Virus record (IMG/VR): IMGVR_UViG_3300008116_000011
Location: 110,438-174,437 of that record
Source: a virus
DNA: 64,000 nt
Direction: 5' to 3' (one strand)
The notes under the pieces were generated by a model that saw nothing but the letters and a program-made list of their open reading frames with translations, was not told where the DNA came from and made no database searches. How positions within the stretch are numbered: the first letter of the stretch is position 1; every line of letters begins with the position of its first letter. The translations under genes were made by a program, and so were the position numbers. Of this stretch, positions 1 through 64,000 are shown piece by piece.

Positions 1-1062
1 TTCAATAATATCACTTTTAGCACCTGTTCTATTTGCTTGTGAAGGTGTTACAATAGGTAATCCTAATTCACGAGCTAATCCTCGAACACTAGTGTATATA
101 TCTTCTGTTCCTTCTAATCTATCACGAGCTGTGTTTTTAAGCAAGTCGATATAATCAATAAAGATGATATCTGGTATAAATTCATATTGAGTTTTAAGTT
201 GTTCAATATGTTGTTCAATATTGTCTAGTGTAGTTTTTCCTGATGCAAATTCTTTAATTTTAATTTTACCAGGTAAATTTTCTACTATTTGTTCAATTTC
301 AGCTCTATGTTTTGTAATTTGATCTACAGGTACATTTAGAATGTTTGCGTCAATACGTCTTGCAACATATGTTTCACTTAATTCAAGTGTATAATACAAT
401 ACATTATATCCTAATTTAGCAGCATGAGCAGCCATTGCAATAATAGCCCACGATTTACCTCCACCAGGATTACCAAATACAATACCTAATTCACCTTTAC
501 CAATACCTCCTTGTGTAATATTATTAAATGTATCCCAAGGAAATGGAATAGGTCCTCTATTATCTTCACGATAACGAGTTTCAACATCTTTTTCATATTC
601 ATGTCCTATTGATCTTACTTCACCTATTTTAAGTGCGTTAAGAATAATTTGACGAATAGAATCAAAATCATTTGTAACAAGCAAATCTGCTGATGTTACA
701 ATTGCTTTTTTCATTTGTTGGTTTTTACAAAAACCTAAAAATTCATCTTTAATGTATTGGATATCTGTTTGTTCTGATTCACGATATGCTTGTACTAGCT
801 GTTCTTTAATAGCAATTTTAAGTACATCGTTATCTATTTTTTGCACTTCAACTTTAATAGCATCCATTGACGGAACAGTGTGATACTTATTAAAATATTT
901 AAGTATTTCTTTGATAATCCATTGATGAGACGTGTTTTCAAAGTATTCATCGCTTAATGATTCAGAAATAGTAATTAAAAAATCTCGATCTGTCAGCAAG
1001 GCACCCATTACTTTTGTTTGGAAAGTAGGTCCGTACTGAGATAATTTACTCAGAGTTGTCAT
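1..1062 (-). CDS. Replicative DNA helicase, DnaB/T4 gp41-like (3' end cut by window edge)
   Basis: This is an ATP-driven hexameric helicase that unwinds DNA ahead of the fork. I read 354 codons from an ATG at 1062 and the frame runs off the window edge. Residues 1-150 form a helical N-terminal domain. A RecA-type core follows with Walker A GNPGGGKS at residues 197-204, a Walker B-like run IIFIDYIDLL near residue 310, and TPSQANR (DnaB motif H4 type) at the end. T4 gp41 is about 475 residues, so roughly a quarter is missing. It has its own promoter (1081-1112) and sits just downstream of the flap nuclease gene, in a replication cluster with UvsX and the SSB. The DnaB fold is confident. The gp41 assignment rests on context. 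Confidence 0.9.
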   Translation of the reverse strand, partial: MTTLSKLSQYGPTFQTKVMGALLTDRDFLITISESLSDEYFENTSHQWIIKEILKYFNKYHTVPSMDAIKVEVQKIDNDVLKIAIKEQLVQAYRESEQTDIQYIKDEFLGFCKNQQMKKAIVTSADLLVTNDFDSIRQIILNALKIGEVRSIGHEYEKDVETRYREDNRGPIPFPWDTFNNITQGGIGKGELGIVFGNPGGGKSWAIIAMAAHAAKLGYNVLYYTLELSETYVARRIDANILNVPVDQITKHRAEIEQIVENLPGKIKIKEFASGKTTLDNIEQHIEQLKTQYEFIPDIIFIDYIDLLKNTARDRLEGTEDIYTSVRGLARELGLPIVTPSQANRTGAKSDIIE

Positions 1063-1080
1063 ACGTAACTTTTATTTTTG

Positions 1081-1112
1081 TAAATATACTATTTTAAAAT
1101 AAGGGATCCAAA
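1081..1112 (-). promoter_or_regulatory. Bacteroidota-type promoter for the helicase gene
   Basis: On the minus strand TTTG (1112-1109, within TTTTGGATCC) is followed by exactly 20 nt and then TATATTTA (1088-1081), about 18 nt ahead of the helicase ATG. This fits the Bacteroidota sigma consensus TTTG-N19-21-TAnnTTTG except for the last base. It lies over the 3' end of the upstream nuclease gene, so helicase expression can be independent of the rest of the operon. Confidence 0.7.
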
Positions 1113-2114
1113 AGTTTCTACTAACCATCCTTGGGTGTTACCAATAGAATTTTTTAGACCATCAGTCTCATAAAGCATTAAAAAACCACCTATATTTAAA
1201 TTATTTATATCCTCATTTAGTGATTCAAATATAACCTGTTGATCAGGTTGAGAAATATTAGGTGATCTAAGATTCATCAATTGATAATTAATATCTAGTT
1301 GATGTTTAAAATCTAAAACACTACCATATAAAGCATTAACGTCAATATTATCTTGACATACTTCATATATTTCTCTTAAAGTATATTCAATATCATCACT
1401 TAGAGCAAATAATTTTACTGCTTTTTTAGGTCCTATTCCTTTTACTCCTGGAAGATTATCTGATTGATCTCCCATTAGTGTTTTGTAAAGTAAAAAATTA
1501 TTAGGATGCACTCCAAATTCTTCAAGTACATCTTTAGTTTTATATGTTTTACGTTTAGTAGGAGAGTAAACTGATGTTTTGTCACTAATTAATTGGTAGA
1601 AGTCTTTATCAGCAGACATAATAGTAATTTCTTTACATTCTTTATCATTTTCAAAATGATTAACAATGTATCCTATACTATCATCTGCTTCTATTTTATC
1701 AATTGAAACTAAAGTGACAGGAAGCTGTTTTAAATATTGGATAAGGCGAGTCATTTGCCCAACCATCGCTTCGCTTTCATCGTCCTTATTTTCAAATACA
1801 TCCCAATTAGTAACGCGAGTAACATTTCTATTTCCTTTGTATTGTGGATATAGGTTTTTCTTATTATTAGTACTACCTAAACCATCAAATACTAGTACTA
1901 CTCGGGTAGGACGGAAAGTTTTAATAGCGTATCCAACACTTCTTAGATATCCCACAAGACCACCAATATGGTGGCCTGCAGGATTCATAAGGTTAACAGT
2001 AGAGAAACTACGAATAAAAGTATTCATTGAATCTACTATAAGTATTCTACTGTTACGTGTTGGTTTTTCTCCTAAGGAATTAATAATTTGGTTTAAAAAC
2101 TTTTTGTCAAACAT
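1089..2114 (-). CDS. 5'-3' flap exonuclease / RNase H (FEN family, T4 Rnh-like)
   Basis: This is a structure-specific 5' nuclease that would remove RNA primers and flaps from lagging-strand fragments. The 341 residues carry the acidic metal-binding signatures of the family: IVDSMN near residue 28, VFDG near 77, IEADDS near 142 and SADKDFYQLI near 168. A helix-hairpin-helix segment GDQSDNLPGVKGIGPKKA follows near 215. T4 RNase H is 305 residues and lacks such a clear hairpin motif, so this copy looks closer to T5 D15 or the PolI 5' nuclease domain. The start codon overlaps the UvsX stop (TAATG), implying translational coupling. It may also complement the short polymerase, which has no 5' nuclease domain. 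Confidence 0.9.
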   Translation of the reverse strand: MFDKKFLNQIINSLGEKPTRNSRILIVDSMNTFIRSFSTVNLMNPAGHHIGGLVGYLRSVGYAIKTFRPTRVVLVFDGLGSTNNKKNLYPQYKGNRNVTRVTNWDVFENKDDESEAMVGQMTRLIQYLKQLPVTLVSIDKIEADDSIGYIVNHFENDKECKEITIMSADKDFYQLISDKTSVYSPTKRKTYKTKDVLEEFGVHPNNFLLYKTLMGDQSDNLPGVKGIGPKKAVKLFALSDDIEYTLREIYEVCQDNIDVNALYGSVLDFKHQLDINYQLMNLRSPNISQPDQQVIFESLNEDINNLNIGGFLMLYETDGLKNSIGNTQGWLVETFGSLILK

Positions 2115-3196
2115 TATTCTGGTTCTTGTTCAAATCCCACATCATGAATAAGATCATCTCTTTCCTCAACAATATCAAAATCGTTTGTACCAAGTTTTTC
2201 AAGCCACTCTGCTGAGTGTAGCTTTTTGTATTCATCAATTGCTTTTTTATCATCATCAATAAAACCATGAGTAGTCATGATGATAGTTCCTTTTGATGAA
2301 ATACCATTTACGTGGTTCTTTTCAACTTGAATTTTAGTACGTTTAGCAAATTCAACGTCTTTACCGTTTTTGGTTGCTTTAATTTTGTTTGTACCAGCAT
2401 TTGATACATTACCAAATGTAATGATAAATGTTGCATCATACCACATTGCCATTCCACCTTTATTCATCATTTTAGGTTGAGACATTGGTGTTTCTGCCTT
2501 TGCTGTCCAAACTTTATTAACACATACTAATGTATTTGTATAGGGGTAAGATTCCTTACGTGATAATAGGATCTTTTGGTTTACACCGTTAGAAAATTGA
2601 GTTGACATTGCACCTGCAATCCACTCATTATTATTTTTTCCTGAGTTGAGTGACATTTGGCACGTAATACTTCCAATTGAATCCCAAAAGAATGCTAAGT
2701 CATGAGGCAGATTACCTTTCTTTTGTTCATCTAATAAATCAGAAATAAAAGATGCTACGTCTTCAACTGTATTTAGGTTGCTTCTATCAGCAAATATAAA
2801 GAAACCATTATAATCCGCTACGGCACCATTTTCATCAGGTATTTCCTCAAATTGCAGACCCATTTCACGAGCATGCTCCCAATTCCATTTCATCTCTGTG
2901 ATTAGGAATACAGGTAATACACCCATTTTTTGAGCTGCTACTGCTGCTTCTAACATTGCTGTTGTTTTGCCTGTATCCGAGTGACCACGTAACAAAGTTA
3001 TGTGGCCCATCGGAATACCAGGTACAGAAGTAACATCTTGAAAAGCTTGTGATAGTGGAATCCACTTTTGTTCTTTAAATTTAACAGCTGTAGTTAGATA
3101 TTTTGCCTGTTTAAAAGCATCTAAATCAAATGACTTGCCAGGAGAACTTTTAATGGCAGAAGATGCTGCCTCATTTAAACTTTTACCACGAGCCAT
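2114..3196 (-). CDS. uvsX: UvsX-type RecA recombinase
   Basis: This is a strand-exchange ATPase for recombination-dependent replication and repair, expected to act with the adjacent SSB. The 360 residues include Walker A GHSDTGKT at 71-78 and a Walker B region DLAFFWDSIGSI near 161. A conserved block around NKVWTAKAETPMSQ (about 227) matches UvsX-like proteins in which the L1/L2 DNA-binding loops lie. T4 UvsX is about 390 residues. The gene begins 2 nt after the stop of the gp32-like gene, so the two are almost certainly co-transcribed from the promoter at 4028. It is recognised by its motifs and by the T4-like neighbourhood. Confidence 0.88.
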   Translation of the reverse strand: MARGKSLNEAASSAIKSSPGKSFDLDAFKQAKYLTTAVKFKEQKWIPLSQAFQDVTSVPGIPMGHITLLRGHSDTGKTTAMLEAAVAAQKMGVLPVFLITEMKWNWEHAREMGLQFEEIPDENGAVADYNGFFIFADRSNLNTVEDVASFISDLLDEQKKGNLPHDLAFFWDSIGSITCQMSLNSGKNNNEWIAGAMSTQFSNGVNQKILLSRKESYPYTNTLVCVNKVWTAKAETPMSQPKMMNKGGMAMWYDATFIITFGNVSNAGTNKIKATKNGKDVEFAKRTKIQVEKNHVNGISSKGTIIMTTHGFIDDDKKAIDEYKKLHSAEWLEKLGTNDFDIVEERDDLIHDVGFEQEPE

Positions 3197-3198
3197 AA

Positions 3199-4005
3199 TT
3201 ATTCGTTAAATAGGTCATTAAATTTGTCTGCTTTAGATTGCTTAGCCTGCAAGTTAAAATTTTGGTCTTGCTTTTTTTCCCAAGGTAAATCACCCTCTTC
3301 CTCTTCGTCCTTAGCAACAATTGGCTCTTCAGTATCTTCTTCAGGATTAGCCCATTTTTGGAAGATTTCGTTCAAGCTCTCATAAGTGTGATGCTTATTA
3401 ATTGCTAAAATGTCAGGTTGCTCTTCAAGCCAACCATTAATGGCATCAGCATCATCAGAAAGTGGAGTTGTTTTTACACGTGGGGTAAGGTTACATTTAA
3501 TACCTTTACGACCTGCAATGTCTGCTTCAACAGCTTCAATGACAAAATCACGACCATCTTGAATATCGGTATAATCACCGTAATCTTCATTCATGGCAAT
3601 GTTCATAAGTTGTGTGTAAAGTTCTTTACCAAATTCCCACAAACGAACACCCATTTGCTCTTCACCACGTACAATAACAGGAGCAAATACTCTCATTTTA
3701 GGAGTAATTTTCTTTGCCATCTGCCAATGATCAGGATTGTCTGATTTGCGAAGCTTTTGAGCTGCTTCTACAATTGGATCAGCTTCACCCCAGTTGGTTA
3801 GTGCAAGGATAGGTCCTTTTGTGTAGCCATAGTGAAAATAAATTTCACGGAATGGAGTCGATTTGTTAAACTTAGAAGGAACAATACGAATCTGGTATTT
3901 ACCAGCTTTTGGTTTCCAGAAAATCTTTGTGTAGTCGATTTTCTCTCTTTTTTCTCCTTTACTCTGGAAGGAGTCCAGTTTGTTTTTAATTAATGATAAA
4001 TCCAT
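3199..4005 (-). CDS. Single-stranded DNA-binding protein, T4 gp32-like
   Basis: This protein would coat ssDNA at the fork and recruit replication and recombination partners. It has 268 residues (T4 gp32 has 301). The N-terminal basic part LDSFQSKGEKREKIDYTKIFWKP resembles the gp32 start, where cooperativity and the OB fold begin. The core is rich in aromatic and basic residues. The tail from about residue 220 is strongly acidic (EEDTEE, KDEEEEGDLPWE), like the partner-binding tail of gp32. I do not see the Cys/His zinc cluster of T4 gp32. It precedes uvsX in the same order seen in many T4-like phages, and a host-like promoter lies just upstream. Confidence 0.85.
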   Translation of the reverse strand: MDLSLIKNKLDSFQSKGEKREKIDYTKIFWKPKAGKYQIRIVPSKFNKSTPFREIYFHYGYTKGPILALTNWGEADPIVEAAQKLRKSDNPDHWQMAKKITPKMRVFAPVIVRGEEQMGVRLWEFGKELYTQLMNIAMNEDYGDYTDIQDGRDFVIEAVEADIAGRKGIKCNLTPRVKTTPLSDDADAINGWLEEQPDILAINKHHTYESLNEIFQKWANPEEDTEEPIVAKDEEEEGDLPWEKKQDQNFNLQAKQSKADKFNDLFNE

Positions 4006-4027
4006 AACATTTTTTATTTTGTGACAA

Positions 4028-4059
4028 TAAATATAAGAAATTAGGATTGGGTATCCAAA
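4028..4059 (-). promoter_or_regulatory. Bacteroidota-type promoter for the SSB-uvsX-nuclease operon
   Basis: TTTG (4059-4056, in TTTTTGGATACCC) is followed by 20 nt and TATATTTA (4035-4028), 22 nt upstream of the SSB ATG. The TTTTGGnWACC extension of the -33 box recurs at several other promoters in the window. Confidence 0.75.
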
Positions 4060-4083
4060 AACGGTACTGGTTTTATTTTATTA

Positions 4084-4404
4084 TTACATAAGATCCCTTA
4101 ACCATTGCAATACTTCCCTTAATTCATCATCTTTTAAATGATATATATCTTCAGAAGTAATATAACCTTTTTCATCAAAAGCATCAATAAAACCATATTC
4201 TAATCCTATACGCTCTAATTCCTCGCGTAAAACATTATAATACCCCACATATGGATCACCATCCCACTGATGTTCAGCTTTACGAGCTAAATTATTAAAT
4301 AAATCAACTATACCTAGGAATTGTGGTTGTACAGGTACAACTTTAGCCTCATTAATTCCTGCTAGTTTTTGCAGGCGTTGAGCTTCTGTGATGTACTGTT
4401 TCAT
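4084..4404 (-). CDS. Small protein with prohead-protease-type leader (candidate internal capsid protein)
   Basis: Function is unrecognised beyond the leader. The 106 residues start MKQYITEAQRLQKLAGINE then AKVVP. The first 19 residues form a basic amphipathic helix nearly identical to those of the genes at 49546 and 57384. The junction INE-A fits the T4 gp21 cleavage rule (I/L)xE before a small residue. The remaining 87 residues are acidic and helical. T4 packages internal proteins IPI-IPIII through such capsid-targeting leaders. By analogy I infer head packaging, although this copy sits among replication genes. The ATG is preceded, after only 3 nt, by an ATTTATA element shared with three other genes. 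Confidence 0.65.
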   Translation of the reverse strand: MKQYITEAQRLQKLAGINEAKVVPVQPQFLGIVDLFNNLARKAEHQWDGDPYVGYYNVLREELERIGLEYGFIDAFDEKGYITSEDIYHLKDDELREVLQWLRDLM

Positions 4405-4415
4405 GGATATAAATA

Positions 4416-4877
4416 CTAGATCTCTACTATCTTGTAGATCTTAGTGTGTACTTTCCTTAAACCACCGTCTTGAGTAAGCAATATAGTATTGCGGTGATCC
4501 AACCAATTAACTCTATAATTAGTATCTAATATACCTCCGTTTAATTCACGAATTAATGCATTAAGAGCATTAATTGTATATAATGTATTACTTTCTTTTT
4601 TGCGATGCAGCAATATTGTATTGGAAAGAGCATTTTGTGAATTGTTATTCACAATATCAATGTTGTAAGTAAGAATTAATTCATCTGTATCTGGTGATTC
4701 CAATACAAATATTTTATTATATAAAATAGCATAACGCGTAGTTAAGCTATTTAATGTCTCATCTAATCTGTTGTGCTCAATAAAGGTGCAAAATAATTTA
4801 TTTCCCGCCATTTCATCAATAAGAATGTTCTCAAATTCATAACTGGTCATAAATATGGGGTGTTCTAGTGTAGACAT
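4416..4877 (-). CDS. Uncharacterised protein between PolA and the leader protein
   Basis: I do not recognise this 153-residue protein. It is mostly beta-rich, with an alternating hydrophobic pattern, and has a C-terminal block around YTINALNALIRELNGG and NTILLTQDGGLRKV that gives the impression of a conserved T4-like phage family. I cannot name one. It starts 6 nt after the polymerase stop and must be co-transcribed with it from the promoter at 6181. In T4 the position next to the polymerase is held by the translational repressor RegA, but I see no convincing similarity to RegA. Confidence 0.6.
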   Translation of the reverse strand: MSTLEHPIFMTSYEFENILIDEMAGNKLFCTFIEHNRLDETLNSLTTRYAILYNKIFVLESPDTDELILTYNIDIVNNNSQNALSNTILLHRKKESNTLYTINALNALIRELNGGILDTNYRVNWLDHRNTILLTQDGGLRKVHTKIYKIVEI

Positions 4878-4883
4878 TATGTT

Positions 4884-6161
4884 TTAGTTTAATCCGTTAT
4901 AGTTAGTTCCTGTTTTTACTCGTACAGGGTATTGGAGTTTAGCGATAAGTTCATTGATTTTTTGCGTTTCTTCACGCGATACATCAATAAGCACAGAATC
5001 GTATGTGTATAGTATTATACGTGATTTTAATGGTCTAAATTCATTAAATAATGAATAAAATTGTGTGACATTCTGCGAAGTCTCATAATTCTGAATGTAG
5101 TAGTTTAATATTTTTTGTGGGTTAGGGTTGTCAATATCTTTTAGTCTAAAGCGTTTACCAGATAGCATTTCAATAAACCCACTATAGTTAATAGTGTCCC
5201 ATAGATCTTCGGTAAATGCTTGTATATTTTTAAAAAATGGTTTACTTTGCAATTCAGGTCTAATACCTCCATACAAATTTTGGAATGTTATTTCTTTAAC
5301 TTTAGATGTATCGGGGTTGTTTAGTATTTTTCCTATTTGACTATATACACTTGTTTCTTTATCAAACTTGTAGTCTACAATTGTACCAAGAAGACGCGGA
5401 TGGTACCCGTTAAAGTCAATTTCAATAAATAAATCGTTGTGTGGTATAAAACATTCACGTTCACCATTTTCTTTATTTAAGGCAGCAAAGTTTATACCAT
5501 TGAAGCTATTAGAAGGGCGCCCAGTGAGAGTAAATAAATTATAAGAAGTGTAAATAACTCCTTGTTTGACTGAAAAATGCGGTGTAAGGTGGTTTTCATG
5601 ATACTTAATAAAACATGTTTTATCTAATTTAATACCTTCTTTTTCTATCTTAAAAAACACCTCGATTGCTTTATTCATAGCATCAGTGTTTTTAAGTAGG
5701 TAAGGTTTTACTACATCATAAATATTCTCACAATACTCATAATGTTTAGAGATAGGTATAAGCTCATTAACATTTTTTAAAGAACCATGCTCACGATAAA
5801 AATTAGAGATAATTATTGGTTCGCATTTATCAAAATCAAACCTACTATTTTCTGTTAAAGCATAATGAAATGAGGCATCATTAATTTTACCACTAAGAAA
5901 ATATTTAGTATACTTTGCATCAACAGCATACAATTCCTTTTCGGATAGATATTTTTTAATTGTTTGCCATTTTAAACTAAGCGATTCACTATGCTTAATA
6001 CAAAATATATAACCTTTACTATTAAATGGCTTTACATACACAAGTGAAACTTCGGCAATAGCAGGATGATAATTGTTGTTATTTGTAATTATATGAACAA
6101 AACATTTATCAAAGGGAGGTATGTGTTGTAACTGTTCTTCTTTCTCAATAATATAAAACAT
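4884..6161 (-). CDS. Family A DNA polymerase, compact (replicative polymerase candidate)
   Basis: This is a template-directed DNA polymerase of the PolA/T7 type, only 425 residues. Visible motifs are TGRPSN at 213-218, motif A IEIDFNGYHPR with catalytic D249, the O-helix pattern KxxxFxxxYG at K289-F293-Y297-G298, and motif C YTYDSV with catalytic D388. The Arg normally four residues before the O-helix Lys is Thr, and the usual HDE of motif C is YDS. Residues 1-150 look like a degenerate 3'-5' exonuclease fold without the catalytic acids. A free-standing exonuclease occurs at 57776-58534. T4 itself uses a family B polymerase, so this is a lineage-defining replacement. It has its own promoter (6181-6212). 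Confidence 0.85.
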   Translation of the reverse strand: MFYIIEKEEQLQHIPPFDKCFVHIITNNNNYHPAIAEVSLVYVKPFNSKGYIFCIKHSESLSLKWQTIKKYLSEKELYAVDAKYTKYFLSGKINDASFHYALTENSRFDFDKCEPIIISNFYREHGSLKNVNELIPISKHYEYCENIYDVVKPYLLKNTDAMNKAIEVFFKIEKEGIKLDKTCFIKYHENHLTPHFSVKQGVIYTSYNLFTLTGRPSNSFNGINFAALNKENGERECFIPHNDLFIEIDFNGYHPRLLGTIVDYKFDKETSVYSQIGKILNNPDTSKVKEITFQNLYGGIRPELQSKPFFKNIQAFTEDLWDTINYSGFIEMLSGKRFRLKDIDNPNPQKILNYYIQNYETSQNVTQFYSLFNEFRPLKSRIILYTYDSVLIDVSREETQKINELIAKLQYPVRVKTGTNYNGLN

Positions 6162-6180
6162 AACCTTTATCTTTATACAT

Positions 6181-6212
6181 TAAATGTATGTATAAAACTT
6201 TAGGTTACCAAA
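6181..6212 (-). promoter_or_regulatory. Bacteroidota-type promoter for the DNA polymerase
   Basis: TTTG (6212-6209, in TTTTTGGTAACC) is followed by 20 nt and TACATTTA (6188-6181), about 20 nt ahead of the polymerase ATG. The -33 box lies within the last codons of the upstream structural gene, marking a switch from late to early or middle transcription. Confidence 0.72.
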
Positions 6213-6673
6213 AATTCTCTTAACCCTGGCATTTGTTGATTGGCTTCATCTAACGTTGTTGTATTAGGATTGTATTGTATTACCTGATAATCTGAAGCTG
6301 ATTTATTTGTTAATTCATTGTATGCTTTTTGATCTATTTCTTTTATAAGGATGTTTGGATTAGTTAAGTCTTTATAGAAATATCTTATCTCACTTCCTTT
6401 TGTATTAAAAACAGAACCTGCTTTTGTAGGTAAAGTACCAGCAGCTAATGCACCGGCAGCAGCTGCAGCAGCTCCTAAAAGATTATATTTTTCTAATGGT
6501 TTAGAATTTTCAGTATATGTTTTGCCACTAAAATATTTGTTACCATTTATTATACTGTAGAACCCAATGTATGGAAGTTTTGATCGTACAAAACGTAAAG
6601 AAATATTTTTTCCAATACCAGTACCATTGGTATATTGATTTTCTACAATTTTATTTTTTGGCACTTGAATCAT
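6200..6673 (-). CDS. Uncharacterised protein, probably baseplate-associated
   Basis: I do not recognise this 157-residue protein. An alanine/glycine-rich hydrophobic segment (LLGAAAAAAGALAAG, about 65-79) divides a beta-rich N-terminal half containing a YSIINGNKYFSGKTY run from a polar C-terminal half. Its ATG overlaps the stop of the hub gene (shared base at 6673). It is therefore the last gene of the baseplate operon and is inferred to be a virion or assembly protein. Confidence 0.6.
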   Translation of the reverse strand: MIQVPKNKIVENQYTNGTGIGKNISLRFVRSKLPYIGFYSIINGNKYFSGKTYTENSKPLEKYNLLGAAAAAAGALAAGTLPTKAGSVFNTKGSEIRYFYKDLTNPNILIKEIDQKAYNELTNKSASDYQVIQYNPNTTTLDEANQQMPGLREFLVT

Positions 6674-9600
6674 TAGAATACAATTTTAATATCTTTAACA
6701 CCCAGTACAGATTTTTTTCCTACTCCCGTACGAGTATAAGTTAATGTTACTCCTATTTGTGCTAGTTTTGCTTTTATAGAATCAGTTGTTATTAAATCTT
6801 CGTCTCCAAGTTCACTGTTTAATATATTTTCTATATTTACAAGTTTATTTATTTGAGCAAATGTTTCTTTATCTTTTATTCTACCTATTGCATTAACTAA
6901 ACCTTTTTCATCCGTTCCAGCTCCTCCAATTCCAGGAGAGGCAGCTTTGTTAATGTCACTAATAATAGAATTTATCTCAGCGTTAGGATCAGTAGGTGAT
7001 GTATAATTACCAAATTCACCAGCTCTTATACGTGCTAATATGTCTTGAGTATATTCTATTCTTTTACCTGTTTCTGGTGCCCTTAATACTTCATCATATG
7101 TTACTCCATCTAGTATAGTTATGCCAGCGTATCTTTCATAAAAAGCAGCAGCTACAATTGCTTCTTCTAATGTTTTGGATCTTTTTAATCTATCTCCTGC
7201 ATTTTTTTCATCCTCGCTAAATTCTTCAATAACAAAATTTAATTGAGTTATTAAACTAGTAGGTTCTGCTTTAGATAATAATTTTGTTTTTCTATAACTT
7301 AACCATTGAGCTATTCCTATTGCTCCTATACTGTTTACTATTTCAGGATTTACTCTAGATTCTTGAACAAATCCTCCTACTAAAGCAGCTACCTGGATGT
7401 CAGTAAATCCTTTATCTAAGAAGAAACGAACTGCCTTTCTTAAATTATTTTGATTTATAGTTTTAGTACTTAATCGTGCAATAGGTACTCCTCCAGCAGA
7501 TATAGTAATAATTCGTTCTCCAGGTTTAGGTCCAGGATATTCTTGTTGTTTCCAATCTTTAAGAACATTTGTTCCTTGTTTAAGCTCATATATAATAGGA
7601 TATGCTTTTAATGTTGTAGTCCAATCATTATCTTGAATAGTATGTTCTATTCTAGTTACTATGTATGCTACTCGTCTGTCAGATGTTGATTTATAGCCTT
7701 TAGGGATAATATCTTGATTTATAGTGAAAATATTACCTATTACAATTCCTCCAATGCCATCTAAAGTAACAGATAATTCTGTTGGTATAATTGCTTTAAA
7801 ATTATTTCTTTCATCAATTCTAGCTAGGTATGCTAAAAAATCTCTATAAGCAAAATTTAACCCTCCATAAGCAAAGCTAAGATTATCTTTAGCACGTCCT
7901 TGAGTAGCTTGAAAATAATCGTACATTTTAGTTAAAAAAGGATATATAAAAGTAACAGGATTATCTTCTTTATCTAATTTAATTAAAGAGGTAAAATCAC
8001 GTTTTGGTATTAATCTATCAACTATCCCATTATTCCATGCTACTAATGTAGCGTTATCATATCCCAATTTACCAATACCCGTAACATCTTGAGCACTAAT
8101 CGCTATAATTGACCCCATTTCTGGGAATATTTTAGATTGGAAACTATAGCTACGTACTATGGAATTTAGATTATGTATTTGTAGTAGAAAGAGATCTTCT
8201 GTTGGTTCTTCTGTATAATTAATATCTATAATTCTTCCAATTGCATTTCTATTATCTACTTGTAGATCAAAATTATTTATGTTTCCTAAACTATTTTGTA
8301 TTTCTCTTAAAATACCTTGTAAATATTCTCTAATAGATATTACGCTTTTATTTTGGGTGTCATTAGAAGCAACATTTCTAGAAATAGCTTGTGAATATAA
8401 GAAATTTATATTTACATAAATATTTGCAATATTACCTATAGATTTTGTTTGTTCTGAAGTAATAGGGAGTAAAAATTCATTTATATCTGAGCTTACTCCG
8501 GGAGCTTTGGATGCTTCATTAGCTAATGCATCTACTACCTCAGGTATTTCTTTAGTTAGTTGTTCTTGAATAAGGGTATTTATTGGTACTCGTGTAAGAG
8601 CAGATTCCAATAAAGCTTTTATATCTTCACGTTTCCATGTTCTATTTTGATCTCTAAGAATATTTCTTCCACCCGCTGGGTCTTCATCAAATCCCCATAT
8701 TCTATTTCCATCATAATCTTCTATAAATAAATCTTTATATGCTTGGTTTATTTTTTCTTCAAAAGTAAGAGAAGTAATTTCGGCTCCTTTTTTACCTGTT
8801 CTATCAGCTTCTGTTTGGCTTTGATAAAAATAATCAAAAAAGTTTATTGTTTTTGCATTCTCAGCAAATGTAGAAGAAATAAATGATCTTGCTCCATTTG
8901 GTGCAAACAAGAAAGTAGGAACTTGTTTACCGTTAACGTTCCTTACATCTACTTTTAAAATAGCATTTAATAAATCAGAAGCTAATGCTTCAACATCTGC
9001 TGCTAAGTCTCCTGCATACACGTAATTATTGTCATCTGCAGGATTGGTTATTTTATTTTGAAATCTGTTAGCTACATTTCCTGGGTTTTCAAATGATCCT
9101 TTACTAATAGCTATTAAAATATCATTTTTTACAGATTTAGCTGGGAGTGTTGTGGTTTGGTTTGATTCTTCATCTTTAGCTGCATTTTCTGCTTGTATTA
9201 CTAGTGATTGCCAGTTATCATTTCTTACTAGGCAAACTCCTAAGTTGGTAGATATAGAAAGAGGATTAGCTATACATTTTAAAGAAGAAGGAACTTCAAT
9301 TGAATTTGAAGGTATAGGAATTTGTGGTATTTTACTTGAATTTAAAAACTCATTAGGCTTATATAATGGAAGTTTAGTAAAATCCTTTACTACTTGTTTC
9401 TTCTCAGTTAATACTCGACCACTAGCATCCATTTCATATGCTGTTACTTGAGATAAAGGATTATTATTTACGCCTTTAAGTAAAACATAGTTATTTAATA
9501 AGTCACAAAAACTACCTAAAGTTATATAGGCTTCAGCTAATATATCTTTTCCTAATGGTTTAGGATATCCGTTTCTATCATTTTGTGTAATAGCTGTATT

Positions 9601-10581
9601 GTTTGGATTTTTGTATAAGTCATATTTAGTTTTAAAAGTAGGATCAATAAATTGCTCACTAGCAGCACTACTAACAGTTTTAGACTCTAAATAAATCCAT
9701 AATTCATGAAGTAATCCAGGAATTATACCTTGTTCATATGATGTAGCTATTTCTTGATATTTTCCTAATGATCCTTGACCAAGTAATCCGGAGCCATTTG
9801 TATCAAAAGCATATGTGTTAATTGGTACCCAGTTTACTTTTAATGATTCTAATACTTCACCTAATGATATAATTGTAGTAGTGCAATCATAACCCCCATC
9901 ATCACGAGCAGACCAATTATAGTTTGTTACGTACCCTAATAAAGCATCATAATTACCTTTACTATCTGTAATTTTTTGGTATATTTCAACAAATGCTTCA
10001 GTTAATTCAATATCTTTTTTATTTAAAATATCATATTCAGGTATTATAGGTTTGGCAAAATCCCAACCAAATTCTAAAAGTACAGTATACCCTGGGCGCA
10101 TGAATAGTAGTTCTAATTCTTCTAGTTGTCTAACATCCCAAGCAACAAATGATACTGTTGCTTCTTGTAATGAGCCATAAGCACCTTTATTTTTTACAGA
10201 TACCCCAGTAATACCGGCCATTGGTCTTATACCTAATCGATATTTTTCACCAGAGGCATTAGCAGTACCGTATGCATTAGTAGAAAATGCACCTCCTAAA
10301 CCTGCTTTTAAAGCATATGCATTAGAAATTTCTCCTGTTTTCTCATCAACAACTGAACCTTTATATGTTAGTGTACCTGCTTGAAGAACATATTTTTTAG
10401 CTAAATCATTACTTACAATCCCGTCTTTGTTCGCAGTATTTACTCCTGAGGTCATTCTAACCCAGGCACTTCTGGTGTTAAGTTCATGAACAAATCTAGG
10501 AGTACGTGTAAATATTCCATTTTGTCTTCTATCTAACTCTTCTTGTATAAATTCAGGAAATGTTTCGCGAAATATTGACAT
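6673..10581 (-). CDS. Baseplate hub protein with C-terminal tail lysozyme domain
   Basis: This 1302-residue protein would sit at the centre of the baseplate and digest peptidoglycan during tube penetration. The first 300 residues hold a hub-like block (LEELELLFMRPGYTVLLEFGWDF near 155). The middle is long and beta-rich. Residues about 1045-1190 match the phage tail lysozyme family, with VAALVGGFVQES (candidate catalytic Glu near 1068), GAIGIAQW and a FYERYAG segment. T4 divides these jobs between gp27 and the gp5 lysozyme, so this looks like a fusion. It lies between the LysM baseplate gene and a small baseplate gene. The lysozyme domain is fairly clear. The gp27 relationship is inferred from position. 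Confidence 0.75.
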   Translation of the reverse strand: MSIFRETFPEFIQEELDRRQNGIFTRTPRFVHELNTRSAWVRMTSGVNTANKDGIVSNDLAKKYVLQAGTLTYKGSVVDEKTGEISNAYALKAGLGGAFSTNAYGTANASGEKYRLGIRPMAGITGVSVKNKGAYGSLQEATVSFVAWDVRQLEELELLFMRPGYTVLLEFGWDFAKPIIPEYDILNKKDIELTEAFVEIYQKITDSKGNYDALLGYVTNYNWSARDDGGYDCTTTIISLGEVLESLKVNWVPINTYAFDTNGSGLLGQGSLGKYQEIATSYEQGIIPGLLHELWIYLESKTVSSAASEQFIDPTFKTKYDLYKNPNNTAITQNDRNGYPKPLGKDILAEAYITLGSFCDLLNNYVLLKGVNNNPLSQVTAYEMDASGRVLTEKKQVVKDFTKLPLYKPNEFLNSSKIPQIPIPSNSIEVPSSLKCIANPLSISTNLGVCLVRNDNWQSLVIQAENAAKDEESNQTTTLPAKSVKNDILIAISKGSFENPGNVANRFQNKITNPADDNNYVYAGDLAADVEALASDLLNAILKVDVRNVNGKQVPTFLFAPNGARSFISSTFAENAKTINFFDYFYQSQTEADRTGKKGAEITSLTFEEKINQAYKDLFIEDYDGNRIWGFDEDPAGGRNILRDQNRTWKREDIKALLESALTRVPINTLIQEQLTKEIPEVVDALANEASKAPGVSSDINEFLLPITSEQTKSIGNIANIYVNINFLYSQAISRNVASNDTQNKSVISIREYLQGILREIQNSLGNINNFDLQVDNRNAIGRIIDINYTEEPTEDLFLLQIHNLNSIVRSYSFQSKIFPEMGSIIAISAQDVTGIGKLGYDNATLVAWNNGIVDRLIPKRDFTSLIKLDKEDNPVTFIYPFLTKMYDYFQATQGRAKDNLSFAYGGLNFAYRDFLAYLARIDERNNFKAIIPTELSVTLDGIGGIVIGNIFTINQDIIPKGYKSTSDRRVAYIVTRIEHTIQDNDWTTTLKAYPIIYELKQGTNVLKDWKQQEYPGPKPGERIITISAGGVPIARLSTKTINQNNLRKAVRFFLDKGFTDIQVAALVGGFVQESRVNPEIVNSIGAIGIAQWLSYRKTKLLSKAEPTSLITQLNFVIEEFSEDEKNAGDRLKRSKTLEEAIVAAAFYERYAGITILDGVTYDEVLRAPETGKRIEYTQDILARIRAGEFGNYTSPTDPNAEINSIISDINKAASPGIGGAGTDEKGLVNAIGRIKDKETFAQINKLVNIENILNSELGDEDLITTDSIKAKLAQIGVTLTYTRTGVGKKSVLGVKDIKIVF

Positions 10582-10586
10582 AACAT

Positions 10587-10886
10587 TTATTGTTGATTTT
10601 CAGCATTAAATAATTCTATAACATTATTTAGATTGATTGGTATTCTTAATTGAGTACCAGGTTCAGGAAACATAGATCCAAATGTAATATTACTATTAGC
10701 AACAGATATTACCCACCATAATGTTGGATCTTTATAATATTGATATGATAACAAATCTAATCTGTCACCTTGAACAGTAACTACATATACGTCACTTTCT
10801 TGTGGTGGAATAGGTGGATATTTTTTAGCCTTATAATATTTTACACCTCTAGAAGTTGTTAATATATCAGTTGCATTGTATATCAT
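10587..10886 (-). CDS. LysM-domain baseplate wedge protein, gp53-like
   Basis: This 99-residue protein has a LysM-type fold over residues about 30-90: VYVVTVQGDRLDLLSYQYY, DPTLWWVISVANS, then PGTQLRIP. LysM domains bind glycan or serve as structural clips, and T4 wedge protein gp53 contains a LysM-like fold. The first 30 residues (TSRGVKYYKAKKYPPIPP) are an extension seen in many phage baseplate LysM proteins. The gene lies 3 nt downstream of the 658-residue structural gene and 5 nt upstream of the hub. A baseplate wedge role is likely; direct cell-wall binding is possible. Confidence 0.75.
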   Translation of the reverse strand: MIYNATDILTTSRGVKYYKAKKYPPIPPQESDVYVVTVQGDRLDLLSYQYYKDPTLWWVISVANSNITFGSMFPEPGTQLRIPINLNNVIELFNAENQQ

Positions 10887-10889
10887 AAG

Positions 10890-12866
10890 TTATGGTACTA
10901 TTTTTCCTTCAGGAATTTCTTTATTTCCATTTGCCGTAAATATATCAGTAAGCCATTTATTTTCCTTCTCTACTCTATCAACAGTAAATGCGGGGAGATT
11001 AGCCCAATCCCCTGGAATATTGCTAAATTTATTTGGAAATTTGCGAGGTAAGAAATCATGCACAGGAGTAAATGTCATTTGCACAGTCATTACATGAGGT
11101 AATTCATACATATTAACACCAGCACCTCCTTCAGGATCATCTATTGCTATTTCCCAAGGTGACTTATCATCTATAGTATAAGTTAAATTTTTAATAATTC
11201 CTGGTTGGCGATACATGTAATTACCCATAGTGAGTTTCATATATGGTCCTCTCATATTTATGCCATCATAATCGGGCATTGTGTTTGAGTATAAATAATT
11301 TAACTTTTGCCACATCGGTTTCATTTCAGCTTCAGACATTGCTGCTACTTGAAATGTAAATGAAACATTTCTTTCAAATCCTTTATAGATATAAAAGGGT
11401 TCTCCTCTACCTACATAATTCACAGTATTCCAAGTTGGATTAGGATTATCAGATATACTTGTTAAATAAGATCTAAATATCATCCATGTACTAAGTCCTG
11501 GATTAGTTCCATCAACAGCCTCTATTCTAAATTTAATAAGGTCTCTTACGGTAAAGCTCTTTCCATTTACATTTATTTTGGTATTTGGAGGAGCACCACT
11601 TATATATAAAGGGGTAAGGTTAATTTGATCTTGTCTAGGATATTCTGAGTCTGTAGGATTATATCCTAATCGTCTTTCAATATTGAATTGTTCTAATGGT
11701 AAACCCTTATCAGCATATGACCCTGTTGTAGGTTTATATTTTGAAAATCCTTTAAATGTAAATGTTATAGGCCTATCTAAATAGCCTTGGCGGCTTATAG
11801 TGCCAGGACCTACTATATCATTATTTGCTTTAACTATATTAGCTGTTCCTATAGCAAAACTTCCGGTTTGTTGGTTAATTGCATTTATTAAATTATTATA
11901 AAGTTTACCTGCCTCTGGGTAATTTATAGCATTTTGATCAATCTGGGAGGGTTTATGTGTGAGAGAACCAGTAGTTATATTATTATACTCTAAAATTTGA
12001 TCTCGATTCCAATCAAAATACTCTTCAGAAACACCTTGTGCTAAAAAATAATCAATATCAGGAATAGGACGTCTAAATTTAGAAGCCATATTAGAAAGTG
12101 ATACAACACGAGCTGTACCTGTGTCTACAAGATTAGCAGTAAACCCAGGAAGGGAAGCATCAATAGGTAAAACTCTACGTCCACCACCATATTGATTATA
12201 TTGTTGATTTCCTAATGTATTATAATATCTTGGTATAGTAGTTCGTCCTATACCATCAATAGATCCAGGACCGCTAACATATTGATTAATATTAACAGTA
12301 GTATTATTACCTGCTGCTACTAATTTATCTTTTAATAATACTAATCTATTATTAGCTCCATTAGAACCACGAGCATCATTAGCAACTACTACATTTTTAT
12401 ATAATTGACCTTCATTTAATACCGGTAATAAACCATGTCTAGTAATGTGACCACCAAACGCTGTAATTGGTACTTGAGCTAATGTATTGATACCTAAATT
12501 ATAGATACGAGTAGGACCTATTTTACCTAATAGTTGTCCTAAAGCATCTGTTCTAGTTTCAAGTTGAGGATTTGATAATTGTAATCCTACTTGTTTTGCT
12601 ATAAATAAAGGTCCACGAGGTGGATCAACAAGAAATTTTCCAATACGGAGAGTATCACGAGCAGAAGCTAGTGTAGCACCAGCAAAACCACCTCTGATTA
12701 AACCATTATCTGAGTTCCATATAGTTGTAGATGGAACTTGTTGTTGGTATGGTGGTGGTATTTTTGTAGTAATATATGGCTCACCACTACTACCTCCTCC
12801 TGGTTGATCATTTCCGTATTTAAGACCTCTTAATGCAGTTAATCCAGCTTGTGTAATTATTGGCAT
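10890..12866 (-). CDS. Baseplate/tail-tube-cap structural protein (gp48/gp54 position)
   Basis: This 658-residue structural protein lacks enzymatic motifs. The N-terminal 450 residues are Asn/Gly/Thr-rich. The C-terminal part (about 480-640) has beta-rich runs such as ERNVSFTFQVAAMSEAEM, a PYMKLTMGNYMYRQPG turn and MTVQMTFTPVHDFLPRKF, which resemble tail-tube-like or tube-initiator folds. T4 gp48 and gp54 have that fold and cap the baseplate. It follows the 91-residue gene with overlapping stop and start and precedes the LysM gene. The T4 equivalence is inferred from order and from the C-terminal pattern only. Confidence 0.6.
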   Translation of the reverse strand: MPIITQAGLTALRGLKYGNDQPGGGSSGEPYITTKIPPPYQQQVPSTTIWNSDNGLIRGGFAGATLASARDTLRIGKFLVDPPRGPLFIAKQVGLQLSNPQLETRTDALGQLLGKIGPTRIYNLGINTLAQVPITAFGGHITRHGLLPVLNEGQLYKNVVVANDARGSNGANNRLVLLKDKLVAAGNNTTVNINQYVSGPGSIDGIGRTTIPRYYNTLGNQQYNQYGGGRRVLPIDASLPGFTANLVDTGTARVVSLSNMASKFRRPIPDIDYFLAQGVSEEYFDWNRDQILEYNNITTGSLTHKPSQIDQNAINYPEAGKLYNNLINAINQQTGSFAIGTANIVKANNDIVGPGTISRQGYLDRPITFTFKGFSKYKPTTGSYADKGLPLEQFNIERRLGYNPTDSEYPRQDQINLTPLYISGAPPNTKINVNGKSFTVRDLIKFRIEAVDGTNPGLSTWMIFRSYLTSISDNPNPTWNTVNYVGRGEPFYIYKGFERNVSFTFQVAAMSEAEMKPMWQKLNYLYSNTMPDYDGINMRGPYMKLTMGNYMYRQPGIIKNLTYTIDDKSPWEIAIDDPEGGAGVNMYELPHVMTVQMTFTPVHDFLPRKFPNKFSNIPGDWANLPAFTVDRVEKENKWLTDIFTANGNKEIPEGKIVP

Positions 12867-13141
12867 TATCTAGGTAGATTGTCTGTGTATTTTTTTCCAG
12901 CTTGGTTTCTATAAGTACTTGTATTCAAAGCATCTTCAGAATCGAGTGCTGTTGGGGCAGGCTTTGGTGGAACAAACCCAGCACCAACACCATTAATGTT
13001 AGGATTTCCGTCAAGAGAGTAAGTATCATGACGTGATCCTGGAGGATTTGGGTTAACCTTAGACATCCTATTAGATGGTACAGGACCACCTCCCCAGCCT
13101 AATTTGCTTACGCCGCCAAATAATAAATTAAGTAATCCCAT
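12866..13141 (-). CDS. Small Pro/Gly/Asn-rich protein of the tail operon
   Basis: I do not recognise this 91-residue protein. The N-terminus MGLLNLLFGGVSKLGWGGG is hydrophobic; the rest is low-complexity and rich in Pro, Asn and Gly (NPNPPG, VPPKPAPTALDSED), likely flexible. A late-type ATATTTATA element lies 22 nt upstream of the ATG, and the stop overlaps the next baseplate gene. It is inferred to be a small virion component or linker. Confidence 0.6.
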   Translation of the reverse strand: MGLLNLLFGGVSKLGWGGGPVPSNRMSKVNPNPPGSRHDTYSLDGNPNINGVGAGFVPPKPAPTALDSEDALNTSTYRNQAGKKYTDNLPR

Positions 13142-13163
13142 ATTTGTTGTATTTTATATTTGA

Positions 13164-13172
13164 TATAAATAT
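13164..13172 (-). promoter_or_regulatory. Late-type promoter element ATATTTATA
   Basis: ATATTTATA lies 22 nt upstream of the ATG at 13141, in the gap after the tape-measure gene. No TTTG -33 box is present at 19-21 nt. Confidence 0.55.
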
Positions 13173-13176
13173 TAAA

Positions 13177-15507
13177 TTATGGTAAATTGGTACCAAACAT
13201 CATTTGAGCTGTGCCTACTTGTTGAATATCAACACCAGCTACAAGTTTCTTATTGACAAATTTACCAGTATTTTCTCTAGTAGCACGCAGTTCATTACGC
13301 ATATCTGTAAATAGTTTTATCATTTCTGAATTGTCTTGGGCAGCGGCCGTTTGTCTATTAGAATTACTAATAATATCTTGTAGATCACTTAATGGAGCAA
13401 TAACTTCAGGATTGTTTGCAGCACCAGAATATTCACCAACAATAGCGTTTGTTTTCCCATATACTAAACCACCATTTGCAAATTCAGTAGCATCTTCAGC
13501 ATTATTCATAGCAGAAGCAATTACACCTACAGCAGTTGCTAAAGCAGCTACTCCTAAAATTAAGTTTACTGGGTTTAAAAAAGCACTAGTGGCTGCTCCT
13601 GCTATTGCTGCTACTCTTAATTGGGCACTCATTAGAGCAATACTACTAACAGTTCTAGCTAGTGAAAGACCAGCTATTGCTGTTAATACTCCATATAAAA
13701 CCCCAGTATTACTAGCTATAGAAGCTATAATATCAGCCATTGTTCCTAAAGGACCACCAACAAGTCTAGCAACAATATCTTGCATTTTTTCCATTGCAAG
13801 ATTAAATCTATCTTGTGCATTTATTGCTTCTAATCTTTTAGCTACCTCATCACCAGCCAATGCCCTAACTTCTTCTGTTGATTTATTTAAGTATTGTTGT
13901 TTTAATAATTGATCAGATAGTGTATCTGATGTTGTTCCTAAAGCAGCTGCTATTTTATCTTGAGCAATAACATTCATGTTAGAAAACTTATTAAAATCAA
14001 TATTTTGATTATTAAGTTCTTTCATTACTGTTGTCATATCACCCATTAAAGCTGCTGTTCTAGCTCTTTCTAGGTTTAATTGTTGACCAGTTAATAACTC
14101 AGCTTGTAATTCATTTTCAATTGATGTTTCAAAATCAAGTAAAGCAGATGCTTGTTTTCTTGTATTATCAAGAGTAGTACCTAATAATTTAGCTTGTGCT
14201 ACCGCTTGTGTTAAGGCAGGAACACTACCTTTAAACATTGCTAAGGTTTGCCCAGATATTTTACCTACTTCTTCAAGTACTTCTTTTTGATTTAACTGAA
14301 TACCATATTGTGAAGATAAATTTTGTGTTGTTTCAAAAGCAATGTTTTTAGATTCTTTTAATGTTTTACCAGATGCAATAGAAAGTTTTGCTAAACCACC
14401 AGCTGCTTCTTCACTTAATCCAATTTGTTTAGTTAATAGAACAAATTGAGAATTTAAGTCATCTGTAAATTTAGAAGAAAATCCTAATTGTTCACCTAAT
14501 TTAGCATTAGCTTCTACTAAACGATTAGTATTAAGAGCAACATTTCCTGATTCAACAGCCATTCTATTGAATTCCTGTCTTACAGTATATGCTTCTTCTC
14601 TACTTAATACTAAATTCTTTTGTAATCTAGTTACTTGATCTGAAACTTCTAATGCTACTTTTTTTAGGTAAGTAAAAATAGTAGTTAAAGATAATGTATT
14701 GTGGATATTATCTTTTATTCTTTTTCCTATACCCTCAATTTCATCTTTAAACTTTTTAGCACTACTATTTTGTTCTTTTAAAGCTCCAGATAAAGCTTCA
14801 TTTTTTAAAATTTGTTCCTCTATTAGTTTTAATAATTCTCTATAAAAATCAACTATTTTATCTGTTTCTTCTTTTTCTTTCTTTTTTTGAATTAAATTCT
14901 TTTCATTTAAAGATTGAGTTTTTTCTATAGTATTTATAGAAATATTATTATCTTTTATTCTTTCTCTAAGTGATTCTTGTTGTGCTTTAGCAAAATCTTT
15001 TTGTGTTGTGTTATTAGCATTGTTATAAGCTTCAGTTGCTCTTTCTAACTGTTGTGTTAAATCAAGTTGATCTTCTAATCGCTCAGTATAACGTGCTCTT
15101 ATAGCTATTCCTTCGTCTTCTAATTTTTTTACATCCTCTTGTAATTTACTTTGAAGAGATTTAGCTTGGTTTATTTTGCTATTTTCGTTTTGTTCTTCTT
15201 TAGCATATTCGTTTTTTAAACGAGCAAGTGTCTCTAATTGTTTATCAATGTCTATTTGCTTTAATTTTCCTGCATATAGCTTATCTGATAGTTTAAGAGT
15301 ATTAGTAAGTGCTCTGCCTATTTCTTTAGTGCCATCTATTAATTTTCTATCTTCTACATTAACTCCTCCTAATCTTTTAGCAAAAGTTTGAATATTATCA
15401 GAAAGTACCCTAGATAAACTAATGGATTCTCTAAGAGAATCATTGTACTCAGCTAATCGTTCTTGAGCACTTCTTATATCTTTTTCATTAGGTGTATTAT
15501 CAGCCAT
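13177..15507 (-). CDS. Tail tape-measure protein
   Basis: This 776-residue protein is expected to span the tail tube lumen and set tail length. Residues 1-300 are charged and strongly helical, with long coiled-coil stretches rich in Lys, Glu and Gln. A helical core follows. Residues about 597-665 contain three closely spaced hydrophobic segments (VLYGVLTAIAGLSLA, VAAIAGAATSAF, NLILGVAALATAVGVIASA), typical of tape-measure proteins that interact with the membrane during DNA entry. It follows the tail-chaperone gene and its frameshift extension, the standard gene order. T4 gp29 is 590 residues, so a somewhat longer tail is predicted. Confidence 0.82.
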   Translation of the reverse strand: MADNTPNEKDIRSAQERLAEYNDSLRESISLSRVLSDNIQTFAKRLGGVNVEDRKLIDGTKEIGRALTNTLKLSDKLYAGKLKQIDIDKQLETLARLKNEYAKEEQNENSKINQAKSLQSKLQEDVKKLEDEGIAIRARYTERLEDQLDLTQQLERATEAYNNANNTTQKDFAKAQQESLRERIKDNNISINTIEKTQSLNEKNLIQKKKEKEETDKIVDFYRELLKLIEEQILKNEALSGALKEQNSSAKKFKDEIEGIGKRIKDNIHNTLSLTTIFTYLKKVALEVSDQVTRLQKNLVLSREEAYTVRQEFNRMAVESGNVALNTNRLVEANAKLGEQLGFSSKFTDDLNSQFVLLTKQIGLSEEAAGGLAKLSIASGKTLKESKNIAFETTQNLSSQYGIQLNQKEVLEEVGKISGQTLAMFKGSVPALTQAVAQAKLLGTTLDNTRKQASALLDFETSIENELQAELLTGQQLNLERARTAALMGDMTTVMKELNNQNIDFNKFSNMNVIAQDKIAAALGTTSDTLSDQLLKQQYLNKSTEEVRALAGDEVAKRLEAINAQDRFNLAMEKMQDIVARLVGGPLGTMADIIASIASNTGVLYGVLTAIAGLSLARTVSSIALMSAQLRVAAIAGAATSAFLNPVNLILGVAALATAVGVIASAMNNAEDATEFANGGLVYGKTNAIVGEYSGAANNPEVIAPLSDLQDIISNSNRQTAAAQDNSEMIKLFTDMRNELRATRENTGKFVNKKLVAGVDIQQVGTAQMMFGTNLP

Positions 15508-15523
15508 AGTAAAATATTACCAA

Positions 15524-15532
15524 TATAAATAT
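15524..15532 (-). promoter_or_regulatory. Late-type promoter element ATATTTATA for the tape measure
   Basis: ATATTTATA lies 16 nt ahead of the tape-measure ATG (15507) and directly after the terminator hairpin at 15533-15560. This gives the tape measure an independent transcript. Confidence 0.55.
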
Positions 15533-15560
15533 AAAAGCGCCTTATTTTTTAGGCGCTTTT
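15533..15560 (-). terminator. Intrinsic terminator after the tail-chaperone gene
   Basis: A perfect 10-bp stem (15533-15542 with 15551-15560, AAAAGCGCCT/AGGCGCTTTT) encloses an 8-nt loop. The stem ends in a U-rich run on the minus transcript. The A and T tails make it potentially bidirectional. The TAA of the frameshift extension lies in this hairpin (15542-15544). Confidence 0.8.
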
Positions 15561-15802
15561 GCTGTGTATGTTGGTTTTATATTAGGTTTTGCTGTTTGAG
15601 CTGTTTTGGATTTTAGTGATTTTTGTTGTTTTTCTTGGTCTTTTGCTTGTTTTTCATAATGTTCTCGTAATTGTCTATAAATAAAATCACGATATCTTAT
15701 AGGTAAGCTATAAACAGTATCCCAATCGTAACCACCATTTCCGAAAAATACAATTTCATGTATTCTAGAGAATAGGTATTCCCTATATTTAGGATTCAGG
15801 CC
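15542..15802 (-). CDS. Probable +1 frameshift extension of the tail-assembly chaperone (GT-like)
   Basis: An 86-residue open frame continues in the +1 frame from a run of seven T (15809-15803 on the minus strand) near the end of the chaperone gene. No ATG, GTG or TTG occurs in this frame after the upstream in-frame TAA at about 15828, so it cannot start conventionally. Zero frame reads Phe-Phe-Trp; a Phe-tRNA slipping forward one base on TTT-T would read Phe-Phe-Gly and enter this frame. The product contains FFGNGGYDWDTVYSLPIRYRDF then a Lys/Gln-rich helix. This resembles the conserved C-terminal part of tail chaperones made by frameshifting just upstream of tape-measure genes. Protein evidence is needed. 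Confidence 0.7.
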   Translation of the reverse strand, partial: GLNPKYREYLFSRIHEIVFFGNGGYDWDTVYSLPIRYRDFIYRQLREHYEKQAKDQEKQQKSLKSKTAQTAKPNIKPTYTAKAPKK

Positions 15803-16544
15803 AAAAAAAGTTAATATTAATAGGAATAATTACGCCCTCCTGTACGTAACCATCCTTATTAATCGTAATTTCAGTATTAATATCTGGAGATAGTTGACTG
15901 TAGTATTTTTTAAATGCTCTAGAATCGGGAACAAGTAAGTAGTTGTCTACAAAATCACGTATAGATGCTTGATCGGCTTTACCATTAATAGAAGTAATCA
16001 TGTGCTTCAAACGAGTAGTATTTTCAAAAGCACCATTAGGATCAATTTTTTCTAAACCTTTAATTTCAGCATCAATTGCTTTTTCATCTTTACCTGTTAG
16101 TAATTTGAATGTAACAACATTTTCTGATTGAGGTAAGGTAAATTTAAATTCATTTTTGCCTTTTTCAAATAATGATTCGTTAATTTCTTTTTCTTTTAAT
16201 GTAGTTAAATCAACAGTATAATCTTCATCTTTACCAGTTGATTCATTTCTAAATCTAAAAGAATATTCCTTACCATATCCTAAAATACGAGCAGCAAATA
16301 AAATTGCATTTTTATCACCTACAATCAATTCATCAATGTCAATTGGTGTAACAATTAATGATTTTAGCAATTTATCAATTGCCGTACCTTGTTTGATAAA
16401 GTTAATATTAGTTAATATGTCTTCATCTTTAGCAGACATATAACGCATTTCAATTTCGCCTTTAGATAATAGTGATGTTTCAGGATATACAAGACCTTTT
16501 GAAGGTAATGAAACCGTTTCTGTTGGAATTTTTAATTCAGCCAT
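15789..16544 (-). CDS. Tail/baseplate assembly protein, T4 gp26-type (tail chaperone)
   Basis: This 251-residue protein starts MAELKIPTETVSLPSKG, followed by YPETSLLSKGEIEMRYMSAKDEDIL and a block around LLKSLIVTPIDIDELIVGDKNAIL. That pattern matches the T4 baseplate protein family (gp26-like), whose members lie between tube and tape-measure genes in many phages. Its position is that of the lambda gpG tail chaperone. The frame ends at TAA 15789-15791 shortly after a T7 run, where an overlapping +1 frame opens. I infer two products: this protein and a longer frameshifted form. A late-type element lies 20 nt upstream. Confidence 0.78.
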   Translation of the reverse strand: MAELKIPTETVSLPSKGLVYPETSLLSKGEIEMRYMSAKDEDILTNINFIKQGTAIDKLLKSLIVTPIDIDELIVGDKNAILFAARILGYGKEYSFRFRNESTGKDEDYTVDLTTLKEKEINESLFEKGKNEFKFTLPQSENVVTFKLLTGKDEKAIDAEIKGLEKIDPNGAFENTTRLKHMITSINGKADQASIRDFVDNYLLVPDSRAFKKYYSQLSPDINTEITINKDGYVQEGVIIPININFFWPES

Positions 16545-16564
16545 AAACTAATTTGTTTTATATA

Positions 16565-16573
16565 TATAAATAT
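16565..16573 (-). promoter_or_regulatory. Late-type promoter element ATATTTATA
   Basis: ATATTTATA lies 20 nt upstream of the gp26-type ATG (16544). A TTTG occurs 18 nt further upstream of the overlapping TATATTTA octamer, slightly short of the usual -33 spacing. Confidence 0.55.
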
Positions 16574-16601
16574 AAACACTTTAAATTTTTAGCAAAAAGA
16601 A

Positions 16602-16621
16602 ACCCGGTATTTCTACCGGGT
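16602..16621 (-). terminator. Intrinsic terminator after the small charged protein gene
   Basis: An 8-bp stem (16602-16609 with 16614-16621, ACCCGGTA/TACCGGGT) with a four-base loop is followed on the minus transcript by a U-rich tract. It separates the tube operon from the chaperone transcript. Confidence 0.75.
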
Positions 16622-16658
16622 CCTTCCTCCAACGAGTGATTACACCATTATCACCCAA

Positions 16659-16919
16659 TTATTTATTAGAAGCAGATACTTCTTCTTTCAAGGCTTTAAA
16701 AGCTTCAGCTAATTTTTTATACTTAGATTTAGCTGCTTTTTCACCAGCAGCGTATCCAGCACCGTATACTTCCTCTTCACCTTTATCTTTAGCTACTTTA
16801 CCTTTTACACCTTTATCAACGCGTTTAAATTCGTCGTCGCCTTTGCTTTTCTTTTTTCTTTCTTCTAGTACTTCAGAAATGCATTCTTGCACTAATGATT
16901 GTAGATCTTGTTTTTTCAT
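16659..16919 (-). CDS. Small highly charged helical protein
   Basis: I do not recognise this 86-residue protein. It opens with an amphipathic helix MKKQDLQSLVQECISEVLEE. A Lys/Asp-rich stretch and a C-terminal helix KSKYKKLAEAFKALKEEV follow, with a GAGYAAGEKAA turn between. The style of N-terminus (short polar helix ending VLEE) recurs in several genes of the 51-61 kb region. It starts 6 nt after the tube gene stop and ends just before a terminator, so its expression should follow the tube protein. Confidence 0.6.
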   Translation of the reverse strand: MKKQDLQSLVQECISEVLEERKKKSKGDDEFKRVDKGVKGKVAKDKGEEEVYGAGYAAGEKAAKSKYKKLAEAFKALKEEVSASNK

Positions 16920-16925
16920 TGATAA

Positions 16926-17417
16926 TTAGTAGTTTAAGATGCAATAATCCATTCCAACACTCATAGTAAGGTTGATAGCTTCAGTATAAGTAGACCAATC
17001 ATAATCGTCAAAGTTTGCAGTCTTAATGAAAGCACCTTTAACAATCCATTCTGATACTACGTCACCTACTGGGCCTAAGCCATTGAATGTTAAATCTTTC
17101 TTATAGAAGTCAGAATAACCAGCGCGGCCAGTTACTGATTCGTATGCTAAACGAGCCCATTCCATTACAGCTTGAGCACCGCTTGGAGCGATTGGATCAA
17201 ATAAGGTGAAAGTCATATCACCCCAAAGTCTTTTACCGCTACGAATTTTTCTATAAGTGTTAATATGATCTAATATAATCTCACCATCATCGAATGTTAC
17301 GGCACTTACTCCTTTAACAATATATGATGGGATACCGTCTATATACATTATGAACCTATTAGGAACTTTAGGTTCATATTGTGTAAACATAATTTCGTTT
17401 GCGTCTAATACAGGCAT
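16926..17417 (-). CDS. Tail tube protein, T4 gp19-like
   Basis: This subunit stacks in hexameric rings to form the inner tail tube. Its 163 residues match T4 gp19 in length. Characteristic features are FTQYEPKVPNRFIMYIDG near the start, ITFDDGE-like and HINTYRKIRSGKRLWGDM blocks in the middle, and a hydrophobic end TMSVGMDYCILNY. It follows the sheath gene, as in T4. A late-type ATATTTATA element lies 27 nt upstream, allowing expression independent of the sheath. Confidence 0.92.
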   Translation of the reverse strand: MPVLDANEIMFTQYEPKVPNRFIMYIDGIPSYIVKGVSAVTFDDGEIILDHINTYRKIRSGKRLWGDMTFTLFDPIAPSGAQAVMEWARLAYESVTGRAGYSDFYKKDLTFNGLGPVGDVVSEWIVKGAFIKTANFDDYDWSTYTEAINLTMSVGMDYCILNY

Positions 17418-17444
17418 GTTATGTTGTGTTTAATATTTGTTTAT

Positions 17445-17453
17445 TATAAATAT
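17445..17453 (-). promoter_or_regulatory. Late-type promoter element ATATTTATA for the tube protein
   Basis: ATATTTATA lies 27 nt upstream of the tube ATG at 17417, in the short gap after the sheath gene. Confidence 0.55.
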
Positions 17454-17456
17454 TTT

Positions 17457-19226
17457 TTAAGCTGGGAATTCAACACCTGTTGGTAAGATTGTGAAATCTA
17501 AGATGACAAATTCTGCAGTTTTAGTTGGCTGGATATAAATCTGGCCAATTAATTGGTTACGATCCACAACATCTGGTGTGTTGTTAGATTCATCCATTAC
17601 TACCTTGTATGCGTATAAACCTTGTTTTTGTACTACGTTATCAAGGTAAGGATTAACTTGGTTTAAGAATCTATTTCTTGTAGCAGCTGTATTTTGTTCA
17701 AATACTAAACTACGACCAACAGCACCGATATAATTCTTTAATGAGATTAACAAACGTCTTACATTTACTCTATCAAGAGCAGTTGCTTTTTGTTGTAATG
17801 TCTTTTGACCAAATACTACAACACCTTCACCAGGGAATGTAGCTAATGGGTTTACATTATCTTGATATAAAGTATTTCTATCGTTTAATGATAATTTTCT
17901 TTCTACTTTAATCACATTTGGAATACCACCACGAGTAATACCTGCAGGAGCAAACCAAGGAGCACTTACTTCATCAGTAAAGGCAAACACACCACCCATT
18001 AATACAGAGGCAGGAACCCATACTAATTTACCCATTGGTGCACTAAATACTTGACACCATGGCCAATAAGTAGCACCATAGCTGGAATTAGAAGCATTAG
18101 CAGCTGTAGCAGCTGTTACAATATTACTACCGTAAGGTACTGGGTCAACTACTGCTAAAGCATCAGCTCTACCTTCACATAAAGCAATTGGATCAGCATT
18201 ATTAGCTCCTAAGTTAATAGCAGCGTTACCACCGGCTAAGAACAAACCTGGAGTTAATAATAAATTAAACATGTATTCGTCTGTGTTGCTTAACAAGTTT
18301 AAAGCAGGAGCATAATCAGAGGTTGTAAATCCTTGAGCATTAGTTACACCACTAATAATGTTTTCAAACATGTTTTTAGATAAACTAGTATCTACAATAC
18401 CACCATTGAAAGCACCATTTACAGAGCCACTTCCAAGAGCTGGTAAGCTAGAGCTATAATCTCCTGCTTGGTAGAAGCCATTATTATTGAATGTGTTATA
18501 TTGTGCTTGAGGAACAGTAGCTACTCTAATGTATCTAGATGCATTAGGAAAATCACCATTGTATTCAATATATCCTTGACCATCTGCAGCTGAGTATGTG
18601 TAAACAGGTTTGGTATCACCAATTACACGACCAATGTAGTTAGGTTGGTTAACATCCATAGACAAGTTAGTCCATGTTTCAAGAATATTCTTTTGAGCGT
18701 TATTATCATCACCACTTCTAACTAATAAGGTAAATGTACCTTGAGTATAGTTAACATTACTAACTTCCCAACGAACGTTTTGAGCACTACCACTTGGTAA
18801 AGCACCTGATACTACAGTACCACCTTCGTTGTTCATTTGAGCACCCCAAGCTAAAGTTTCAAGGGTAAAGCTAGTTGCTAAAGCACCACTTGAAGGAACA
18901 CTTGCTGATGCAAAGCTAGATAATGCTGCACTACCTGTCCCAGCGTGTGTAATTCTGGTTACTAACATGGTGTTACCACCATTTTCAAAGTAGTTTCTTG
19001 CAGCAATAGATGTGAAATATTCTGCTACTCCGCTAGTTCCATTTTCAAAAGTAGTACCAAATTTAGCAATATAATCACTATAAGAGGTAACAATAGTAGG
19101 TACATAAGGAACGCCATTTACAGTTGGACCTACAATAGCGGCGCCAACCACAACAGGACCTTGTGATACTGCACTCTGGTCATTTTCATTGGTATATACA
19201 CCAGGGGAGATAATTGCTTCTGCCAT
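17457..19226 (-). CDS. Tail sheath protein, T4 gp18-like
   Basis: This is the contractile sheath subunit, 589 residues (T4 gp18 is 659). The start MAEAIISPGVYTNENDQS is the classic sheath N-terminus. The C-terminal third carries the conserved core: VNVRRLLISLKNYIGAVGRSLVFEQN near 480, then RNRFLNQVNPYLDNVVQKQGL and a final AEFVILDFTILPTGVEFPA. Middle insertions are variable and probably surface-exposed. The late element 38 nt upstream and the tube gene downstream fit high late expression. Confidence 0.95.
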   Translation of the reverse strand: MAEAIISPGVYTNENDQSAVSQGPVVVGAAIVGPTVNGVPYVPTIVTSYSDYIAKFGTTFENGTSGVAEYFTSIAARNYFENGGNTMLVTRITHAGTGSAALSSFASASVPSSGALATSFTLETLAWGAQMNNEGGTVVSGALPSGSAQNVRWEVSNVNYTQGTFTLLVRSGDDNNAQKNILETWTNLSMDVNQPNYIGRVIGDTKPVYTYSAADGQGYIEYNGDFPNASRYIRVATVPQAQYNTFNNNGFYQAGDYSSSLPALGSGSVNGAFNGGIVDTSLSKNMFENIISGVTNAQGFTTSDYAPALNLLSNTDEYMFNLLLTPGLFLAGGNAAINLGANNADPIALCEGRADALAVVDPVPYGSNIVTAATAANASNSSYGATYWPWCQVFSAPMGKLVWVPASVLMGGVFAFTDEVSAPWFAPAGITRGGIPNVIKVERKLSLNDRNTLYQDNVNPLATFPGEGVVVFGQKTLQQKATALDRVNVRRLLISLKNYIGAVGRSLVFEQNTAATRNRFLNQVNPYLDNVVQKQGLYAYKVVMDESNNTPDVVDRNQLIGQIYIQPTKTAEFVILDFTILPTGVEFPA

Positions 19227-19264
19227 TTTGTATTTTTATTTAATTTTGATAGGTTTTGTCTAGC

Positions 19265-19273
19265 TATAAATAT
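19265..19273 (-). promoter_or_regulatory. Late-type promoter element ATATTTATA for the sheath
   Basis: ATATTTATA lies 38 nt upstream of the sheath ATG (19226). There is no TTTG box 19-21 nt further upstream, in contrast to the early-type promoters. Confidence 0.55.
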
Positions 19274-19302
19274 TCTAAAACCATTACAAAACTAAATTAG
19301 GG

Positions 19303-19581
19303 TTATTTAAGTTCGCCAGTTTCTAAATCTACTGTTTTCATTCCGTATTTATCACCTAATTGAGCACTAAGTGATGCTTGTTTTTCAGAAAGAACATCAA
19401 TATGTGCTAATAGATCAATACGTTCGCCATTGAGTTCATCAAGTCTTTTTTTAAGTCTATTAAGTTCAACATCTAGTGTACCAAGATCGTATACTGCTTT
19501 TTGAGAACCCTCATATACGTCTTTAAATTCTTTAAGTTCTTCTGCTGTTAGTTTTTGTCCGTTTTTTGATTGTTTAATCAT
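19303..19581 (-). CDS. Small coiled-coil protein
   Basis: I do not recognise this 92-residue protein. It begins MIKQSKNGQKLTAEELKEFKD and continues as one long predicted coiled coil (LDVELNRLKKRLDELNGERIDLLAHIDVLSE, shortened here by memory of position 36-66), ending with a short polar tail. Unusually for the tail block, it is preceded by a host-type promoter (19604-19635) as well as an overlapping late-type box. It may therefore be expressed early. It lies between the giant fibre gene and the sheath gene. Confidence 0.6.
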   Translation of the reverse strand: MIKQSKNGQKLTAEELKEFKDVYEGSQKAVYDLGTLDVELNRLKKRLDELNGERIDLLAHIDVLSEKQASLSAQLGDKYGMKTVDLETGELK

Positions 19582-19603
19582 AACTTTGAGTTTTTATTTG
19601 TTA

Positions 19604-19635
19604 TAAATATAATATTTCTTTTTTACATATCCAAA
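19604..19635 (-). promoter_or_regulatory. Bacteroidota-type promoter within the tail block
   Basis: TTTG (19635-19632, in AATTTGGATATG) is followed by 20 nt and TATATTTA (19611-19604). The ATATTTATA late-type box overlaps it (19610-19602), 20 nt ahead of the 92-residue gene, so one site may serve both polymerase forms. Confidence 0.7.
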
Positions 19636-19641
19636 TTTATG

Positions 19642-22600
19642 TTATGGATTTTGATATCTAACCCATACGGCACCTTGAGCTCCTGTACAACCTGCTCCTG
19701 CAGAGTCATCATCTCTTGCTCCACCACCAGCACCATATATACCACCAGCTCCTTGAGTACCGTTGTTTCCACCTGTACCTCCAGTACCTACAGCGTTTAA
19801 TGCTCCTCCAGTACCATTAGTTCCTGCTGCTGTTGCAAACCGTACACCACCACCGCCATATCCTTGACCACTAGTTGTTGCACCACCACCGCCGCCACCA
19901 CCGCCAGCTCCATTAGCACCTGCACCACCATTACCACCATTACCACCATTACCAGAATAACCTCCTGCACCACCACCTCCACCTCCGGAGTTATTATCTG
20001 TAGCTCCACCACCACTACCACCATTACCACCACCACTAGTTAGTACAGATCCAGCGTCTATAGTATAAGTACCTCCTGCTCTTGCAGCTGTAGTACGTTC
20101 TACTCCTCCTAAACCTCCAGTAGCATTAATAATAGTTGTAGCTCCACGTTTTAATTGAGAGAATCCACCTGCAGTACCGTTACCACCATTAGTAGAAGTA
20201 CCTCCATTACCAACGATAATAGTTAATGATTCACTTGGGGTTACAGTAAGTGTAGCCCATCCTAAGGCTCCACCACCACCACCTGTATTACCTTGGTTAC
20301 GGTTACCATCGGATCCGGCACCACCACCACCACCACCAACACACACAACATAAAGTTCTGTTACTCCTGTTGGAACTGTAAAGCTAGAGCTTCCTACAGT
20401 TGTAAATGATTGAGTAGTAAATGTAGGTGCTCCACCACCACCAGATGGAGTTATTGTACGTGTAGGTGTTGCAGTTGGTGTAATTGTCCGTGTTGGGGTG
20501 ATAGTCTGTGTAGGTGTAATTGTCCGTGTTGGAGTAATACTAGGTGTAATAGTAGCACTTGGTGTAATTGTTCTTGTTGGTGTAATCGTAACTGTTGGTG
20601 TAATTGTTGGTGTGATTGTAGCTGTTGGAGTAGGAGTAGCTCCAACACAAGATCCTTCAGTAATAGTAGGTACAGGAGTAGCTCCATTAATAGCAGTCCA
20701 TGTAGTTACTTGCCAAGGATATTGAACCTGATCACTACTAGCATAATATAAAGTAAGTGGAACATCTTTATCCCTTATTTGCCAGTTACTTACTTGATTA
20801 TTAAAATATACTCTATAAAGTCCATTAGCACTTTCATAAGTTTGGAATCCAAGATATGTGTATGTTCCATTAAGTGCTGTTGTTCCTGCTCCAGCAACGC
20901 AAGCTGGGTTGGTATTTTCTGATGATGGAGTAGGTGTAGCTGTTCTAGTAGGTGTTGCTGTTGGAGTTATAGTAGCAGTTGGAGTAATTGTTCTTGTTGG
21001 AGTAATTGTTGGTGTTACTGTAGCTGTTGGAGTAGGACTTGGAGATACACAAGCTCCTTCAGTAACAGTAGGTACTGGAGCACTACAACATCCTACCTGC
21101 CATGTTGTAACTTGCCATGGATATTCTACATTATCTGTAGAGAAGTAATACACAAGTACAAATCCAGTTGAATATATTTCCCATTGTGTACCAGTCCAAT
21201 AAATAATTACATCCTCAGGGAATGTTTTACCATTACCATATCGTGGTCTATTATTTAATAAAAATCCAGAGTAAGTATAAGTACCATTTCCACCAGTAGT
21301 TCCTCCACCAGCAACACACACTGGGTTAGTATTAATTGCAGATGGAGTAATTGAAGGTGTTATGGTAACAGTTCTTGTTGGGGTAACTGTTCTTGTTGGT
21401 GTAATTGTTGCTGTTGGTGTAATAGTCCGTGTAGCAGTAATAGAAGGTGTTATAGTCTGAGTTGGTGTAATTGTTCTAGTTGGGGTAATACTTGGAGTAA
21501 TTGTTGCACTAGGTGTAATTGTCCTTGTAGGTGTAATTGTTGGTGTTATACTTGCTGTAGGAGTAACAGTCCGAGTAGCAGTAATACTAGGTGTAATAGT
21601 AGCTGTAGGAGTTACAGTTCGAGTAGCAGTAATTGATGGTGTAATAGTAGCAGTTGGAGTAATAGTTGAGCTAGGAGTTACTGTAGGAGAAGCAGTTATT
21701 GATGGAGTAATAGTAACAGATGGAGTAATAGTCCTTGTTGGTGTTATTGAAGGTGTAACAGTTACTGTAGGTGTTATAGTGCTAGATGGAGTAACAGTAG
21801 GAGAGGCTGTTATACTTGGTGTAATAGTAGCACTTGGAGTAACAGTACTAGAAGGAGTTACTGTTGGAGATGAGGTTATTGATGGTGTAATAGTGACAGT
21901 TGGTGTTACAGTTCTTGTTGGTGTAATCGACGGAGTAATTGTAACAGATGGTGTTACTGTCGAACTAGGTGTTACAGTAGGTGATGCAGTTATAGATGGA
22001 GTTATAGTAACTGTAGGAGTAACAGTCCGAGTAGCAGTTATACTTGGAGTTATTGTTACCGTTGGCGTAATTGTGCTAGAAGGAGTTACTGTTGGTGATG
22101 CCGTAATACTCGGAGTAATTGTTACAGTTGGAGTAATTGTTCTTGTAGGTGTTATAGAGGGCGTAATAGTGACAGTTGGTGTTACAGTAGCACTTGGAGT
22201 AATAGTTTGAGTTGGTGTTATTGAAGGTGTAATTGTTGATGTTGGCGTAACAGTTCGAGTAGCAGTTATTGTTGGTGTAATAGTTACACTAGGAGTTACA
22301 GTTACTGAAGGAGTTATAGTGCTTGAAGGTGTAATTGTTGGAGTAGCAGTTATTGATGGTGTTATAGATGCAGTTGGTGTAACCGTTCTAGTAGGTGTAA
22401 TACTAGGAGTAACAGTAACACTTGGAGTAATAGTTGAACTAGGAGTTACTGTCCGAGTTGGAGTTATAGTTGCTGTTATTGAAGGAGTTACAGTTACACT
22501 AGGAGTAACAGTTACAGATGGAGTAACTGTTCTAGTTGGTGTTATTGATGGTGTAATTGTAACTGTAGGTGTTATTGTTGCTGTTGGTGTAATAGTCCTT

Positions 22601-24834
22601 GTTGGTGTAATACTAGGAGTTATTGTTACTGTTGGTGTGATTGTTGCTGTAGGTGTAATAGTCCGAGTTGGAGTAATACTTGGAGTAATTGTTACACTAG
22701 GAGTAACAGTACTTGAAGGTGTTACAGTAGGAGAAGCAGTTATTGATGGTGTTACAGTTACACTAGGTGTAATTGTCCGTGTTGGCGTAATTGAAGGAGT
22801 TACAGTTGCTGTAGGAGTTATAGTAACAGATGGGGTTATAGTTGCTGTAGCTGTTATACTAGGGGTAATAGTAACAGACGGAGTTATAGTTCTTGTAGGT
22901 GTAATACTTGGAGTAACTGTAACTGAAGGTGTTACTGTTACTGAAGGAGTAATTGTAGATGTTGGTGTAATTGACGGTGTAATTGTAGCACTAGGAGTTA
23001 TAGTTCTTGTAGGTGTAATACTAGGTGTTATTGTAGCTGATGGAGTTACAGTTACACTAGGTGTAATTGTGGCTGTTGGTGTAATAGATGGTGTTATAGT
23101 AACACTTGGAGTAATTGTTCTTGTTGGTGTAATTGATGGAGTAACAGTTACTGTAGGCGTAACAGTTGAACTTGGAGTTACTGTAGGTGAAGCAGTTATA
23201 GATGGAGTAATGGTTACTGATGGTGTGATTGTTCTAGTTGGAGTAATACTTGGGGTAACTGTAACTGAAGGTGTTATTGTTGCTGTTGGTGTTATTGTAG
23301 CTGATGGAGTGATAGTTCTTGTAGGGGTAATACTTGGTGTAATTGTAACACTAGGTGTAATTGTAGATGTTGGTGTTATTGTTACACTTGGTGTTATTGT
23401 TGCTGTTGGAGTAATACTTGGAGTAATAGTAGCACTTGGAGTTATAGTTCTTGTTGGTGTTATACTAGGAGTTACAGTTACACTAGGCGTAATTGTGCTT
23501 GTTGGTGTGATAGTAGCTGTTGGTGTAATTGTAGGTGTAACAGTTACAGATGGAGTTACAGTCCGAGTAGGTGTAATTGAAGGAGTAATTGTAGCACTAG
23601 GAGTTATAGTTGCTGTTGGTGTTATGGTAGCTGTTGGAGTAATTGATGGTGTTATAGTAACACTTGGAGTAATAGTTCTAGTAGGTGTAATTGACGGAGT
23701 TATAGTTACACTAGGAGTAACTGTGCTTGAAGGAGTTATAGTTGGTGATGCTGTTATTGATGGTGTAATTGTAACGGAAGGGGTAACAGTAGAACTAGGA
23801 GTTATAGTTGGTGATGCTGTTATACTCGGAGTTACTGTTACAGAAGGAGTTACAGTACTAGAAGGTGTAATTGTTCTAGTAGGAGTAATACTCGGAGTTA
23901 CTGTTACTGATGGTGTTATAGTTGAGCTTGGAGTAACAGTAGGAGAAGCCGTTATACTAGGTGTTACAGTTACACTAGGTGTAATTGTAGATGATGGAGT
24001 AATAGTTGGAGAAGCAGTAATTGAAGGTGTGATTGTAACTGTAGGAGTTACAGTTGCACTTGGAGTTACTGTTCTAGTAGGTGTTATTGATGGTGTTATA
24101 GTTGCAGATGGAGTAATCGTTACACTAGGTGTGATTGTAACAGAAGGAGTTATAGTCGATGTAGGTGTAATACTTGGAGTAACAGTTACAGATGGAGTAA
24201 TTGTTACTGTTGGAGTAATAGTTGCACTAGGTGTAATTGTTCTAGTAGGTGTGATTGAAGGAGTAATAGTTACAGAAGGTGTAATAGTAACAGTTGGAGT
24301 AACAGTTACAGAAGGAGTTATGGTACTTGAAGGTGTAATAGAAGGAGTTATTGTAACAGAAGGAGTAACAGTACTAGATGGTGTAACGGTTCTAGTTGGT
24401 GTTATTGATGGAGTTATTGTAACAGATGGAGTAACAGTAGAACTAGGAGTAACAGTTCTTGTTGGTGTAATAGAAGGAGTTATTGTAACAGAAGGAGTAA
24501 CAGTTCTTGAAGGAGTAACAGTTACAGAAGGTGTAATTGTTACAGATGGAGTAACTGTACGAGTTGGTGTGATAGTTGGAGTAATAGATGGAGTTACAGT
24601 TACAGAAGGAGTAACAGTTCTTGAAGGTGTTGGTGGAGGTGTAAATTGGTCATACCCATACCAGCTACTCAATCTAAAAGGAGCGCTAGAATCGGGTTGA
24701 TAAGGTGAATATGGATTTAAAGGTACATATTCACCTAAAGATGCACTAGTTAGTGAAAATGGTGCTTGGGCGGGTACACCCAATTCATTTCTAACATCGT
24801 CAAGTGATATAGATCCTGTTAACTGTAACGGCAT
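19642..24834 (-). CDS. Giant Thr-Pro-repeat tail fibre / adhesin with Gly-rich tip
   Basis: This 1730-residue protein is probably an extended fibre or whisker. Residues 1-70 form an attachment-like domain (MPLQLTGSISLDDVRNELG). About 1,090 residues of hexapeptide repeat T-(I/V)-T-P-(S/T)-x follow. Two related modules of about 100 residues then appear (near 1164-1263 and 1300-1400), each with NPxCVAG, GTYTYxGF, YPWQVTTW and PVPTxTEGxCV, joined by TP linkers. Residues about 1475-1730 form a glycine-rich domain starting with SFTVPTGVTELYVVCVGG, similar to Gly-rich domains of phage fibre tips. Thr-Pro density suggests a stiff, possibly glycosylated stalk. It lies between the tail-terminator block and the sheath. 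Confidence 0.8.
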   Translation of the reverse strand: MPLQLTGSISLDDVRNELGVPAQAPFSLTSASLGEYVPLNPYSPYQPDSSAPFRLSSWYGYDQFTPPPTPSRTVTPSVTVTPSITPTITPTRTVTPSVTITPSVTVTPSRTVTPSVTITPSITPTRTVTPSSTVTPSVTITPSITPTRTVTPSSTVTPSVTITPSITPSSTITPSVTVTPTVTITPSVTITPSITPTRTITPSATITPTVTITPSVTVTPSITPTSTITPSVTITPSVTITPSATITPSITPTRTVTPSATVTPTVTITPSITASPTITPSSTITPSVTVTPSITASPTVTPSSTITPSVTVTPSITPTRTITPSSTVTPSVTVTPSITASPTITPSSTVTPSVTITPSITASPTITPSSTVTPSVTITPSITPTRTITPSVTITPSITPTATITPTATITPSATITPSITPTRTVTPSVTVTPTITPTATITPTSTITPSVTVTPSITPTRTITPSATITPSITPTATITPSVTITPTSTITPSVTITPSITPTRTITPSATITPTATITPSVTVTPSITPTRTITPSVTITPSITASPTVTPSSTVTPTVTVTPSITPTRTITPSVTITPSITPTATITPSVTVTPSATITPSITPTRTITPSATITPSITPTSTITPSVTVTPSVTVTPSITPTRTITPSVTITPSITATATITPSVTITPTATVTPSITPTRTITPSVTVTPSITASPTVTPSSTVTPSVTITPSITPTRTITPTATITPTVTITPSITPTRTITPTATITPTVTITPSITPTRTVTPSVTVTPSVTVTPSITATITPTRTVTPSSTITPSVTVTPSITPTRTVTPTASITPSITATPTITPSSTITPSVTVTPSVTITPTITATRTVTPTSTITPSITPTQTITPSATVTPTVTITPSITPTRTITPTVTITPSITASPTVTPSSTITPTVTITPSITATRTVTPTVTITPSITASPTVTPSSTVTPSVTITPSITPTRTVTPTVTITPSITSSPTVTPSSTVTPSATITPSITASPTVTPSSTITPTVTVTPSITPTRTITPSVTITPSITASPTVTPSSTITPTATITPSITATRTVTPTATITPSITATRTVTPTASITPTITPTRTITPSATITPSITPTRTITPTQTITPSITATRTITPTATITPTRTVTPTRTVTITPSITPSAINTNPVCVAGGGTTGGNGTYTYSGFLLNNRPRYGNGKTFPEDVIIYWTGTQWEIYSTGFVLVYYFSTDNVEYPWQVTTWQVGCCSAPVPTVTEGACVSPSPTPTATVTPTITPTRTITPTATITPTATPTRTATPTPSSENTNPACVAGAGTTALNGTYTYLGFQTYESANGLYRVYFNNQVSNWQIRDKDVPLTLYYASSDQVQYPWQVTTWTAINGATPVPTITEGSCVGATPTPTATITPTITPTVTITPTRTITPSATITPSITPTRTITPTQTITPTRTITPTATPTRTITPSGGGGAPTFTTQSFTTVGSSSFTVPTGVTELYVVCVGGGGGGAGSDGNRNQGNTGGGGGALGWATLTVTPSESLTIIVGNGGTSTNGGNGTAGGFSQLKRGATTIINATGGLGGVERTTAARAGGTYTIDAGSVLTSGGGNGGSGGGATDNNSGGGGGGAGGYSGNGGNGGNGGAGANGAGGGGGGGGATTSGQGYGGGGVRFATAAGTNGTGGALNAVGTGGTGGNNGTQGAGGIYGAGGGARDDDSAGAGCTGAQGAVWVRYQNP
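21345..24630 (-). repeat. Thr-Pro hexapeptide (18-bp) repeat tract
   Basis: About 180 degenerate copies of an 18-bp unit encode T-(I/V)-T-P-(S/T)-x. Neighbouring units differ at many third positions while the Thr and Pro residues stay fixed, and higher-order blocks such as TPSITPTRTITPS and SPTVTPSSTVTPS recur. The tract causes a long open antisense frame, which I regard as a shadow. Confidence 0.9.
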
Positions 24835-24860
24835 TACTGATTTAAACGTTTAATCAGTAA
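24834..24860. promoter_or_regulatory. Inverted repeat at the start of the giant fibre gene
   Basis: Nine-bp arms TTACTGATT (24834-24842) and AATCAGTAA (24852-24860) flank a loop containing AAACGTTT. One arm touches the ATG at 24834-24832, and the other overlaps an AATATTTATTA late-type box at 24868-24858. It could be an operator or a leader hairpin controlling fibre synthesis. No U-run follows, so a terminator is unlikely. Confidence 0.45.
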
Positions 24861-24878
24861 TAAATATTTGTTATCTAG

Positions 24879-25112
24879 TTATTTAAGCCATTTGTTTTCA
24901 GGACATGACTCTTTATCTTCCGCAAATATTTTTTTATTTAGTGGACATCCACATAAATTACAGTAATAAAAATCAATAAGTGTAGTATTTTGCTTACGAT
25001 GCTCACAACCATTACATATTTCGGCTCTATGTTTAGCTTTTTCAAGAGCCTCAGGACTAGGATTAGCTGCTGTTATCCAAGCATTTGCTATTTCTTTGAA
25101 TTTTTTAAACAT
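24879..25112 (-). CDS. Small cysteine-rich, probable zinc-binding protein
   Basis: This 77-residue protein begins with a helix MFKKFKEIANAWITAANPSPE. It then carries a Cys set: CNGCEH, YYCNLCGCP and a final ESCPENKW. The CxxC pair plus CxxCxC suggests one zinc ribbon or knuckle. I cannot assign a function. It sits alone between the tail-terminator gene and the giant fibre gene and has its own host-type promoter (25116-25147), so it may act early rather than in the virion. Confidence 0.65.
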   Translation of the reverse strand: MFKKFKEIANAWITAANPSPEALEKAKHRAEICNGCEHRKQNTTLIDFYYCNLCGCPLNKKIFAEDKESCPENKWLK

Positions 25113-25115
25113 AAT

Positions 25116-25147
25116 TTAATATAATAACTTTTTGTAAAATAACCAAA
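25116..25147 (-). promoter_or_regulatory. Bacteroidota-type promoter for the Cys-rich protein
   Basis: TTTG (25147-25144) is followed by 20 nt and TATATTAA (25123-25116), one mismatch from TATATTTA. It ends 3 nt upstream of the ATG at 25112, so the transcript would be nearly leaderless or the start may be further in. Confidence 0.5.
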
Positions 25148-25151
25148 TTTT

Positions 25152-26027
25152 TTACAGATTTCCTGCTCTTATATTGTTAATATTTTTAACTACTTCGTTT
25201 GTAATAGAAACAGTAGATTTAGAAAAGAATTGACGTTTACCATTTGTAGCTAAATCTTTATTCATATTATCAGGAATAATATAACCATATAAAGTTATAC
25301 TCATATTTGTTCTTGCAACACGTTGTTCATTTACAGAATATTCAGCTGTTGAATCAAATCTGTCTATGTATGTTCTAAATTGAAATCTATTTTTATCTCC
25401 CCAATATGAATCAGAAGCAAATTCTATTGATTCAATTATCTTATTATTTTCCTGCATGTAATTTGTAAATACAATACAATCATATGTCAAGTTAATATAA
25501 TCAGGGACTGGGGTTAGATAGAATTTATCAGAGGGAATCCAGTTATTTAGTATATCAAAAGGAGTATATTGATTTTGTTGGTTATATCTTGCTTTGGAAA
25601 CAGCAAAATTATTTACATTATTACCATCTAATTTATTAGCTAATGTTCTATTTTTTTCAAATCCTGTTCTCCTTATCATAATGATAGGATACATGATCTT
25701 ACCGTTTTTATCCCTCCAATATCCATCTTGTTGAACAGAAACCCAACGTTCTTGAGAACCATAACTTACAGGAACATTAAATTTATTACCATTTTGAATT
25801 ACAGTAGGTTTAATTACATTATTAAAATAATAAAATACAGCTTCATCTATGTCTTGTAACCCAATAGTAAATGGTTTAATATCATTTTCGATATCAACCG
25901 AAATTTGATTTGCACGAGTGATTTTTTCCTCAGGCAAAAAAGGTTGAGTTCCAGGAATATAAGGATCAATTTGATCTCTTACTCTTTCAGCTGGTGTATT
26001 TGGTAGTATGGGTAGTTGTCTTGGCAT
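25152..26027 (-). CDS. Tail completion / sheath terminator protein, T4 gp15-like
   Basis: This 291-residue protein shows a gp15-like pattern. A segment with KFNVPVSYGSQERWVSVQ (about 83-100) parallels the VPITYASKEH block of T4 gp15. Near 185, NLTYDCIVFTNYMQENNKIIESI parallels the YELSIFTRYEDDMFQIVEQI block. MSITLYGYIIPDN follows near 250. gp15 rings cap the tail sheath and tube for head joining. The gene overlaps the gp14-like gene at a single base, giving the T4 order 13-14-15. Its first 40 residues are Pro-rich. Assignment rests on these visual matches and order. Confidence 0.7.
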   Translation of the reverse strand: MPRQLPILPNTPAERVRDQIDPYIPGTQPFLPEEKITRANQISVDIENDIKPFTIGLQDIDEAVFYYFNNVIKPTVIQNGNKFNVPVSYGSQERWVSVQQDGYWRDKNGKIMYPIIMIRRTGFEKNRTLANKLDGNNVNNFAVSKARYNQQNQYTPFDILNNWIPSDKFYLTPVPDYINLTYDCIVFTNYMQENNKIIESIEFASDSYWGDKNRFQFRTYIDRFDSTAEYSVNEQRVARTNMSITLYGYIIPDNMNKDLATNGKRQFFSKSTVSITNEVVKNINNIRAGNL

Positions 26028-26524
26028 TATCTAGATTGAGTTATACCTAATAGTTCAGGAGAAACATAATGAGCAAAGCATATAATAGAAAAACTAGCAC
26101 CAAAATTATCTAGGTATTCACCTCCATAATTGTATTGAGGTACTTTACCTACTATATCTTGATTTTCGTTTACTAAATTTACTTCATAATAATCATTATT
26201 CCATAATATAATATCACCTATTTGAGGTACTACATTTTGTAATACTAAATCACTACGCAAAAATCTAAATCCAAAATTTCTTGTAATATCAGGACCTAAA
26301 CTATCATAATTACCTTCATAATCTCCTCTATCAATTAAACATTGAATCAATACAGGAGGAAGATACATTTTAGTACCGTTAGCAGCTTCACCATAAACAT
26401 TTTGAGGAGTTTCTTGTAGTGATATTTGATAATATCCTACATTTTGCTCAATAATGTTATGTATCAACTCAGTGTTGATAACATGAAAAAATGAAATATC
26501 GCGAGCGCTACCGTATAAAGCCAT
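26027..26524 (-). CDS. Neck protein, T4 gp14-like
   Basis: This neck protein of 165 residues (T4 gp14 is 256) would connect portal and tail. The fragment DITRNFGFRFLRSDLV then PQIGDIILWNNDYYEVNLVNENQ parallels the FGLEIRDE... EGDLIYFP...KLFEI block of gp14 relatives. NFGASFSIICFAHYVSPE ends the conserved part. It starts MALYGSARDISFFHVINTEL. It lies between the 110-residue gene and the gp15-like gene. Confidence comes from this pattern together with the 13-14-15 order. Confidence 0.68.
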   Translation of the reverse strand: MALYGSARDISFFHVINTELIHNIIEQNVGYYQISLQETPQNVYGEAANGTKMYLPPVLIQCLIDRGDYEGNYDSLGPDITRNFGFRFLRSDLVLQNVVPQIGDIILWNNDYYEVNLVNENQDIVGKVPQYNYGGEYLDNFGASFSIICFAHYVSPELLGITQSR

Positions 26525-26526
26525 TA

Positions 26527-26859
26527 TTAGTAATTTCTGATTTTTAATAATGTTTTTGTTCTAACATAAAACTTTAATAGTCCTGGTATTTTTAAAGCTT
26601 CATGTTTGATCATTTTGATAGTATTTATAGCATTACCTTCAGAAATAAATTTTATTTCTAATAAGGTATATTTGTAATCATCCGTTGAAGTAGCATCTAA
26701 TTTTTCAGTATCAATTACTTTAACTACAACTACATCTCTAATACCACGAATTTGATTATATATTTCTGTAAAGTTAAAGTCGGTTCTCATTTTGATAACT
26801 ACTTGTACAAAGTATGTTTCAAATGTCGCTTCGTTTAATATAGTTTGTAATGATATCAT
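26527..26859 (-). CDS. Small conserved-looking protein in the neck operon
   Basis: I do not recognise this 110-residue protein. Its pattern (VVIKMRTDFNFTEIYNQIRG, VVVVKVIDTEK, YTLLEIKFISEG, a helix IKMIKHEAL, LLKFYVRTKTLLKI) suggests a small beta-alpha-beta (ferredoxin-like) fold. It is packed between the gp13-position and gp14-like genes with 1-2 nt spacing. A role in neck or head-tail joining, or as a chaperone, is only inferred from position. Confidence 0.6.
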   Translation of the reverse strand: MISLQTILNEATFETYFVQVVIKMRTDFNFTEIYNQIRGIRDVVVVKVIDTEKLDATSTDDYKYTLLEIKFISEGNAINTIKMIKHEALKIPGLLKFYVRTKTLLKIRNY

Positions 26860-26860
26860 T

Positions 26861-28033
26861 TTAAAATATGTAAAAACCCATTGGTACGTTAGCTAATGTT
26901 TTATTTAAATTATCAGCATTTGCTGCTTGTTTTTCAAGTTGTTTTTGCCTTCCAGTTTCTGATAGTGTTTCTCTTAATTGTAGTAATAATGCTTCTTTTG
27001 TTGATCTAGCATCTGTAAGTAAGTCTTGTTGGTTAAGAGTAACTTCAGATCCAGGAATAGGTACTGTTGAATATTTACCTCTTACATATCCTAAAATTTC
27101 ACGACACAATGCTAGTGTATATTGATAAATCCACATTCTACCTATTGAATTAATATAATTGTAATTTGGATTACAATAAGGTACATTTGATGGATTTGTA
27201 ATAAGATTTGTTTGAGCAGATCCACTTGCATTTCTTCCTCCAACAACACTATCTCTTTCACTTCCTTTGACATATTGAATCCATAAATTATATTCAATTA
27301 AAGGAATAGGGAATATTTTAAGTTGATTATTTATAATTTCAAAAGAAAATGCTGCTTTTCTAATTTGATCATTTAATTCAATTGCTTGAATCCTTTGTAG
27401 GTCAAAAAACAAAGGCATCAATAAAAATGTGATAGCAGGTGAATAAGCACCAAATCCAAAGCTATTAAGTAAACCTTCATAGCTATATCCTATACCAACA
27501 TATGGATCAAAATATCTTAAAGCCGCTGGAGGAGCTTCAAAAAATACTCTTTTTACTTCAATATAATCTCCAGGAGCTAATGAGGCTGATTGTTGTGCCC
27601 ATTTATTTAAATCATATGATTGGGTTCCAGGCATCATTTTAACAGCGCCACTATACCATGTAACATCACCACCAACACCTGCTTCTTCACCATAATCAGA
27701 TGCAATTCTAACCATTCCTCCAAGTGAAGGAGTCATTAGTAATTGATTAAATGGACCTGAACCTGTCGGGTTACCTTCCATAGAGAGCATATTCTCTCTA
27801 ACTTGAAATTGATAAATTTCATTACCATATACAGTAACAGCTTCTTCAAAAGCAGTATATATTTGAACTGGTTGTAATTCTACAACTTCAATAGGCCATC
27901 CTAGTCGCCTTGTAACAAAAGTTACAACAGCGTCGGCATCTACTTGAAAATCATATTGATAATCGTAGAAACCAAAGGCAGTATCCCCAGGAAAAAACGA
28001 GGAACTACCAGCATATACAGGAATATTGGCCAT
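26861..28033 (-). CDS. Neck protein at gp13 position
   Basis: This 390-residue structural protein opens MANIPVYAGSSSFFPGDTAFG. An acidic-aromatic helical block follows (FVTRRLGWPIEVVELQPVQIYTAFEEA, about 40-66). In the C-terminal half, IGRMWIYQYTLALCREILGYVRGKY is followed by EVTLNQQDLLTDARSTKEALL. It is the first gene of the neck operon, with a late element 15 nt upstream, and precedes gp14- and gp15-like genes, so T4 gp13 is the likely equivalent (309 residues in T4). I see no direct sequence match that would prove it. Confidence 0.62.
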   Translation of the reverse strand: MANIPVYAGSSSFFPGDTAFGFYDYQYDFQVDADAVVTFVTRRLGWPIEVVELQPVQIYTAFEEAVTVYGNEIYQFQVRENMLSMEGNPTGSGPFNQLLMTPSLGGMVRIASDYGEEAGVGGDVTWYSGAVKMMPGTQSYDLNKWAQQSASLAPGDYIEVKRVFFEAPPAALRYFDPYVGIGYSYEGLLNSFGFGAYSPAITFLLMPLFFDLQRIQAIELNDQIRKAAFSFEIINNQLKIFPIPLIEYNLWIQYVKGSERDSVVGGRNASGSAQTNLITNPSNVPYCNPNYNYINSIGRMWIYQYTLALCREILGYVRGKYSTVPIPGSEVTLNQQDLLTDARSTKEALLLQLRETLSETGRQKQLEKQAANADNLNKTLANVPMGFYIF

Positions 28034-28048
28034 CTATTTGTATTTTGA

Positions 28049-28057
28049 TATAAATAT
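28049..28057 (-). promoter_or_regulatory. Late-type promoter element ATATTTATA for the neck operon
   Basis: ATATTTATA lies 15 nt upstream of the neck operon's first ATG (28033), between it and the fibre gene stop. Confidence 0.55.
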
Positions 28058-28061
28058 TAAA

Positions 28062-31000
28062 TTACTCTGGTTTATTTTTTGGTTTGGTTTTGCGAGTTTT
28101 TTTAGGTTTTTCAATACCTTTAAGCTCATTTATTTCGTCTTTAAGTTCCTTAATACATTGTATGAGGAAAGGAACTAATTTTTCATATTTTACTGCTTTA
28201 TATCCACTATCTCTAGTTGTTACTACTTCAGGTAATATTTCTTCAATTTCTTGAGCTATAACTCCTATATCACGACCTCTAAATCCATGTACTGCTACTA
28301 AATTATCATCATCTTTCCAATTAAAGGTATAGCCGTGTATATTATCTAATTTGTATAAAGCATTAGTAATAGGTTTAAGATTTTCTTTAAGCGCCTTATC
28401 AGAAGTAGAGAATGCTACAACATCATTTGAGGCATCAATTCTACCTACAACAGCAGATCCTGTTGTGCCTACACCTAATGAACCTGTAATTGTTACACTT
28501 TGACTTAATGTAGTGACATAAGAAGCACTAGTAGCAAAGCTAGCAGTTCCAAATAATGAACTTGTTATAGAAGTAGCGGAAATATTATCTACATTATACA
28601 AATCATTCCCTCCAAGACCTAAATCTCCAGACATTTCTCTTCCACCATCAACTAACAAATATTGAGGATGATCATCTGCTTCTAATCCTAATAAATTGCC
28701 GTGCAAAGTAACAACACCAGTTCTTGATGGTGATGCAAAACCAAGTCTAGGTCTTTCATCAACTATTATTTGTAAACTTGCACTATCTGGAGTTACAACT
28801 ATTGAAGAAAATAATGCAAATTGATCTATTAGAAAAGAAGGAGGAGTAGGTAATTCACCTGATTCAGCAGCTTCAGCATTATCATATAATGTTTGTCCAT
28901 AAACTAAAACATATTTAGTTTCTGGAGCTCCCATCATATATAGGGAATGCTTTGTATATGAGCCTGAAGGGATAATTTGTAGTACACCTGAGCTAGCACT
29001 GTCATAATATATATTACTAGCTGTAACCTGGTTAGATACTCTAGCAAATCCAGATCCTCCTGTTCCTGTTCCTGCTGATCCACTTCTGTAGTATGCATCA
29101 AAAGTTATTGGAGTTGCTCCTGTTGTTGTAATTCTATGTTCAGAGTAAAAATAAGTTGCTGATGTTACATTTAATGTTCTAGGAGTGGTACCTTCTGTGG
29201 TTATGCCACCATTTTGGAATATAGGACCTAAGGCATCTCTAAACATTCTATCTATAAAGTTAGAATAATGGTGAGCATCTAAAGGTGTCCTATCTATGTA
29301 AATAATAGAAGAACTATCAGTTATTATTCTTCCTAAAGGTACATTAAATCTAGAGTTTGGTTCAGTTGCTGATGATGTTAAAACGCCAGAACTGTTATAA
29401 TATATGTATCTGTCAGAGTTGGTAGGTAAAGTTATTTGTCTAGAAACATCACTTGTTCCTCTAGTGTTTATTTTTAATAAATTGTGGTTAGGATAATTTC
29501 CTGTAGTCATTACATATCCAACAGATTCTGCTACTTGAATAGTTAATGCACTAGCAGTTGTTAGAGTTCCCCCGTCTATTATACCCATAGTACCACCAAA
29601 CGAAATAAGATCTCCTATTTCTGTTTGTGCTGCTGTTGGTGTTCTAACCCAATCTATACCTCCATATAATACAACAGAAGCCGTACCTATACCAGCACCT
29701 CCACTAGGATATAATAATATATTACCTCCAGGATTTGCTATCATACTTGATGTTACAGATCCTGATACGCTTAATGAAAATGAAGATGTTGATGCAAACG
29801 AAGCACTTAAAGCTTGTGTTGCATAAGAAGAACTTATTGCATTTAAAACATACGATGCTGTGCTAGCATTTAATGCTTGAGTAGCATAAGAAGCAGTTCC
29901 AAACAATGAGCCTGTAATAGATCCTGTAACTATTAGTTTACCAGGTATAGAAACGGTTGTACCATCATCAGATATTTGAGAATCTCCAATATGTTCTCCA
30001 CTGGCTTCTGAATATCCTTTTGTAAGCCTATTAAATGTTATTTGAGTTTCATTACCTTGATTATTATAGGTTTCAGGACCCATAATACCAATAGAACTAG
30101 TTAATGCTGATCCTACTGTTTGTTGGTGGAGAAATATCCATCTATTTTGTTGAGAATCAAATAACCAAGAACCAGAAACTTGAGGTGATGATCCTGAGTC
30201 TATAACTGCTAAACCACCAAAACGAACTGATGGAGTATTAGAGTTTACTGTTATAAGATTAGTTCCTATATTAAGTGTAGATTCACTTACATATGTAATA
30301 GAGGCAGATCCAAATACAGTTAAATTTTGATATATAGTTAAACTACCAGAAATGATAGCATTATTTTGTACATAAAAACTATCAGCATATGATGATGTAG
30401 CACCATATGATGAGCTTAAAGCTTGAGAAGCATATGATGAACTTAAAGCTTGTGTTGCATAAGATGCTGTTCCAAATAATGAACCAGTAAATCCACCATT
30501 AATAGATGTTAATGAACCTGTTAATCCATAAGAACCAGTTAATTGTTTGGAGTTAATCCAAACACTACCACTTTTAACTAATAAATCACCGTATGAAGAA
30601 CTAGTTGTATTATCAATTACGTCATGTAATTCACCTAATTCATATCCATTATCTATTTTTACATAAATAGACCCTACAGTAGTACTTACTCTTTCTACAT
30701 AACCTAATCTTACCCCATGGGCTGGGGCTGTAGGAGGTGTTTGAGTATATGTACCAGGAGTTGTACCTAAAAATACTAATTGACCTCCTACTAATCCATT
30801 CGTATTTAATCCTCTTAAAGTACCTTCAGTCATTACCCAACCTTCAGCACCCTGAGCTATTGTTTCAGCTACAAATCCTAATGTATTAGCTGAACCTTGT
30901 TCAGCAGTAGCTGAAGCTAATTTAACAGCTATTCTATTACCTTGTGATCCTGAAACATATACTGTTTGGCCTTTAGATAAAGATGATGTTGTGGCATTAT

Positions 31001-32297
31001 AAACATATTGATAAAGATCGGTACCAATTTTTAAATTAATATTTCCACCTGCTAATCCAAATGTTAATGTTCCTTCACCACTATCATAACCTAATCTAGC
31101 AACAGCATTAGCAAATGAAGCGCTAGTATCAAAATCAATATAATTAACGTCTTCAATTGCTCCTGATACTATAATGTTTATAGCATATGATGCTGTTTGA
31201 GCATATGATGCACTTAAAATACTATTTGATCCATAAGGACCAAACACATTAGAACCCGTTATAAACGATGAAGTTATTGCGTGAGAAGCAGATACAGCAA
31301 ATGATGCTGTACCAAATAAACTGCCTGTAAATCCTTGAGTTGCAGTTACAGAACCTGTTATTGTTAATCCATTTGTGTATCTACCTGATCCACTAACATC
31401 GAAGTTAAATTCTGGATTTGGTTGGTTAATACCAACTTTACCATTTACTGATCCTGAATAAGGGTCAGATACTATGTTAGAATATGAACCTGTTGCAAAT
31501 ATAATACCTCCTAAATTTATAGAATCACGTCTACTATCTTCTAATGTAATATTTGTACCAATAATAATATTATTAGAACCTATACCATTAGGATCTGAAG
31601 CTATATTGCCTACATTATAACCTAATAATGTAGAATAAGATGCATTGTATGCACCATAACCCGCAAATGATCCTAAAAAATTAGAATATACAGCATCGAT
31701 TGCTCCGTAACCTGCTAAGTTACCTATAAAGTTTGATTGTGAAGCATTTGTAGCACTGAAACCTGCTAAAGTTCCTATAAAGTTTGATTTCTTTGCATTG
31801 ATAGCTCCATATCCTACAGAGTTTCCTATAAAGTTTGCGTCACTAGCACTGTACGCTGTGTTACCTGCATAGTAACCAATAAAGTTAGAACTTGTTGCTT
31901 CATTAGCACCTTCACCAGCTTGACGACCTATAAAGTTAGACCAGTATGCATTTGTTGCATTAAAACCAGCATAGTAACCTATAAAGTTAGAAGCATCTGC
32001 ATTTGTTGCAATGTATCCAGCAAAATTACCTAAGAATATAGATCTGTTTGCATTAGTAGAATTATATCCTGCATCAACACCTAATATAATACTACTGTCG
32101 TTATTATATCCTGTATTCTCAGGTGAGATAGCAGAGTAGATAGTACTTCCGGTTATTGCTATAGGATAGGAAGAACTGACTGTATTAGATGCCCAACTGG
32201 CTGTGCCAAATAAAGAACCGGTTATACCATTAGCTACAGTAAGAGAGTTTAGGCTAGCGTTCGAGCCTGATACAATGACTTTTTTCCAGTTTGGCAT
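28062..32297 (-). CDS. Long tail fibre with head-like repeats and C-terminal S74 chaperone domain
   Basis: I place the start at the ATG at 32297 (MPNWKKVIVSGS), because the fibre at 33893 begins the same way; a GTG further upstream is less likely. The product is about 1,411 residues. A 17-residue repeat SNFIGxxAGxxAxxAxx (about nine copies) near the N-terminus resembles YadA-type head repeats. Many GSLFGTASYA segments follow. The last 110 residues form an intramolecular chaperone/protease (Peptidase S74): SDKALKENLKPI with the Ser-Lys dyad, then DIGVIAQEIEEILPEVV and YEKLVPFLIQCIKELK. The domain trimerises fibres and then cleaves itself off. Probable receptor-binding fibre. Confidence 0.88.
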   Translation of the reverse strand: MPNWKKVIVSGSNASLNSLTVANGITGSLFGTASWASNTVSSSYPIAITGSTIYSAISPENTGYNNDSSIILGVDAGYNSTNANRSIFLGNFAGYIATNADASNFIGYYAGFNATNAYWSNFIGRQAGEGANEATSSNFIGYYAGNTAYSASDANFIGNSVGYGAINAKKSNFIGTLAGFSATNASQSNFIGNLAGYGAIDAVYSNFLGSFAGYGAYNASYSTLLGYNVGNIASDPNGIGSNNIIIGTNITLEDSRRDSINLGGIIFATGSYSNIVSDPYSGSVNGKVGINQPNPEFNFDVSGSGRYTNGLTITGSVTATQGFTGSLFGTASFAVSASHAITSSFITGSNVFGPYGSNSILSASYAQTASYAINIIVSGAIEDVNYIDFDTSASFANAVARLGYDSGEGTLTFGLAGGNINLKIGTDLYQYVYNATTSSLSKGQTVYVSGSQGNRIAVKLASATAEQGSANTLGFVAETIAQGAEGWVMTEGTLRGLNTNGLVGGQLVFLGTTPGTYTQTPPTAPAHGVRLGYVERVSTTVGSIYVKIDNGYELGELHDVIDNTTSSSYGDLLVKSGSVWINSKQLTGSYGLTGSLTSINGGFTGSLFGTASYATQALSSSYASQALSSSYGATSSYADSFYVQNNAIISGSLTIYQNLTVFGSASITYVSESTLNIGTNLITVNSNTPSVRFGGLAVIDSGSSPQVSGSWLFDSQQNRWIFLHQQTVGSALTSSIGIMGPETYNNQGNETQITFNRLTKGYSEASGEHIGDSQISDDGTTVSIPGKLIVTGSITGSLFGTASYATQALNASTASYVLNAISSSYATQALSASFASTSSFSLSVSGSVTSSMIANPGGNILLYPSGGAGIGTASVVLYGGIDWVRTPTAAQTEIGDLISFGGTMGIIDGGTLTTASALTIQVAESVGYVMTTGNYPNHNLLKINTRGTSDVSRQITLPTNSDRYIYYNSSGVLTSSATEPNSRFNVPLGRIITDSSSIIYIDRTPLDAHHYSNFIDRMFRDALGPIFQNGGITTEGTTPRTLNVTSATYFYSEHRITTTGATPITFDAYYRSGSAGTGTGGSGFARVSNQVTASNIYYDSASSGVLQIIPSGSYTKHSLYMMGAPETKYVLVYGQTLYDNAEAAESGELPTPPSFLIDQFALFSSIVVTPDSASLQIIVDERPRLGFASPSRTGVVTLHGNLLGLEADDHPQYLLVDGGREMSGDLGLGGNDLYNVDNISATSITSSLFGTASFATSASYVTTLSQSVTITGSLGVGTTGSAVVGRIDASNDVVAFSTSDKALKENLKPITNALYKLDNIHGYTFNWKDDDNLVAVHGFRGRDIGVIAQEIEEILPEVVTTRDSGYKAVKYEKLVPFLIQCIKELKDEINELKGIEKPKKTRKTKPKNKPE
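31610..32060 (-). repeat. 51-bp / 17-residue head-type repeat in fibre
   Basis: Roughly nine consecutive copies of SNFIGxxAGxxAxxAxx are encoded here, period 17 residues. The glycine and the FIG/FLG positions are constant while the intervening residues vary, the pattern expected of stacked left-handed beta-roll repeats. Confidence 0.8.
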
Positions 32298-32399
32298 ATC
32301 AATTATTTTATTTGAATTGCGGTTAGATACATACACTTATGCCGTGTATATGCCTACTTCCCCTAGGGGCCAGCAATATTCTATAATAAATATGCTAAA

Positions 32400-32624
32400 T
32401 TATTTCCTGGCTTGTTGTCTTTCTTTGTCGAGGGCGATTGCTTTTTCTAATTCTGCGGTTTTTTTTTCACTCATCATGTTATTAATTTCTGTAATTTCAT
32501 GCTCTAATTTATTTTGTAAATTAGCTAGAAATTTTGCATCTTTACCTGTAATATTTACAACATCAGATGCTTGACGCATAAAAATTAATTCATTAAGAGT
32601 AAAATCTACTGAGAATAAATCCAT
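32400..32624 (-). CDS. Small helical protein of the fibre cluster
   Basis: I do not recognise this 74-residue protein. It starts MDLFSVDFTLNELIFMRQ and continues as two charged helices (KFLANLQNKLEHEITEINNMM and TAELEKAIALDKERQQ), likely coiled coil. It starts 2 nt after the 67-residue gene and precedes the S74 fibre. It could be a fibre chaperone, inferred only from size and place. The 100 nt downstream to the fibre ATG hold an ATATTTAT box near 32392 and no further gene. Confidence 0.6.
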   Translation of the reverse strand: MDLFSVDFTLNELIFMRQASDVVNITGKDAKFLANLQNKLEHEITEINNMMSEKKTAELEKAIALDKERQQARK

Positions 32625-32626
32625 AA

Positions 32627-32830
32627 CTATTGTTTTAATTTAGCGTACTGATTTTGTAATTTAATAGCAGTATTATAAATTAATTCTACTGATTCTCCTT
32701 TAAATGTTGTTTGTTTTAACAATACAAGTAAAAATTCTAGTTCCTGAGCATTTAATTGGTCAGAAGCTAAAGGAGAAGTGTTCTGTGGCTGTATGCCTTT
32801 TTGTTGGTTAATTTTATCTAATAATCCCAT
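32627..32830 (-). CDS. Small helical protein of the fibre cluster (start corrected)
   Basis: The reading frame is open from 32944, but its first part overlaps the fibre gene ending at 32850 out of frame. The ATG at 32830 (MGLLDKINQQKG) gives a plausible 67-residue protein. It has a polar linker (IQPQNTSPLASDQLNAQ) and a helix (ELEFLLVLLKQTTFKG). Function is not recognised; it may pair with the adjacent 74-residue helical protein in fibre assembly. Confidence 0.6.
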   Translation of the reverse strand: MGLLDKINQQKGIQPQNTSPLASDQLNAQELEFLLVLLKQTTFKGESVELIYNTAIKLQNQYAKLKQ

Positions 32831-32849
32831 AACTGATTTTAAAAACATA

Positions 32850-33893
32850 TTATGAATAAATCCAAATTTCTTGATCTGTACCAATAAATATATTACCTCC
32901 AACTTGATATCTAGAAGCAACAGCTGTAGGATCTGTACCTGCACCTATTAAAGCAGCAGCTACAAATGCATCTGGGGTGAATGAGCTACTTGCTGCGTTA
33001 AATGAACCTGTAAATGCCCATCTTGTAGTACCACTATCAAAAGCAAATAATTCACCTACATTTTGAGTACCTTGTTGTACTACAAGACCACCATCGCCTG
33101 CTGAGTTAGAACCAGAAGCTAATAAAATAAATCTATCTGCTACTTCTAAGTTAACTGTATTTTGAAAAGAAGCGGTACCTAGTACTGTTAAGTCATTATT
33201 AACAACTAAATCACCTGCTATAGTTACATCATTAGGTAAACCAATAGTTACTGTTTGACCAGCTACTGATGTTTCAATTTCATTAACAGTGCCAGCAATA
33301 GTTAATGCTTGGGTCTTTAAATTTACTGTACCATCACCTGTAGAACCAGACACAGCTAATACTGTAGCAATACCTGTTAAATTGCTACCATCACCAGCAA
33401 ATGAACCTGTAAATGAACCTGTTAGTACTGATGAAGCTCCAGTTAATTGGATTGATGAAGCACCACTAAGTACAGAGCCATTATCTGTTATACTAGAATT
33501 TACAAATTTACCATCTGCAGAATTCCATTTAACGATAAGATTATTAGTTAATTGAGCAGCACCACTAACAGCTACAGTCCGAGCTGCCGTGCCATCAAAA
33601 TTAAAAGGAACAATACCTGAACCTTGTGATAATGCATTTGCTAAAAATGAAGCAGAAATACCATTTAATCCACTACCATCACCTTGGAAAGAACCACTAA
33701 AAGAACCAGAAATAGATACACTAGTAGCACCGGTAGTTGCTAGAATATTGCCAGTACCATTAATGGGGGTTGAAGATAGATTACTAGCGTTTCCTCCACC
33801 TATTACTACTTGACCGGAAACTAAATTATCTACTTGTAGTGCGGTAAATTCGGGAGAACTACCAGAGACTACGACTTTTTTCCATTGTGCCAT
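32850..33893 (-). CDS. Tail fibre protein
   Basis: This 347-residue fibre begins MAQWKKVVVSGSSPEFTAL, sharing its first residues with the S74 fibre, which suggests a common attachment tip. The body is a low-complexity Ser/Gly/Thr/Ala beta-fibre with repeated GSFxGSFxGDGSxLxGI segments (about 70-85 and 165-185). A module with TVNLEVADRFILLASGSNSAGDGGLVVQQG is followed by TRWAFTGSF. No S74 domain is present, so it ends short of a chaperone. It is probably part of the long or short fibre. A late element lies 33 nt upstream. Confidence 0.75.
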   Translation of the reverse strand: MAQWKKVVVSGSSPEFTALQVDNLVSGQVVIGGGNASNLSSTPINGTGNILATTGATSVSISGSFSGSFQGDGSGLNGISASFLANALSQGSGIVPFNFDGTAARTVAVSGAAQLTNNLIVKWNSADGKFVNSSITDNGSVLSGASSIQLTGASSVLTGSFTGSFAGDGSNLTGIATVLAVSGSTGDGTVNLKTQALTIAGTVNEIETSVAGQTVTIGLPNDVTIAGDLVVNNDLTVLGTASFQNTVNLEVADRFILLASGSNSAGDGGLVVQQGTQNVGELFAFDSGTTRWAFTGSFNAASSSFTPDAFVAAALIGAGTDPTAVASRYQVGGNIFIGTDQEIWIYS

Positions 33894-33926
33894 GTTATCT
33901 TAATGTTTTATTTAGTGTTGTTCCAT

Positions 33927-33935
33927 TATAAATAT
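33927..33935 (-). promoter_or_regulatory. Late-type promoter element ATATTTATA for the fibre
   Basis: ATATTTATA lies 33 nt upstream of the fibre ATG (33893), directly downstream of the collagen-like fibre gene stop. Confidence 0.55.
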
Positions 33936-33939
33936 TAAA

Positions 33940-35367
33940 TTATTCCAATCCCACATACATTGACGATGAAGTAAACCATATACTTCCTGCATCTGTTGTT
34001 CCTGTTGGGTCAAAAGCTTGTGGAGCTATGCGAACTATACTTTGACTTACTGTAAATACTTCCTCTCTAGTTGTGTAATTTCTTATAAGAAAATAATTAG
34101 TATAAAATTCAGTTTCTGAATCTTCTCGTATGTTAAGATACTTATTTTCTGGTGCTCCGTATGTTAGTATAAATAAATTTCCATCTACATTTACTTTAGC
34201 TTCTACCACACTACCTTCACTACCTGTAACTAATTTTGAAATAGAAGCATCTAAAGCAAATGATGAGGTACCGTATAAAGAACCGGTTATTCCTATATCA
34301 ACAATTAATGATCCACTTATATTTAAAGAACCAGACATTATATGTTGGTCATCGGATTTTAATATTAATTTTTGATAATTTTCAACTAATCCACCACCAA
34401 CAAAGAATATAACAGATTCACCAGGAACAGTATTACCTATAACTAAATTTTTACCTGTAGAAAACAAATAAGCATCATTTGGTCCACCAACAGATCCAGT
34501 AAAATTACTGCTGTTGATACCCATGTTAACAAAGTTAATAAATTCGTCCCCATTATTTGCTGTAGCTACAATATCTGAAGATGCTGTTTCTCCATCACTT
34601 TCATTTCTAATATTAATTTGGGAGTAATTATCAACATTACTTTCAAAAGTAGCAATATTAAATGATTCTGTATTTGGTTGGAATACAAATAGAGCTTCTG
34701 GGGCATTAGCTGTACCAAATTCTCTATTAATTATAATGCTATACGAATTTGACTGGTGTATGGCACTAGATGATAAGCTATTTTCAGTATCAAATAATGC
34801 TATATATTTAGTAAGACCATTTATATTGTTTGAATAACTAGAGGTAGTAGCAAAAGAGGCACTATCAGCAAAAGAAGTACTTACAGCGTAAGAAGCACTA
34901 TCAGCAAAAGAAGTACTTACAGCGTAAGAGGCACTATCAGCAAAAGAGGCACTATCAGCAAAAGAAGTATTTACAGCGTAAGAGGCACTATCAGCAAAAG
35001 AGGCACTAGCTATATTAAATAACCCACTTCCATCTCCTGAAAATGAACCTGTTATACCTTCAGTTACTATTAAACTACCTGAAAATATAGCAGGGCCTAT
35101 GTTAGTAAGAGTGGAAGAACCAGATATAATTAAACTACCTGTTATTATCTGGTTACCATTAAACTGATTTGATCCTGTAGTAGCAAAAGAACCAGTATCA
35201 ATAGAACCTGAAGGTCCCGGAGGACCTTGTTCTCCTTGAGGACCTTGGGGTCCAGGAGTTATTACCTCAACAATAGTACTATTTTGGTCAGGGATTACAT
35301 TTACAGTATTGTATACTGTATTTACTGTAACTGAATTTCCTGATTGGTTGTCAACACATACTGCCAT
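33940..35367 (-). CDS. Tail fibre with collagen-like segment and SFADSASYA repeats
   Basis: This 475-residue fibre has a short collagen-type triplet run GPQGPQGEQGPPGPSG at about 55-70, just after an N-terminal Val/Asn-rich segment. Beta-fibre sequence and 12-residue repeats SFADSASYAVST (about 120-170) follow. A central globular-like part contains EALFVFQPNTESFNIATFES. The end has DPTGTTDAGSIWFTSSSMYVG, reminiscent of fibre terminal modules. The gene directly follows a small fibre-associated gene. It is probably a receptor-binding or connector fibre. Confidence 0.75.
   Translation of the reverse strand: MAVCVDNQSGNSVTVNTVYNTVNVIPDQNSTIVEVITPGPQGPQGEQGPPGPSGSIDTGSFATTGSNQFNGNQIITGSLIISGSSTLTNIGPAIFSGSLIVTEGITGSFSGDGSGLFNIASASFADSASYAVNTSFADSASFADSASYAVSTSFADSASYAVSTSFADSASFATTSSYSNNINGLTKYIALFDTENSLSSSAIHQSNSYSIIINREFGTANAPEALFVFQPNTESFNIATFESNVDNYSQINIRNESDGETASSDIVATANNGDEFINFVNMGINSSNFTGSVGGPNDAYLFSTGKNLVIGNTVPGESVIFFVGGGLVENYQKLILKSDDQHIMSGSLNISGSLIVDIGITGSLYGTSSFALDASISKLVTGSEGSVVEAKVNVDGNLFILTYGAPENKYLNIREDSETEFYTNYFLIRNYTTREEVFTVSQSIVRIAPQAFDPTGTTDAGSIWFTSSSMYVGLE
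34853..35007 (-). repeat. Nearly identical 36-bp tandem repeats in fibre gene
   Basis: Units of 36 bp (with 18-bp half units) encoding SFADSASYAVST are almost identical in nucleotide sequence, for example GCACTATCAGCAAAAGA recurring six times. This contrasts with the diverged Thr-Pro tract and suggests recent expansion or copy-number instability. Confidence 0.85.
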
Positions 35368-35368
35368 T

Positions 35369-35743
35369 TTATACTACGGTTACTTCTTTACTTAATTTAA
35401 CTTTACCTTCTAATATTCTATTAACTATAGGGCAATCACTTCCTGAAATGACATCTAAATCATAAACAGCCTCGTTAAATGTAAATTGTGATGATGTGCA
35501 AGAAGCAATAAATATACCTATAGCTCCTGAAATGGCATTAGACATGTTTAAACCGGTTCCATCATCGTTTAAGCTACTACTTAAAGTAGCTATAACATCA
35601 TTAGAACCAACATATGGCCTAATTTGCATTTTTGCACTATAATATTGTAAATCTATTGGATTTCCATTAGAATCTTTATAAATTATAGTGAAATCTGTAG
35701 TAGACCCTTGTTCTATAACAAATGAATATTTACCTGCTGCCAT
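35369..35743 (-). CDS. Small fibre-associated beta protein
   Basis: This 124-residue protein has the pattern FVIEQGSTTDFTIIYKDSNGNPIDLQYYSAKMQIRP (about 7-42, shown here only as a description), a type commonly encoded next to phage fibre genes and possibly an immunoglobulin-like or fibre-base module. NDDGTGLNMSNAISGAIGIF follows. It overlaps nothing and ends 1 nt before the collagen-like fibre starts. A late element lies 20 nt upstream. Role as fibre base or connector is an inference. Confidence 0.65.
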   Translation of the reverse strand: MAAGKYSFVIEQGSTTDFTIIYKDSNGNPIDLQYYSAKMQIRPYVGSNDVIATLSSSLNDDGTGLNMSNAISGAIGIFIASCTSSQFTFNEAVYDLDVISGSDCPIVNRILEGKVKLSKEVTVV

Positions 35744-35763
35744 ACTTTGTAGAAATTACTGGC

Positions 35764-35772
35764 TATAAATAT
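35764..35772 (-). promoter_or_regulatory. Late-type promoter element ATATTTATA for the fibre operon
   Basis: ATATTTATA lies 20 nt upstream of the ATG at 35743 and directly after the PhoH gene. Confidence 0.55.
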
Positions 35773-35783
35773 TGTTTTATTTG

Positions 35784-36452
35784 TTATTTACCGTATTCGT
35801 ATTCGAGTATTTTCCCGACTAGATCCGATCTGTGGTTTTCTTTTAATTTAATCCACTTAATTTCGTCGATTTTTTTAGATAGTTCAATAGCATATTGTAA
35901 ACCGTTTGCTTCACCTGTTGGTATTCTAATATCAGTTTGTTCATTATCGCCGTTTATGACAATTTTACCTGTTTTACCTAAACGGGTTAATATAGCTAGC
36001 ATTTCACCTCTAGTTAGGTTTTGTGCTTCTTCTACAATTAAAATATCGTCAATTGTTTTACCACGAATAAATTGTACTGGTAGTGCTTTAACTTTACCTT
36101 CCTCAATTAATGCTGGTACTTCATTTTTATTAGTACAACATTTGTTAAGATTTTCAATAAGTGCTTCCATGTATGGATCAAACTTTTCACTTAATGCTCC
36201 TGGAAGATATCCCAGTGATTTACCTACTTCAATAGCGGCTCTTGTATTATAAATGCAGTTAATTTGTTTTTTCTTAAGAAAATCTAATGCGGCTTGAGCA
36301 CATACTAATGATTTACCGGAACCTGCTCTACCTGTTATAACTACTATTTGGTTTTCTACTATTAACCTTTTTGCTTCTTTTTGCTCTTCATTTAATTGAA
36401 GAGCATTAATAGACTTAATATCGTTTTTTCTTTCACGATTTGGTTCCCTCAT
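35784..36452 (-). CDS. phoH: PhoH-like P-loop ATPase
   Basis: I start this at the ATG at 36452 (MREPNRERKND); the frame is open upstream to 36485, but a late-type box (36467-36475) lies there. The 222-residue product has Walker A GRAGSGKS at 41-48, preceded by IVVIT, then a Walker B-like ILIVEEAQNLTRGEM near 140 and a sensor region INGDNEQTD. PhoH proteins are common in phages; RNA-related ATPase or nuclease functions have been proposed but remain unsettled. It lies between capsid and fibre genes. Confidence 0.85.
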   Translation of the reverse strand: MREPNRERKNDIKSINALQLNEEQKEAKRLIVENQIVVITGRAGSGKSLVCAQAALDFLKKKQINCIYNTRAAIEVGKSLGYLPGALSEKFDPYMEALIENLNKCCTNKNEVPALIEEGKVKALPVQFIRGKTIDDILIVEEAQNLTRGEMLAILTRLGKTGKIVINGDNEQTDIRIPTGEANGLQYAIELSKKIDEIKWIKLKENHRSDLVGKILEYEYGK

Positions 36453-36466
36453 GCAACAATGTTTGC

Positions 36467-36475
36467 TATAAATAT
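36467..36475 (-). promoter_or_regulatory. Late-type promoter element ATATTTATA for phoH
   Basis: ATATTTATA lies 14 nt upstream of the chosen phoH ATG (36452). Its position supports that start over the upstream in-frame codon. Confidence 0.5.
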
Positions 36476-36990
36476 TAAATATCAAGCAATTTTAGATTAC
36501 CCTCTTTATCATATCCCATATTACCTGGATTGATATCTAGGAATTGTTTTGTATTTATTTGTTGTGTTTTATAAAAAAAGTCTAGCCATCTGTTAAGTAG
36601 CTCTAATTTTTCTGGAGCTTTTTGTTTTAATTCTTCTACAGCGTTTTTTTTCTCTTTAGAATTTAAAGATATTGATTCTAACCACCCTGTAACATCTGAT
36701 GGGTAATTAAAATCAAAAATATCAGCTAATTCATCTAATTCTTTTCCTACTCTATCAGTGTCTAATTTTTCTTGAGCCATCCATCTTTTATCCCAGTTTA
36801 TTTTTACTATTTTAGCATATAATTCAGGATATTTAAGTGATGTCTCATACTCTTTTTTTACCATTGAATTTGAGGCAGGGCCCCAAATTTTAATTATATA
36901 TTGAGGAAGAGCATCAAAACTAAATACAGATTTAAAAGCACCATATTTGTTTAGTTTATCTTTACGATATCTTATTTTAGCTTCTTGCAT
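36475..36990 (-). CDS. Kinase-like fragment protein
   Basis: This 171-residue protein ends with DINPGNMGYDKEGNLKLLDI. That reads like the catalytic loop (Asp...Asn) and the metal-binding D(F/I) segment of a protein-kinase-like fold. Translation stops exactly where the activation segment would start. Earlier, IIKIWGPASNSMVKKEYETSLKYPELYAKIV may correspond to the kinase N-lobe Lys and helix C. A canonical kinase is about 270 residues, so the C-lobe is missing. Small phage proteins of this type exist, but their activity is unknown. It is transcribed from a late-type box at 37007, after the capsid terminator. Confidence 0.65.
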   Translation of the reverse strand: MQEAKIRYRKDKLNKYGAFKSVFSFDALPQYIIKIWGPASNSMVKKEYETSLKYPELYAKIVKINWDKRWMAQEKLDTDRVGKELDELADIFDFNYPSDVTGWLESISLNSKEKKNAVEELKQKAPEKLELLNRWLDFFYKTQQINTKQFLDINPGNMGYDKEGNLKLLDI

Positions 36991-37006
36991 TATTGTTAAT
37001 TATATC

Positions 37007-37015
37007 GATAAATAT
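37007..37015 (-). promoter_or_regulatory. Late-type promoter element ATATTTATC
   Basis: ATATTTATC (one mismatch) lies 16 nt upstream of the kinase-like ATG at 36990, just past the capsid terminator's U-run. Confidence 0.5.
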
Positions 37016-37021
37016 AAAAAA

Positions 37022-37045
37022 AGAGTCGAGCTTTCGCTCGACTCT
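37022..37045 (-). terminator. Strong intrinsic terminator after the major capsid gene
   Basis: A perfect 10-bp GC-rich stem (AGAGTCGAGC 37022-37031 with GCTCGACTCT 37036-37045) with a 4-nt loop is followed on the minus transcript by a T7 run. It ends 23 nt after the capsid stop codon. Confidence 0.92.
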
Positions 37046-37067
37046 CTTATTATCATCATTCTAATGA

Positions 37068-38741
37068 TTAAGCAATACCAAGGGCGTTTAAGCCATTAAC
37101 AAACACTTTACCATAGAATTCAGGACGTACCATTTTCTTAGCGTAACGAGTCATGATACCTTTTCTTGGTACGAAAGTTTCTGGATCGTACACAAGAGGG
37201 GTCATCAACAATGGTACATAAGGAGCATAAACAGCACCTGATTCAAGGAACTGAGCACCTTTGTAACCCATTAAGATCACGTTATTGCTGAAGTAAGGGT
37301 TAACATATACTTTGAAACGAGAGTTCAAAGAACCGATCTTTTGGCTACCGAAGTTAAACACTTTCTCAAGATCAGCACCTGCATCAGAAGCATATCCTGG
37401 GATAGACTGCATGATAGTAGCGATCTGAGGAGAGATAACTAAGAAGTTAGCTTGACCACGAAGAGTCTTTTGTAAGATCTTGTTAGATACAGATTGTAAT
37501 ACAGTACCCAATGTTGCAAACCAACCACCTTGTGTGTTATAGAAACCACCAGTTGTAGTAGAAGTTTGAACGAAAGTTGAACCATTCCACAATTTGTTGT
37601 TTTCAGCTGACCAGTAACCAATAGTAGCTGCTTCTTCAGTTAACATAGAAAGGATTTCTAAGTCGATTTCCATTGCAATGTACTGAGAAAGAAGACCTGT
37701 TAATTCCGCTTCAGCGTCGATGTTCTGATAAGCGTTAAGGTCTTGAGCTAATTCTGGTGTCCATTGAGCCTTTAATTTACGAGTCTTAGCAACAATAGCA
37801 TCAGATTTTAACTGGATATTGATTGTTGGGATGTCGATTTGAGCAGGATCAGCGGCATTCGGAATAGCGATGTTAGTATTGTCAGCTTCGAAATCACCAC
37901 GTAAAGCAGGAGTTGTTTGCTTATTGTAGTACAATTCGATTGAACCAGAAGAGGTTGAACCAGTTAATGGGAAATTAACTACGAATTGTAATGCAGTAGC
38001 ACCACTACCACTCTGATAGTTAGTGAACTGTTGTAATACTACAGGAGCAGCAACTACAGAGCTACTTGGAATCCAAGCTTGTACTGACAAGAAGTCAGGT
38101 AAAGCTAAGTTAGAAGCTAATTGAGCATCAGATACATTGATTACATATAATGAACCAGTAGAAGACTCATAACGAGAATCCCAATCAACATCAGCTAAAG
38201 AATTAACTAAAGATGCAGAATAAGTAACAGATGCAGAGAATTGGTTAATTGAATAACCATATCTACCTTGACCATAAAGACCACCTGTTGGATCTACGTT
38301 AGTGATGTCATAATCAGTTGCCTGAACATCAGCTAATGAACCATAAAGTGATTTACCTTGCTGGAAAGGAGTTTTGTTATTACCATACTGGAAATCCAAG
38401 TAGAATACGAGGCCAGAAGGCATAGACATTGGTTGAACTGAAACGAAGTCTTTAGCTACGATTTCAGCAAATACACGGCGAACGAGTGGTAATGCGATAC
38501 CAGCCCAGTTTTCACCAGTTCCACCAAGCATAGAGTTGGTACCAGCAGTAATGTTGGTAGACTCAACTACTAATTGCTTAGCTTGGTTCTCAAGGATCAC
38601 AGCCATATTGTTTTTTTCAATTTCGCTGCCAATGCCCTCAAGAAGACCGCTCTTACTCCATTTGGTAGCAACCTTAGCAGCTTCTGCTTGTTGGCTCTTC
38701 CATGGATTAGCGCTTTCTAAAAGCATGTTTAAATTTTCCAT
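37068..38741 (-). CDS. Major capsid protein, T4 gp23-like
   Basis: This 557-residue capsid subunit (T4 gp23 is 521) carries conserved gp23 sequence: NWAGIALPLVRRVFAEIVAKDFVSVQPM (about 78-105, described here), GLVFYLDFQYG, and RGQANFLVISPQIATIMQ near 430. The N-terminal 60 residues are charged and helical and would be removed by the gp21 protease. VVE-S at E60/S61 fits the cleavage rule and lies near T4's own site at residue 65. It follows scaffold gp22 and is insulated downstream by a strong terminator, as expected for the most abundant protein. Confidence 0.95.
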   Translation of the reverse strand: MENLNMLLESANPWKSQQAEAAKVATKWSKSGLLEGIGSEIEKNNMAVILENQAKQLVVESTNITAGTNSMLGGTGENWAGIALPLVRRVFAEIVAKDFVSVQPMSMPSGLVFYLDFQYGNNKTPFQQGKSLYGSLADVQATDYDITNVDPTGGLYGQGRYGYSINQFSASVTYSASLVNSLADVDWDSRYESSTGSLYVINVSDAQLASNLALPDFLSVQAWIPSSSVVAAPVVLQQFTNYQSGSGATALQFVVNFPLTGSTSSGSIELYYNKQTTPALRGDFEADNTNIAIPNAADPAQIDIPTINIQLKSDAIVAKTRKLKAQWTPELAQDLNAYQNIDAEAELTGLLSQYIAMEIDLEILSMLTEEAATIGYWSAENNKLWNGSTFVQTSTTTGGFYNTQGGWFATLGTVLQSVSNKILQKTLRGQANFLVISPQIATIMQSIPGYASDAGADLEKVFNFGSQKIGSLNSRFKVYVNPYFSNNVILMGYKGAQFLESGAVYAPYVPLLMTPLVYDPETFVPRKGIMTRYAKKMVRPEFYGKVFVNGLNALGIA

Positions 38742-38763
38742 TCTAAGAAATTTTGTTTTTAAA

Positions 38764-39888
38764 TTATTTAATGTTTGCTAACTTTTTCATCCTAGCAATG
38801 AAGTCGTTACTTTCAACAATTGCTTGTTTTTGTGGAGCAACGCCTGCTGCTTTAGATGCAAATCCTAAAGATTCTTTGATATGAGCTTTTCCAGATTTAG
38901 TAGCAAATGTTTCGTTTAATGATTCATAAACAAGTTTTGCTTCTTTAGCTGATTCAGCTTTATCAAATGCTTGTACAACCTTAATTTTTTGTGATTCAGT
39001 TAAGTTTTTAGACTTAAAGATTTTGTTAACATAAAGTAACTTAGCGTTTAACAAGTTAACTTCTTGAAGTTCTTGACGAAGAGTATTTACAGTTTCAAGA
39101 GCTAAATTTAGATCTTCCTGCATTTTTTTCTTCTTCTTGTAATCTTCAACTCCTTCTTCTTCAGCAGTGTCTTTTTTATCACCACGTTTAGAAGCAGGAA
39201 CGTCACCTTTGTTACCACCGTACTTTTTGTGTTTTTTACCTTCAGTAAGCTCGGTTTCTTCATCTAACAATTCAGCTAGAATTTCATCGAGGTTTACTTC
39301 TTCAATGTCTACAACTTCATCATCGGCTGTGTCAGGTAACTCATCAGACATTTTCATATCCGCAGATACGTCTATGTTTGCGTTACCATCACCACCCATT
39401 TCTTGAGAAACTATGTCGCGGATCATAGCTTCTAATTCATCTATGGAAAGTTCAGATACTTCTTTTTCTTCCTCTTCTGATTCTTCTTCGTCGTCTTCTA
39501 CATCTTCAACGTCTTCTTCGGCTTCGATTTCTTCTTCATCTTCAGCCTTTTTAGCTTCGTTTAATTCTGCATCAAGTTCGGCGAGAATTTCATCAAGGTC
39601 GATTTCGGCGATTGAATTATCGTCGTCATCATAATTCATACCTGACATTCCTTCCATTTTTTCTTTAGCCATTTCAGCTTCGATGTCATCAGTCATCTTG
39701 TCATCTAATTCATCGATCATGTCATCTTCTGTCAAGTCGTCCATCTTTTCTTGCAATCTTGCATTGAACATAGATGTTAAACGTGGCATAAAAGCTTCTT
39801 CAAGAGCGAGTTTAGCTTGAGCAAGAGCAGTTTCGCGAACAGCTTTAGCGTCAGCAATGGCCTCCTTTAAAAGGTCTTTTGTGTTCAT
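38764..39888 (-). CDS. Prohead scaffold protein, T4 gp22-like
   Basis: This 374-residue scaffold is extremely acidic in residues 40-190 (DDDD, EEDVEDVEDDEEESEEEEKE) and then has a Lys-rich segment and coiled coil. The start MNTKDLLKEAIADAKAV and the end VESNDFIARMKKLAN resemble gp22. Several xxE-A/G/S sites (LLKE-A, LTE-G, IVE-S) are candidate gp21 cuts; T4 gp22 is degraded during maturation. It lies between the protease region and gp23 in the T4 order. The roughly 130-nt leader upstream (39889-40019) has no gene but contains an ATATTTATTTA box near 40003. Confidence 0.9.
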   Translation of the reverse strand: MNTKDLLKEAIADAKAVRETALAQAKLALEEAFMPRLTSMFNARLQEKMDDLTEDDMIDELDDKMTDDIEAEMAKEKMEGMSGMNYDDDDNSIAEIDLDEILAELDAELNEAKKAEDEEEIEAEEDVEDVEDDEEESEEEEKEVSELSIDELEAMIRDIVSQEMGGDGNANIDVSADMKMSDELPDTADDEVVDIEEVNLDEILAELLDEETELTEGKKHKKYGGNKGDVPASKRGDKKDTAEEEGVEDYKKKKKMQEDLNLALETVNTLRQELQEVNLLNAKLLYVNKIFKSKNLTESQKIKVVQAFDKAESAKEAKLVYESLNETFATKSGKAHIKESLGFASKAAGVAPQKQAIVESNDFIARMKKLANIK

Positions 39889-40019
39889 TTTTCCTTAAAT
39901 TTAGTTTGCGGAAATAAGCTTAATGTAAAAAGCTTAATAGGTTGTTATTGATATTGACAGAGCTATAAAGAGTAGAGTAGGATAGCTCATTAGTCGTAAA
40001 TAAATATATGTGGAAATAC

Positions 40020-40045
40020 AAAAACCGCGTTTCGATGCGATTTTT
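40020..40045 (-). terminator. Intrinsic terminator before the scaffold gene leader
   Basis: The minus transcript folds AAAAATCGC with GCGGUUUUU (9 pairs including one G-U, loop of 8), ending in a U-run. It overlaps the stop codon of the gene at 40044 and isolates the protease-leader operon from gp22-gp23. Confidence 0.65.
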
Positions 40046-40454
40046 ATTCAAAAGCTCTTTGGTAAGATTTAGCTGCTTCTTTTAAAGAGCTAGCGGCCCA
40101 TTTAAGTTGATATGCTGTTTCACTTAGATTATCTAATTTATTACTAATTTTTTCTAATTCACGTACATTATCAGGAATATCAAATATATCATATGGTTCA
40201 TATATATCAAAATATTCTTCAAATAATTTTTTTAAAACGTTTTCTGTATTTTCTAGATTTTGTTTAAGAGTTTCTAGTTGAGATGGATTGTTGATAACAT
40301 CACTTATACTTAAACTAGATAATTGATCCGCATAAGATTGAACTTTATCTGAAAAGAAATTTTCTTCTTTTTGAGCTTTAGCTACTAAATCATCTATGCT
40401 TTTTCTAGGAGGTGTTACTCTAGCTTCTTTTAGTATGTCATGAAGTTTAATCAT
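40044..40454 (-). CDS. Leader-bearing small protein of the head cluster
   Basis: This 136-residue protein starts MIKLHDILKE followed by ARVTPPRKS. LKE-A is a match to the prohead protease rule, and the same ILKE-AR junction begins the polyprotein at 57010. The rest is helical (FFSDKVQSYADQLSSL, LENTENVLKKLFEEYF). Its ATG overlaps the stop of the 42-residue basic gene (ATGA). It is inferred to be a prohead core or internal protein, as its location next to gp22 is where T4 has core proteins. Confidence 0.68.
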   Translation of the reverse strand: MIKLHDILKEARVTPPRKSIDDLVAKAQKEENFFSDKVQSYADQLSSLSISDVINNPSQLETLKQNLENTENVLKKLFEEYFDIYEPYDIFDIPDNVRELEKISNKLDNLSETAYQLKWAASSLKEAAKSYQRAFE

Positions 40455-40579
40455 CTTCCTTGTCCTCTATAGTTTTTTTCTGAACGATCGTGTTTATTAA
40501 ATGACTTTTGTGATTTGCCTTTTTTGCGTTTGCCAAAAGTAATTTTAGTTGAACCGCTTGAACCTTTTGCTTTTGCCAT
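40451..40579 (-). CDS. 42-residue very basic protein of the head cluster
   Basis: This short gene reads MAKAKGSSGSTKITFGKR..., with a Lys-rich middle and a C-terminus KNYRGQGR. It contains about 13 Lys/Arg residues and would be expected to bind nucleic acid or the acidic scaffold. I recall similarly short proteins ending in YRGQGR beside capsid genes in T4-like cyanophages, which supports it being real. It starts 8 nt after the ferritin-like gene and overlaps the next start by ATGA. Its function is unknown. Confidence 0.75.
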   Translation of the reverse strand: MAKAKGSSGSTKITFGKRKKGKSQKSFNKHDRSEKNYRGQGR

Positions 40580-40587
40580 GACTTTTA

Positions 40588-40959
40588 TTATTGTAAGTTA
40601 ACTAATTTATATTTGGTTGAATATAATAAATTTACTACGTTATCTATTTCGTTTTGAATAAAACTATCTGCTAAATTTGGTGCTTGTCTTAAAGCACATA
40701 CAATTTGAATTAACTTATCAAAATAAGCTACAATATTTGCACCGTCACAATTATTATCTAAGTTAACTACCGGTTTAAATTTAATTAAACCATATTTTCC
40801 TTGATATGATTCTACTAAACCATCAATTAAATCAACTATATCTTCATAATATTTTTGAAGTGCTTTGTGAGCAGCATAAGCACCAGGACCACTTACACCT
40901 AAATGAAATACGTGTGCTTGAGTTCTAGAGTGCATTAATATCGATGCTAATTCTTCCAT
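40588..40959 (-). CDS. Ferritin/Dps-like helical protein
   Basis: This 123-residue, largely helical protein contains SRTQAHVFHLGVSGPGAYAAHKALQKYY (about 11-38, described), DIVDLIDGLVESYQG and a C-terminal helix. H-x-x-H and Glu/Asp positions in helices resemble the Dps/ferritin-like bundle. From memory, phage proteins with this AHVFH...AHKALQ.YY pattern form a named but uncharacterised family (possibly DUF5856). It sits in the protease-scaffold operon, so it might be a virion-packaged DNA-protecting or metal-binding protein. Function is inferred. Confidence 0.6.
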   Translation of the reverse strand: MEELASILMHSRTQAHVFHLGVSGPGAYAAHKALQKYYEDIVDLIDGLVESYQGKYGLIKFKPVVNLDNNCDGANIVAYFDKLIQIVCALRQAPNLADSFIQNEIDNVVNLLYSTKYKLVNLQ

Positions 40960-40965
40960 GTTGTT

Positions 40966-41292
40966 TTATTTTGTCTCTTTTAATCCATAAGGTATACCTA
41001 ATACTCCATGAACTGCTCTTCTAAATGCTTTTTGAGTTTCCATTTGAATTGCTTTCATTACAAGTTCTTGTAAAGCAGGATTATTAATTAATAAAGGTAT
41101 TTTTCCATTTGAAGGATCATGATAAAATGCACTTAGTTTTATTCTCATCATTCCATGATCATTAATGTAAAGTTTAACAGATGGAACATCGTCCATTAAT
41201 TCTCGATCTGGAAGGTAATTGTGTTCTTCTTCATCAACAATTCCTGCTAATTCTTGCATTCTTTTAGATTCTGTAATGAATTGTTTTGACAT
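40966..41292 (-). CDS. Leader-bearing protein (candidate internal protein)
   Basis: The 108 residues start MSKQFITESKRMQELAGIVDEEEH, clearly paralogous to the leader of the next upstream gene (MSKQFITEAKRMQKLAGI). IVDE-E is the closest match to a protease site but is weaker than those at 4404 and 57764. The body contains DVPSVKLYINDHGMMRIKLS and a helical C-terminus. Function is not recognised. Placement next to gp21 supports a prohead core role. Confidence 0.65.
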   Translation of the reverse strand: MSKQFITESKRMQELAGIVDEEEHNYLPDRELMDDVPSVKLYINDHGMMRIKLSAFYHDPSNGKIPLLINNPALQELVMKAIQMETQKAFRRAVHGVLGIPYGLKETK

Positions 41293-41297
41293 TTTAA

Positions 41298-41747
41298 TTA
41301 TTTGTATGGGTTTTCCTTTGCTTTATTCCAATAAATTAAACTATCTTCACCAATAGAAAATTCATTAGAATGATTTTTTATATAATCTTCAGCATATCTC
41401 TTTAAAACATCAGCAGCTTCTGCTCCTGTCATGTCGCTAGAACCGAATGCAAATTTTTTAGTTCTATCATTTATTGAACTTCCTAAATCTAATTTTTTTT
41501 CATCACTCATTTTATTAAGAACGGGTCTGATGTTTTTTTCATAGAATGCTATTTGAGCTTTTCTATCAGCTTGTTGTTTTTGATCTAGTTGATGCACTTT
41601 AACTCCACCTAATATAGTAGCAGCTGTTAGTCCTAATCCAATAAGCCAATCTTTAAAACCTTCGTCTATTGTTTCTTCTTGATTTTCAGCAATAATGCCT
41701 GCTAGTTTTTGCATTCTTTTTGCTTCGGTAATAAATTGCTTTGACAT
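41298..41747 (-). CDS. Leader-bearing protein with one hydrophobic segment
   Basis: The 149 residues start MSKQFITEAKRMQKLAGIIAENQEE, sharing the leader with its downstream neighbour and the genes at 4404, 50544 and 57764. TIDE-G near residue 29 is a possible cut. A hydrophobic stretch DWLIGLGLTAATILGGVKV (about 33-51) follows, then a charged helical part. The membrane-like segment is unusual for an internal protein; it may be buried or may insert after DNA ejection. It starts 12 nt downstream of the gp21 gene. Confidence 0.65.
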   Translation of the reverse strand: MSKQFITEAKRMQKLAGIIAENQEETIDEGFKDWLIGLGLTAATILGGVKVHQLDQKQQADRKAQIAFYEKNIRPVLNKMSDEKKLDLGSSINDRTKKFAFGSSDMTGAEAADVLKRYAEDYIKNHSNEFSIGEDSLIYWNKAKENPYK

Positions 41748-41759
41748 TCTAGTTTAATT

Positions 41760-42401
41760 TTAATATCCAGGTAATTCACAAGTACAGAAACCAGCGCGAT
41801 TGCAAAGGATTTCTGTTACTAGTTCGTTAATTTTATCTAATTTCTTTTGTTCTTGTTTATTATATTGATTATATTGTTTAGATTCACTAACAATTTCCAT
41901 AAACGCACCTTGTGTTGATGGAGTTGATACGAAATCCCAACATAATAATTCAAAATCGGGTTGTACTTCAACAGTCTCACCGATTTGTTTTACAGAACCC
42001 ATACCACGAGATGAAATACCAATAGTAATACCTGCAATTAACAATGCTTTTAAAATATTACCTGATGGTGTTGGTAGTACTTCAATTTTTCCCATTACAT
42101 CATCTTTATCCCACCATAAATCTTTAATGTTATGACATACATTTTTTAAGTTGATGATTGGAGATTCTGGGTGGTCTAATTCACCTAGTGCTCTATTTTC
42201 TTTAATGTATGTGTCTTTATATTTTTGTACTTCTCTTTCAAGAGTATCTTTAGGATATACACGACCATTACCATTTTTTGCTTCAGCACGTTGTACCAAA
42301 CCTTGAACAATAAGACGTCCACCGTTGTTTTTAATAGATTCCTCCAACATTGATGGAGTAATATTAAAAGTAGTAATACGCTCTATTAATAGTTCTTTCA
42401 T
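41760..42401 (-). CDS. Prohead core serine protease, T4 gp21-like
   Basis: This protease matures the prohead by cutting scaffold, core, internal and capsid proteins. The 213 residues (T4 gp21: 212) carry ENRALGELDHPESP with candidate catalytic His77, and GITIGISSRGMGS with Ser130/Ser131, in the arrangement of the T4/herpesvirus-type prohead proteases. The substrate rule for T4 gp21 is (L/I)xE before a small residue, and many proteins here contain it. The gene follows a 543-residue core-region gene with overlapping ends and precedes the leader proteins and scaffold. Confidence 0.93.
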   Translation of the reverse strand: MKELLIERITTFNITPSMLEESIKNNGGRLIVQGLVQRAEAKNGNGRVYPKDTLEREVQKYKDTYIKENRALGELDHPESPIINLKNVCHNIKDLWWDKDDVMGKIEVLPTPSGNILKALLIAGITIGISSRGMGSVKQIGETVEVQPDFELLCWDFVSTPSTQGAFMEIVSESKQYNQYNKQEQKKLDKINELVTEILCNRAGFCTCELPGY

Positions 42402-44032
42402 TAGTTAAGATTATATCCTTTTTCTCTCAATTTATAAATAACTTCACTCCAAACAGCATCATTATATCTTTTTCCTACACTATCTTCAAACATAGAAAAT
42501 ACATTATCTAAATCAGATAATCTAGGATTTTCAATATCATTTGTATTGATGTGGTCCATAAAATTATCTATTATCATAGAAACAGCATCTCTTCCAGATG
42601 GAGGTGCATCAAGATCTCCTTCGTAATCATCATAATCGTCAGAATTTCTTCTAACTATTAATGCACTTCTCATTTCTCTTTCAGCTTCAGGATCACCCGC
42701 AGCTTCCATTCCAGCAGGACCCATTTCATCTAATAGTTCGTTAACCATTTTTTTAATGGTTTCTTTTAATCCAGGTTTATAACTATTGCTAGACTTTCCA
42801 AGATCACTAGCGCCAGGTGAGATAGTATTAGGAAGTGCACGTCGAGCAGCATCTACAGGATTTGTAGACTGTGATGGTTTTTTCTTTTCAACTGCATCAG
42901 ATGTAAAATTAGAACCTTTATCATCAGGATCAGCATCTAATGCTTTCCTTACAGCTGATATTATTTGTTGTTTTGAAACTCCATCAAGTCCTGTATAGTT
43001 AAATATAAGTTCAAGTAGTCCATCTAATTCACCAGCCATATTTATAAGCTTAAGAGCTTGAAGTAGAGATGGTGCTTGTTGTAATCTTCTTAAAAAGGTT
43101 TGTTCATCAGGAGTGTTACTTAAAGTATTTTCTTTAATGTTTGATTCATTAAAAGCATTAGTGTCTCTTATTTTTTCAGGAGTCATTCTTGATAAAGCAG
43201 TAATGACACTATCTACATATCTACTATCAACTTGAGCTGATCTCATTGCTTTGTTTAGATATCCAACAATGTCATCTTTATATTCCTTCCATGAGCCTTG
43301 TATTCTATCTGTTACACTTATTTTTTTAACAGGATTATTTTTGTTATCTTTATAAAAAGTAATAGCAATATATTCATCCCTATTTCCTGGGCGCTCAAAG
43401 GCCATATCAAATCCAAAAGTACCATCTTGATTATTGTACCATCTTATATCAGTTAATTTAAGAGGAGACTCTTTATTTCCTGAAAAAGAGGTAGGTTGGA
43501 TAGATAATGGGTGGTTAGATAAATAGTCTTTTTGAATATTTTTTAAAGAATTAAATTCACTACTTTGAATTTCTTTATCACTAACTGAGGTTAGTTCAGT
43601 TAAACTTTTTTTAGATTCCTTAACGATACGAATTTTCTTCATTTCGTTTTTCTTATCCTTATCTTTAGCAGATTCTAAACCATCAGGTCTATTTTTGCTT
43701 TTGATTGGCTTGCTAACTTCTTCCTTAGGAATATCTGTTACAGTAGTAGCAGGATAAATACCATCTTGCTCGTCAACTTCCGGCTCTTGTACTACTTTTT
43801 TGTACTTAGCTGGTTGGGTTGGGTAGTCATATGATGGAGCTTTGTCAGGAGTGCCTTTAACAGCGTTACCTTCGTTTAATAATCCTTTAGATTTAAGGAT
43901 CTTAACTGAGTCATCAAATGAGTTATGGTTAGTTACAAAGTTAGGAAATAACATTCTTGCATTACGCAAAAATTGATGTTGGGTCATTCTTCCCTCTTTT
44001 AACTCTTGGTATTGTACGCTAATACTTTTCAT
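42401..44032 (-). CDS. Large prohead-core-region protein
   Basis: I do not recognise this 543-residue protein. It starts MKSISVQYQELKEGRMTQHQFL; ELKE-G and LLNE-G (about residue 53) are candidate protease sites. Residues 60-160 are Pro/Lys/Asp-rich and low-complexity. The middle has NQDGTFGFDMAFERPGNRDEYIAI. Near 310, EQTFLRRLQQAPSLLQALKLINMAG looks helical. Late residues are acidic. It lies between portal and protease, where T4 has the small core genes 67 and 68, so a head-core function is plausible. Confidence 0.6.
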   Translation of the reverse strand: MKSISVQYQELKEGRMTQHQFLRNARMLFPNFVTNHNSFDDSVKILKSKGLLNEGNAVKGTPDKAPSYDYPTQPAKYKKVVQEPEVDEQDGIYPATTVTDIPKEEVSKPIKSKNRPDGLESAKDKDKKNEMKKIRIVKESKKSLTELTSVSDKEIQSSEFNSLKNIQKDYLSNHPLSIQPTSFSGNKESPLKLTDIRWYNNQDGTFGFDMAFERPGNRDEYIAITFYKDNKNNPVKKISVTDRIQGSWKEYKDDIVGYLNKAMRSAQVDSRYVDSVITALSRMTPEKIRDTNAFNESNIKENTLSNTPDEQTFLRRLQQAPSLLQALKLINMAGELDGLLELIFNYTGLDGVSKQQIISAVRKALDADPDDKGSNFTSDAVEKKKPSQSTNPVDAARRALPNTISPGASDLGKSSNSYKPGLKETIKKMVNELLDEMGPAGMEAAGDPEAEREMRSALIVRRNSDDYDDYEGDLDAPPSGRDAVSMIIDNFMDHINTNDIENPRLSDLDNVFSMFEDSVGKRYNDAVWSEVIYKLREKGYNLN

Positions 44033-44535
44033 TATTCTTCGGTTTTTTCTTCTTTTCCTGTAAGTTTTTCTAAAATATCTGCTAAATTTTCTTTGATATC
44101 ATCAGTAGCAAACACGATAGCATATGATTTTGGATTCTTTTTGTAATATACTTCGGTTTGTTTTTTAGCTTTTGGTAAAGCAGATTTAATGCTACCAACT
44201 AAGTCCATAAGCTCATCAAAAGCTTTAACCCTATCTTCATGAAGTTTTTCTCTTTCTTCAAGTTTCTTTGGATCTTCTTCTTTTTCCTCAGCTAAAGACG
44301 CTAAAATATCTTCAAGTTGTAATGATTCTTGTTCAGTTTTTAGCATTTTGTTGTAAGCTTCTTTCATGCTACGATAACCTTTCATTAATTCACTAATGTC
44401 AGTTTTGTGAGCATTAGCTACACTATCGTCAGATTTTTTAGCTTCCGCAACGCGATACTTAATTTCTTCACCTAAGTCGTCAAGTTTTTTCTTGAGTTCT
44501 TCTTTGCTTAAGATTTTTTTGCTATCGTCTTTCAT
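44032..44535 (-). CDS. Charged coiled-coil protein of the head-core region
   Basis: This 167-residue protein is rich in Lys and Glu and nearly all helix (KEELKKKLDDLGEEIKYRVAEAKK; EESLQLEDILASLAEEKEED). It overlaps the next gene at a shared base and follows the 190-residue gene by 7 nt. Composition and place resemble T4 core protein gp67/gp68, but there is no sequence proof. Confidence 0.6.
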   Translation of the reverse strand: MKDDSKKILSKEELKKKLDDLGEEIKYRVAEAKKSDDSVANAHKTDISELMKGYRSMKEAYNKMLKTEQESLQLEDILASLAEEKEEDPKKLEEREKLHEDRVKAFDELMDLVGSIKSALPKAKKQTEVYYKKNPKSYAIVFATDDIKENLADILEKLTGKEEKTEE

Positions 44536-44542
44536 ATATTAA

Positions 44543-45115
44543 TTATTGTGATAAATTTCTAATTTTATTTGATAAATCATTTAACCTTTCAGACAGAGCA
44601 CTTAATTGTTCTGTTTTAGAAGTCCAAAATGATTCTTTTTTTATAGTATTTTCAGTCTTTAATCTATGAGAATATTCAATTACTTGCTCAATCTCTCTAA
44701 TACGCTTTCTAACTTCATTTAATGCACGAGTAATTTTACGCTCAGAAGAAACTTTAGATACATTTTCACTAAAACGACGATATGAAATCTCGTTTAATTG
44801 TTCTTGATTTTCTTTATACAACTTAATCTTTTTAGGTTCTGGTTTTGCAGGAAATTGTTTGTAATCAAACATTCTTGAATCAGATGGCATCCCCTCAGGT
44901 ACTTTTTTAAATCCATCTTTAGTATATGAACTAATATTAGCTTTACCTGCAGCTAAAGTAGGAGTTTTTTCTTCTAGTTTCTTTGGTTTTTTAAGAAAAT
45001 ACTTACTATTATATTCTCCACCAGCACTAGCAGTAGTAGACGTAGCTCCATCCATTTCTTCTAACATTTCATGGATAAGTTCGTCAATATATTTTTTTAC
45101 TTTATCAGGAATCAT
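44543..45115 (-). CDS. Basic helical protein of the head-core region
   Basis: This 190-residue protein begins MIPDKVKKYIDELIHEMLEEMDG, an amphipathic start similar to several genes in this genome. A low-complexity Lys/Pro section and then a coiled coil (ALNEVRKRIREIEQVIEY, LSERLNDLSNKIRNLS) follow. It overlaps the upstream gene by 4 nt (ATGA). I do not recognise a family. Head core is inferred from position. Confidence 0.58.
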   Translation of the reverse strand: MIPDKVKKYIDELIHEMLEEMDGATSTTASAGGEYNSKYFLKKPKKLEEKTPTLAAGKANISSYTKDGFKKVPEGMPSDSRMFDYKQFPAKPEPKKIKLYKENQEQLNEISYRRFSENVSKVSSERKITRALNEVRKRIREIEQVIEYSHRLKTENTIKKESFWTSKTEQLSALSERLNDLSNKIRNLSQ

Positions 45116-45963
45116 AATGTTTTGATTTCATGGATTAACTCATGGAATTGGAGAAGATTAAGAATATCTTCGTCTTTAACAGATTCATTTTTATCAAGTG
45201 GTTTGATAATTGATGATAATTCTTTAAGCTTAATCTGTGTTCTTTGATCAGTTACTTTAGTTTGTAACTCCATCAAAGATTTTTTTATATTTTCAAAACT
45301 ATTATTAATGTATTCGCGCAAAGAAACAGTATTAGAAATCTTATTAATATAAGTTTTTAATACCTCACGCTGTTCAGGTAACAAGTTTGCATATTTTTCA
45401 TTAAACTTGTCAATCATTATTTTAGAAATCAATTCACGAGTTGCCTTATCTTGAGAAGCATATTCAAGCATTACTTGATCTTCAACTTTATTTTTATTTA
45501 CATCTTGTTGTGTTAAAAATTCAAGTAAAGTTACTTTATTTTCAACAATAAATGATGGTTCTATAAATTCTAATGAAGTATGAGCTTCAATTAAGTTATA
45601 AACAGCAGCGTATGCTTTGTAATTATGGATTTTTGCTTTAAAGAACTCCTCTAAATCATAATGTTCTTTAATTTCCTTAATTAAGTTATATTTTTCCTTA
45701 CGTAATGCCGTACGATTCAAACGTTCTGATAGTTTAATCGTAGAAGACATAATAGTCTCTGCTTTAACTTCACTGAGTGATACTGCTTTTGTTAGTGTTT
45801 GATATAGCTTATATTCTTTAGCTAATTCTCCGCGTGAAAAGTATTTTTTTACGATGTCTACAGCAGCAGATTCCTTATTAGACATAATGTCTGCTGTGAT
45901 CTGCCTGGTAAGGAGCTCAAATAAAATACCAGTATTTTTAAATTTGTTATGTTTTAGTTTCAC
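45112..45963 (-). CDS. Conserved-looking helical protein following the portal gene
   Basis: This 283-residue protein uses a GTG start (MKLKHNKFKNTGILFELLTRQITAD...). It is helical throughout, with AAVDIVKKYFSRGELAKEYKLY and a C-terminal coil. The N-terminal pattern KFKNTGILFELL gives the impression of a family shared with other T4-like phages, but I cannot name it. A late-type box lies 17 nt upstream, separating it from the portal transcript. It may be a scaffold or core component. Confidence 0.62.
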   Translation of the reverse strand: MKLKHNKFKNTGILFELLTRQITADIMSNKESAAVDIVKKYFSRGELAKEYKLYQTLTKAVSLSEVKAETIMSSTIKLSERLNRTALRKEKYNLIKEIKEHYDLEEFFKAKIHNYKAYAAVYNLIEAHTSLEFIEPSFIVENKVTLLEFLTQQDVNKNKVEDQVMLEYASQDKATRELISKIMIDKFNEKYANLLPEQREVLKTYINKISNTVSLREYINNSFENIKKSLMELQTKVTDQRTQIKLKELSSIIKPLDKNESVKDEDILNLLQFHELIHEIKTL

Positions 45964-45980
45964 ACTGTAAGTTTACTAAT

Positions 45981-45989
45981 TATAAATAT
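45981..45989 (-). promoter_or_regulatory. Late-type promoter element ATATTTATA for the head-core operon
   Basis: ATATTTATA lies 17 nt upstream of the GTG start at 45963, just after the portal stop. Confidence 0.55.
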
Positions 45990-45997
45990 GTATTTTA

Positions 45998-47860
45998 TTA
46001 TATATCTTTGATATTTGATTCGTCGAGCAATGAAGAATTGTTACCCTTTTGATCAAATACATTAGACTTTTTAAACATTTCCTCAAGCATCTTTTTATTT
46101 TGAGCATATACCGCTTTAGTATTTTCTAAAGCTAGTGGTGAACCACCTTTAGGTTCAGGAGCTCTAGCAGAATCCGGGTGAAGATCTACTTCTTTACCTA
46201 ATGGATCCTTACCTAACACGCGCTTTTGAGTGTTATAAACAGATGTTTTCTCTTGAGGACGCCCAATAGGGTTAGTCTCATCATAGGCAGGCGGTACTCC
46301 GACCCCGTTACGACCTTTACCATACAATGAGGCTAAATCATGTGGCGTTCCATATGATTGTCCACTAGTTAACGGGTCATTTCCTTCGTTTTCAATTTGT
46401 GATAGACGGAACATGCGTTTTTTATCTTCAACTACTAAATCACGCATTTCCTCATATTTGTCATCACTCATATGGAATAGATAATCATAAATGTAGTCAG
46501 TTGGGAACAAACTAGCATCCATAATATTTTTAGCTAAGTCAACCTTTTCTTTCATCAACGCAATTCTTTCTTGATCGTAAACGATAGAAGGAGTCGTTAA
46601 TTCTAATTCAAAGTTTGTTAAATTCTCATCAGTATAACCTTGAGAATATAAATGTACTAACGCGATTTTAGTTAATTCACTAACAACAATACGTTGTATA
46701 CGCTCAATTGTACGAGCAAAACGAATATCTTGTTGTGCTAGTGTAGATTTACCTTCAACATCAGCTTCATATCCTAAGAATGCCTTAGGAACTTTCATAG
46801 CAGCTAACATTTTATCTCTTAAATAAACAACATCTTCAATTGCATTATACTCAAGACCAGGTAATGTATCAATTTTAGTATTTGTATTTCCACCTCTAAC
46901 TGGTATGTAGAAATCTTCATTTACATTCATCATGTTATAACGAAGGTTATATTCACCAGTTTTAGGATCAGTAAATGGAGTACGTTGAGTTTGTGTTTTC
47001 AACTTTTCCATAAACTGAGGGATTTCGTTTGGTGGAATGTTTCCGGTATCAACGTAGTAAACACGGCGTTGAGGTGCTCTCAAAATACGGTGAATTAACA
47101 TTGCATCTTCCATCAATGCTAATTGCTTAAATATTTTACGAGCAGGTTCAATATATGAACGACCATAAGGAAGGAAATTATAATCTCCTAATAGTCTAAA
47201 GTTTGCTATTTCAAAGTTTTGGAATACAACATCGTTATCTGATGATGGGCTTATAATTCCAGAGTATGCAGCGTTTGGTGACACTTTAAATTGCACATAT
47301 GCTGGATTTTTAGGGTCAAGTCCTTCTTCTCTAATTACATTATACACATTGAGAGGAATTACTTGATAAACACCATATTTTTCTGCAATGTGGAGGTGTA
47401 GATATAAGTCACCGTATTTACACATTGAGCGAACCCAACCCCAAAGATTAAATTCAATATTTAATACATCATAGAATAGATTGTATAATATTCTTTGAAT
47501 ATTTTCGTCAGGTGATTTGATAGCTAATACTTCACCAGCACCATTTTTAAGTGTAGATTCATCAGCTACAATATCTAATACAGAAGCTACGATTGGATCA
47601 CCATCCATTACTTCGTAGTCATTATATAATTGAGGTCTTAATACAGTATAATTAGAATAAGGAGCATTACCAACATAAGTACCTAAACCACCAGTATATA
47701 TGCGTTGGTACCTGTCAGGGTACATGTTTGTTTGTACAACTCCTGTTGATTGTATATGGTCGGTATCAATTACTGTTACTTGACTACCTCCAACATTGCG
47801 TATAATTACGTCAGTTGAAAATAATCGTTTGAGTCTACCAAATAAAGATGTGTCTATCAT
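45998..47860 (-). CDS. Portal vertex protein, T4 gp20-like
   Basis: This dodecameric portal protein nucleates head assembly and passes DNA. I use the ATG at 47860 (MIDTSLFGRLKRLFS), which begins like gp20, rather than the upstream in-frame codon at 47890. The product has 620 residues (T4: 524). Conserved blocks are YEVMDGDPIVASVLDIVADEST, a QVIPLNVYNVIREEG region, the RAPQRRVYYVDTGNIPPNE segment near 320 and FLGYEADVEGKSTLAQQDIRFARTI near 400. The C-terminal 110 residues are Pro/Asn-rich and longer than in T4. It follows the terminase gene, as in T4 order 17-20. Confidence 0.93.
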   Translation of the reverse strand: MIDTSLFGRLKRLFSTDVIIRNVGGSQVTVIDTDHIQSTGVVQTNMYPDRYQRIYTGGLGTYVGNAPYSNYTVLRPQLYNDYEVMDGDPIVASVLDIVADESTLKNGAGEVLAIKSPDENIQRILYNLFYDVLNIEFNLWGWVRSMCKYGDLYLHLHIAEKYGVYQVIPLNVYNVIREEGLDPKNPAYVQFKVSPNAAYSGIISPSSDNDVVFQNFEIANFRLLGDYNFLPYGRSYIEPARKIFKQLALMEDAMLIHRILRAPQRRVYYVDTGNIPPNEIPQFMEKLKTQTQRTPFTDPKTGEYNLRYNMMNVNEDFYIPVRGGNTNTKIDTLPGLEYNAIEDVVYLRDKMLAAMKVPKAFLGYEADVEGKSTLAQQDIRFARTIERIQRIVVSELTKIALVHLYSQGYTDENLTNFELELTTPSIVYDQERIALMKEKVDLAKNIMDASLFPTDYIYDYLFHMSDDKYEEMRDLVVEDKKRMFRLSQIENEGNDPLTSGQSYGTPHDLASLYGKGRNGVGVPPAYDETNPIGRPQEKTSVYNTQKRVLGKDPLGKEVDLHPDSARAPEPKGGSPLALENTKAVYAQNKKMLEEMFKKSNVFDQKGNNSSLLDESNIKDI

Positions 47861-47863
47861 GTG

Positions 47864-47872
47864 TATAAATAT
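47864..47872 (-). promoter_or_regulatory. ATATTTATA box 3 nt before the portal ATG
   Basis: The box is separated from the ATG at 47860 by only CAC. The same 3-nt spacing occurs at 4408-4415, 57768-57776 and 60006-60014, all ahead of leader or head genes. A promoter here would start transcription inside the gene, so it may act instead as a translation or processing signal. Confidence 0.45.
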
Positions 47873-47874
47873 TT

Positions 47875-49455
47875 TTATCCTAATAACCAACTAATATCTT
47901 CAGATCCATGGTCAGTAGGTATTTTATAAGGATTTGGTCGTCCACCACCAAAAGCATTATATGAATTCATATGTCCCCTGTCAACTGAAAAACCAGACAT
48001 TATTGCTCTGTCTTGTTCTATATTACTTTTTCTAAATCTTAATGCAGTATCGCGCAAATATAGTCCCATAGAAAATGACATTACTAAATCATCATTGTAT
48101 CCATCTTGAGCTTGTGCTTTACTATTTTTCCAAATGAAAACCTTCATTTCTTCTATTAATCGTTTTGAGCGTATCACACATGATTTTTCATGAGCGTATT
48201 CTCTAAATTTTTCAATCATTAATGGTCTAGTTTTTACAGATGTTGTAAAACCAGCTACTAGATTATTATTATTCTCATATCGTCTAGCCCATTGGTCAGA
48301 TGTCATTGCATCTTGTTTTGGAGAGTAATACAAATTTCTATATCCTCTATCAATAGCTGTTTGTACTGTATCCCAACCTACGTTAGCATTTTCTATTGAT
48401 AATAAAGCATCATTATATTCTGCTGCTAAACCTACTAACATATGTCCATAATCACGAGTACCAATTTGGCCTCTATATTCTGCTACTTGAGTTGCTGATT
48501 CGACATCAAAAACATGACATGCAGAATAATCTTTTCCATCTCCTCTAGCTACGTCGGCTACTACTAAGTAACTTTTATTATAATCTGGTTGTTCCCATAT
48601 CCATAAGTTACCATCTACTCCTCTTTTTTCAAGAGGATCCATCATATTAGCTTCAAACCAACCTATAATTTCAGGCTCAAATACTGTATCACCTGATGTT
48701 GCAAAGTCACAATCACACTCTTGAGCAGCTAATCTAATTCCTAAATCATTATCTTGTCTATCTCTCCAAATTTGATCTCTTTCGGGGTGTACACTCCAAG
48801 GTAATCTAATAGGTACAAATGAATTATCTCCAATTTCTGATTTTTGCCATGTTTGGTGAAACCAGTTACCTGTGCCATTGGGGGTAGATAATGCTATACA
48901 ACCACCACCCGTAGCTAATGTTTGTTGAGCAGAAGCAAATATTTCATCAATGTTTTCAATGAACGCAGCCTCATCTATTATAAGTAAAGATACAGCTTCA
49001 GATCTACCAGCATCACCTGCTGCTGAAACTGCTTTTACTTGAGACCCATTTGCCAATTTAAGTAAAAGTTTATTGTTCTCCAAAGGTTTTTCAACCCCCT
49101 TTAGCCATGAAGGTAGATTATCGTACATAAATCGTACTTTAGTAACCATGTTTTTAGCTGTGTCTTGTTTAGTTGCGATACACAACACGTTTTTATCTTT
49201 ATGGAATAACATCATCCATAAAGAGAAACCAGCTACAAGAGTAGAGATACCTAACTGGCGAGATTTAAGTACTATATTATAGTTATTTTTCTGGAATTGG
49301 TATAATACTTTTTCTTGGAAAGGATATAAGTTAAATTGTATGCGACCCCTAGTTGGGTGTTGAATCATACAATATTTCTTCATGAAATGGGCAGGATCAG
49401 TCATACATTTAATGTATTCCTGCTTGATTATGTCTTTAATATTTTGATCGCTCAT
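47875..49455 (-). CDS. Terminase large subunit, T4 gp17-like
   Basis: This is the packaging motor ATPase and headful nuclease, 526 residues (T4: 610). The ATPase domain has a deviant Walker A SRQLGIST at 65-72, where the usual invariant Lys is Ile, and Walker B SLLIIDEA with D161/E162. Coupling motif STPNGTGNWF is at about 190. The nuclease domain starts with VVADVARGDGKDYSACHVFD near 300; further acidic residues are at LLSIENANVGW and near GYNDDLVMS at 460. No small terminase gene was recognised next to it. A late element lies 13 nt upstream. Confidence 0.94.
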   Translation of the reverse strand: MSDQNIKDIIKQEYIKCMTDPAHFMKKYCMIQHPTRGRIQFNLYPFQEKVLYQFQKNNYNIVLKSRQLGISTLVAGFSLWMMLFHKDKNVLCIATKQDTAKNMVTKVRFMYDNLPSWLKGVEKPLENNKLLLKLANGSQVKAVSAAGDAGRSEAVSLLIIDEAAFIENIDEIFASAQQTLATGGGCIALSTPNGTGNWFHQTWQKSEIGDNSFVPIRLPWSVHPERDQIWRDRQDNDLGIRLAAQECDCDFATSGDTVFEPEIIGWFEANMMDPLEKRGVDGNLWIWEQPDYNKSYLVVADVARGDGKDYSACHVFDVESATQVAEYRGQIGTRDYGHMLVGLAAEYNDALLSIENANVGWDTVQTAIDRGYRNLYYSPKQDAMTSDQWARRYENNNNLVAGFTTSVKTRPLMIEKFREYAHEKSCVIRSKRLIEEMKVFIWKNSKAQAQDGYNDDLVMSFSMGLYLRDTALRFRKSNIEQDRAIMSGFSVDRGHMNSYNAFGGGRPNPYKIPTDHGSEDISWLLG

Positions 49456-49468
49456 TAGCGCGTTTATA

Positions 49469-49477
49469 TATAAATAT
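49469..49477 (-). promoter_or_regulatory. Late-type promoter element ATATTTATA for the terminase
   Basis: ATATTTATA lies 13 nt upstream of the terminase ATG (49455), immediately downstream of the terminator at 49484-49514. Confidence 0.55.
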
Positions 49478-49483
49478 ATAATT

Positions 49484-49514
49484 AAAAAAAAAGCTCAACC
49501 TTTGTTGATTGAGC
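49484..49514 (-). terminator. Intrinsic terminator upstream of the terminase gene
   Basis: On the minus transcript a stem GCUCAA/UUGAGC (49493-49498 with 49509-49514) with an internal alternative pairing is followed by nine U (49492-49484). It terminates the leader-protein transcript ending at 49546. Confidence 0.75.
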
Positions 49515-49545
49515 CTATCGTATGGGCATGCAAGAGATGTTAATT

Positions 49546-50544
49546 TTAATCTTCATAATAAGGTTCTTCCTCATAATCTTCAGGAGGTTGTTCTTCATTA
49601 TTTATTCTATCCATTTCTTTAATAGCATATGCTTTAGCATCTTCTATACTATCAAACATTTCTGAGTCTTTAACTTTAGCATTTACTTCATCAGAACGCA
49701 CCATGTATTTTTTATTAGGAAATTTAAATATAATAACAAGATGGTAATCATTTTGCCATGCTATATTATATGAATAAGGGCGTTCATAATATCCTATAAC
49801 AACTCCATCTACTGGGTCGTAATATTCTTCCCCAATATCTGTGCTATCTGCTTTCCAACTATCTGGGAGTGAAATATTAAGAAGATTTTCTGGTTTAGCT
49901 ATAGATGTAGTAGGTACAATTTTAGATTCATTGGTACCAGCATATTCTTGAGCAGCATCTGCTAAAGAGTCTGATACTGCTTCTCTATCACTAGTATCAT
50001 AATCTATGCCCCAAAAAGTATAAATAATTCCATATGATGTTGCTATTTTATCATCATACTCTTCTTTATCTATATCACTTAGATTATTATATCTATCATC
50101 AGGTATAGTCCACTCATCTTCAGTCTTATTATAAGTAAATCCAGCATCTAATAAATTTTTAACTAATTGAGGAGCAAAGTTATCCATTACTCTAAAGTGA
50201 GTAATTATGTTAGTATAATCTGTAATAGTGTCTACAATGTTTTCTTCATCATTACTAGAATCCTCCTCAATTATATCTATTAAAGAATCTGCTATATCGT
50301 TGTTTACTTGAGGACTATCAACTGTTTCTTTAAATCCTCGATAAAGAATATCATTACTATCTATTTCATTAAAATATTCTTGTTTAGTATCTGCAATAAT
50401 ATTTATTATATTTTGAATATCATTTCCTGTAAATCCATATTTTTTTAGAGTAAACAGTTTATTATTACCAGGTACAACTCTAGCCTCATTAATACCTGCT
50501 AATTTTTGCAAACGTTGAGCTTCTACTATGAATTGTTTTTTCAT
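49546..50544 (-). CDS. Two-module leader protein (candidate internal protein)
   Basis: This 332-residue protein starts MKKQFIVEAQRLQKLAGINE then ARVVPGNNK, the same leader and junction as at 4404 and 57764. A second junction TNE-SKIVPTTS occurs near residue 205, followed by a compact segment with SWKADSTD and RPYSYNIAWQNDYHLVIIFKFPNKKY. Cleavage at both would give a 20-residue leader and two domains of about 185 and 127 residues. Module 1 is acidic and helical. The end is highly acidic. The stop is followed by a terminator. Head packaging is inferred from the T4 internal-protein rule. Confidence 0.65.
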   Translation of the reverse strand: MKKQFIVEAQRLQKLAGINEARVVPGNNKLFTLKKYGFTGNDIQNIINIIADTKQEYFNEIDSNDILYRGFKETVDSPQVNNDIADSLIDIIEEDSSNDEENIVDTITDYTNIITHFRVMDNFAPQLVKNLLDAGFTYNKTEDEWTIPDDRYNNLSDIDKEEYDDKIATSYGIIYTFWGIDYDTSDREAVSDSLADAAQEYAGTNESKIVPTTSIAKPENLLNISLPDSWKADSTDIGEEYYDPVDGVVIGYYERPYSYNIAWQNDYHLVIIFKFPNKKYMVRSDEVNAKVKDSEMFDSIEDAKAYAIKEMDRINNEEQPPEDYEEEPYYED

Positions 50545-50545
50545 T

Positions 50546-51217
50546 TTATTTAACTAGTAAAAATGTTAATCCGCCTATTGCTAAACCTGCTCCTATTTTA
50601 GTTAATTGCATTTTAAGCTTTAATTTTTTATTTTGTGTTTGAAGTTGATCATATTGTTCTTGCCAATCTTTAATTTGTTTTTCACGTACAGCAATCATAA
50701 TTTTATTATTAGAATCTTTTTCTTCAAATTTCATTATAATACTGTCTTTAACAAATATTCTTTCTTCGTTTAAAGCAATAACACTATCTTTTATTACTAG
50801 TGTTTGTTTAGCTCCATCTAATTCAACTAAATCTTTAGCAGCAGCTACAAGTACTGGTTGTGCTACTGGGAGTGGATTTGTAATTGTATCTTCTGGGTAG
50901 CGATTATTGAATGAAGTAATGAGTTCAGTTTCAGAATATGTGTCAATTTTGCCTTTAGATGAATCAACCCATTTAGTAACAACAATAACTTTGGCTTTAA
51001 CTTTACTTAATTGATTTTGTAAATCATATTCAAGATGTTCTAAAGCACCTATTTGTAATTCTTTTTGATGATTGTCTTCTTTTAAAGAATCAACAACATA
51101 ATTTAAACTATCTTGTGTATTTTTAAATTCAACAAATAAACTGTTATCGTTACATTTGTTTACAAAAATCCAAGCTAATAAAACTACAACAACTAATGGT
51201 AAAACTAATTTTTTCAT
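50546..51217 (-). CDS. Membrane-anchored coiled-coil protein (spanin-like architecture)
   Basis: This 223-residue protein has an N-terminal membrane segment MKKLVLPLVVVVLLAWIFVN followed by Lys-Cys, a long periplasmic-type coiled coil and a C-terminal hydrophobic end KIGAGLAIGGLTFLLVK. Unimolecular spanins link both membranes with an N-terminal lipid anchor and C-terminal transmembrane segment. Here the Cys at about 22 has no proper lipobox (FVNKC), so an ordinary two-anchor protein is also possible. A lysis or injection role is speculative. It is 1 nt from the leader protein gene. Confidence 0.55.
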   Translation of the reverse strand: MKKLVLPLVVVVLLAWIFVNKCNDNSLFVEFKNTQDSLNYVVDSLKEDNHQKELQIGALEHLEYDLQNQLSKVKAKVIVVTKWVDSSKGKIDTYSETELITSFNNRYPEDTITNPLPVAQPVLVAAAKDLVELDGAKQTLVIKDSVIALNEERIFVKDSIIMKFEEKDSNNKIMIAVREKQIKDWQEQYDQLQTQNKKLKLKMQLTKIGAGLAIGGLTFLLVK

Positions 51218-51220
51218 ATA

Positions 51221-52348
51221 TTATCCTTTATAATTTACAAGTTTAATCATACGCTCGTATACATTCTCATAATCTTTAAATGTAGGTTCATAACTAACAT
51301 CTTCAACACCAGTATCTTCCATAATCTCTTCATCATCTGTGTCTATAATTTCTTCATCAGATTTTTCTTCAGGTGGAAGTGTAGGTTCAATAGATTTTCC
51401 TAACTTTTTAGCAATTATATTATATAATTTATTAGCATTTACAGAATCAAATTTAAAACCTAAAATTTCAAGTACTTTATCTTGTACTTCCGGTTCTAGT
51501 TGTTTGATTTTTATTACTAATTCTTCAAGTTTTTTATTTAAAATTTGTATAGATGATTCTTTACTTTGTTGTAGTGCTCTTTTATAATCAGCAGCACTTA
51601 ATTCGTCTCCATTATCTTCACGAAGTTCAGTAATACGAGCTCTAGAGTTTTTATATAATGAAACAATACTTTGAATTAAATCTCCATTATCAACTGTAAA
51701 CACAGTTGCTGATTGTGTTACAGGGTCAAAAGTAGTTTGAGATTTTTCTAAAGAACCCATATCAGGTTCTGTTTCTGGTTCAAAATCAGGAACATCTGTT
51801 ACTTCAGTGTCATCTATTTCTGCTCCTCCTTCAAAATCCTCTTCATCATCTGCTTCATATCCACCTTCAATTTCTTCTTCGTCACCTCCAGGAGTAGTAG
51901 TTGATGTAAAAACACCAGCATCACGTAATGCAGCGAGAACAGGATATAGTCGACGCATTTCTAAGCCATATTCTTGGGCTATTTTAGAAAAAGTAGTAGT
52001 ATTATTACCATCAGCAAGCATAGCATCAAGAATATCTAAAATACCGTTTAATTTAGTAGGACTTATTGGACCTCCTGTTTGTACATTTTCTGCTTTACTT
52101 CTAAAATCAGTAGCAATAGTAAATTCTTCAGCAGGACGTGCTAATTCAGTTACATTTAATTCTTCTAGTTCAACAGAACCACCAGCTCTAAGAGTTTTTT
52201 CAATATCTGTTCTTTCATCAGGTTTTAAAGTATTCCAATCTGGATCCCTTTTAGCAGGGTTAACAGCATTTTTTCCTGCATATCTTAGTTCACTTAATTT
52301 TGTACGGATTCGATCTTTAATATATTCTTTTAATTCGCTTTTTTTCAT
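51221..52348 (-). CDS. Acidic protein with winged-helix-like segment
   Basis: This 375-residue protein begins with a basic helix MKKSELKEYIKDRIRTKLSEL. Residues about 93-150 read like a small winged helix (TKLNGILDILDAML, TFSKIAQEYGLEMRRLYPVL, AALRDAGVFTS). A very acidic stretch (EEIEGGYEADDEEDFEGG), a central helical part and an acidic end follow. It could be an internal or core protein with a DNA-binding module. The N-terminal helix style matches the genes near 59-61 kb. A late-type box lies 20 nt upstream (52369-52377). Confidence 0.58.
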   Translation of the reverse strand: MKKSELKEYIKDRIRTKLSELRYAGKNAVNPAKRDPDWNTLKPDERTDIEKTLRAGGSVELEELNVTELARPAEEFTIATDFRSKAENVQTGGPISPTKLNGILDILDAMLADGNNTTTFSKIAQEYGLEMRRLYPVLAALRDAGVFTSTTTPGGDEEEIEGGYEADDEEDFEGGAEIDDTEVTDVPDFEPETEPDMGSLEKSQTTFDPVTQSATVFTVDNGDLIQSIVSLYKNSRARITELREDNGDELSAADYKRALQQSKESSIQILNKKLEELVIKIKQLEPEVQDKVLEILGFKFDSVNANKLYNIIAKKLGKSIEPTLPPEEKSDEEIIDTDDEEIMEDTGVEDVSYEPTFKDYENVYERMIKLVNYKG

Positions 52349-52367
52349 TGTTTGTAGTTTGTGTCTG

Positions 52368-52898
52368 CTATAAATATTTATTTACTGTTTCTAATATGGT
52401 TTTGATACGTTCTTCTGTGGTTCCTTCAATTTCTATTAGACGATGTGGTGGATATTCGTTAAGCAGTTCGCGTATAGTATTATCAATTTTAACTCTATAT
52501 GCTAAATCTGTTGTTCTTACACCATTATCTTCAACAGGTACACCACGAGGACTGACATAAAATACAAAATCATATTGATCTTTTAACAACATAGCAGCAT
52601 CTACTAGTATTGTTTTATTAAGTTCACTTATTGATAATGCGTTTTTAGTAAAAGCACATACATCCCATATAGTACGATCAGTTAATACATTTTCACGTAA
52701 TACCTCACTAGCTCTCTCGGCCAAAAATATAATTTGGCCGGGAGTAGTAGAGTCAGTATTTAATGGAATTCCTAGATCACTTAAATATTTGCTACGTTCA
52801 GTAGCTATATAATAATCTTTAAATTGAGGTAATTCACTTAGTGCTTTTACTAACGTAGTTTTACCTACACTCATTGTTCCTGCAAATCCTATTTTCAT
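52368..52898 (-). CDS. P-loop nucleotide kinase, NadR-like (AAA_28 type)
   Basis: This 176-residue protein begins MKIGFAGTMSVGKTTLVKAL, with Walker A GTMSVGKT at 7-14. A catalytic-type DRT (VLTDRTIWDVCAF near 75) and FVFYVSPRGVPVEDNGVR near 113 are typical of the NadR-like kinase domain that phosphorylates nicotinamide riboside or a related small substrate. The C-terminal RLIEIEGTTEERI helix is common to this family. Substrate is not certain; phage members may act on nucleotides or NAD precursors. It overlaps the upstream 93-residue gene by a shared base. Confidence 0.75.
   Translation of the reverse strand: MKIGFAGTMSVGKTTLVKALSELPQFKDYYIATERSKYLSDLGIPLNTDSTTPGQIIFLAERASEVLRENVLTDRTIWDVCAFTKNALSISELNKTILVDAAMLLKDQYDFVFYVSPRGVPVEDNGVRTTDLAYRVKIDNTIRELLNEYPPHRLIEIEGTTEERIKTILETVNKYL
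52369..52377 (-). promoter_or_regulatory. Late-type promoter element ATATTTATA
   Basis: ATATTTATA lies 20 nt upstream of the ATG at 52348. It overlaps the last codons of the kinase gene. Confidence 0.5.
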
Positions 52899-53179
52899 TA
52901 TAAACGAGTTTTAAATAATGGGTTTTTAGCTGGTGGTAATCCTGTGTGGTGGCGTTTTAGGTCTTTAAGTACTTCTGAATTATTACCTTGATATATTCCA
53001 AAGAAATAATATTCCTTTTTATTGTTTGGAGTAATCAATGCTGGTCCTTCAGTGCTATGAAGTACCCAGATTTTTTCATTTGCTTTAGGATCGTTTTTGT
53101 CCATAACATCATGACCTAAGCGTGTTGTTTGAAATAAAAATAAAGTGTGTCCATCAGTTGTTTTTACTACTTTTTCCAT
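52898..53179 (-). CDS. Small uncharacterised protein
   Basis: I do not recognise this 93-residue protein. It contains KIWVLHSTEGPALITPNNKKEYYFFGIYQG, reminiscent of short beta-repeats (E/DGPAxI...YYFxG) found in phage proteins. Its ATG overlaps the preceding 91-residue gene by 26 nt, and its stop overlaps the kinase start. It is part of an accessory operon headed by the promoter at 53434. Confidence 0.55.
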   Translation of the reverse strand: MEKVVKTTDGHTLFLFQTTRLGHDVMDKNDPKANEKIWVLHSTEGPALITPNNKKEYYFFGIYQGNNSEVLKDLKRHHTGLPPAKNPLFKTRL

Positions 53180-53429
53180 TTTGTCTTTCGTTTATTTTTT
53201 TCATTTGTTTTGCTATCTTCTTTTGCTGTCTAACTTCTTTAGCTTGTTGTTTTAGCTTTTTTTCAGCACCTGCTTTATATTTGATATCTACTTCGATAGG
53301 TCCTTTATTGAATTTATCCAAATCAAATTTCCACGTTTCAATAGTAGTTTCATCTTCGTATACACGAGTAAATTTACGTGGAGCAGGTCCTTGTACTATT
53401 TCTTTTGGTCTACCTCTTCTTTCTTCCAT
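53154..53429 (-). CDS. Small very basic protein
   Basis: This 91-residue protein starts MEERRGRPKEIVQGPAPRKF, where RRGRPKE resembles an AT-hook core (RGRP). The C-terminal 40 residues are Lys-rich and helical (KKLKQQAKEVRQQKKIAKQM). It probably binds nucleic acid. It is the first gene after a host-type promoter and may be expressed early. Function is not known. Confidence 0.6.
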   Translation of the reverse strand: MEERRGRPKEIVQGPAPRKFTRVYEDETTIETWKFDLDKFNKGPIEVDIKYKAGAEKKLKQQAKEVRQQKKIAKQMKKINERQNGKSSKNN

Positions 53430-53433
53430 ATTA

Positions 53434-53464
53434 TAAAGGTATAATTATAAGTTTGGTATCCAAA
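53434..53464 (-). promoter_or_regulatory. Bacteroidota-type promoter for the accessory operon
   Basis: TTTG (53464-53461, in TTTTGGATACC) is followed by 19 nt and TACCTTTA (53441-53434), ending 4 nt ahead of the ATG at 53429. This implies a very short leader or a later start. The TTTTGGATACC box matches that at 4051-4060. Confidence 0.65.
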
Positions 53465-53466
53465 AT

Positions 53467-54807
53467 TTAAATGTTCATATTCATTAGATCAATAAGTATT
53501 TCTTTTCTAATTAAACTCTCAGCTACATAAATTCCTTGTGCACCGGATACAGTAATACCACGAGCGCTTAAGGCATCACCTACAAAGTGTACATCAGGAA
53601 ATGATGTTAATGATAGATCATGGTAATTAACTAAAGGCTCAGGTGATAGATATTTTACTTCAGGCATATAAATACCCCAATCATCTCCCATTTCAGGAAA
53701 TACTAATTGCATATCATCAATAAACTTCTTAATATGTTGAGCATATTCTTCACCAAAAGCTTCAAACAAAGGATCTAATGTATCTACAGGAACAGCAGAT
53801 ACTATACTACCTTCAGATGTAATTCCAGGTTGACGAGTATTATTAGGTGAATAATAAGTTCCAGTACCATTAATTTGAAGTTTTTTAACTGCCTCTCTAC
53901 TCCATTCAAATGGATTTTCAATACCCTTAATTTCCATCAATATACCAAAATTGGTCATATCGTTCCTGAATTCCTCTCCTTTTTTTGCGTGGCCATTATA
54001 ACTAATATTGCCATAAGTTTTTTCAACAGCCACATAAGCAGCGTTATTGTTAGTACAAAAACTACGAAGAGAAACGTTATCAAATTTCTGATAAAGCTTA
54101 AAATCATAGGATACATCAATTAATTTTTGAAAATATTTTTGTGGTGCTTCAAAACGAACTCCAATTTGTACTGATTTAGGTTCAGTAGGTAATTGATAGT
54201 CATTAGATAATTTTTGTGCAAAGTCAATACCTGATTTTCCTACAGCAAATATTAGTGTATCATAAGATACTCCTACTAGGTGAGAATGAAGTTTACGAAG
54301 CTGTATAATATTTTCTTTAAAATTGATTTTATAAACATCTGTATTCCAATGAAATGTAATACCTTTATCTAGTAAATATTGGTACCATGCTTTAGCAATT
54401 TCATGTAAATAATTAGAACCAATATGCCATACAGGAAACATTCTTAAACCAAAATATGGTTTAATAAATTCAGGTTCTTCCTCAGGATTAGACATGAATA
54501 TTTCTTCTGGTTTAGGGTGGAATCGTCTGAAATTAGATATTACCTGGTCCATTAATTCCATTGCTTTTTCTTCACCACAATATTTTGACAATTGACCTCC
54601 AATTGCTGTGTGGTAAGTTAATTTACCATCAGACCAACCGCCAGCACCTAACATACCTGTCATTACTTCTTCAGGTCTACGGTGATGTGGGTCATTACCT
54701 TTGTCAATAATAGTAATTAAATTACCAGGGTATCCCTTATCTACAAGTTTAGTTGCCGCGTTGATACCAGCTACGCCGGCTCCTACAATTACAATTCTTT
54801 TATCCAT
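53467..54807 (-). CDS. FAD-dependent oxidoreductase (possible auxiliary metabolic gene)
   Basis: This 446-residue flavoprotein begins with a Rossmann signature MDKRIVIVGAGVAGINAATKL (GxGxxG at 9-14). The middle contains GTYYSPNNTRQPG. The C-terminus has FVGDALSARGITVSGAQGIYVAESL, the second FAD-binding segment. It matches the class of uncharacterised FAD-dependent dehydrogenases (COG2509-like) rather than a defined enzyme. Substrate and role in infection are unknown; host redox or cofactor metabolism is possible. It overlaps the upstream 158-residue gene by 19 nt, so the two are co-transcribed from the promoter at 55271. Confidence 0.78.
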   Translation of the reverse strand: MDKRIVIVGAGVAGINAATKLVDKGYPGNLITIIDKGNDPHHRRPEEVMTGMLGAGGWSDGKLTYHTAIGGQLSKYCGEEKAMELMDQVISNFRRFHPKPEEIFMSNPEEEPEFIKPYFGLRMFPVWHIGSNYLHEIAKAWYQYLLDKGITFHWNTDVYKINFKENIIQLRKLHSHLVGVSYDTLIFAVGKSGIDFAQKLSNDYQLPTEPKSVQIGVRFEAPQKYFQKLIDVSYDFKLYQKFDNVSLRSFCTNNNAAYVAVEKTYGNISYNGHAKKGEEFRNDMTNFGILMEIKGIENPFEWSREAVKKLQINGTGTYYSPNNTRQPGITSEGSIVSAVPVDTLDPLFEAFGEEYAQHIKKFIDDMQLVFPEMGDDWGIYMPEVKYLSPEPLVNYHDLSLTSFPDVHFVGDALSARGITVSGAQGIYVAESLIRKEILIDLMNMNI

Positions 54808-55265
54808 ATCGGTTTATTGTTTAATTTATTCCAAGTTAAATTTTTAATTTTTACTTTATCTTCAATATAATAAGTTTTATATGCTTTGATAGTATCTTCG
54901 TTTTTATATTCCTCAGGCATTGCTTGTGGTGGTGGTGTAAATCCATTATCAGGAATATTTGGTTCATTATCACGACACCATTCAATTACATCTTGTGTTT
55001 TGTGATGTTTACCATAACGTTTAGTAAATTCATAACATACTTCAAGACCATGTTGTACAAGCCAACGATAATGTTGAATTGATTCACGTACCCATTTAGT
55101 TGATGGGTGATTAAAATGAGCACGTTTATAAGGTGCTTCACCACCAACAGCCCAATGAGTAGTACATAACATTTGTGCTGATTCAATTTGCATTTTGCGA
55201 ATGTGGTCATCACAAAGTTCTTGTGCAGCAATTATTGGATTGTCATTAATGTAAAATATATTCAT
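54789..55265 (-). CDS. Conserved phage protein, pyrimidine-dimer-glycosylase-like
   Basis: This 158-residue protein starts MNIFYINDNPIIAAQELCDDHIRKM, then has ESAQMLCTTHW and KWVRESIQHYRWLVQHGLEVCYEF. I recall this pattern from widespread phage proteins often labelled pyrimidine dimer DNA glycosylase or hypothetical; T4 endonuclease V is only distantly reminiscent. A DNA-repair role is possible but unproven. It shares a promoter with the FAD oxidoreductase. Confidence 0.6.
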   Translation of the reverse strand: MNIFYINDNPIIAAQELCDDHIRKMQIESAQMLCTTHWAVGGEAPYKRAHFNHPSTKWVRESIQHYRWLVQHGLEVCYEFTKRYGKHHKTQDVIEWCRDNEPNIPDNGFTPPPQAMPEEYKNEDTIKAYKTYYIEDKVKIKNLTWNKLNNKPIWIKEL

Positions 55266-55270
55266 AATTT

Positions 55271-55301
55271 TAAATATATTAATTTTTATTCGGTTTCCAA
55301 A
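55271..55301 (-). promoter_or_regulatory. Bacteroidota-type promoter for the glycosylase-like/FAD operon
   Basis: TTTG (55301-55298, in AATTTGGAAACC) is followed by 19 nt and TATATTTA (55278-55271), ending 5 nt upstream of the ATG at 55265. The first transcribed base would lie at or very near the start codon. Confidence 0.65.
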
Positions 55302-55309
55302 TTAAAGAA

Positions 55310-55328
55310 GCCCACCATTATGGTGGGC
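55310..55328 (-). terminator. Hairpin terminator after the leader polyprotein gene
   Basis: GCCCACC (55310-55316) pairs with GGTGGGC (55322-55328) around a 5-nt loop; inner A-T pairs may extend it. It is followed on the minus transcript by UUCUUUAAUUU. About 60 nt separate it from the polyprotein stop. Confidence 0.7.
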
Positions 55329-55390
55329 CACTACTCCAAATTATTTTATCTCTTGCGAGCGAACAGGCAATGAATCTGTTCTATATGTTA

Positions 55391-57010
55391 TTATTCCCAA
55401 TCTTTTTTTAATTCTTCCATCAATTCAACAGCACGTTTTTGAGCTCCATAGAATGAATTATATTCTCCTTCACTAATAAAATCACCAAAGGCATAATTCC
55501 CCATTACATTAAACTTGCCATTTATTTTTTTAAAAATATAAATAACATCTGAGTGGGTTTTATCCCACCCTTCCATAGGAGCTTCGTATGCTTCTATAAG
55601 TTCTCCATATGGATCATATGGGTCATATCCAAATTCTTCAGCATCTTCATCATAATTATTTTCATTATATTCATCTATACTACTTTTATCCCATTTAGAC
55701 CACCCATCAGGAGTTTTTATTGGGCTAGCAGGGACCACACGTGCTTCATCTAGATTATTTTTAAATGGAAATCCATCTGGTTTAGATGTTAGCCAATAAC
55801 TCATTTCTTGTCTAGCCCAATCTTCTACTTCTTGATCTGTAACCTTTGCTGCATCCTCAAATCTGTTAAATCCATCAAAGAAATAAGTAGAGGATTCATC
55901 ATATCCTTCTGAGTCATCCATAAATGAATCAACAGATTCAATTTCTTCAGGATCAATTACTGATTTAAGGTAATTAGCAATAGCTTCAGAGTTTATTTCT
56001 AGGTTTTTACTTCCATTTTTATTATAACTTAATGTAATATATTTAGGTTTCATTCCAACAGGCATAACACGTGCTTCACTTATTTCATCTAATTTTATAT
56101 CAGTAAATCTAGTAACATAATCTACAAACTCTTCAGTACAATCTTCACCATCAACATATATTTTTTTATATTTTTTATAGTAGTCTACCAATATATCACC
56201 TTCTCCTACAGTTACTGTGTTAACTACTAAACTTTCATTAGAAAACTTAGGGGTATTTATTTCATCTTTAGACATTATATCAAAACTATGAAAAAATTCA
56301 GGATCAACATCATAATAATCTTGAAGTTTTTTTACTAAATCTGCTCGTTTAAGTGATGCCATTGGAGCTGGGACTATACGTGCTTCAAGTAGATTTTTTT
56401 GCAATTCTCTTTGTGCATAATCTACAAATTCATTACTGGCAAAATAAGATTCAGAATCAGGAAATGAATCTGTGCCATAATATTCATTCTCTAATTTGTA
56501 ATATATTAAATCTTCTATATCTTTATATGAAAATTGTCCTTTGCTATCAACATATTCATTTTCATAATCACTACCATAGTACTTAGACACTAATTTTCTT
56601 ATATCACCAATATCAATAGAATCTAAGTAAGATCTCCAAAATAATCTAGCTAAATATAATTGTACTTCTTTATTATCTTCGACAAATTCAAGTAGTTCCT
56701 TATCAGTTAATAAACTAACATTAGCTCTAGTAACAATATCCGATTCACCTCCTCTTACAATTTCTGCGTTGGTTTCTATCATTTTAGATTTGATATACTT
56801 TTCAACTAAAGGACCCAATACTCTATCCTCAAACATTGCTTCAACTACTCCCATATTATTTCGATAATAATTGTTATCGGAAATAATATTAGCTATTGCC
56901 TTAGATATTATAGAATTAATCTGGTTGAAATGATCAGGACTTCCTCCGGAAAATGAAATACCTTTAGGTACAATACGTGCTTCTTTTAATATATCGTATA
57001 ATTTTTTCAT
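55391..57010 (-). CDS. Candidate capsid-targeted polyprotein with four protease-type junctions
   Basis: This 539-residue protein starts MKKLYDILKE then ARIVPKG. The same junction type recurs inside: LLE-ARIVPAP (E209), ISE-ARVMPVG (E312) and LDE-ARVVPAS (E422). All fit the T4 gp21 rule (L/I)xE before Ala. Cutting at all four would release a 10-residue leader and pieces of about 199, 103, 110 and 117 residues, each starting ARxxP. The pieces are acidic and helical, not obviously homologous with one another. I know of no function. The repeated junction suggests head-to-tail fusion of several internal proteins. Confidence 0.68.
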   Translation of the reverse strand: MKKLYDILKEARIVPKGISFSGGSPDHFNQINSIISKAIANIISDNNYYRNNMGVVEAMFEDRVLGPLVEKYIKSKMIETNAEIVRGGESDIVTRANVSLLTDKELLEFVEDNKEVQLYLARLFWRSYLDSIDIGDIRKLVSKYYGSDYENEYVDSKGQFSYKDIEDLIYYKLENEYYGTDSFPDSESYFASNEFVDYAQRELQKNLLEARIVPAPMASLKRADLVKKLQDYYDVDPEFFHSFDIMSKDEINTPKFSNESLVVNTVTVGEGDILVDYYKKYKKIYVDGEDCTEEFVDYVTRFTDIKLDEISEARVMPVGMKPKYITLSYNKNGSKNLEINSEAIANYLKSVIDPEEIESVDSFMDDSEGYDESSTYFFDGFNRFEDAAKVTDQEVEDWARQEMSYWLTSKPDGFPFKNNLDEARVVPASPIKTPDGWSKWDKSSIDEYNENNYDEDAEEFGYDPYDPYGELIEAYEAPMEGWDKTHSDVIYIFKKINGKFNVMGNYAFGDFISEGEYNSFYGAQKRAVELMEELKKDWE

Positions 57011-57012
57011 TC

Positions 57013-57372
57013 CTATCTTACAATATATTCTTGACCACCTACTTTAGCTGAGAGTATACTGCGTAGATCAATCATTCTATAACCGTTTTTTTGTGCATCA
57101 AATACAGGTAGTAGGTCTTTAGAAGCAGCATCATAAGGTAAATCACCACCTTTTAGATGTCGTCTAACACCTAAACGACCGTTTAGTGTTCTTGTAGAGC
57201 CATCAGTTCTTTTAACAAATGTTACAGTAAAAAATTCACCTTTACCTGAATTGCGAGGGTCTGTGGCTTTAATTTTATCAATTAATTCTTCACGACTAAT
57301 AGGAACTGCTTGTTCTTTAATAAGTCTTTTTACTTCAGTAAGAAGTTGTTGTTTAAATTGGCTAAGTTTCAT
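57013..57372 (-). CDS. Small protein of the leader-protein cluster
   Basis: This 119-residue protein starts MKLSQFKQQLLTEVKRLIKEQAVPISREELIDKI. The leader-like basic helix ends LIKE-QAVP, which resembles but does not match the xxE-A junction. The body contains FFTVTFVKRTDGSTRTLNGRLGVRRHLKGG and PVFDAQKNGYRMIDLRSI, giving the impression of an SH3-like or beta-barrel fold. I do not recognise its function. It lies 2 nt upstream of the polyprotein gene, so they are co-expressed. Confidence 0.6.
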   Translation of the reverse strand: MKLSQFKQQLLTEVKRLIKEQAVPISREELIDKIKATDPRNSGKGEFFTVTFVKRTDGSTRTLNGRLGVRRHLKGGDLPYDAASKDLLPVFDAQKNGYRMIDLRSILSAKVGGQEYIVR

Positions 57373-57383
57373 ACTAATATTAA

Positions 57384-57764
57384 TTAAACAGGAATATAAA
57401 GCATCATATCACCATTACCATATTCTATAATTTCTAAATCATATCCGGCAACAGTAAGTTGTTTTTTTAATTCATATACATCGTCTACAACCCAATCGTC
57501 AAATTCACCAGGATCATAATCATCTCTTTGAAGTTCACATGAAAGTTTAGAGGTTCCTGGGTCCATAGAAAAATGAAATCCTTGAGGAGTAGCATAAATA
57601 GTACCACCCCATTCATCAGTAGTAAATTCAGGGCCTATTGCTTCCCATTCTTCTGCAGATATTGAACCCTTAAGAGGGCGTTTCATCCTTTGAGGCACAA
57701 TTCTAGCTTCGGTAATACCTGCTAGTTTTTGCAAACGTTGAGCTTCTGTAATATACTGCTTCAT
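57384..57764 (-). CDS. Leader-bearing protein (candidate internal protein)
   Basis: Using the ATG at 57764 (MKQYITEAQRLQKLAGITE then ARIVPQ) gives 126 residues; the frame extends upstream to 57779 but the leader homology fixes the start. The leader is almost identical to those at 4404 and 50544. The body is a compact acidic domain (EFDDWVVDDVYELKKQL near 95). An ATATTTATA box lies 3 nt upstream of this ATG, as at 4404. It is inferred to be packaged in the head and cut by gp21. Confidence 0.66.
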   Translation of the reverse strand: MKQYITEAQRLQKLAGITEARIVPQRMKRPLKGSISAEEWEAIGPEFTTDEWGGTIYATPQGFHFSMDPGTSKLSCELQRDDYDPGEFDDWVVDDVYELKKQLTVAGYDLEIIEYGNGDMMLYIPV

Positions 57765-57767
57765 GGA

Positions 57768-57776
57768 TATAAATAT
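57768..57776 (-). promoter_or_regulatory. ATATTTATA box 3 nt before the leader-protein ATG
   Basis: ATATTTATA is followed by TCC and the ATG at 57764. The gene at 4404 has the same TCC spacer after TATTTATA (4415-4408). Confidence 0.45.
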
Positions 57777-58534
57777 CACTCAGCAACACTGTCCTCGTAC
57801 GTTTTATTTGAAACTGTGTGGTATTTATGGCAACTGTTGCATTGTAGTTGAATTCTTGCAAGTCCAGTTGCTGTGTAACGTCTTTGTGAGAATCTTAAAT
57901 CGGTTGAACCACATTCAGGGCATGAGCATTTATCACCATTTAATAAAGCTCCGTAATGTGTTTTATGTGGAATATAATTAGAAAGTTCTTGATATACCTT
58001 TTCAAGTATTGCAACATCATTTTTGCAATACTCTATCATTTTCTTTAAAGCAGTCTTATCGTTTTTTAATACGATATCTTTCCATAAATCAAATCCAGTT
58101 TCTGTTTTGCCGCCAACGCCTAAATAATTAGCAATATAATCTAAACGATTACTATTAAATTTAAATTTAGAACGTGCTTGTTTTAATGTGTCTATTGTAG
58201 TATAACTAGGGAATGTAGGTATTCTGTGGAATAAACAGCGTGTTCTAATCCAAGGTAAATCAAATCTATCACCATTGTGTCCTACCATTTCATGAGCTTC
58301 ATTAGCAATGCTCATAAATGTTTCTAGCATTGCTTTATCATCTTGGTTTTCGTCCCAATTTAAAGAATATACTTTATTTTCACCTTCCCATTTGTAGCAA
58401 ATGCAGATGATAGCTCTTTCTTTAATAATATTACTATACGGTACGCTTAGTTTATATCCAGACTGCCAGAAAAAACCAATATTAGGGCTAGTTTCTATGT
58501 CAAAAAATAGCCTTTTCTTTTTAATTTTACTCAT
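57776..58534 (-). CDS. Free-standing DnaQ-like 3'-5' exonuclease with zinc ribbon
   Basis: This 252-residue DEDD-family nuclease is read from the ATG at 58534 (MSKIKKKRLF). Exo I is LFFDIETSP (D12, E14), Exo II GHNGDRFDLPWI near 85-96 and Exo III YCKNDVAILEKVY near D173. A C-terminal zinc ribbon has C205xxC208 and C232xxC235. It is separate from the polymerase at 4884-6161, which seems to lack an active exonuclease, so it likely supplies proofreading in trans. RM378, from memory, has a similar split. It has its own host-type promoter. Confidence 0.85.
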   Translation of the reverse strand: MSKIKKKRLFFDIETSPNIGFFWQSGYKLSVPYSNIIKERAIICICYKWEGENKVYSLNWDENQDDKAMLETFMSIANEAHEMVGHNGDRFDLPWIRTRCLFHRIPTFPSYTTIDTLKQARSKFKFNSNRLDYIANYLGVGGKTETGFDLWKDIVLKNDKTALKKMIEYCKNDVAILEKVYQELSNYIPHKTHYGALLNGDKCSCPECGSTDLRFSQRRYTATGLARIQLQCNSCHKYHTVSNKTYEDSVAE

Positions 58535-58552
58535 AATGAGATTGTTTAACAA

Positions 58553-58584
58553 TAACTATACGAACAATATTTTGGTTACCCAAA
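58553..58584 (-). promoter_or_regulatory. Bacteroidota-type promoter for the exonuclease
   Basis: TTTG (58584-58581, in TTTGGGTAACC) is followed by 20 nt and TATAGTTA (58560-58553), one mismatch from TATATTTA, 18 nt ahead of the ATG. The -33 context resembles the polymerase promoter (TTTTTGGTAACC). Confidence 0.62.
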
Positions 58585-58590
58585 TTTATT

Positions 58591-58806
58591 TTAGACTAAT
58601 TTAACGTCGTCACTTCTATCTAATATAATAAAATCTTTAACTCCGTTTTGATTTTCTAAATTTATTTGAATGTCATTACCATAAACAGTAATGCTTTTAA
58701 CTTCTACAATATCTTTTTCGTTTAATTTCCCCATTGGTGTTCCAAGAATATACTTAACCCCTACTTTAAGACTAGAGGCTTTTATTTCACTTGCTTTAAA
58801 ATTCAT
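58591..58806 (-). CDS. Small beta-rich protein
   Basis: I do not recognise this 71-residue protein. The pattern (ASSLKVGVKYILGTPMGKLNEK, VEVKSITVYGNDIQINLENQNG, KDFIILD) suggests a small beta-barrel or SH3-like fold with one Gly-Asn turn. It lies between the exonuclease and the 165-residue gene, is preceded by a 21-nt gap and has no clear host-type promoter. Expression with the upstream genes is assumed. Confidence 0.55.
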   Translation of the reverse strand: MNFKASEIKASSLKVGVKYILGTPMGKLNEKDIVEVKSITVYGNDIQINLENQNGVKDFIILDRSDDVKLV

Positions 58807-58827
58807 ATTCCTTTTTATTGGATAAAT

Positions 58828-59325
58828 TTACGCTGAAGGGCTTGGTTCCTCTTCAGGAGGAGCTGGTGGTTCACCTAATGGTTCTCCTTTAGCTGGGGTT
58901 AAATTTTGTTGGGCTAAGTCTTCAGGAGATAGATTAGCGTTTATAGGTCCATATTGCAATAGATTAGATAATGCTTTAGTAGCTCTTTCACGCTCTTTAA
59001 GCACTAGCATATCGTATCTTTTTCCTAATATTTTTGCAATAAAATCTTCAGTATTCCATATCATATTAAAAAATTGTCCATTAGGGAGAACAATTTTAAA
59101 TGTAGTAGGTTTAGGAGCTACCCATTGAATATCATCAATGAATATTCTGTATTGCATTGATAGTAATTTTTCTAATGCTTGGCGTAATTCAGGAAATTTA
59201 GCTAATATCACGTTCATAGGAGAATTAGGATCACCTTGATAAGCATCTTCACGTTGCTTTCCCATTATTTGGCGTATTCTGCCTCTAATATATCCTTCTA
59301 AATCTTCTCTTGAATTAAATTCCAT
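58828..59325 (-). CDS. Protein with charged N-terminal helix and Pro-rich tail
   Basis: This 165-residue protein begins MEFNSREDLEGYIRGRIRQIMGKQ, a leader-like helix. A middle domain with FPELRQALEKLLSMQYRIFIDDIQWV and IVLPNGQFFNMIWNTEDF follows. The C-terminal 30 residues are Pro/Glu-rich (PLGEPPAPPEEEPSPSA). I do not recognise a family. It is 2 nt downstream of the 224-residue gene, so the two are coupled. Confidence 0.58.
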   Translation of the reverse strand: MEFNSREDLEGYIRGRIRQIMGKQREDAYQGDPNSPMNVILAKFPELRQALEKLLSMQYRIFIDDIQWVAPKPTTFKIVLPNGQFFNMIWNTEDFIAKILGKRYDMLVLKERERATKALSNLLQYGPINANLSPEDLAQQNLTPAKGEPLGEPPAPPEEEPSPSA

Positions 59326-59327
59326 AA

Positions 59328-60002
59328 TTATTTCTTTTTAGCTATTTGTGCTTTAATAGCAATATCTCTTCCTATTTTCCAATCTTCACCATCTACATCA
59401 CCATCGCCGTCTTGATCTTTACCTTTCTTTTCAACTACTGTAGGCATTGGGATATTATCGTTTTTAGAAATTTTTTCGTATTTTGATATTTCTGTTTCAG
59501 CATCTTCCCAATCTCCGTAATTAATATTTTTTAAAATCTGTAAATATTTTTCTTTGGTTTCTATTTTATCTTTAACATTTCTTAATCGTCTGCTTAATTT
59601 AAAAATAGTAGGAACATCATATTCTTCTTCATCTTGCCATCTATTTTCATTTAATTCATGAAATCCTTGAGCAGCTTGTTCAATATAATTTTCTGCTTTA
59701 GCAATGTGATCTTGAATCCATCCTGGGATATTGCGTTCTTGGTTGCCTAATTTTTGTTTTAATTCAAGAACTGATTTTGCAATAGCTTCTAAACTAGATA
59801 TGGCCATTGATACTTCATGATCTTCACCTTCTTTTAATTTTTTGGCTCTACTAGTAGCAATAGCGTACATGTCAGATTCATCGCCTTTAAAGGATTTTTT
59901 CATTCCTTTAACGATTTGTTCTTTTTTGCGTTCTTCAGCGCCAGTAAGAGCTCTTTCTTTTACTACGCGGCGAATCATTTCTTGTAGTTCTGTGTATTTC
60001 AT
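59328..60002 (-). CDS. Helical protein with EF-hand-like DxDxDG motif
   Basis: This 224-residue protein starts MKYTELQEMIRRVVKERALTGAEE, an amphipathic leader-like helix. A long helical domain follows. Near the C-terminus KDQDGDGDVDGEDWK has the calcium-binding loop spacing D-x-D-x-D-G seen in EF-hands and dockerins, and such loops appear in other phage internal proteins. The start codon lies 3 nt after an AATATTTAT box. It is of unknown function and may be a virion internal or core protein. Confidence 0.6.
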   Translation of the reverse strand: MKYTELQEMIRRVVKERALTGAEERKKEQIVKGMKKSFKGDESDMYAIATSRAKKLKEGEDHEVSMAISSLEAIAKSVLELKQKLGNQERNIPGWIQDHIAKAENYIEQAAQGFHELNENRWQDEEEYDVPTIFKLSRRLRNVKDKIETKEKYLQILKNINYGDWEDAETEISKYEKISKNDNIPMPTVVEKKGKDQDGDGDVDGEDWKIGRDIAIKAQIAKKK

Positions 60003-60013
60003 GGTAATAAATA

Positions 60014-61045
60014 TTAGTCTAGATCTTCTAATCCAGTGTCATCTTTTTTAAGATCTGTTTCAATATCGCGCATTGTGTCCGCGGCCCATTTCTTTTGAGA
60101 CGATGTTAACTCATCATTAACCGCATTTTCAATAAATGATAAAAACTCATCCTCTTCTAATTTGTATACTTCAGTAAAAAATAATTCACGAACACGAGCA
60201 TCGTCTATATTGCTTTCATTATATAATTTAGAAAGGGCATCATATATAAATTTACCAAAACGTAAATCATTAGGTTCATTTGATAATGCATCTACAGCGC
60301 CAATAATAGCTTTATTTTTTTCTGCATCCATTCCAAATCCTTGTGTTCCAACAATTTCATACAATCCTTTTACAATTTCATGTACTAACATTGGAAAGCA
60401 AATTGCTTTAGCTTTAATTACAAATTGATCGTTTTCCTCATCATATACCATATCACTTTCACCACCTTGCATTTTTTGATCTTGTGCAAGTCTTGATAAC
60501 AGCAAAGCAATTGCATTTTCATCATCATAAATACCAAATGCTAGTTTTAATACATCTGAATATTTGTTTACTAATTCGGGGTTAAGTTGATCAAGGTATT
60601 CTCTAAATAGCATAAAACCAAAAGAACCTCTAATAGAGGCACCTTGAGTAATACCGTTAATAATGCGACGTTTTGCCTTTAATTTTTCAGGATCGTCTTG
60701 GCCAAAATCAGGAGAACTTACTTCTTCTTCACTATTAGCATTAACGGGTGTTTTAATTTTTAAAGAGCTCATAGGAACTATTTCAGCATCAATTTTGATG
60801 TTTGCATAGTCAATGATTGGATAAGCATCAGTTACCATTTGGGCAGCTACCATTTCTAGTTCATCACGATATCCATCTTCAGCTTGGATAATTTCATCTA
60901 ACAAACCTTGAGTTTTTATCATGGTTTGTTTTAAAGTTTTATTACCAAGCATTTGGCGTAATTCTTCACCTGATTTGCCTTTCAAGACAGCCATTGTTTT
61001 AGGTGAAAATATATCTTTGTAGTCTACTTCTAATAATTTTTTCAT
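60014..61045 (-). CDS. Uncharacterised acidic protein
   Basis: I do not recognise this 343-residue protein. It begins MKKLLEVDYKDIFSPKTMAVL. The middle holds ASIRGSFGFMLFREYLDQLNP and a hydrophobic helix (ICFPMLVHEIVKGLYEIVG, about 215-233), then acidic sequence up to the C-terminus DTGLEDLD. It follows the 90-residue basic gene by 2 nt and precedes the EF-hand-like gene. It may be a virion component but there is no direct evidence. Confidence 0.58.
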   Translation of the reverse strand: MKKLLEVDYKDIFSPKTMAVLKGKSGEELRQMLGNKTLKQTMIKTQGLLDEIIQAEDGYRDELEMVAAQMVTDAYPIIDYANIKIDAEIVPMSSLKIKTPVNANSEEEVSSPDFGQDDPEKLKAKRRIINGITQGASIRGSFGFMLFREYLDQLNPELVNKYSDVLKLAFGIYDDENAIALLLSRLAQDQKMQGGESDMVYDEENDQFVIKAKAICFPMLVHEIVKGLYEIVGTQGFGMDAEKNKAIIGAVDALSNEPNDLRFGKFIYDALSKLYNESNIDDARVRELFFTEVYKLEEDEFLSFIENAVNDELTSSQKKWAADTMRDIETDLKKDDTGLEDLD

Positions 61046-61047
61046 TA

Positions 61048-61320
61048 TTATTTAGATTTTTTACTTCTAAAACGTTTTACAATATCATCTACTATTTTTT
61101 TCTCATTTTCATTCATTTTACCCTTAGCTTTTGGGTTAGGATTAGCACCTGGTTTAGGTTCAAATGGACGACGAGGTTTTGGTTTACCTGGTGATTTTAC
61201 TGGTGGTTCTTTTACTCCAGGTTTTGTAGCTGGTTTGCTTGGAGCTGTAGCAGGTTGGTTTTCTTTTATAGCTTTTTTAAGTTCTTCCTTAATAAGAGCT
61301 CTTAGTTCGTTTAACTTCAT
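61048..61320 (-). CDS. Small Lys/Pro-rich protein
   Basis: This 90-residue protein starts MKLNELRALIKEELKKAIKENQ, a basic leader-like helix. An extended Pro/Lys region (TKPGVKEPPVKSPGKPKPRRP) and a basic C-terminal helix KKIVDDIVKRFRSKKSK follow. The composition resembles DNA-condensing internal proteins. It overlaps the 3' end of the 891-residue gene by 32 nt. A role in packaging DNA in the head is inferred from composition only. Confidence 0.58.
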   Translation of the reverse strand: MKLNELRALIKEELKKAIKENQPATAPSKPATKPGVKEPPVKSPGKPKPRRPFEPKPGANPNPKAKGKMNENEKKIVDDIVKRFRSKKSK

Positions 61321-63964
61321 TTTGTTTCTTTTTTTCTGTTATATATTCATTAAATAGTTGTTTAAATTCATCTAAATGTTGAGGATTACGTCCAAAATAT
61401 TCTCTTACAATATAATGACGAATTTCTGCCAAATTACGTTGTTGTAATACTTGAAGTAATGCCCTTGGTGAACTTAATTGATAAGCAGTACTATCAGTAA
61501 CAAGATAATGAATATTACCAGGTTGTGCTACTATAGATGCTACTTGTGTATTGTTTGCTAGTCTTATAATGTATATATCACTAGGTCCAAATTCATAAAC
61601 GGTTGTTACTCGTCCTGCATTTCCTAACATGTTATTACGAGCAGAAGCACCTCTATTACCTACTACAGGTACTTGTCTTCCATTTACTCTAAATTTTCTA
61701 GCCGCATTACGAGATATGGCATTAAATCCTTGAGTTAAATTATATTGATTTGCTACATTAGATAAAGATAAATCGCCTTCAGCTGCTGGTTGTGCCTGTT
61801 GTTGTGGGCGAGGGGTATTTGGTACTCCTGCTGGTCTACCTCTTCTGCGTATATTAGCGTTGTCAGCAGCCGGAGCATTTGCATCAGGAGCAGCGGCTGG
61901 TTGGCCACCTAATAATTGTCTTGCTACTGCTGAAGGTATATTTGCTTTAATTAATTTGCCAGTATCAGATACTTTACGGCTATTTCTTGGATCAGCTCTA
62001 TTAATAAGTAAAGCAGTTTCACCATTCATAACTGGTTTAAAATTACCATCATTATTAACAGGAGGGTTATTAGCTATAAATGCTTTTTTAGAATCACCAC
62101 CCATTCCAGTATAATTTAACATCCTTAATAAAACATCATCAGAATATGATTGATTTGTTGCTCTTAAATAATTAAAATAAGAGATCCATTCTTCAGGTCC
62201 TAATTGATCATTCAAATCTGCTCTTCTCCAATCATTTTCATCATATCCATAATCTAAAAGTGTTGAATATACTTCAGGATTGATAGTAGAAGGCATTGCA
62301 AAAAATGGAAATCTACCATTTGATGATAATATTACTGATGGTGTGTTTCTTACTGTTATTAGTCTTTGGTTATAAGGAATAGCATTAACAATACTGGTTA
62401 GGCCTTCTTTATCTACTGTAGGTGGTATGTTTTGTCCAAATAAATTAATAATATTTTGTTGAAAAGCCTCGTTATCTCTAGAGTCATTAAACATTTGTTG
62501 AACTTCTTCACTATTAAATGGTATTTTTCTTATATTACCATTTTCTAATATTTCGTATGAAGCAAATGTATTCGAATCTAATATTATTTCTTTACCATTT
62601 ATATTTTTAACTATAATAGCTGAGTTAGGATCATTTTTAGCTTTATTTAATACTCTTGTAACTACTTCTTTATCAATTACATCATCCTCAGATAATTTAA
62701 CTAAAACAGGTAAAGGAATTTTATCTAATTCTGGGTAATCCAGTAGATATTTTGATGTGCGTTTATTTAATTTAATGTTAGGATATATATCTTCTTCTCG
62801 GTATAAATCAATTTTAGGTTTATCCCCCAATGTTAATTTAACAATTGTAGATTTATCTTTAGTAAGATATATACGTTCATTATTGTCTAAGTCCCATTTA
62901 TTTATTTTAGTTAATATTTTTTTAACACCAAAAGGAAATTCTAAATCTCTTAAATATGATAAATCTACTTCATTTCTCATATTAGTCGTAATAGACGTCC
63001 TGTCTCCATCAGAAAATTTATCTAAATTTGCTAATAAAATTTCATCTTGTATTACTCCTGGTGTTTTTGCTACTAAAGTAGCTATTTCAGGGTATCGAGA
63101 AATATATTTTTCTAAAAAAGTATTATTAGTTATATCTGAAAATATATTTTGTCTGATATTCTCCCATGCTCGGGCATTAATATATAATCGTTTAGTTGCA
63201 AAAGGCTCTTTTGCCCATTCTTGAAAACTTAAAGGTTTAGATTTAAAAACTTTTGCTCCTTTTTCTGCCCCTGATAGTGGGATATATTTTAGAGTATTTT
63301 TAAGATTTGGAATATCTCTTAACCAGGGAACTTGTTGAAGTAATCCATCCCAATTAAAAGGACCTTCTACTTGAGGGCTGTTTGCTCTATTAGTAAATTT
63401 ATAATTACCATCTTGCAATACCTGGATAGCTACAAAACTTAATATGTCACTATCAGATAAATTATTATTTTTAGCTAAATAAAATGTTGGATAACCATAT
63501 GAACTTCCATATCTGTATCTTCCCCACCAATCACCTCCAGGTTGGGTAATACACCATTTAAGTCCTCCGGGCATTTGTTGAGAAGCTCCATACACAATAC
63601 AATTACCTTGTTTAGCTCCATTCCAAATAGTAATACCATTATCTTGATATACTACATCAGGTGTTCTATCTTCATCTTCTTCTTCTCTTTCATCTTCAAA
63701 TCGAGAAGTACGTACAAGTTTTATTAATTCACCAACAGTATATTTGTCTAGATCTTTTTCTTTAATCTTAGGTGAATTTTTAATAGTATCAAAACGCTTA
63801 ATAAATTGTCTTAATTCATCTTCAGTAACTCTAACGTTAAAATCTTCAGCTTCTTCGCTAAATTTTTTAATAAATCGGTTTATAGTACCTTCACTGTATT
63901 CTTCATTCAGTTCATTTACCCAATTATGTACAACGTGTAATATAAATCTATTTATAGGAGTCAT
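61289..63964 (-). CDS. Large uncharacterised protein with AT-hook motif
   Basis: This 891-residue protein has an N-terminal helical part, then WNGAKQGNCIVYGASQQMPGG, LKWCITQPGGDWW and YRYGSSYGYPTFYLAKNN (about 115-180). The C/W-rich block is similar in style to a domain I have seen in large internal proteins of marine phages. The long middle is acidic and helical. Near residue 705, RRRGRPAGVP is an AT-hook, flanked by Ala/Pro-rich linkers. A C-terminal globular part follows. It probably binds DNA, perhaps inside the head. A late-type box lies 17 nt upstream (63982-63990). Confidence 0.62.
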   Translation of the reverse strand: MTPINRFILHVVHNWVNELNEEYSEGTINRFIKKFSEEAEDFNVRVTEDELRQFIKRFDTIKNSPKIKEKDLDKYTVGELIKLVRTSRFEDEREEEDEDRTPDVVYQDNGITIWNGAKQGNCIVYGASQQMPGGLKWCITQPGGDWWGRYRYGSSYGYPTFYLAKNNNLSDSDILSFVAIQVLQDGNYKFTNRANSPQVEGPFNWDGLLQQVPWLRDIPNLKNTLKYIPLSGAEKGAKVFKSKPLSFQEWAKEPFATKRLYINARAWENIRQNIFSDITNNTFLEKYISRYPEIATLVAKTPGVIQDEILLANLDKFSDGDRTSITTNMRNEVDLSYLRDLEFPFGVKKILTKINKWDLDNNERIYLTKDKSTIVKLTLGDKPKIDLYREEDIYPNIKLNKRTSKYLLDYPELDKIPLPVLVKLSEDDVIDKEVVTRVLNKAKNDPNSAIIVKNINGKEIILDSNTFASYEILENGNIRKIPFNSEEVQQMFNDSRDNEAFQQNIINLFGQNIPPTVDKEGLTSIVNAIPYNQRLITVRNTPSVILSSNGRFPFFAMPSTINPEVYSTLLDYGYDENDWRRADLNDQLGPEEWISYFNYLRATNQSYSDDVLLRMLNYTGMGGDSKKAFIANNPPVNNDGNFKPVMNGETALLINRADPRNSRKVSDTGKLIKANIPSAVARQLLGGQPAAAPDANAPAADNANIRRRGRPAGVPNTPRPQQQAQPAAEGDLSLSNVANQYNLTQGFNAISRNAARKFRVNGRQVPVVGNRGASARNNMLGNAGRVTTVYEFGPSDIYIIRLANNTQVASIVAQPGNIHYLVTDSTAYQLSSPRALLQVLQQRNLAEIRHYIVREYFGRNPQHLDEFKQLFNEYITEKKKQNEVKRTKSSY

Positions 63965-63981
63965 TTCTAATATAATCTATA

Positions 63982-63990
63982 TATAAATAT
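63982..63990 (-). promoter_or_regulatory. Late-type promoter element ATATTTATA for the AT-hook protein
   Basis: ATATTTATA lies 17 nt ahead of the ATG at 63964, close to the window edge, so anything further upstream is not visible. Confidence 0.5.
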
Positions 63991-64000
63991 TTTAATATTT

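Follow-up and report, generated by a model that had tools for sequence, protein, structure and literature searches.

The polyprotein strategy is familiar from RNA viruses. In tailed phages, the closest described systems include the internal proteins IPI, IPII and IPIII of T4, small and diverse cargo proteins each encoded by a separate gene with its own tag. The 10-residue N-terminal tag is cut off after a Glu, before Ala-Arg or Ala-Ser, by the S77-family prohead protease gp21. Within the tag, positions 4 and 7 are for targeting and positions 8 and 10 for processing, and Asp in place of the Glu at 10 blocks the processing (PMC9026906). IP1-3 are inhibitors of GmrSD-type restriction enzymes (PMC12373910). 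The T4 prohead proteins gp22, gp67 and gp68 are also multi-site substrates of gp21, which cuts them into short fragments (PMC5694885). In phiKZ and SPN3US (gp175/gp245, family S80), many virion proteins are cut after xxE, several times each; the extra cuts fall in propeptides that are discarded, and no chain of separate cargo domains was found for these phages in the open-access literature (PMC10052503, PMC5694885). Polyvalent proteins, such as P1 DdrB, deliver several domains to the host as one product. They have been likened to RNA-virus polyproteins already, and their release has been proposed to occur via an embedded metallopeptidase domain (PMC5512222). Tags, gp21 and the multi-site cutting of core proteins are already known. 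In the open-access literature, we found no account of a tailed phage whose head protease cuts a cargo polyprotein, subscription papers and preprints being outside this search.

We analyzed a window of 64,000 bases, bases 110438-174437 of a 174,437-base IMG/VR virus record. The source virus is uncultured and T4-like, and its closest isolate is Flavobacterium phage immuto, with a gp23 53% identical. One gene in the window had been predicted from its sequence to encode a chain of capsid-targeted cargo proteins with gp21-type cleavage junctions. The gene and its parts are as follows (a slash marks an expected cut; L243 is a 1,329-aa homologue described below).

55391-57010, minus strand: putative cargo polyprotein gene, 539 aa (open reading frame and translation)
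56981-57010, minus strand: putative capsid-targeting sequence and propeptide MKKLYDILKE, 10 residues, cut expected after E10 (layout like that of T4 IPII and IPIII)
56384-56980, minus strand: putative cargo module A1, residues 11-209, ending NLLE/ (49% identical over its full length to L243 residues 575-767)
56075-56383, minus strand: putative cargo module A2, residues 210-312, ARIVP...EISE/ (34% identical to L243 residues 768-866, E=1e-12)
55745-56074, minus strand: putative cargo module A3, residues 313-422, ARVMP...NLDE/ (43% identical to L243 residues 1102-1209)
55394-55744, minus strand: putative cargo module A4, residues 423-539, starting ARVVP (copies in L243 at residues 981-1101 and 1210-1329)

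The open reading frame had an ATG start and no interruption. The P1 Glu residues were found exactly where the original prediction had placed them, at residues 10 (ILKE/ARIVP), 209 (LLE/ARIVP), 312 (ISE/ARVMP) and 422 (LDE/ARVVP); each was followed by the ARxxP start claimed for the pieces, and all four sites fit [LI]xEAR[IV]xP. The description "four junctions inside one gene" holds for the number of sites and has to be refined for their position: because the first site is the N-terminal tag junction, only three are internal. As judged from its sequence, the gene is a 10-residue propeptide followed by four cargo pieces of 199, 103, 110 and 117 aa with three internal junctions. The term "self-assembled" in the earlier title is supported by nothing and is not needed.

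The tag was compared with the T4 sequences, which we translated here (IPII starts MKTYQEFIAE/ARV, and IPIII starts MKTYQEFIAE/ASV). MKKLYDILKE/A is of equal length, L4, I7 and L8 are hydrophobic, E10 is present, and A11 is small. The sequence satisfies what defines a T4-type tag of about 10 residues: positions 4 and 7 hydrophobic, a processing residue at 8, Glu at 10 and a small residue next. The internal sites kept the processing residues (L or I before xE/A) and not the full targeting pattern, as would be expected if a single address suffices for a chain that is to be cut at several sites.

The head genes needed for this comparison are in the same window.

41760-42401, minus strand: gp21-type prohead protease, peptidase S77 (Pfam PF03420, E=1.9e-30; PHROG_207, E=2e-60)
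37068-38741, minus strand: major capsid protein gp23 (Pfam Gp23, 1e-78; alignment with T4 gp23)

The gp21-like protease that had been claimed at 41760-42401 was supported by its Peptidase_S77 match, by PHROG_207, a head maturation protease family, and by an alignment with T4 gp21. The two proteins are 32% identical, and GEL[DN]HP, SSRG and D.V..PS (His, Ser and Asp) are kept. A gp21-type protease in the same genome, a criterion for T4-type internal proteins, is therefore present. By analogy with T4, we presume that it is the processing enzyme of the chain, the processing itself being inferred. It presumably also cuts gp23, at QLVVE/STN (inferred cut position).

No domain above threshold was found in Pfam and PHROG scans of the 539-aa protein, and the full-length protein gave no tblastn match in 50,697 phage records. 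The whole-protein viral scan missed relatives that were recovered by segment-wise scans with single modules. The 1,329-aa homologue (L243; G022:147-4136, contig IMGVR_UViG_3300046007_008394) is 35% identical to the 539-aa protein over 564 alignment columns (E=1e-77), and its gene has the same neighbors on both sides; no domain was found in it with PHROGs, the only collection searched. A second copy, incomplete at the contig end, is present in G023 (IMGVR_UViG_3300046010_010929). The two come from separate metagenome assemblies and differ at 2 of 2,893 bases. Ten EAR[IV]xP sites were found in the 1,329-aa frame (residues 27, 128, 351, 449, 574, 767, 866, 980, 1101 and 1209), together with DE/AQVTP at 235 and LDE/AIITP near residue 10. 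The chain consists of A1 to A4 in the same order (49, 34, 43 and 33% identity, respectively) and eight further pieces, each after E/A[RQIV]. It can be divided into eleven modules of 98-193 aa and a spacer of 17 residues; the count is twelve with the spacer and eleven with a lower limit of about 100 aa. Two internal duplications were seen: A4 is present twice, and two other modules are paralogous to each other. In a less related phage (L089), the same slot is filled by one tagged 151-aa protein; one, four or twelve pieces per slot are thus found across phages. A DNA pattern for EAR[IV]TPVGM matched only two contigs, both of this relative, and its contigs are without a protease gene.

Chance, or a recent tandem duplication of one functionless linker sequence, could in principle create such repeated sites, and the relative does carry near-identical linker DNA, ACTACTAATGAAGCCCGCGTTACACCT, at two places, so some linkers arose by copying. 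As a general explanation this is hardly plausible. When the 539-aa protein was shuffled with its composition preserved, the strict pattern [LI]xEAR[IV]xP occurred 0.00005 times on average and at most once in 20,000 trials, so that four sites stand against 5e-5 expected. The pattern was found 8 times in about 56,000 predicted residues of the source genome and once in about 396,000 predicted residues from the scanned T4-like genomes other than this one and the syntenic relative, where it is background at 0-1 per genome; the control patterns (DAR, QAR, ERA and reversed) also gave 0-1 per genome. In the source genome, moreover, the linker codons past GAAGCACGT differ, and E, A, R or Q, and P were kept while the module bodies diverged to 33-49% identity.

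The sites are less uniform at P3, where 19 of the 28 listed sites have Leu, Ile or Val, 6 have Thr and 3 have Lys. T4-like gp21 is expected to prefer Leu or Ile there. Thr and Lys (TNE/A and KSE/A) occur at many sites of the relative, in contrast to the Leu/Ile of T4 gp21; therefore, some of its sites may be slow or its protease may be different. Among the 28, the match at residue 1074 of C1:117110-121018 is probably due to chance.

Two of the modules were also found in other proteins. A3 is 47-67% identical to modules in otherwise unrelated head-tag proteins (L119 and L236-L242). We examined windows of 16 residues on both sides of A3 in its eight protein contexts, several of which are not otherwise related: [LIVM]xE/[AG] occurred before A3 in all eight and after it in six, compared with a background of 5% of windows for all proteins and 12% for the same proteins. 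ARxxP is missing from most of these contexts, so what they share is the cut site rather than the complete motif. In L257-L262 and L265, A4 stands alone as a tagged protein, and in L267 it is fused after NLDE/AG. The original prediction had proposed modeling the segments as separate domains, and A4 on its own was predicted to fold: its AF2 model, from a 12-sequence alignment, is a compact alpha/beta domain (pLDDT 88.9, pTM 0.81). Searches with this model in the PDB and in viral predicted structures gave no match at E<=0.001. The model is good evidence, as far as a prediction can be, that A4 is a domain. In the AF2 model of the full 539-aa protein (7-sequence alignment), all four junctions were in segments below 50; this is weak evidence of disorder at the junctions because the full-length model was poor overall (pLDDT 50).

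These data bear on whether the gene could encode a degraded scaffold or core protein like gp22, gp67 or gp68, whose pieces would be cut into peptides, leave the head and be waste rather than cargo. Such cutting by gp21 is established in T4 (PMC5694885), and A3 also occurs within L236-L242 proteins encoded beside the head cluster. We nevertheless regard this reading as quite improbable. The T4 core proteins are degraded to peptides, not to domain-sized cargo with single-gene counterparts, whereas the pieces here are 100-200 aa long and occur as single tagged genes in many phages, the predicted fold of A4 has no residue run below 50 pLDDT, and the genome has a separate gp22-like gene adjoining gp23 (38764-39888).

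Further modules were found both fused and alone. The C3 module is fused after NLKKE/ARVVP in the source genome, G000 (C1:3779-5818), and is a gene of its own, MIKLTDILNE/ARVVP, in G023. Conversely, the H module has its own gene in G000 (AVKE/AKVIP) and is fused after SLEE/ARVTP in G023; at the same SLEE/ point, G000 has an SLRDWF module instead, which is a separate gene in three other phages (L120, L148 and L162) with a tag ending E/SLR[DN]WF. We then compared internal modules with single genes all against all, using complete open reading frames only, because frames cut at contig ends confounded the comparison of all frames. Among the 165 pairs, 45 sites were at the module start versus 18.5 expected, a number reached in none of 5000 permutations. 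Some of the pairs are related to one another, so the figure lends support without amounting to a strict probability. Judging from these alignments, modules are exchanged whole, with breakpoints at the predicted cut site.

Single cargo behind a tag is also encoded in the window itself, as found by motif scan.

57384-57764, minus strand: single-cargo neighbor, tag MKQYITEAQRLQKLAGITE/ARIVP (LQKLAGITE/ARIVP)
49546-50544, minus strand: two-cargo gene, tag ...LQKLAGINE/ARVVP at residue 20, internal TNE/SKIVP at 206
4084-4404, minus strand: single-cargo gene, tag MKQYITEAQRLQKLAGINE/AKVVP (LQKLAGINE/AKVVP)
40044-40454, minus strand: single-cargo gene, tag MIKLHDILKE/ARVTP, adjoining the gp21/gp23 cluster

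The second module of 49546-50544 is a remote relative of A4 (hhalign E=4e-6, probability 87%). An uncut multidomain protein with conserved linkers, that is, an injected "polyvalent" effector acting as one chain in which ARxxP is structural, has to be considered at this point. Polyvalent multidomain phage proteins are known (PMC5512222), and ARxxP is more uniform than cleavage demands, with Arg at P2' in 24 of the 28 sites and Pro at P5' in all 28 (the latter fixed by the search pattern). We consider this unlikely, as E/ARxxP also stands right behind the tags of single-domain proteins, where a linker would be purposeless, the A3 borders stay xE/[AG] even without ARxxP, and module swaps break at the Glu. 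Like polyvalent proteins, the 539-aa chain would deliver several domains as one product. Their criterion, recognizable effector or enzyme domains and often an embedded peptidase, was not met by it; in the absence of an embedded metallopeptidase, the head protease acting in trans is the candidate for release.

We are fairly confident that the product of the 539-aa gene is a cargo polyprotein that is directed to the head and cut by the gp21-like protease. The sequence anatomy, the homology of the modules, the interchange between tagged single and fused forms and the presence of the protease were observed here, whereas packaging, cleavage, injection and cargo function are inferred. The earlier reading as a chain of capsid-targeted cargo agrees with this comparative evidence (the tag, the longer homologue and the modules found single or fused), the cut itself remaining an inference. 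According to the mechanism that we propose, the chain would be made late, and its first 10 residues, a T4-type targeting sequence, would draw all of it into the core of the prohead. As the head matures, the gp21-like protease would cut behind the Glu of the tag junction and of each of the three internal E/AR[IV]xP linkers, releasing four small, acidic, folded proteins that would be kept in the head with the DNA. They may then be injected into the host and probably act in host takeover or anti-defense, like the T4 internal proteins. Since IP1-3 inhibit GmrSD-type enzymes, anti-defense is the leading guess. The chain may have been built by joining once separate tagged cargo genes, the tags of the inner modules having shrunk to the processing half (hydrophobic P3, Glu at P1 and small P1') since a chain needs only one targeting half.

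The gene shares with IPI, IPII and IPIII the 10-residue tag, the predicted cut after Glu, the S77 protease and small diverse cargo. In contrast to them, it has four pieces per chain, and its relative twelve, with internal cut sites, so that the criterion of a single cargo per tag is not met, and its cargo has no sequence relationship to the T4 proteins. The basic-cargo criterion is not met either: the modules (12-23 kDa) are acidic, with a pI of 4.3-4.6, unlike mature IPII and IPIII (pI 9.6), and this charge argues against simple DNA binding. The several cuts predicted per protein after xxE are also a likeness to the phiKZ and SPN3US head proteins. Of what defines a viral polyprotein, independently folding proteins in one reading frame with sites for a virus-encoded protease between them, the modules and the sites were seen here, and the cut is inferred. 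We judge the gene to be probably a true cargo polyprotein, a variant of the tag and prohead-protease system, with milder fusions elsewhere in the group. It appears probable, with more reserve, that the prohead protease of T4-like phages in this group is a general polyprotein processor, the cargo lying behind one tag with E/ARxxP linkers as swapped plug-in modules, up to 12 co-packaged equimolar proteins per gene. If so, tailed phages would have a polyprotein strategy of their own, with one address label and many passengers freed in the capsid by the existing maturation protease, and the packing of numerous cargo proteins in a fixed ratio would be explained. Unrecognized injected proteins would have a sequence signature, after E/ARxxP or at xE/[AG] module borders, and the chain would offer a natural blueprint for putting several proteins into one phage head.

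Other genes of the window were also noted. Two adjoining genes between the protease and gp23 (40966-41292 and 41298-41747) are tagged MSKQFITE[SA]KRMQ[EK]LAGI; they lack the ARxxP motif and are likely to encode additional head cargo. The polyprotein gene adjoins a gene for an FAD-dependent oxidoreductase (53467-54807), which has hundreds of viral relatives, the kept ones being 75-85% identical. At 57013-57372, a protein of family PHROG_2267 (weak WYL_2/Sm-like match) is syntenic with the polyprotein slot.

Additional fused proteins were seen outside the window. The gene at C1:3779-5818 of the source genome (L003:3779-5818, minus strand) is a second polyprotein-like gene of 679 aa with a KKLCPKGKAYY module, a module ending IDE/ARVLP, E/SLRDWF (weak DUF5872), a PepSY-like stretch (weak) and C3 after KKE/ARVVP. 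In the cultured phage immuto (vB_FspM_immuto_2-6A), KNV73_gp079 (L234:4007-6532) is a fused multimodule protein of 841 aa with the tag MKKLIRIVEA and xE/G or xE/A sites, namely VNE/G, MLE/A and KNE/A. Proteins of 561-595 aa from related phages (L237-L241, e.g., L241:5218-7005) start with MTTLELYRKHKSG and by eye resemble the window gene 42401-44032 beside gp21; A3 is inserted in them between xE/G and MME/A. Finally, a short zinc-ribbon module (CxKCGxxW...CHKCxxDN) was a recurrent spacer between cargo modules (L089, L094, L131 and L162).
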